Below the pieces are notes generated by a model. The model worked only from the letters and a program-made list of their open reading frames with translations. It had not been told where the DNA came from and did not search any database. The position numbers and the translations under genes were made by a program. Shown in pieces: positions 1 to 6,039 of a stretch of 6,039 nt of DNA (positions are counted from its first letter, which is position 1; every line of letters begins with the position of its first letter). Source of the stretch: Planctomycetales bacterium (GTDB lineage: Bacteria; Planctomycetota; Planctomycetia; Pirellulales; UBA7805); assembly GCA_011772275.1 (NCBI GenBank), contig WVZU01000309.1, positions 1 through 6,039 on the forward strand. Reading direction: 5' to 3'.

Positions 1-450
1 AGTCGTTTCTGGAATTCCTTGACCAGGTGCGCAAGACCGTGATCGACGGCATCGCCCACCAGGATTTTCCGTTTCCACTCCTGGTCGAACGGCTGCAGCC
101 CCCGCGCGACGTCAGCCGCTCGCCTGTCTTTCAGGTCGCCTTCGGCTGGGATAAACCGCGAAGGTTGAGCACCCAGGGGGGGGAGCCGGCGGACGAAGGC
201 CACACGGCCGATCCGGCTGGACTCGGCTTGGAGCCTTTCGCCCTGGGACAACAAGGCGCCGCCTTCGACATGATGCTGATGATGCTGAACATGGGAAACT
301 CCCTGTCCGCCGCCCTGCAATACAACTCCGACCTGTTCGACCAGTCCACCGTGGCTCGCTTCGTCGCCCACTTCCAAACACTGCTTAACAGTATCGTCGC
401 CAATCCCAACCAGGCCCTGGCCGAACTCCCGCTGCTGGACCACGCCGAAC
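1..450 (+). other. Condensation domain, C-terminal end only
   Basis: The first roughly 150 codons carry the late condensation-domain motifs: HQDFPF (57-74), matching the family's HQD.PF motif, and RDVSRSPVFQV (105-137), matching RD.SR.PLFQV. A following stretch ending in LDEWNTT leads into the adenylation domain. The catalytic HHxxxDG motif lies upstream of the window, so neither activity nor subtype (LCL, DCL, starter, Cy) can be judged. In family terms this domain would join the upstream acyl or peptidyl chain to the amino acid on the carrier encoded at about 2030-2240. Confidence 0.9.
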
Positions 451-3400
451 GGAAGCTGATGCTGGACGAGTGGAATACGACCGCGCGTGATTATCCGCGC
501 GACCGCTGCCTGCACGAACTTTTCCAGGCGCAGGTATCGCAAAATCCACACGCCGTCGCGGTGACAAGCGGCGACCAGCAGATGACCTACCAACAGCTGG
601 ACCAGCGAGCCAACCAGCTGGCACGGCACCTGGCCCAGCTGGGCGCCGGCCCGCAGAACCTGGTGGCAATCTGCATCCCACGGTCGGTCGATATGCTGGT
701 CGGCATCCTGGGCATCCTCAAGTCCGGAGCGGCCTACGTCCCCTTGGCCCCCGACACGCCCCACGACCGCATGACGTTTATGCTGCAGCAGTCCCAGGCA
801 CCGGTGCTGCTGACACAAGCCAGCCTGGCCGATGACCTGCCGCCCCACGCCACCCAGCTGGTCCGCATCGATGACGACTGGCCAACGATTGCTCAGCACA
901 GCACCGCAGCACTCGGCCCCACCGCGGAAGCAACGGACCTGGCCTACGTCATCTTTACCTCGGGATCCACGGGCAAACCAAAGGGCGTCCAACTGGAACA
1001 TCGCAGCGTTGTCAATTTCTTGAATTCGATGCGACACCAGCCAGGCATGGGACCGCAGGACACCCTGTTGGCCGTGACCACGTTGACCTTCGATATCTCG
1101 GTCCTCGAATTGTTTTTGCCCCTCAGCGTCGGGGGACAGGTGATCATCGTTGAGGAAAAAGTCGCCTGCGACGGCGGGAAACTGGCGAAACTGCTCAGCC
1201 AGTCCCCCGCCACCATCATGCAGGCCACCCCCGCCACCTGGCGGCTGTTGGTCGAAGCCGGCTGGCCCGGCGATCCGCAGCTGAAGGTGCTGTGCGGCGG
1301 CGAGGCACTCCCCCGCGACCTGGCCGAACAACTGCTGCAACGGTGTGCCAGCCTCTGGAATATGTACGGGCCCACCGAAACAACCATCTGGTCCGCCGTC
1401 GACCGTGTCCAGTCAGGCGATGGGCTCCTGCCGATCGGTCGACCGATCGATAATACACAGATTTATATTCTGGACAGCCGCCTGCAGCCGGTGCCGATCG
1501 GCGTGGCCGGCGACCTGTTTATCGGCGGAGATGGACTGGCGCGGGGATATCTGCATCGCCCGCAACTGACGGCCGAACGGTTCGTACCCAATCCGTTCAG
1601 CACCCAGGCCGCAACGCGGATGTACAAGACGGGCGACATCGCTCGCTACCGCACAGACGGGAACATCGAATTCCTGGGCCGATCCGATTTCCAGGTCAAA
1701 ATCCGCGGGTTCCGGATCGAGCTGGGCGAAATCGAGGCCAACCTCAATCAACACCCGGCTGTCGGGCAAGCCGTCGTGATGGCTCGACAAACCGGTCCCC
1801 GCGAGGATGACAAACAACTGGTGGCCTACCTGGTCCCGGCGGCCGAAACGCAGCCGAATACGACTCAGCTGCGTGAGCACCTCCGTCAGGAACTACCGGA
1901 CTACATGCTGCCGGCCACCTTCCTGTGGCTGGACCGCTTCCCGCTGAACCCGGCCGGCAAGATCAACCGCCAGGCCCTGCCGGAACCAGATACCTCCCGC
2001 CCGGAACTGGAATCCGCCTACGTCCCGCCCCGTAACGACAACGAACAAACGTTGGCCCAGATCTGGGCCGATGTGCTGGGCCTGGAAAAAGTCGGCGTGC
2101 ATGACAACTTTTTCGACCTGGGGGGAGCTTCCATCCAAAGCCTGGAGATCGGGGCGATCGCCGAGCGGGAAGGGCTGAAAATCACCCCCACCATGCTGTT
2201 CCAGCACCCCACCATTGCCGAACTGGCCGCCGCCGCACCCCAGGTAGCCTCTCCCGCACCGCCGACGGCCACCGAAAGCAAAGGGAACGGCAGCGTCGTC
2301 GCCGCCGTCTCTCCAGCGGAACCGACCGCCCCCCAAACGGCCGCTCGGCCCAAACCCAAACGCCGGCGGCGCACGGAAAAGGCCAACACCATCATCGAAA
2401 GCCTGGGCGTTTATTTGCCACCCAAGGAAGTCACGACCAAGGAACTGGTCAAGGGCTGCAAACACAAGATGTGGTTTCCGCTGGAACGCATGACCGGCAT
2501 CCACAGCCGGCGGATGGCCGGGGAGGACGAATTTTCCATCGACCTGGCAATCAAGGCCGTCGACGAATGCTTCCGGCACTCAAAGTACACCGCCGACGAC
2601 ATCGATGTCGTGATCGCCTGCAACATTACGCGGCTGGACAAATTGCGGACGCTGTCGATCGAACCCAATACGTCGTTGCAGCTGAAAAAACATTTCGGCT
2701 TCAAGCATGCCCTCGCCTTTGATGTGACCAACGCCTGCACCGGTATGCTGACGGCAGTCCAGGTCGTGGATGCCATGCTGACGACCGGCCTGATCCGTCG
2801 CGGGCTGGTGGTCAGCGGCGAGTTCATCTCGGATATCGCACGAACCGCTCAACTGGAAATCGACGGATTCATGGACCCGCGCATCGCTTGCTTGACTGTC
2901 GGGGACGCCGGGGCGGCGGTCCTCCTGGAATCGGCCACCAGCCGTGACGTGGGATTTCACGAATTGGACATGTATTCGCTCTCCAAATACTCCCGCATGT
3001 GCATCGGCCGGCTGACCGAGTACCCCCACGGCGGGATCATTATGCACGTGCCGGACCCCATGGAGCACACAGCCGTCGCCGTGCAACATTCCGTCATGCA
3101 CGCGCAGTACATGTTCGATACCAGCGAATGGTCACCCGAGCAGATGGATCACCTGATCATGCATCAAACCTCCGACCGCTCGTTGCGCGATGCCAAACGA
3201 GCGATCAATAAGGCTTTTAAAAAGAAGATCTGCACCGACGCCAACACGATTCATAACATCGCCGAACGTGGGAATACGGCCACCACCACGCACTTCGTGG
3301 CCATCTGGGACAACATCCTCAACGGGACCCTGAAATCCCACGAACATGTGCTGCTGGGCATCACCGGTTCCGGCCAGACGATCGGCACCGGTATCTATAC

Positions 3401-4394
3401 CTTTGATGACCTGCCCGAGCGAATCCGTGCCAGCAAGCAGGAAGAGCGGCATCCGCCAAAGGTGCCTGCCGTCACCAGCCAACCGCCACGGCCACGTACC
3501 GACCTGCCCAGAATCCAGGTGGCCAGCGTCGGCACCATCCCCCTCAGCCAACAAGCTCCGCGCGATACGACCAAAATGACCGCCATGGCCGCACGGGAGT
3601 GCTTGCGAAAATCTTCCTACCAGTGCAGCGACATGGAACTGCTGCTGTTTGCCGGCGTGCTGCGGACCGAATACATCTCCGAACCCGCCATCGCCACGCT
3701 GATCGCCCGCGAATTGCACATGAACGACATCATCCAGTCCGAGTACGATCAGAAAACTTTCTGCTTTGACGTCTACAACGCCGCCATGGGATTCCTGCAC
3801 GCCTGCCAGGTCGCCAGCCAACTCATCCAGGCAGGTACGTTCCGCACGGCCATGATCACTGCCTCCGAAGTGGAAGTGAATGCCGAGTTCTTCGAGGAAC
3901 GGCTGGGACTGTTCGAAACGGCATCGGCATTCATCTTGGATGAATCGGCGGATGGGAAGACGGGCTTCGGCCAGTTCGTTTTCAAATTCTTCCCCCAATA
4001 CTTCGAGGCTCGCCAAGCGACCGGATGGTACAAGGACGGGAAACCGTATTGTGGCTGGCACCTCGACGACCGCTTGAACGACATCTACCTCGAATGCATC
4101 CCCCCCGCCGTCCAGGAACTGCTCGACCTGGAAGGCCTCGACCTGGCCCAGATCAAGGTTGTCCTGCCGTCTCAATTCTCGTCCGCCTTCAACCTTCAAC
4201 TGGCCCACACCCTCCAGGTCCCCGCCGATCGGATCGTCGAAGTCGACCACCGTCAGAAAGATTTGTTTACCTCGTCGTTGCCGTACGCCCTCCAGCATGC
4301 TCAGCAAAACCAACAGGTCCAACCGGGCGACATCGGCCTGATCATCAACGTCGCCTCCGGTGTCCAGGTAGGCTGCGCCACGTATTACTTTTGA
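1..4394 (+). CDS. NRPS (C-A-PCP) fused to tandem KASIII-like domains, 5'-partial
   Basis: The reading frame is open from the first base (first whole codon at 3-5) and ends at TGA 4392-4394. The GTG at 27 falls inside a condensation-domain motif, so it is not the true start. Residue numbers in this annotation count codon 27-29 as 1, giving 1455 residues after it. Domains in order: C-terminal end of a condensation domain (to about residue 140), adenylation (about 155-655), carrier (about 670-740, Ser702), Pro/Ala-rich basic linker (about 740-787), KASIII with Cys904/His1046/Asn1083 (about 789-1140), a second short linker, then a catalytically empty KASIII fold (about 1162-1455). It should be a cytoplasmic assembly-line enzyme; I see no signal peptide or membrane segment. 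No thioesterase or reductase domain follows, and no tailoring gene lies downstream here. NRPS identity is very secure; the product is unknown. Confidence 0.96.
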   Translation, partial: SFLEFLDQVRKTVIDGIAHQDFPFPLLVERLQPPRDVSRSPVFQVAFGWDKPRRLSTQGGEPADEGHTADPAGLGLEPFALGQQGAAFDMMLMMLNMGNSLSAALQYNSDLFDQSTVARFVAHFQTLLNSIVANPNQALAELPLLDHAERKLMLDEWNTTARDYPRDRCLHELFQAQVSQNPHAVAVTSGDQQMTYQQLDQRANQLARHLAQLGAGPQNLVAICIPRSVDMLVGILGILKSGAAYVPLAPDTPHDRMTFMLQQSQAPVLLTQASLADDLPPHATQLVRIDDDWPTIAQHSTAALGPTAEATDLAYVIFTSGSTGKPKGVQLEHRSVVNFLNSMRHQPGMGPQDTLLAVTTLTFDISVLELFLPLSVGGQVIIVEEKVACDGGKLAKLLSQSPATIMQATPATWRLLVEAGWPGDPQLKVLCGGEALPRDLAEQLLQRCASLWNMYGPTETTIWSAVDRVQSGDGLLPIGRPIDNTQIYILDSRLQPVPIGVAGDLFIGGDGLARGYLHRPQLTAERFVPNPFSTQAATRMYKTGDIARYRTDGNIEFLGRSDFQVKIRGFRIELGEIEANLNQHPAVGQAVVMARQTGPREDDKQLVAYLVPAAETQPNTTQLREHLRQELPDYMLPATFLWLDRFPLNPAGKINRQALPEPDTSRPELESAYVPPRNDNEQTLAQIWADVLGLEKVGVHDNFFDLGGASIQSLEIGAIAEREGLKITPTMLFQHPTIAELAAAAPQVASPAPPTATESKGNGSVVAAVSPAEPTAPQTAARPKPKRRRRTEKANTIIESLGVYLPPKEVTTKELVKGCKHKMWFPLERMTGIHSRRMAGEDEFSIDLAIKAVDECFRHSKYTADDIDVVIACNITRLDKLRTLSIEPNTSLQLKKHFGFKHALAFDVTNACTGMLTAVQVVDAMLTTGLIRRGLVVSGEFISDIARTAQLEIDGFMDPRIACLTVGDAGAAVLLESATSRDVGFHELDMYSLSKYSRMCIGRLTEYPHGGIIMHVPDPMEHTAVAVQHSVMHAQYMFDTSEWSPEQMDHLIMHQTSDRSLRDAKRAINKAFKKKICTDANTIHNIAERGNTATTTHFVAIWDNILNGTLKSHEHVLLGITGSGQTIGTGIYTFDDLPERIRASKQEERHPPKVPAVTSQPPRPRTDLPRIQVASVGTIPLSQQAPRDTTKMTAMAARECLRKSSYQCSDMELLLFAGVLRTEYISEPAIATLIARELHMNDIIQSEYDQKTFCFDVYNAAMGFLHACQVASQLIQAGTFRTAMITASEVEVNAEFFEERLGLFETASAFILDESADGKTGFGQFVFKFFPQYFEARQATGWYKDGKPYCGWHLDDRLNDIYLECIPPAVQELLDLEGLDLAQIKVVLPSQFSSAFNLQLAHTLQVPADRIVEVDHRQKDLFTSSLPYALQHAQQNQQVQPGDIGLIINVASGVQVGCATYYF
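490..1990 (+). other. Adenylation domain, predicted glycine-activating
   Basis: The core motifs run in the usual order: A1 MTYQQL (582), A2 LKSGAAYVPL (around 718), A3 TSGSTGKPKGV (about 957-990), A4 FDIS (1089), A5 NMYGPTE (1359), A6 GDGLARGY (around 1527), A7 YKTGDIARY (1623), A8 GRSDFQVKIRGFRIELGEIE (1677-1736) and A10 NPAGK with the catalytic Lys at 1959-1961 (Lys645). All appear intact. Aligning by eye to GrsA PheA, the ten specificity positions read D-I-L-Q-L-G-M-I-W-K. I recall the closely similar DILQLGLIW(K/N) as a glycine code. The domain should form the aminoacyl adenylate with ATP and transfer it to the adjacent carrier. Domain identity is near certain; glycine specificity is moderate because the alignment was manual. 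Confidence 0.9.
2020..2240 (+). other. Peptidyl carrier protein (thiolation) domain
   Basis: The sequence DNFFDLGGASIQSLEI (from 2103) matches the carrier consensus D.FF.LGG.S. The phosphopantetheine-attachment Ser is codon 2130-2132 (Ser702). The usual helix contexts surround it: LAQIWADVLGLEKVGVHD before, and TMLFQHPTIAELA after. It should carry the amino acid or peptide as a thioester and present it to the condensation domain and then, presumably, to the KASIII pair encoded immediately after. Confidence 0.93.
2241..2390 (+). other. Pro/Ala-rich interdomain linker with basic cluster
   Basis: About 50 residues rich in Ala, Pro, Thr and Ser, ending in the basic run KPKRRRRTEK (2352-2381), separate the carrier from the first KASIII domain. 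The composition suggests a flexible tether that lets the carrier reach the downstream active site. A second shorter Pro/Arg-rich linker (about 3432-3509) separates the two KASIII domains. No enzymatic motif is visible in either. Confidence 0.7.
2391..3430 (+). other. KASIII (FabH-like) domain with intact Cys-His-Asn triad
   Basis: This domain begins at about residue 789 with IIESLGVYLPPKEV, a typical KASIII N-terminus. The nucleophile motif DVTNACTGML places Cys904 at 2736-2738. IMHQTSDRS gives His1046 (3162-3164), in the place of FabH PHQAN.R. ERGNTATTT gives Asn1083 (3273-3275). The glycine-rich end ITGSGQTIGTG is also typical. Family knowledge says Cys takes the acyl group, while His and Asn support decarboxylative Claisen condensation with a malonyl unit. 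Some relatives act instead as acyltransferases. In this fusion the likely donor is the thioester on Ser702. Domain identity is strong; the exact reaction is inferred. Confidence 0.9.
3510..4391 (+). other. Second KASIII-fold domain lacking catalytic residues
   Basis: The domain starts at about residue 1162 with IQVASVGTIPL and keeps the thiolase-fold landmarks DVYNAAMGFLHACQV and a glycine-containing C-terminus (INVASGVQVGCATYY). Compared with the preceding domain, the nucleophile Cys is Ala1253 (3783-3785; NAAMG versus NACTG), and the nearby Cys1260 is seven residues off position. The His position is Ser1382 (4170-4172; LPSQFSS versus MHQTSDR). The GNT loop reads as QKD, with no Asn. It therefore cannot use KASIII chemistry. 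A structural or substrate-shaping partner role is likely, as with PqsB beside PqsC or chain-length factors beside ketosynthases. It is a divergent paralogue of the first domain, not an exact duplication. Confidence 0.82.
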
Positions 4395-4623
4395 GATCCT
4401 CCCAGCAATCTGTGGCAAATCAGGGGGCGGCGGGCAACCGCGTCTTGACGGACAGGTGAGGCCCCTCACGGATCGGGACAACCAAGCCGGGTATGTTCCA
4501 TTCCCATCGTATCCACACGGATCATCATCCACGGCAGAATGGTGACCCTGTGGCGTCGCGAGCAGCTGTGAATTCCAAGTCTGCGGCATCGACCGCCTGG
4601 GTCAGATTCAGCCCTCGGACCTA
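4395..4623. other. Gene-free spacer after the synthetase gene
   Basis: No reading frame with a plausible start, ribosome site and protein-like composition is present. The only palindrome of note is GTGAGGCCCCTCAC at 4456-4469. It has no T-run after it and is not a convincing terminator. A short motif CGGGACAACCAAG (from 4474) faintly resembles the outer end of the A elements downstream. Confidence 0.6.
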
Positions 4624-4624
4624 T

Positions 4625-4724
4625 GCAATCTGAATTGCCCGCCTGATCGCGTGATAATCGCTAACCGACTGCCCCTTATTGGGTTAGAGCCCGCCCGCCG
4701 GCTTCCGCCGCATTGCGTGTCCCG
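4625..4724 (+). repeat. Intergenic 100-nt element A, copy 1
   Basis: This is one of three full copies, all exactly 100 nt without indels, each running from GCAATCTGA to CATTGCGT(G/A)TCCCG. GCAAT at the left end and ATTGC near the right end form an outer inverted repeat. Inside, CTAACC (4661-4666) pairs with GGTTAG (4682-4687) across a 15-nt loop. The copy is followed directly by TTGTTTGC. No coding capacity is evident. Confidence 0.85.
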
Positions 4725-4734
4725 TTGTTTGCCT

Positions 4735-4783
4735 GCCGGCTTCCGCCGCATTGCGTGTCCCGTTGTTTGCCCCCGTTGTTTGC
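4735..4783 (+). repeat. Partial tandem copy of element A right end
   Basis: The 36-nt stretch 4697-4732, from GCCGGCTTCC to CCCGTTGTTTGC, is repeated exactly at 4735-4770 (period 38). A further copy of just CCCGTTGTTTGC follows at 4772-4783. This looks like local tandem duplication of the element's right arm together with its trailing micro-repeat. Confidence 0.85.
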
Positions 4784-4804
4784 CTCCGCTGAAAAACCTC
4801 CCGG

Positions 4805-4910
4805 TCGCCGGCTGGCATTGCGGCGCAGAAGCACCCCGGCTGCTCAAGCCCGACCCCAGGCGGAAACGCCATCCCTTCACACCAAGATGGCACCCAGCAG
4901 CCGGGGTGCT
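4805..4910 (+). repeat. Intergenic hairpin element B, copy 1
   Basis: A perfect 15-bp inverted repeat, AGCACCCCGGCTGCT (4830-4844) with AGCAGCCGGGGTGCT (4896-4910), encloses 51 nt. That loop contains a nested 6-bp inverted repeat, GCCATC (4868-4873) with GATGGC (4886-4891). The leader TCGCCGGCTGGCATTGCGGC (from 4805) recurs in similar form at 6012-6039, which marks this as a repeat family and not a gene-specific structure. Its left part shares GCATTGCG with element A. Confidence 0.8.
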
Positions 4911-4919
4911 GACACACCC

Positions 4920-4985
4920 GCCGGCTTCCCCCGCATTGCGTGTCCCGGTATTTGCTGCCGGTGTTTGCTGTTTCGGTGTTTGCTG
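4920..4985 (+). repeat. Partial element A right arm plus three GTRTTTGCT micro-repeats
   Basis: GCCGGCTTCC through GTGTCCC (4920-4946) repeats the right arm of element A. Three near-identical 11-mers follow: GGTATTTGCTG (4947-4957), GGTGTTTGCTG (4960-4970) and GGTGTTTGCTG (4975-4985). Closely related 11-mers occur on the opposite strand at 5849-5883. Confidence 0.75.
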
Positions 4986-5008
4986 TTGTTCGCCGCGCCC
5001 TCCTATAG

Positions 5009-5051
5009 CCGGCCTCTTTGAGGCCGGAAAATGCGGGCTCGCAGAGCCCGC
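5009..5051. repeat. Double hairpin, two 8-bp stems with 3-nt loops
   Basis: CCGGCCTC-ttt-GAGGCCGG (5009-5027) is followed after five bases by GCGGGCTC-gca-GAGCCCGC (5033-5051). Both stems are perfect. No T-run follows on either strand, so intrinsic termination is not supported. The unit is flanked by TATAG on the left and CTACAG on the right. It resembles the dispersed intergenic hairpins common in large, repeat-rich bacterial genomes. Confidence 0.75.
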
Positions 5052-5072
5052 CTACAGGTGCGGCTACAGATA

Positions 5073-5186
5073 CGGGAACAGGCAATGCAATCTGAGTTGT
5101 CCGCCTGATCGAGTGAGAATCGCTAACCGACTGTCGCTTATCGGGCTAGGGGCCGCTCGCCGGCTGCCCCCGCATTGCGTATCCCG
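5073..5186 (+). repeat. Element A, copy 2, with extended terminal inverted repeat
   Basis: The 100-nt core is 5087-5186. The outer inverted repeat extends beyond it: CGGGAACAGGCAATGC (5073-5088) is nearly complementary to GCATTGCGTATCCCG (5172-5186). The inner stem is CTAACC (5123-5128) with GGCTAG (5144-5149), carrying one A-C mismatch. The right end lies only 8 nt from the higA stop codon. On the minus strand it is the first structure downstream of higBA and could end or stabilise that transcript, which is inference. Confidence 0.82.
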
Positions 5187-5194
5187 TTGTTTTG

Positions 5195-5500
5195 TCAATG
5201 CGCATTTGCCAAAGTGTGCACTTCTTTTTGCAAGGAAGAACCGAGACGATCGCGTTCGGTTTCCAGGTCATAGTGCGACTGAAGATTCAGCCAAAACCGC
5301 TCGGAAGTGTCAAAGTATCTGGCAAGTCGCAAGGCAGTGTTGGCCGTGATGGAACGGGAGCCTTTCACAATTTCATTGATACGACGTGGCGGTACGTTAA
5401 TATCCTTGGCGAGACGGTATTGACTTATGCCAAGCGGCTCCAGAAAGTCGAGCAGCAATATTTCTCCGGGATGCACGGGCGCGAGTTTCTTTGCAGCCAT
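5195..5500 (-). CDS. higA: HigA-type antitoxin, XRE-family HTH (addiction module)
   Basis: This 101-residue protein is the expected size for HigA/VapI antitoxins. It opens with HPGEILLLDFLEPLGIS, the hallmark start of the family. A helix-turn-helix of the XRE/Cro type spans about residues 24-50 (ISQYRLAKDINVPPRRINEIVKG). The conserved tail follows: TALRLARYFDTS, then FWLNLQSHYDLE. It should bind and neutralise the HigB toxin encoded immediately upstream and repress the shared promoter. The ATG at 5500 is preceded by AGGAA about 9 nt away, and that sequence overlaps the higB stop codon TAG (5515-5513), so translation is probably coupled. The intergenic gap is 12 nt. Toxin-first order is typical of higBA. 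The gene is convergent with the synthetase gene. Confidence 0.93.
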   Translation of the reverse strand: MAAKKLAPVHPGEILLLDFLEPLGISQYRLAKDINVPPRRINEIVKGSRSITANTALRLARYFDTSERFWLNLQSHYDLETERDRLGSSLQKEVHTLANAH

Positions 5501-5512
5501 TTTTTTTGATTC

Positions 5513-5794
5513 CTAGTGGTAGTCCGTGATTTCGACATCATACGCATCACCGTCAGACCAAATGAAGCAGATGCGGCATTGATTATTGATGCGAATACTA
5601 TATTGTCCTCTACGATCACCTTTGAGTTTTTCAAGCCGATTACCGGGCGGTACACGCAAATCGTCAACCGACTCAGCAGCATCGAGAATCACGAGCTTCC
5701 GCAACGCAGCGCGTTGGATTTTCTGCGAGAATCCCTTGACCCGAGATCGCCGAAAAATGTTCTCGGTTTGTTGGTCCCGAAAGCTTCGGATCAT
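5513..5794 (-). CDS. higB: HigB-type toxin, RelE superfamily ribosome-dependent mRNA nuclease
   Basis: This 93-residue protein matches HigB in length and pattern: it starts MIRSFRDQQTENIFRR, carries LEKLKGDRRGQYSIRIN and NQCRICFIWSDGDAYDVEI in the middle and late parts, and ends in DYH. Family members cleave mRNA on the translating ribosome; the conserved Arg residues and terminal His region are consistent with that. The position usually occupied by Trp in NQWRICF is Cys here, a possible mild divergence. The frame is open further upstream to 5893, but that extension runs through repeats and lacks family similarity, so ATG 5794 is preferred. GGAG lies just 2 nt from this ATG, an unusually short spacing. 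Sampled lines across higBA have about 45% GC against about 68% in sampled synthetase lines. Confidence 0.92.
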   Translation of the reverse strand: MIRSFRDQQTENIFRRSRVKGFSQKIQRAALRKLVILDAAESVDDLRVPPGNRLEKLKGDRRGQYSIRINNQCRICFIWSDGDAYDVEITDYH

Positions 5795-5801
5795 GTCTCC
5801 G

Positions 5802-5830
5802 ATAATAACGCGATGCGCTAATAACGTCAA
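5802..5830 (-). promoter_or_regulatory. Candidate sigma70-type promoter for higBA
   Basis: On the minus strand, TTGACG (5830-5825) and TATTAT (5807-5802) are separated by 17 nt, each one base from consensus. A start site about 7 nt after the -10 box would fall at or next to the higB ATG (5794), implying a leaderless or near-leaderless transcript unless another promoter lies upstream. HigA autoregulation would be expected to act in this region, but I see no clear palindromic operator. Confidence 0.5.
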
Positions 5831-5848
5831 GCGGCTGCACCGGGGGGT

Positions 5849-5883
5849 AACAAATACTGAACAAATACTGGGAACAAATACTG
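5849..5883 (-). repeat. Three tandem 11-bp repeats upstream of higBA
   Basis: AACAAATACTG occurs at 5849-5859, 5860-5870 and 5873-5883, reading CAGTATTTGTT on the minus strand. The array sits about 19 nt upstream of the candidate -35 box and abuts the outer end of element A copy 3. It belongs to the same GTRTTTGYT family as 4947-4985 in opposite orientation, so a repeat origin is more likely than a dedicated operator. Confidence 0.8.
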
Positions 5884-5994
5884 GGACAAGCAAGGCAATC
5901 TGAGTTGCCCGCCTGATCGAGTGATAATCGCTAAACGACTTTCCCTCAATGGTTTAGAGGCCGCCCGCCGGCTTCCCCCGCATTGCGTGTCCCG
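5883..5994 (+). repeat. Element A, copy 3, with terminal inverted repeat
   Basis: The 100-nt core is 5895-5994. The outer inverted repeat is GGGACAAGCAAGG (5883-5895) against CATTGCGTGTCCC (5981-5993), with 11 of 13 pairs matching. The inner stem is CTAAAC (5931-5936) with GTTTAG (5952-5957) across the same 15-nt loop as copy 1. Relative to copy 1 a C-G pair has become A-T, a compensatory change. It has the same orientation as copies 1 and 2. Confidence 0.85.
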
Positions 5995-6011
5995 TCTTCC
6001 GCCCTACCCTG

Positions 6012-6039
6012 TAGCCGGCTGGTATTGCAGCGCAGGAGC
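6012..6039 (+). repeat. Element B, copy 2, truncated by window end
   Basis: These last 28 bases match 4805-4832 at 24 positions without gaps (GCCGGCTGG.ATTGC.GCGCAG.AGC). This repeats the order element A then element B seen at 4625-4910. The remainder, including any matching 15-bp stem, lies outside the window. Confidence 0.65.

Follow-up and report, generated by a model that had tools for sequence, protein, structure and literature searches.

The window, by which we mean the whole stretch of 6,039 nucleotides that was analysed, makes up all of contig C310, from a planctomycete bin of 437 contigs and 3.33 Mb with a completeness of 84.6%. A single frame on its plus strand (3..4394) encodes 1463 amino acids without an internal stop, and is open at its 5' end, where it meets the contig edge. 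The reading frame, Pfam matches and homologs together define its product as an NRPS module fused to a KASIII pair, in the order C(partial)-A-PCP-KS1-KS2, bearing out the original prediction that C-A-PCP is followed by two KASIII domains in one polypeptide. The remainder of the contig carries a HigB/HigA pair on the minus strand.

Of the condensation domain at the start of the frame, only the final third is present (PF00668, profile positions 309-455 of 456; residues 2-153; 6..461). As the window is a whole contig of a fragmented bin, this domain, and any gene upstream of it, was cut by the assembly; in the relative L102 the condensation domain is complete. C, A and PCP occur in that order in the window protein. 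The adenylation domain (PF00501 and PF13193; 522..1961) comprises an AMP-binding region at residues 174-517 and its C-terminal domain at residues 576-653, and its specificity positions are DILQLGMIW. It is followed by a peptidyl carrier protein (PF00550; residues 682-744; 2046..2234), in which Ser710 of the motif DLGGAS is the expected pantetheine site; a simple pattern for the carrier motif matched 63 of 97 full-length proteins, leaving 34 unmatched. Beyond the carrier, Pfam finds ACP_syn_III and ACP_syn_III_C twice over, the final match reaching residue 1461. The two stretches are KS1 (2382..3407) and KS2 (3495..4391), which, like all the preceding domains, lie on the plus strand, and the fold of the didomain was predicted at a pLDDT of 93.5 and a pTM of 0.95. 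The type I PKS ketosynthase domain ketoacyl-synt (PF00109) had no match in the window protein at an E value of 0.001, and a type I ketosynthase identity was dropped on that basis.

Distribution and forms of the KASIII pair

Of 7993 proteins scored in a search with the KS pair, 427 passed E <= 1e-20. Among the 120 of these that were listed, 109 combine Condensation, AMP-binding, PP-binding and KASIII domains (a manual count, in which one row is the window itself). As this domain set is common to so many homologs, and the frame is uninterrupted, the possibility that two genes were joined artefactually, raised as an objection in the original prediction, is excluded; the fused gene is also present in the complete chromosome of Ktedonosporobacter rubrisoli, as well as in Ktedonobacter racemifer and in Nocardia, Mycolicibacter and Mycobacterium species. 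The fused KASIII pair is real and widespread. Rows of the KS-pair tree are labelled Planctomycetota, Chloroflexota, Actinomycetota, Bacteroidota, Lentisphaerota, Acidobacteriota and Pseudomonadota; in this tree several of these seven phyla are represented by bins, Pseudomonadota by one bin only, and four show the fused form. The window's nearest rows are Pirellulales and Planctomycetaceae bins, so that its genome probably belongs to the Pirellulales. Seven of 97 related genomes, the window's included, contain the pair, among them five of the six of genus g3 in the same family, with frames of 1100-1806 aa.

In all the fused forms seen here, the pair comes after a carrier protein, whether the preceding part is C-A-PCP, FAAL-ACP or KR-ACP. 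A one-protein version, FAAL-ACP-C-A-PCP-KS1-KS2, is represented by P0036 and, by length and kinship, L026 and L028; FAAL-ACP-KS1-KS2 is represented by L071, with which L053 groups, and KR-ACP-KS1-KS2 by P0083, the start of which is cut. The tandem also stands alone, mostly as proteins of 660-700 aa, and the window's own genome contains a second copy of this kind (L002), 45% identical and likewise one polypeptide. Mapping fused and stand-alone forms onto the tree gave four changes (three to five in bootstraps), of which the starred branches force only one, and suggests repeated fusion or splitting of the pair.

Active and inactive halves

The triad of KS1 is Cys912 (2736-2738), His1054 (3162-3164) and Asn1091 (3273-3275), whereas KS2 has Ala1261, Ser1390 and Asp1420 at the three triad sites. 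These positions were compared across 236 aligned rows, comprising the window and 235 of the 236 other proteins among the matches listed (from 427 and 528), one having been dropped for its short match. Counted as rows, which include near relatives and are not independent events, KS1 had Cys, His and Asn in 236 of 236 each, while KS2 had neither Cys nor His in any: its Cys site was Ala in 135 rows, Ser in 60, Gly in 31 and other residues in 10, its His site was Pro in 230, and its Asn site was Asp in 222 and Asn in 10. In the DNA of named-genome loci (the best 80 of 108 confirmed), each residue of the KS1 triad was present in 80, and KS2 had the Glu described below in 80, the Arg in 79, Asn in one, and Cys or His in none. 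The tandem of the original prediction therefore stands as two KASIII-type domains, although only KS1 has the triad and the condensation domain is partial; its idea that both act as catalysts does not, since KS2 lacks Cys and His in every row examined, ruling out two equivalent KASIII catalysts. Hence this is a pairing of an active with an inactive half.

What KS2 retains is Glu1227 (3681-3683), followed by Pro1228, and Arg1221 (3663-3665), each in all 236 rows. In the KS2 profile alignment, Glu1227 falls on OleA Glu117 and the conserved Arg on OleA's Arg. Published work describes OleA Glu117 as acting in the partner subunit (PMC7064751, PMC4578411), PpyS E105A as inactive (PMC4578411), and the lipstatin enzymes as having a triad of Cys128, His271 and Asn305 in LstA and an inactive E60A variant of LstB (PMC12141560). 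At the Glu117 site, the FabH of the window's own genome has Cys. Among FabH-type proteins from genomes with the pair, five were compared, and the residue is Cys, Phe or Thr; Glu-Pro is found there in three OleA proteins of Pirellulales. By alignment, KS2 would thus offer the partner-subunit Glu of OleA (236/236 rows, and 80/80 of the best 80 loci), and the pair has the LstA/LstB-type division into one half with Cys-His-Asn and another without Cys or His but with Glu.

Other comparisons count against an OleA- or LstAB-type reading. In 234 of the 236 rows KS1, too, carries Glu at the Glu117 site, which such a model does not need. Neither half prefers OleA over FabH by total score: against the KS1 profile, the own-genome FabH scored 77.6 bits and X. 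campestris OleA 76.7 (best domain), and against the KS2 profile FabH scored 70.1, OleA 65.5 and the own-genome OleA 33.7 (whole sequence). At 108.5 bits, the window's KS1 missed the 285-bit cut-off of NCBIfam NF006720, which we take to be the model standing for OleA; a separate OleA-like protein in the window's genome, whose best PDB match was X. campestris OleA, scored 446.3 bits. The closest PDB sequences to KS1 were FabH enzymes, and a Cys-His-Asn triad by itself fits decarboxylating KASIII enzymes too. On the separate matter of kinship to PqsB and PqsC, the PDB sequence and fold searches gave PqsC, PqsBC and PqsD among many KASIII matches, the fold matches (VIA-align) of residues 1-351 of the model, the KS1 half, including PqsBC and PqsD.

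The same division between two separate proteins was found by an OleA-family search of nine pair-bearing genomes, which identified three adjacent gene pairs, two in Nocardia amamiensis (L159 and L172) and one in Mycobacterium sp. E2733 (L158). In each, the triad sits in the first protein. In the second proteins the Cys is replaced by Ala (twice) or Thr (once), L158 having a Cys at the next position, and all three keep Glu-Pro-Ala, the Glu lying at positions 57, 59 and 59, comparable to LstB E60. Two of the active partners share the LstA spacings of 143 from Cys to His and 34 from His to Asn; the other has 140 and 35. The active protein of L172 has Ala-Pro at its own Glu site and the inactive protein keeps the Glu, making this an apparent natural, though single, case of Glu supply by the inactive half. 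Downstream of the L159 pair, on the same contig, are OleC- and OleD-like genes, a composition that we presume to be that of a nocardiolactone-type cluster.

A tree of 37 rows grouped KS2 with the three dead partners (100/98) and KS1 with the three active partners (90/87), placing the OleA and FabH rows outside both groups. This is the pattern of common descent for the active and for the inactive halves, with the two-gene relatives standing in for LstA/LstB; the likeness to LstA and LstB themselves rests on residue spacing and these relatives. The tree contained 12 of the 17 family members of an earlier one, in which the bootstrap was unsettled and the branch of S_L160 was long. It omitted L160, L157 and the OleA of X. 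campestris, and neither tree included L170 or L176.

Amino acid specificity and gene neighbourhoods

The window's A domain reads as glycine, the DILQLGMIW signature agreeing with the glycine guess of the original prediction when set against the glycine code. Nine positions were read in 175 A-domain rows, made up of the window slice and 174 of 185 candidates (eleven were dropped for having no match or a short one), with the window counted twice and some genomes twice: the glycine type (DILQLG or close to it) accounted for 62, the serine type (D[VP]WHxSL[IV]D) for 101 and other codes for 12. All nine NRPS proteins beside Bacteroidota pairs were of the glycine type. In four of 17 genomes searched, all outside Bacteroidota and with a pair that stands alone or is fused to FAAL-ACP (two Lentisphaeria, and the two with FAAL-ACP-KS1-KS2), there was no NRPS match at E 1e-40, which counts against the reading that the pair off-loads an amino-acid chain; the best NRPS matches in the L085, L092 and L095 genomes had other codes.

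Gene context was established from one representative scanned per lineage, with the others placed by clustering. In Pirellulales L102, FAAL, KS, AT, methyltransferase and KR domains and two carriers are encoded by the upstream gene, and the downstream genes encode a PPTase and a protein of 143 aa that matches no family. The corresponding parts in the window's genome are on other contigs: a FAAL with a broken frame runs off the end of C200, and the small gene and the PPTase lie on C166. FAAL, KS, AT, KR and two carriers are found upstream in mycobacterial L054, and Ktedonobacter L030 has KS-AT-DH, a luciferase-like monooxygenase fused to DH-KR-ACP, and a thioesterase. The c3 gene of the mycobacterial clusters was considered as an OleD, but in the one member scored was closest to HpnA (278 bits, under the cut-off) and weak against OleD (97 bits), and was therefore not counted as such. 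The Pirellulales genomes searched had no OleC or OleD beside the pair and had a separate OleA, which counts against an OleA-type reading.

Nine of 11 Bacteroidota loci were examined for ole genes, L079 and L085 being left out. In these nine genomes the pair stands alone, near FAAL, a luciferase-like monooxygenase, PKS, P450 and usually a PPTase, with an NRPS within 18 kb in nine of nine; the one NRPS that was scanned is a separate C-A-PCP protein. Four of the nine have called sulfotransferase-like genes and five have APS-kinase-like genes, one of each being confirmed by Pfam.

OleD-like genes lay in the pair's cluster in seven of the nine, within about 20 kb, with an OleC-like gene adjacent in six and cut by the contig edge in the seventh; of the other two genomes, one had OleC- and OleD-like genes on another contig and the other had neither. 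An OleB-like hydrolase, named from its hydrolase family only, was called in five of those seven. The OleC-like proteins scored 584-634 bits and the OleD-like proteins 375-417, under the NCBIfam equivalog cut-offs of 850 and 580. At two loci scanned, the OleD-like protein matched OleD models best, and the OleC-like protein matched a general ligase model best (700-710 bits, over its cut-off), followed by two olefin beta-lactone synthetase models. No OleA exceeded the curated 285-bit cut-off in any of the nine genomes, the best other KASIII reaching 170.7 bits in one genome. Hence, with Ole-like neighbours and no OleA over the cut-off, the KS pair appears to take OleA's position in these Bacteroidota clusters.

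Proposed off-loading chemistry and known systems

We consider it likely that the pair acts as a one-chain enzyme of the OleA/LstAB type, which would off-load the PCP-bound N-acyl-amino acid by condensing it, in a non-decarboxylative Claisen reaction, with another fatty acyl thioester; the chain is likely to be N-acyl-glycine here, with serine in other lineages. Non-decarboxylative condensation is favoured by the invariant KS2 Glu, the LstA/LstB-like two-gene relatives, and the OleC/OleD-like genes in Bacteroidota clusters whose genomes have no OleA over the cut-off. The same evidence makes the malonyl donor suggested in the original prediction less likely, while supporting its broader proposal that a cis-fused KASIII pair after an aminoacyl carrier is likely to represent a new off-loading or elongation step.

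The proposed sequence would begin with an upstream FAAL, of the kind seen in relatives, loading a fatty acid that one PKS module would extend in most lineages. Judging from the domains and the specificity code, the condensation domain would then couple the acyl chain to glycine on the PCP, and the resulting N-acylglycyl chain would pass to Cys912 of KS1. Glu1227 is envisaged as crossing the interface of the KS1/KS2 pseudo-dimer and removing the alpha proton, as OleA Glu117 does, permitting carbon-carbon bond formation with the second acyl thioester. The released beta-keto acid could lose CO2 to give an alpha-acylamino ketone or, in Bacteroidota, where the genes are present, could instead be passed to OleD-, OleC- and OleB-like enzymes.

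A decarboxylating ketosynthase, in which KS1 would take up the N-acylglycyl chain and add two carbons from malonyl-ACP or malonyl-CoA, with KS2 resembling a chain-length factor, would explain the FabH-type triad of KS1, its closest PDB sequences, and the lack of any preference for OleA over FabH in the profile scores; a pyrrolidinedione (tetramic-type) ring could form if the amide then closed on the chain. We regard this as unlikely, as the Glu-Pro of KS2 is invariant, whereas Cys, Phe or Thr stands at that site in each of the five FabH-type proteins checked, and both the OleC/OleD neighbours and the two-gene relatives point to OleA chemistry. Transfer of the PCP-bound chain to an external amine or alcohol by an acyltransferase, or a former of C-N or C-O bonds similar to PqsBC or CerJ, is suggested by the PqsBC and PqsD fold matches of the KS1 half. 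PqsBC is itself an active/inactive KASIII heterodimer, and joins a chain to an amine-bearing acceptor. Such a role is nevertheless very unlikely, given the full Cys-His-Asn of KS1 in 236 of 236 rows and the retention of a KS2 Glu that such enzymes should not need. The loss of catalytic residues from one of the two domains might even indicate a non-functional C-terminal passenger, or a frame artefact, but the chance of this is negligible when the domain set recurs in 109 of 120 listed homologs, the frame lacks a stop, and KS1 keeps its catalytic residues in 80/80 of the best 80 of 108 loci.

If the pair does perform OleA/LstAB-type condensation, a further, doubtful possibility is that these assembly lines make sphingolipid-like lipids, joining a carrier-bound N-acyl-glycine or -serine to a second chain with loss of CO2 to yield an alpha-acylamino ketone, without the PLP enzyme serine palmitoyltransferase. 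The glycine or serine type of 163 of the 175 A-domain rows counts in favour of this, as does the FAAL-ACP-C-A-PCP-KS1-KS2 protein, which suffices for one amino acid and two fatty chains. Were it true, serine would give the 3-ketoceramide skeleton and glycine its 1-deoxymethyl analogue, whichever partner is the nucleophile, and in Bacteroidota OleD, OleC and OleB would instead turn the intermediate into a beta-lactone or alkene.

Hydrolysis, cyclisation, reduction and amine capture are the known endings of NRPS and PKS lines. If, as seems likely, the present line instead joins its chain head-to-head with another fatty chain, this would be a further way of release, and would tie assembly lines to the olefin and beta-lactone (Ole) chemistry. 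The prediction that follows is of two-tailed amino-lipids in Planctomycetota, Chloroflexota, Actinomycetota and Bacteroidota; from the Bacteroidota cluster, beta-lactone or alkene forms would be expected, perhaps sulfated. Being a single chain, the fused protein also offers a model of an active/inactive KASIII pair that may prove simpler to express and solve than a heterodimer.

Each known system shares part of this design. PqsBC, of the Pseudomonas quinolone signal, resembles it in pairing an active with an inactive KASIII, but consists of two proteins, involves no NRPS, and bonds its chain to an acceptor that bears an amine. The order of steps differs from that in lipstatin, where the amino acid follows the condensation; here it is likely installed before. 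The PpyS, MxnB and CorB ketosynthases resemble the predicted pair in joining two chains head-to-head, yet yield pyrones; MxnB and CorB have Val at the Glu site, while PpyS needs E105 and was modelled as a homodimer (PMC4578411). OleA (X. campestris, PDB 3ROW) has the KASIII fold, the triad and a Glu117 from the partner subunit (PMC7064751, PMC4578411), but is a stand-alone homodimer in which both subunits are active, unlike the window's fused pair. Closest are LstA and LstB, a Cys-His-Asn subunit and a partner with an essential Glu (LstB E60), for which the published account reports non-decarboxylative joining of two acyl chains (PMC12141560), as we infer for the KS pair. Those are two separate proteins acting on acyl-CoAs, however, whereas KS1-KS2 is one chain, in both the window and L002, and is fused to or beside an NRPS carrier.

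In open-licence PMC text, no description of an NRPS-fused KASIII pair was found, the searches returning the LstAB, OleA and FAAL papers instead, so that the known product envisaged as an objection in the original prediction did not emerge; KASIII, FabH, Planctomycet and similar terms were absent from the main text of a FAAL review (PMC11837247) and a hybrid-lipid survey (PMC13291983). Hence the chemistry and the split-subunit logic are already known, from OleA and LstAB, and what is new, as far as these searches show, is their fusion into one chain placed at the end of an NRPS module.

The KASIII pair in other enzyme contexts

The condensation domains of 97 full-length homologs (taken from P0003-P0120, among the matches listed) most often carried the motif HHxxxDF in place of HHxxxDG. 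HHxxxDF was present in 64 of 97, with HHxxxDG in two and another residue in eight; the motif pattern gave no match in the remaining 23. The paired KS domains themselves also occur without any NRPS part, as the planctomycetotal proteins at loci L053 and L071 have the architecture FAAL-ACP-KS1-KS2, with a neighbouring gene for a sulfotransferase-like protein in the opposite orientation. These proteins are predicted to be a minimal two-chain joining enzyme. At the Ktedonobacter locus (L030 1-6488), a PKS dehydratase is apparently divided over two genes, with a luciferase-like monooxygenase fused ahead of the second half.

Proteins accompanying the pair

A conserved protein of approximately 480-490 aa occurs in Bacteroidota clusters with a stand-alone KS pair (c39; L039 8496-9971, L193 7321-8775, L194 7127-8563 and L195 7387-8841). 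The single member scanned matched neither a Pfam family at 0.001 nor an NCBIfam model at 1e-30. In five of seven clusters, a gene for a DUF6629-type protein (c47) is also close by. In the Pirellulales loci, a small conserved protein of 143-154 aa, hydrophobic as judged by eye, is placed between the synthetase and the PPTase (L102 14372-14803; L152 2740-3186), and a family scan of a single member returned no match. Where these relatives carry the small gene and the PPTase, the 3' end of the window's contig has a HigB-like toxin and HigA antitoxin pair (5195-5893, minus strand; PF05015, 68 bits; TIGR02607, 108.8 bits, above its cut-off).

Related genes elsewhere in the genome

On another contig of the same genome (C200), a FAAL gene with a broken frame runs off the contig end (L154 7678-9302), immediately downstream of a fatty acid desaturase gene. 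This FAAL gene is possibly the start of the upstream gene missing from the window. A separate OleA-like gene is found on contig C236 (L108, L155; 446 bits, above the cut-off), with OleC- and OleD-like genes approximately 9-10 kb away. The genome thus encodes a putative ole gene set alongside the fused-pair system.

Comparison of a Nocardia pair with OleA

In a two-gene KASIII pair of Nocardia amamiensis, the active partner (L172 1456-2505, minus strand) has Ala-Pro at the site of OleA Glu117-Pro, and the Glu is kept in its inactive partner.
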